From NCBI GenBank assembly GCA_003164475.1, contig PLTL01000356.1, forward strand, positions 1 to 6,625: DNA of 6,625 nt, in the 5' to 3' direction. The notes beneath the pieces were generated by a model. It was not told the DNA's origin, did no database searches, and saw only the letters and a program-made list of their open reading frames with translations. A program made the translations under genes and the position numbers. Origin of the DNA: Candidatus Dormiibacterota bacterium (lineage in GTDB: Bacteria > Chloroflexota > Dormibacteria > UBA8260 > Bog-877). Shown here in pieces: positions 1 to 6,625 of this stretch (the first letter of the stretch is position 1; the number at the start of each line of letters is the position of its first letter).

Positions 1-1
1 G

Positions 2-313
2 GCGGCGGCGGCGGCGCGCCAGGCGGGGCTTTCGGAGGTGGTCCTGGGGCTGCGCCCCGAGTCCCTCTCCCTGGCGCTCGACGGCGGAGGCGACGGGGCG
101 ACCCGGTTGAGCGGCGCCGTGCACCTGGTCGAGGACACCGGCGCCGATGCTTGGGTCCACGTCGACGCCCCTGGCGGCTCCTCCGCGCTCCGGCTGGTGG
201 CCCAGGCCGACGCCCGTCGCCTGCCCGCGGTCGGGGATCGGATCGTGCTGGCGATCCGGGTCGGAGAGGCCCACGTCTTCGATCCGGCAACCGGGGAGCG
301 GCTTGGCGACTGA
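2..313 (+). CDS. Sugar ABC transporter ATP-binding protein, C-terminal part (MalK/UgpC/MsmK type), 5' partial
   Basis: This is the 3' end of a CUT1-type sugar importer ATPase; the Walker and signature motifs lie off the left edge. The frame is open from base 2 and ends at TGA 311-313. The visible 103 residues are the regulatory OB/TOBE region found at the end of MalK-like ATPases. They show the hallmark LGLRPESL early on, a middle strand pair (VHLVEDTGADAWVHV), and a closing VGEAHVFDPATGERL, which matches the family's usual ending of hydrophobic-H-x-F-D-x-x-T-G-x-x-L. In the family this protein sits on the cytoplasmic face, drives sugar uptake through two permeases, and is often shared between importers. 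A run of GCG codons (poly-Ala) at the window edge is probably the linker before the TOBE strands. The gap to the next gene is only 57 bases, so co-transcription is likely. The family call is firm; the substrate cannot be read from this piece. Confidence 0.9.
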   Translation, partial: AAAAARQAGLSEVVLGLRPESLSLALDGGGDGATRLSGAVHLVEDTGADAWVHVDAPGGSSALRLVAQADARRLPAVGDRIVLAIRVGEAHVFDPATGERLGD

Positions 314-370
314 GCCTCCGTCGCCGCGCTCGCCGAGGCCCCCGCTAGAAACAAGGAATGGGGACGAACC

Positions 371-1804
371 ATGCTTGGAGCGGCACCAGAATTGAGTCTG
401 CAAGTCGCGGGTATCGAGGTCAATCCCGCCGTTGTCGCGCCCCTCGATCGGGGTTTTCTACCGGCCTCTTTGTTCAATCGACGGTATCGCGAGCTCGCTT
501 CGGCCGTGGGCGGAGTGCCACTGCGCCTGGCGCTTGAAAGGAGCGACGGCTCGATCTCGACATTCACGACGTCGGTCGTGCCGCCATCGGCCGGATACCT
601 GGCTGCCACGCTGCTCCACGTCGAGCGGCTCGTGAAGTCCCTGCTGTGGCAGCGCGGTGGGTGGAAGCTTCACGTGGGCGGTCCAGCCGCAATCGGGCAG
701 CACATCAAGAGGGTTTATTCGCCGGCAGGAGCGCGCAAGTTCGATTTCGACTTCATGAGCAGCGTCTACGAGCACCCGTTCGAGGTAGTCGTGACGCGTG
801 CCGAGGCTGTGCCGGATTCCAAGGAGATGGCCACCCCGCTCGGCCGCCACCTCGACGGCTGCCGCGTCGGCTTTGATCTCGGCGCGAGCGACCGCAAGGC
901 CAGCGCGGTCATCGACGGCGAGGTCGTGTTCAGCGAAGAGGTGGTGTGGGACCCGCGCCACGCGGCCGATCCCGACTACCACTACCAGGGTGTGATGGAT
1001 TCGATCCGCCGCGCCGCGCAGCGCCTGCCGCGCCTCGATGCCGTGGGGGGCAGCGCTGCCGGCATCTACATCGACAACCGCGTGTGCGTGGGATCGCTCT
1101 ACCGGGGCATCCCGAAGCAGGCCTTCGACGACAAGATCGCGCCGTTGTTCCTGCGCATCCGCGGCGAACTGGGAGTGCCGATGGAGGTGGTCAACGACGG
1201 GGAGGTGACGGCGTTGGCAGGTTCGATGTCGCTGGGTGACGATCCGGTGCTCGGCATCGCGCTCGGCTCGAGCCAGGCGGCGGGTTACGTGAACCGCGAG
1301 GGCAACATCACAAGCTGGCTGAACGAGCTGGCGTTTGTACCGGTTGATTACCGGCCCGACGGCCCCCTCGATGAGTGGTCGGGCGACTGCTGCGGCTCTC
1401 AGTACTTCTCCCAGCAGGCCACCAACCGGGTGGCCATGGGAGCGGGCATGGATTTCGAGGCCGGTCTCCCTCTGCCCGATAGGCTGGTCGCCTTGCAAGA
1501 GAAGATTGCGGCGGGCGAACCGCGGGCGGCGCAGGTGTACGAGACCATTGGCGTCTACCTCGGATACGGCGTCGCGCACTACGCCGATCTCTACGAGCTG
1601 AAGCACGTGCTGCTCCTGGGCCGGGTGACGACCGGGCCGGGCGGCGAGATCATCCTGAACAAGAGCCTGGAGGTGCTCCGCACTGAATTCCCGGAGATCG
1701 CTTCCCGGGTTTCGATCGCGCTTCCGGACGAGGCCAACCGCCGGGTGGGTCAGTCTATCGCGGCGGCTAGCTTGCCGGATTTCAACAAAGGAGGAAAGCC
1801 TTGA
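371..1804 (+). CDS. ROK/ASKHA-fold sugar-kinase-like protein with long N-terminal extension
   Basis: This 477-residue protein is longer than ordinary ROK kinases (about 300). Residues 1-165 form an extension that I do not recognise as a separate domain. The ROK-like core follows: phosphate-1 loop VGFDLGASDRKASAV (166-180), the NDG-type catalytic segment VVNDGEVTALAG (273-284, Asp276 matching the ROK catalytic Asp), phosphate-2 loop GIALGSSQAAGYV (295-307), and an adenosine-binding segment VLLLGRVTTGPGGE (413-426). The ROK zinc motif CxCGxxGC is reduced to DCCGSQYFSQQ (339-349). The likely role is phosphorylation or binding of a sugar in the cytosol; activity is not proven. The ATG start has AAGGA at 353-357, a long 13-base spacing; a TTG at 392 is an alternative. 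The stop TGA overlaps the deacetylase start (TTGA), which suggests coupled translation and a joint pathway with the upstream sugar importer. ROK superfamily is firm, kinase moderate, sugar unknown. Confidence 0.85.
   Translation: MLGAAPELSLQVAGIEVNPAVVAPLDRGFLPASLFNRRYRELASAVGGVPLRLALERSDGSISTFTTSVVPPSAGYLAATLLHVERLVKSLLWQRGGWKLHVGGPAAIGQHIKRVYSPAGARKFDFDFMSSVYEHPFEVVVTRAEAVPDSKEMATPLGRHLDGCRVGFDLGASDRKASAVIDGEVVFSEEVVWDPRHAADPDYHYQGVMDSIRRAAQRLPRLDAVGGSAAGIYIDNRVCVGSLYRGIPKQAFDDKIAPLFLRIRGELGVPMEVVNDGEVTALAGSMSLGDDPVLGIALGSSQAAGYVNREGNITSWLNELAFVPVDYRPDGPLDEWSGDCCGSQYFSQQATNRVAMGAGMDFEAGLPLPDRLVALQEKIAAGEPRAAQVYETIGVYLGYGVAHYADLYELKHVLLLGRVTTGPGGEIILNKSLEVLRTEFPEIASRVSIALPDEANRRVGQSIAAASLPDFNKGGKP
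1787..1794 (+). promoter_or_regulatory. Strong ribosome-binding site for the TTG-started deacetylase gene
   Basis: AAAGGAGG lies inside the last codons of the ROK-like gene, 6 bases before TTG at 1801. It is the best Shine-Dalgarno match in the window. It decides the TTG start over the later in-frame ATG at residue 28, and the TTGA overlap makes translational coupling likely. Confidence 0.85.
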
Positions 1805-2649
1805 GACTGAGCGAAGCAGGAGCAGAGATCTGGGTTCCCGATGGGGCGCGTGAGGAGGACGCGCTCAGGCGCGTGACCCACATGGGCATCTCGGCGCACG
1901 CGGACGATCTCGAGATGATGGCGGTGGAAGGCATCCTGGCCGGGTTCGGTAACCGGGACAGGTGGTTCATGAGCATCGTCGTGACCAACGGCGCTGGCAG
2001 CCCGCGCAACGGCCCCTATGCGGAGTACGGCGACGATCAGATGCAGGTGGTGCGCCGGATCGAGGAGAAGAAGGCAGCGTTTGTCGGCGAGTATTCGGCC
2101 GTCGCCTTTCTGAACCACGCGAGCTCGGCCGTGAAGGACCCTGCCGACCCCGGGCCGAAGAACGATTTGAAGGCACTGATCGCCGCCACGCAGCCCGAAG
2201 TCATCTATACGCACAATCTAGCCGACAAGCACGATACGCACGTCAGCGCGGCGCTGCGCACCATCGCGGCGATTCGTGAGTTGCCCGCCGGCCAGAGGCC
2301 GCGCAAGCTCTACGGCTGCGAGGTGTGGCGCGATCTCGACTGGCTCGTCGACAGCGACAAGGCCGTCTTCGATCTCAGCCTGCACGAGCACCTGCAGACA
2401 TCACTCGTCGGCGTGTTCGATTCGCAAATCGCTGGCGGCAAGCGCTACGACTTGGCGACCATGGCCCGGCGCCGGGCACACGCCACCTACTACGAAAGCC
2501 ATGCGGTGGACACCGCGCAGCTGATCAGCTTCGGCATCGACCTGACGCCGCTGGTTCAGAACGAGAAGCTCGACCCGGTGGAGTACATCGACGGCTTCAT
2601 CCGCCGGTTTGCCGACGATGTGGATGCGAGATTGAAGAAGCTCTCCTGA
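1801..2649 (+). CDS. PIG-L/LmbE-family zinc-dependent N-deacetylase
   Basis: This 282-residue cytosolic protein (no signal peptide) belongs to the PIG-L/LmbE family, whose members remove the N-acetyl group from GlcNAc-containing substrates (GlcNAc-PI, GlcNAc-inositol, bacillithiol and mycothiol precursors, chitobiose). The first metal/catalytic motif is GISAHADDLEMM (29-40): His33 and Asp36 would bind zinc and Asp35 would be the general base. The second motif is YTHNLADKHDTHVSA (136-150), with His147 as the expected third zinc ligand. The residue before the first His is Ala rather than the usual Pro. The start is TTG, chosen for its strong AAAGGAGG at 6-base spacing and the TTGA overlap with the ROK-like gene. 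With an upstream sugar ABC importer and a kinase-fold partner, a catabolic deacetylase for an imported N-acetylated sugar fits better than a thiol-biosynthesis role, but this is inference. It ends at TGA 2647-2649, facing a convergent regulator gene. Confidence 0.88.
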   Translation: MRLSEAGAEIWVPDGAREEDALRRVTHMGISAHADDLEMMAVEGILAGFGNRDRWFMSIVVTNGAGSPRNGPYAEYGDDQMQVVRRIEEKKAAFVGEYSAVAFLNHASSAVKDPADPGPKNDLKALIAATQPEVIYTHNLADKHDTHVSAALRTIAAIRELPAGQRPRKLYGCEVWRDLDWLVDSDKAVFDLSLHEHLQTSLVGVFDSQIAGGKRYDLATMARRRAHATYYESHAVDTAQLISFGIDLTPLVQNEKLDPVEYIDGFIRRFADDVDARLKKLS

Positions 2650-2852
2650 CGCAGCGCTCACCTGGTCGCGCCGAATCACGCCTGCCCATCGCGCTCCCCG
2701 GCGAACTTGTCCGTCCTCACCTCGGCGCCACCGCCGTCTGCCGTCACCGCGTCGTCGGTCAAGCTGGCCCCCACTCCTCCAAGAGCTGGAAAGCCGTGGT
2801 CTGGCCTGAGCTGCCGTCCGGTGCGCCGTACGGCGCTGGCGGCGGAGCGGCG
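2650..2852. other. Convergent intergenic gap between deacetylase and ROK regulator
   Basis: This gap of about 200 bases separates two genes whose 3' ends face each other. Long reading frames cross it only as extensions of antisense or shifted frames of the neighbours. I see no RNA gene. Its right end holds the paired hairpins described separately, the only terminator-like structures here; neither has a T-rich tail. Confidence 0.6.
2823..2836. terminator. Perfect 14-bp palindrome, possible bidirectional terminator hairpin
   Basis: GCGCCGTACGGCGC is its own reverse complement and can fold as a 5-bp GC stem with a GTAC loop on either strand. It lies between two convergent genes, where a shared terminator is expected. 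It has no T-tract on either side, so intrinsic termination is uncertain; a protein-binding palindrome is the alternative. Confidence 0.4.
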
Positions 2853-2862
2853 CTAGGGCGCC
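2849..2862. terminator. Second GC hairpin overlapping the ROK regulator stop codon
   Basis: GGCGC-TAGG-GCGCC forms a 5-bp stem with a 4-base loop; the TAG stop of the - strand regulator (2853-2855) lies within it. Its arms have the same sequences as those of the palindrome at 2823-2836, so the arms of the two hairpins could exchange partners. There is no T-tract, and the function is unproven. Confidence 0.3.
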
Positions 2863-3989
2863 TGATCCCTCACCACCTCGATGGCGGAGGAGAGGGCCCC
2901 GAGCAGCACCGCCTCGTCGCCCAGCTCGCTGACGACTATCCGCGGGCGGAACGGGGTCAACTGCTGCAGCCGTGCCTCCATCGGCTCCCGGAGCAGATCG
3001 AGCTCGCTGCCAACGCCGCCACCCATCACCACGGCCTCCGGGTCCAGCACCGTGGTGACGGCGGCGACCACCAGGGCAAGGTGCTCGGCCTCCGTCGCCA
3101 CCGCGGACAGGGCTGCCACGCCGCCGCGCCGGGCCATGTCGAAGACCTGTCGGGCTGACAGGCGGGGGGACAGCCCCAGGTCGACCGCCGCCCGGACCAC
3201 GCCCCGGGCGGAGGCCACCTCCTCGAACGATCCCCACCGGGCGCCGTAGACCGGGGGCCGGGATGACGCCTCGTCGCCGAATGGAAGATAGGCGACCTCA
3301 CCGGCCGCTCCCCGCGCGCCGGCGTGAAGCCGGCCGTCGACGACCAGGCCCATCCCCAGACCGGTCCCCACCAGCAGGTAGACGAAGGTTCGGAAGCTCT
3401 TCCCCCAGCCTCCCGCCAGCTCGCCGAGCGCCGCCAGGTTGGCGTCGTTGGCCACCGACGTTCGGCCTCCGAGCTCGCCTCGAAGGGCGTCGAGGAGACC
3501 GGGCCGGCCCCAGCGGCGGATCCGGGAGGAGAGCAGCAGGGTCCCGTCGACGGGATCGAAAACTCCCGGGCTGCCCACCATGGTCCAGGCCACGTCGGGC
3601 CAGAGCACACCGGCGCTGCGCGCAACGTCCCGGGCCAGGGTGCTCACCACCCGTACCAGGTTGGGCGCGCTGCGGGCGGCGTTGCGGACGTCCCGCCGCG
3701 CCACCACGGTGCCGCTCAGGTCGGCCATCGCGCAGCGCAGCCAGCTGCGTCCGACATCGACTCCGACCACGTGCCCCTCGCCCGGGGCCTCCTCGAAGAG
3801 CAGGGCGGAGCGGCCGCGACTGGGGCTGCTCGGCCCGGCTTGGCGCACCAGCCCGGCCCGCTCCAGCGTCACCAGGATCGCCCCCACGGTGGGCTGGGAC
3901 AGGCCGGTCTCCTCGGCCAGCATCGGCCGCGTGATGGGGCCGCCGCGACGCAGGCGCTCCAGCACGGCTCTCTCGTTGAGGGTACGCAT
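2853..3989 (-). CDS. ROK-family transcriptional repressor (winged HTH plus ROK sugar-binding domain)
   Basis: This 378-residue protein has an N-terminal winged helix-turn-helix (about 5-52: NERAVLERLRR, then the helix pair MLAEETGLSQPTVGAILVTLE and a basic RGRSALL wing) joined to a ROK domain. The ROK part shows GVDVGRSWLRCAMADLSG (76-93), NDANLAALGE (181-190), VGTGLGMGLVVDGRLHAGARGAAGEVAYLP (207-236) and VVMGGGVGSEL (320-330). It is like XylR/NagC repressors, which leave their operator when a sugar or sugar phosphate binds. The CxCGxxGC zinc motif expected after residue 236 is absent; the segment 237-260 has no Cys. The start is ATG 3987-3989; the upstream purine signal is weak (GGCGGGG-like), so a non-ATG start further up is possible. 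A candidate promoter with an operator-like dyad lies about 180 bases upstream. It probably regulates the sugar locus to the left. Family confident, ligand unknown. Confidence 0.9.
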   Translation of the reverse strand: MRTLNERAVLERLRRGGPITRPMLAEETGLSQPTVGAILVTLERAGLVRQAGPSSPSRGRSALLFEEAPGEGHVVGVDVGRSWLRCAMADLSGTVVARRDVRNAARSAPNLVRVVSTLARDVARSAGVLWPDVAWTMVGSPGVFDPVDGTLLLSSRIRRWGRPGLLDALRGELGGRTSVANDANLAALGELAGGWGKSFRTFVYLLVGTGLGMGLVVDGRLHAGARGAAGEVAYLPFGDEASSRPPVYGARWGSFEEVASARGVVRAAVDLGLSPRLSARQVFDMARRGGVAALSAVATEAEHLALVVAAVTTVLDPEAVVMGGGVGSELDLLREPMEARLQQLTPFRPRIVVSELGDEAVLLGALSSAIEVVRDQAP

Positions 3990-4166
3990 CCGCCGCCGCC
4001 GCCCCGCCGGGGGACGTGGCCGGCGGTCGCCCGCCGGACGGTCTGGATCGACGATCGGGTCAATTCAGTGGCTCCATCAACCCGAATCCACGGCCCGGCG
4101 CGGGGACGACGCTGAGGCGACCCTCCAGCTCTGCGCCGAGCAGTTCGGGCTCGATTATCGGCCGCC

Positions 4167-4195
4167 AGGTTAGCTGGTATGGACCAGTTCGTCAA
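4167..4195 (-). promoter_or_regulatory. Candidate sigma70-type promoter driving the ROK repressor gene
   Basis: Reading the - strand, TTGACG (4195-4190; 5 of 6 to TTGACA) is followed after exactly 17 bases by TAACCT (4172-4167), a TAnnnT-type -10 box common in high-GC bacteria. It points at the ROK repressor and would give a leader of about 170 bases. The spacer is almost filled by the dyad at 4173-4188, so a bound regulator would block polymerase. Confidence 0.55.
4173..4188. promoter_or_regulatory. DasR/NagR-like GntR operator candidate inside the promoter spacer
   Basis: GCTGGTATGGACCAGT contains a perfect CTGGT-N4-ACCAG dyad. From memory, the DasR-type responsive element is ACTGGTCTAGACCAGT; 13 of 16 positions agree, including both TGGT/ACCA half-sites. 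The neighbouring gene encodes a HutC/UTRA GntR protein of the same type as DasR, which is the natural candidate to bind here. Binding itself is inferred. Confidence 0.55.
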
Positions 4196-4196
4196 A

Positions 4197-4224
4197 GGGT
4201 TGGGTAGGAAGGGTTGGGTAGGAA
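4197..4224 (+). repeat. Perfect tandem 14-bp repeat with four G-triplets (possible G-quadruplex)
   Basis: GGGTTGGGTAGGAA occurs twice without a gap (4197-4210, 4211-4224). The G-triplets at 4197, 4202, 4211 and 4216 are separated by loops of 2, 6 and 2 bases, which meets the usual quadruplex pattern. The repeat ends one base before the -35 box of the candidate ROK-repressor promoter and could affect it. Confidence 0.75.
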
Positions 4225-4284
4225 TCGCCGGCGCCCCGGCCACCGCCTCGTGCGCGGTATGTGTGCCGTCGTCGCCGCGGGCGG

Positions 4285-5073
4285 TCAGCCGTGCCCGTCG
4301 CCGCCGGACCTTGTCGGCCCTGGGCTCTGCGTCGCTGGGAGTCGGGGGGCGTCGAGGCCGACGTGGAGCTGGTAGCGATCCCCCCGGTAGGCGGAGACGG
4401 TCAGCTCGACCGGACGGCCCTCCGCGAAGGCCCGGCGCTCGACCAGCAGCACCGCGCTGCCCGGCCTCAGCTCCAAAAGCACGGCGTCATCCGGATCCAC
4501 GATCCCCGCCTCGATGGTCTGCTCGCCGTGGTCGAGCTCGATGCCGAAGTGCTCCTCGAGGATCGCGTAGAGCGAGTGGTCGGTCAGCGTCACGTCGTCG
4601 AGTCCCGGAGCGACCAGAACCGGGATGTACGAGCGCTCGACCGCCATCGGCACCTCGTCCGCGGTGCGCAGCCGCACCATCATGTGGACGGGGTCGCCGG
4701 GGCTCAGCCCCAGCCGTTTGGCGACCTGACCGCTGGCCGCGCCGACCCGACGCTGCAGGTCGCGGGAGCCCGGCCGCTGCCCGCGGGCGAGCATGTCCTC
4801 AGTGAAGGAGGTGAGCCGCAACGGCATCTCCGCCTTGGGGCGGGCGACGAAGGTCCCCTTCCCGGCAATCCGGTAGAGCCGGCCCTCTGCAACCAGGTGG
4901 TTGATCGCCTGCCGCACCGTCATCCGGGAGAGCCCGTAGCGGTCGACCAGCTCGCGCTCCGAGGGGATGAGCGCGTCGTAGGCGAGCTCGGCGTCGATCA
5001 CGTCGAGCAGGATCTCGCGAAGCTGGGAGTACTTGGGAACCGAGCTCTGCGGGTCAATCAACACCGACTTCAT
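4285..5073 (-). CDS. GntR-family transcriptional regulator, HutC/UTRA subfamily (DasR/NagR-like)
   Basis: This 262-residue cytosolic DNA-binding repressor has the typical subfamily length. The N-terminal winged HTH (about 12-78) reads PKYSQLREILLD, LIPSERELVDRYGLSRMTVRQAINHLVAEGRLYRIAGKGTFVA; SRMTVRQA is the recognition helix shared with DasR/NagR/YvoA-type proteins and GKGTFVA ends the wing. The UTRA effector domain (about 85-245) starts with LTSFTEDMLARGQRPGS, a hallmark of the group, and continues through SYIPVLVAPGLDD and DHGEQTIEA. Relatives sense amino-sugar phosphates (GlcN6P, GlcNAc6P) or other small ligands; this ligand is inferred from the neighbours. The last 16 or so residues are Gly/Pro-rich and probably disordered. 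ATG 5071-5073 is preceded by GGAGAG (- strand, 5082-5087) 8 bases upstream, so the start is well supported. The palindrome-rich upstream region suggests autoregulation, and a DasR-like operator lies just downstream of the gene. Confidence 0.92.
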   Translation of the reverse strand: MKSVLIDPQSSVPKYSQLREILLDVIDAELAYDALIPSERELVDRYGLSRMTVRQAINHLVAEGRLYRIAGKGTFVARPKAEMPLRLTSFTEDMLARGQRPGSRDLQRRVGAASGQVAKRLGLSPGDPVHMMVRLRTADEVPMAVERSYIPVLVAPGLDDVTLTDHSLYAILEEHFGIELDHGEQTIEAGIVDPDDAVLLELRPGSAVLLVERRAFAEGRPVELTVSAYRGDRYQLHVGLDAPRLPATQSPGPTRSGGDGHG

Positions 5074-5138
5074 CCGGGACGCTCTCCAGCTGGGACTCGA
5101 TGGCGGTCTGCGCGGCGCCCGCGCGTGGGACGGAGTCC

Positions 5139-5144
5139 ATTATT
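5139..5144 (-). promoter_or_regulatory. Possible -10 box of the GntR gene
   Basis: On the - strand this reads AATAAT, 5 of 6 to TATAAT, about 65 bases before the GntR start and the most AT-rich spot in the region. No convincing -35 lies 16-18 bases upstream; that place is taken by the palindrome at 5166-5177. Weak call. Confidence 0.3.
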
Positions 5145-5160
5145 CCTCGCCACAGCGAGG
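5145..5160. promoter_or_regulatory. Inverted repeat CCTCGC-N4-GCGAGG upstream of the GntR gene
   Basis: A perfect 6-bp inverted repeat with a CACA spacer touches the possible -10 box of the GntR gene. It could be an operator or an RNA hairpin. Its sequence does not resemble the TGGT/ACCA dyad at 4173-4188, so a different binding factor is possible. Confidence 0.4.
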
Positions 5161-5165
5161 CTACG

Positions 5166-5192
5166 CGGTGATCACCGGCCCGGTGACCGGTG
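5166..5192. promoter_or_regulatory. Palindrome cluster CGGTGATCACCG plus CCGGTGACCGG upstream of the GntR gene
   Basis: A perfect 12-bp palindrome (5166-5177) is followed by an imperfect copy of the same half-site arrangement, CCGGT-G-ACCGG (5180-5190). CGGTGA recurs at 15-base spacing (5166 and 5181). CACCGG (5173-5178) also pairs with CCGGTG (5187-5192). Repeated half-sites at about 1.5 helical turns in front of a repressor gene suggest an operator for the GntR protein or another regulator; no binding evidence. Confidence 0.45.
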
Positions 5193-5205
5193 CCCCTGAC
5201 GGGGC
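5192..5205. promoter_or_regulatory. Short hairpin GCCCC-TGAC-GGGGC
   Basis: A perfect 5-bp inverted repeat with a 4-base loop adjoins the palindrome cluster upstream of the GntR gene. It has no T-tail. It may be part of the regulatory region or a decayed terminator; I cannot assign it further. Confidence 0.25.
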
Positions 5206-5325
5206 GACCCGTACCTGAGACCAGAGTAGTCTTGTTGGTACGAGTTGGCGGGCTCATCGGAAACCTGTGCTCCTCGAGGTAGCTCAGGAAGACCTCCGCC
5301 CCTCTCGTCGTCCAGCAGCCCCAAC

Positions 5326-5640
5326 ATTCCTGCCGCCGCGTGGGTAATCAACCAGGGGTGGTTCCGGGGCGGCAATCCGGCGAGCCTGGACATGATCAAC
5401 CAGACCCTTCGCCCGGTCGACGTCCAGGCGGTGACGCCCGAGTTGTTCCAACCCGGGCCAGCGACCCCGGCCAGCTTCGGCGACCCCGTGCGATACCTCA
5501 TTCACCACGGCTACACGCAGTTGACGACCTACCAGCCGGCCAGCCGATTCTGGCCGTTCCAGTGGATCGAGGGCGGCTGACTGCTCGCGCTCTCCCTACT
5601 CCTGATCGCCGCGACCATCGCAGCGACGAGCGTCAGACCG
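5326..5640 (+). pseudogene. C-terminal remnant of a membrane transport protein (ABC-permease-like) with in-frame TGA
   Basis: The frame reads AAAWVINQGWFRGG..., then YLIHHGYTQLTTYQPASRFWPFQWIEGG, then TGA (5578-5580), then LLALSLLLIAATIAATSVRP. The aromatic-rich YQPASRFWPFQWIE followed by a final hydrophobic helix resembles, from memory, the C-terminal end of large actinobacterial-type ABC permeases, where a Trp often opens that helix. TGG to TGA at 5580 would explain the stop. There is no supported start: the frame is closed upstream at 5227-5229, the first TTG is at 5245 without a ribosome-binding site, and the stretch before 5326 is low-complexity Ser/Pro. It therefore looks 5'-truncated and nonsense-mutated. 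Similarity fades near 5625-5640. Beyond that, the continuing open frame is antisense to the small ORF on the other strand. The fragment is clear, the exact family less so. Confidence 0.5.
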
Positions 5641-5813
5641 CTTCGGATCACCGGACCCCTCTCGCCAGCGGCCGCAAGCGCACGCGCGAAGACGCTTTCC
5701 GGGAGGTTGTCCCAGCCGGCGGGCTCTGCACCCCCTCGCCTCGACATGTCGAAGGTTGCCGCGGTGAAGTCGCGACTGATCTCGGTGGCCAGGTCGCCTT
5801 GTCTCTGCATCAT
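5529..5813 (-). CDS. Small unknown ORF overlapping (ATGA) the glycosylase-like gene
   Basis: This frame starts MMQRQGDLATEISRDFTAATFDMSRRGG and runs 94 residues to TAG 5529-5531. I do not recognise the family. Its first ATG (5813-5811) overlaps the TGA stop of the frame-corrected glycosylase-like gene in the classic ATGA arrangement, and its codons from 5813 to about 5640 keep high G/C at third positions, so a translated, coupled gene was probably here. The C-terminal third (from about 5640 to 5529) is antisense to the permease remnant and becomes SASSQPPSIHWNGQNRLAGW, which looks like readthrough into foreign DNA; the native stop was probably lost at a junction. Because of the frameshift upstream, this ORF is now in frame with the front of the glycosylase-like gene. 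No signal peptide; one weakly hydrophobic stretch (LTLVAAMVAAI). It may be a remnant. Confidence 0.4.
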   Translation of the reverse strand: MMQRQGDLATEISRDFTAATFDMSRRGGAEPAGWDNLPESVFARALAAAGERGPVIRSGLTLVAAMVAAIRSRESASSQPPSIHWNGQNRLAGW

Positions 5814-6512
5814 TGCGCCGCCAGTGCCTCCCGCGTTGCCTCCGCGACACGGGTGATCGAGGCGTTCGAGACGCCGACCGCGGCGCACAGGTGGCGAGTA
5901 GGTATCACCGCCACATGCCTCGAGCCCCTCCACGGTGGCGCGGGCCCACGTCCCTTCCAACGCATCGAGCCTCCGGCCCGCAGTCCAAGCTGCCAGCTCG
6001 GGAGCGCTCGCACATAAGGCGTCCAGTGCCGGGCGGCCGTTCGCAACGATCGCCCGGGGCTGGATGTCTCGCAGCATGGCCAACGTCAGCGGCCACTCGT
6101 GCGCCAGCACCGCGGGGTCATCGCATCCCTCGCCGCCCTCGCTGCGGAAGCGGATGATCTCCAGCACCAGCCCGTCCGCTCCGAGGTGGAATTCGCTTCC
6201 CACCGCGGTCACTCCGATGCGCTGATACTTTCGATACAGCATGTCCCACTGATCCTCGGGCGCGTCGAATCGCGCCTCGCAAAAGGACAGCCAATCCTCG
6301 TAGTCGGTCGCGATGGTGGGGACGGCTTCCTGCGGATTGTAGCTGGGGTTATGTCCAAGGAAGACCAGGCCTGCGCTCGCCGTGCGTCCGTCGAACGGCT
6401 CCGGCAACTGCCACCGGTCGTCGGGAACACCATGCTGGAGGTTACGGAATTCATGGCAGGGGTGGCTCGGTTCGGCGTAGGCCGCGTGCGCATCGTCGAA
6501 GACTGCGTGCGG
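5810..6512 (-). pseudogene. Uracil-DNA-glycosylase-fold-like protein, start lost and frameshifted
   Basis: The reading frame from 6512 down contains ASAGLVFLGHNPSYNPQEAVPTI, then ATDYEDWLSFCEARFDAP, and later LRDIQPRAIVANGRPALDAL. GHNPS followed by a distant P-x-x-I-V-x-x-G-x-x-A pattern is the layout of the uracil-DNA glycosylase superfamily (DNA repair; motif A plus a later Rossmann-like strand); the exact family is not certain. After VEGLEA (about 5912) this frame loses coherence, while another - strand frame picks up RHVAVIPTRHLCAAVGVSNASITRVAEATREALAAQ and stops at TGA 5810-5812. That segment is a plausible C-terminal motif B and final helix. Removing one base around 5910 joins the two. 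At the 5' side no ATG, GTG or TTG start follows the 23-bp repeats, so the true start was replaced. Without correction the frame runs on to 5529 as a fused product. Confidence 0.5.
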
Positions 6513-6625
6513 ATTTCGGGTGAAAGCGATCACCCGTTTCGGTTGAATCCGACCACCTGTTTCGGCGGAATCCGACCAGGCATTTCGGTTGAATCCGATC
6601 ACCTGTTTCGGTGAATCCGACCACC
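6504..6625. mobile_element. Possible terminus of an IS21-family insertion sequence, partial
   Basis: The 23-bp repeat array begins just where the glycosylase-like coding sequence loses its start, as expected for an insertion. IS21 elements usually end in TG; TG occurs at 6504 and 6508, just before the first unit, so the true end is probably there. No transposase is in the window. Inference from the repeat type. Confidence 0.45.
6514..6625. repeat. Five contiguous imperfect 23-bp repeats, probable IS21-like element end
   Basis: Units begin at 6514, 6537, 6560, 6583 and 6606, each starting TTTCGG. The next bases are mostly TTGAATCC and the unit continues GACCACCTG or GATCACC. Unit 1 is the most divergent (GGTGAAAGCGATCACCCG). 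Unit 3 has CGGAATCC and ends in AGGCA. Unit 5 lacks one T and is cut by the window edge. There are no spacers between units. From memory, such TTTCGG...GAATCCGACCACC arrays are the multiple terminal repeats beside istA in some IS21-family elements; the transposase genes would lie off the right edge. Plasmid-type iterons (about 22 bp) are the alternative. Confidence 0.75.

Follow-up and report, generated by a model that had tools for sequence, protein, structure and literature searches.

In the window, by which is meant the whole 6,625-nt stretch of DNA from Candidatus Dormiibacterota, uncultured soil bacteria, analysed here, a dyad in the spacer of a promoter directed at a ROK-family repressor gene is probably the operator of the adjacent NagR/DasR-like GntR regulator, which would repress by exclusion, be released by amino sugars and so switch ROK on from a promoter derived from an operon. 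Direct control of the ROK gene by the GntR protein through this predicted operator is supported in silico, and we infer the binding, the inducer, the repression and the sign of the circuit from sequence. If true, such a repressor-over-repressor switch would link two regulator families that are said to serve separate pathways in Streptomyces. The locus also suggests that Dormibacterota have a NagR/DasR-type amino-sugar regulon of which a ROK repressor is a direct member.

Promoter and dyad in the gap between the GntR and ROK genes

Since the ROK gene starts at 3989 and the GntR gene stops at 4285, the site (4167-4195) falls within the gap between them, which measures 295 bp. The earlier note had read TTGACG and TAACCT as a promoter pointing at the ROK repressor on the - strand, with a spacer of 17 nt (4189-4173), and this was borne out by five loci in which the hexamers recur with an identical spacer length. 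The same note had described the spacer as filled by a dyad, CTGGT-N4-ACCAG, resembling the DasR-type element at 13 of 16 positions, which was also found to hold. In the + strand reading the dyad is CTGGT-ATGG-ACCAG at 4174-4187, and GCTGGTATGGACCAGT in the promoter spacer agrees with the DasR consensus at 13/16. With three mismatches to ACTGGTCTAGACCAGT, the 16-mer at 4173-4188 was the sole match at ≤3 mismatches in the window (expectation 0.01), and a match at this threshold occurred in 1 of 200 shuffles; the form of the consensus given in the literature is A(G/C)TGGTCTAGACCA(G/C)T. The exact core TGGT-N4-ACCA occurred once in the window, and at ≤2 mismatches it was counted 33 times against 17.3 expected, so that the loose motif is not specific.

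Features of the window around the predicted operator
Feature	Coordinates	Strand	Basis
ROK-family repressor, N-terminal HTH	2853..3989	-	Pfam ROK 9.5e-37 and HTH models; shared start; dN/dS
Putative scar in the ROK leader, left by deletion of a ROK sugar-kinase-like gene	4060..4140	-	tblastn E 1.6e-9; blastn against L001
Putative -10 hexamer TAACCT	4167..4172	-	equal spacing in five loci; poor TATAAT match
Predicted NagR/DasR-like operator	4173..4188	-	13/16 to dre, 0.01 expected; conserved in L001, L002, L121, L122
Putative -35 hexamer TTGACG	4190..4195	-	TTGACG in window, L001, L002, L121; TTGACT in L122
GntR/UTRA regulator, NagR/DasR-like	4285..5073	-	Pfam GntR and UTRA; PDB NagR/YvoA, DasR; contact residues kept

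A generic sigma-70 scan of the window called no promoter at the site, because TAACCT matches TATAAT at only 3/6 positions, and the case for the putative promoter rests on its conservation across loci rather than on consensus score. In a scan of genome contigs from which the best 80 loci were retained, the closest were L001 (GntR 97% identical) and L002 (95%), which belong to the Candidatus Dormiibacterota isolates palsa_874 and fen_879, respectively; both are MAGs. The earlier note had suggested a search for the dyad in relatives, and the promoter with the dyad in its spacer was indeed found again in four related loci, L001, L002, L121 and L122 (genomes G001, G002, G004 and G019). Across the five loci the -10 variants were TAACCT, TAACCT, TACCCT, TAAGCT and TAGACT, each 17 nt from TTGAC[GT]. 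The comparison covered a block of 29 nt, from the second base of the -35 to one base past the -10, with 60 ungapped bases on each flank. The window matched L121 at 25/29 positions in the block (flanks 17/60 and 16/60) and L122 at 21/29 (17/60 and 18/60), L121 and L122 matched each other at 23/29 (29/60 upstream and 11/60), and the close relatives L001 and L002, whose flanks are shifted by indels, matched the window at 29/29 (28/60 and 14/60) and 28/29 (26/60 and 33/60). Against the more distant L121, the predicted promoter with its dyad is a conserved island. When the intergenic stretches of L121 and L001 were aligned with blastn, just two matches fell below E 0.05, namely this 33-bp island at E 5e-8 and the region around the ROK start at E 0.004.

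No terminator was found in the window between the GntR gene and the site, and read-through from gntR could therefore produce ROK regardless. The ROK leader is about 170 nt long, part of it scar, and no obvious Shine-Dalgarno sequence was noticed in it on inspection. Upstream of gntR, nothing in the window matched dre at ≤3 mismatches; a two-mismatch dyad (5166-5177) and a poorer one (5232-5243) are all that is located there. A 14-bp tandem duplication, AAGGGTTGGGTAGG, lies at 4195-4224, immediately upstream of the -35, and is present as a single copy in L001 and L002.

On the + strand the window also holds convergent genes, for a 477-aa protein and a PIG-L deacetylase, together with the end portion of one for an ABC ATPase (TOBE_2). 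The 477-aa protein (371-1804), 97% identical in L002, shows by eye a kinase-like motif, VGFDLGAS, overlaps the start of the deacetylase and had no match in Pfam and NCBIfam searches. At the other end, an open frame of 364 aa was seen at 5529-6623, whose 357-aa form had no match in the same collections, and 6514-6625 is taken up by a 23-bp tandem repeat (TTTCGGTTGAATCCGACCACC...) in about five copies. An Rfam search and a megablast against a plasmid collection returned no match, and the 7 pattern matches in viral contigs included none from a relative.

The GntR protein and its inferred amino-sugar regulon

The earlier note had described the product of the neighbouring gene as a HutC/UTRA GntR protein with a DasR-like recognition helix, and the sequence agrees with a NagR/DasR-type protein. 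It matched the GntR winged HTH (PF00392, 9.1e-15) and UTRA (PF07702, 4.3e-44) families, and the related solved structures in the PDB were NagR/YvoA (E 2.8e-47) and DasR (4.5e-41); the HutC model for histidine utilization, TIGR02018, scored 140.3 bits, under its cut-off of 220. In NagR, Arg38 and Arg48 are described as reading two guanines and Gly69 as anchoring the wing (PMC4333415). All three residues are kept in the window protein as R40, R50 and G71, which were invariant among 30 aligned sequences (window counted in). In the effector pocket for GlcN-6-P/GlcNAc-6-P, 12 of 15 NagR residues are identical, with I166L, I209V and A224T as the differences, and this conservation makes an amino-sugar phosphate the likely inducer. 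GntR proteins of this type (E ≤1e-70) were present in 4/110 genomes of the class of G001, namely G001, G002, G004 and G019. The window GntR is thus NagR/DasR-like by sequence and the likely reader of the dyad.

The regulon was read from these four related genomes, the window's own genome standing outside that set, in which genes were called from a GC-frame heuristic combined with family searches and no gene finder. The motif TGGTCTADACCA had 11 sites in the four, and all 11 adjoined amino-sugar genes: nagA, SIS proteins nearest NagB-II/GlmS, GH20 hexosaminidases and family-1 ABC sugar-binding proteins. The nagA assignments rest on TIGR00221 scores of 238.5 and 228.9 bits, with that of L001 (225.4) just below the cut-off of 225.65, and the SIS proteins remained under the NCBIfam cut-offs. 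The other 106 genomes of the class held 6 sites altogether; by genome count, at least 11 of 17 sites in 4/110 genomes has P ~1e-12, an optimistic value, the four genomes being related.

For TGGTMTRKACCA, 19 sites were recovered in the four genomes among the matches listed, and 16/19 were linked to nagA, nagB-like, GH20, ABC-transporter or ROK genes; the remaining three were TGGTCTGGACCA elsewhere, two of them within called ORFs. Four of the 16 linked sites (L001:10327, L091:8582, L124:2085 and L125:10278) fall inside the longest called ORF, so that a later start must be assumed there. For the last three the family match begins further in, and for L001:10327 the assumption rests on relatives, where the calls are shorter. 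Across the class, neither the exact TGGTMTRKACCA (at least 73/110 genomes) nor CTGGTMTRKACCAG at ≤1 mismatch (at least 103/110) discriminates.

In G001 and G002 the dyad at the nagB-like gene likewise lies inside an 18-nt spacer, from TTGACA to TACAGT; no TTGACA was seen at the dyad of the nagB-like gene of G004. At the ABC promoter the dyad is placed, by our own reading, past the probable -10. The positions at the ROK, nagB-like and ABC promoters would all fit with exclusion of RNA polymerase. No such site was found upstream of the ABC operon that adjoins ROK in L002; the inverted repeats there were considered for a ROK operator, and the candidate was rejected as a mere 10-nt palindrome. Taken together, the sites look like a NagR/DasR-type amino-sugar regulon with the ROK repressor gene as a member.

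Related dyads were noticed beyond these genomes. One TGGTCTATACCA site is found at G059:C70:2899, in a genome carrying a 46%-identical GntR, and at L176:9916 and L178:10269 one and the same dyad, AAGTGGTATTGACCACTT, precedes a sugar ABC operon and a GntR paralogue (39-40% identical). In 11/78 actinobacterial loci (L003-L080, including Streptosporangiales), core dyad variants chosen beforehand, TGGT(CTAG/CTGG/CCAG)ACCA, were placed upstream of the GntR homologue at a distance of ~2.0-2.6 kb (L012, L014, L022, L027, L028, L031, L035, L038, L050, L072 and L076). By eye alone, neighbours in the four loci inspected resemble PTS and SIS genes, and at L012 and L072 the dyad is near such components.

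The kinase-like gene, the ROK repressor and the predicted sign of the circuit

In L001 the promoter and the ROK repressor gene are separated by an additional ORF (3051-3761; Pfam ROK 2.5e-25) that contains N gaps. The best full-length relative of this ORF, P0242 (321 aa), shares 70% identity with it across 96% of the gapped sequence. The same promoter in G019 is followed by the start of a homologous kinase-like gene (P0242 residues 11-51 aligned, E 1.6e-10), of which the contig carries just the beginning; here GntR and the promoter have a gene of the GH18 family (Pfam E 1e-7) between them. ROK proteins have DxGxT as their first phosphate motif, and in the kinase-like protein it is altered, by eye, to EVGAS/AVGAS. 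The putative scar in the window corresponds to P0242 residues 270-284 and 310-321, followed by a stop, and that of L002 to residues 297-321 only; each retains a part missing in the other, and they therefore represent two different deletions. In G004, with its promoter directly before ROK, no kinase-like remnant was found (best tblastn E 0.05). From these layouts and scars, the operator is probably the old control point of an operon of the kinase-like gene and the repressor, and the window promoter was probably inherited from it. This likely first owner of the promoter was missed by the earlier note, as was the occurrence of the same motif before the nag genes of relatives. Close relatives that have kept or lost the kinase-like gene would form a natural series on how one deletion rewires a regulatory operon.

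The ROK gene downstream gave dN/dS values of 0.19-0.37 (six pairs) and is therefore kept by purifying selection. A misannotated ROK start was considered and rejected, since the closest full-length homologues, P0122-P0126 and P0128, share the MR(T/S)L start, extending further at the C-terminus; the more distant homologues P0127, P0130, P0132 and P0133 have additional N-terminal residues, but the window frame has a stop ~25 codons upstream with no start codon between. The NagC model NF047937 gave 64.1 bits, under its cut-off of 650.

In the proposed mechanism, at low GlcN-6-P/GlcNAc-6-P the GntR protein would sit between the -35 and the -10 and exclude RNA polymerase, keeping ROK off, and would also block nagA, nagB-like, GH20 and sugar ABC genes. 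At high amino-sugar phosphate it would leave the DNA, and the catabolic genes and the ROK repressor would be expressed together, the latter repressing its own targets when its own sugar ligand is absent. Use of chitin-derived amino sugars thus probably turns the ROK repressor on, and the outcome would be a hierarchy, a brake or a preference order, not a release. In the window lineage the kinase-like gene would have been lost and the operator left directly on the repressor gene. More tentatively, a dedicated repressor-over-repressor switch may have arisen from a GntR-controlled kinase-repressor operon through repeated deletion of its first gene; in it, amino-sugar use would install ROK, which would shut a competing sugar system.

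The same history could be taken to mean that the promoter-operator is a relic of the deleted kinase-like gene, with ROK transcribed by accident and the circuit devoid of selected function. The presence of the kinase-like gene after the promoter in L001, its start directly after the same promoter in G019 and the two different scars of the window and L002 would all suit a relic, but we regard it as unlikely, because ROK is under purifying selection and the more distant G004 also has the promoter directly before ROK with the dyad kept. Moreover, the control of ROK is probably older than the deletion, as ROK in L001 follows the promoter and the kinase-like gene.

The earlier note had proposed a two-level circuit in which one amino-sugar signal, acting through ROK, could release a further set of genes. 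Its first level, GntR control of ROK, is likely and stands in silico, but the release has the wrong sign: if the signal inhibits GntR, GntR inhibits ROK and ROK inhibits its targets, the signal raises ROK and shuts those targets unless the ROK ligand is present. Release would require ROK as an activator, or GntR as an activator here, against which the dyad between the -35 and the -10 argues, and it is accordingly given hardly any weight. The prediction made here is thus opposite to that first reading, and it is testable. Equally improbable is that the dyad is read by another protein, be it ROK itself or another HutC-type GntR. Most sites of the HutC subfamily are described with GT and AC 4 nt apart, and the related genomes contain other GntR homologues; but the same motif accompanies nag genes where this GntR occurs and is rare elsewhere in the class, and the window GntR keeps the base-contact residues of NagR.

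Comparison with NagR, DasR and CsnR

Among known regulators, the window GntR is close to NagR (YvoA) of Bacillus subtilis, likewise a GntR/HutC protein with UTRA, with which it shares R38, R48, G69 and the 12/15 effector residues. NagR is described as controlling nag genes through GG-containing dre dyads, and control here would be the same in kind. Compared with the natural B. subtilis sites as described, operators of the window type carry GG in both half-sites, and the inferred regulon adds the ROK repressor, GH20 and an ABC importer. With DasR of Streptomyces coelicolor the likeness lies in the dre consensus and in nag and chitin genes, as far as these are described, whereas just 4 linked sites per genome with this motif were seen here among the matches listed. 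About 40 regulatory genes are reported for the DasR regulon (PMC4398421), and repression of glucose kinase is attributed to DasR and to the ROK regulator Rok7B7 alike (PMC8966007). The chitosan genes of S. coelicolor are said to be without dre elements and dependent on the ROK repressor CsnR, and GntR (DasR, chitin) and ROK (CsnR, chitosan) are described as separate systems (PMC6097792). None of the titles listed in a search of open-licence literature concerned a ROK repressor gene under a DasR/NagR-type operator.

The operator described for the chitosan ROK repressor, the CsnR box, is AGGAAANTTTCCT. At ≤1 mismatch it had no occurrence in G002, G004 and G019 and one in G001. A CsnR-type target for the window ROK was rejected: the box stood beside a 50%-identical ROK in 2/5 genomes (G062 and G053), the matches in G089, G074 and G069 lay elsewhere, and a reversed-box control also matched (G069 3, G074 1, G004 1). 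A near-box before the GH18 gene of G019 (L122:3345) was likewise discarded, with two mismatches and at chance level by rough estimate. In other genomes of the class, CsnR-type boxes AGGAAATTTTCCT, AGGAAAACTTCCT and AGGGAACTTTCCT were observed at L175:163-175, L180:7953 and L180:9339, before ROK genes and, in L180, also between GH4 and kinase genes; these boxes probably mark a chitosan regulon.

The window ROK resembles CsnR-type repressors in its HTH plus ROK domain, and in 3 of the 6 loci fetched, ~50% identical ROKs of the class have GH4, ABC and BadF-type kinase genes as neighbours, an arrangement resembling csnREFGHK as described. Against CsnR, its HTH differs, and its gene is placed instead under a dre-like site.
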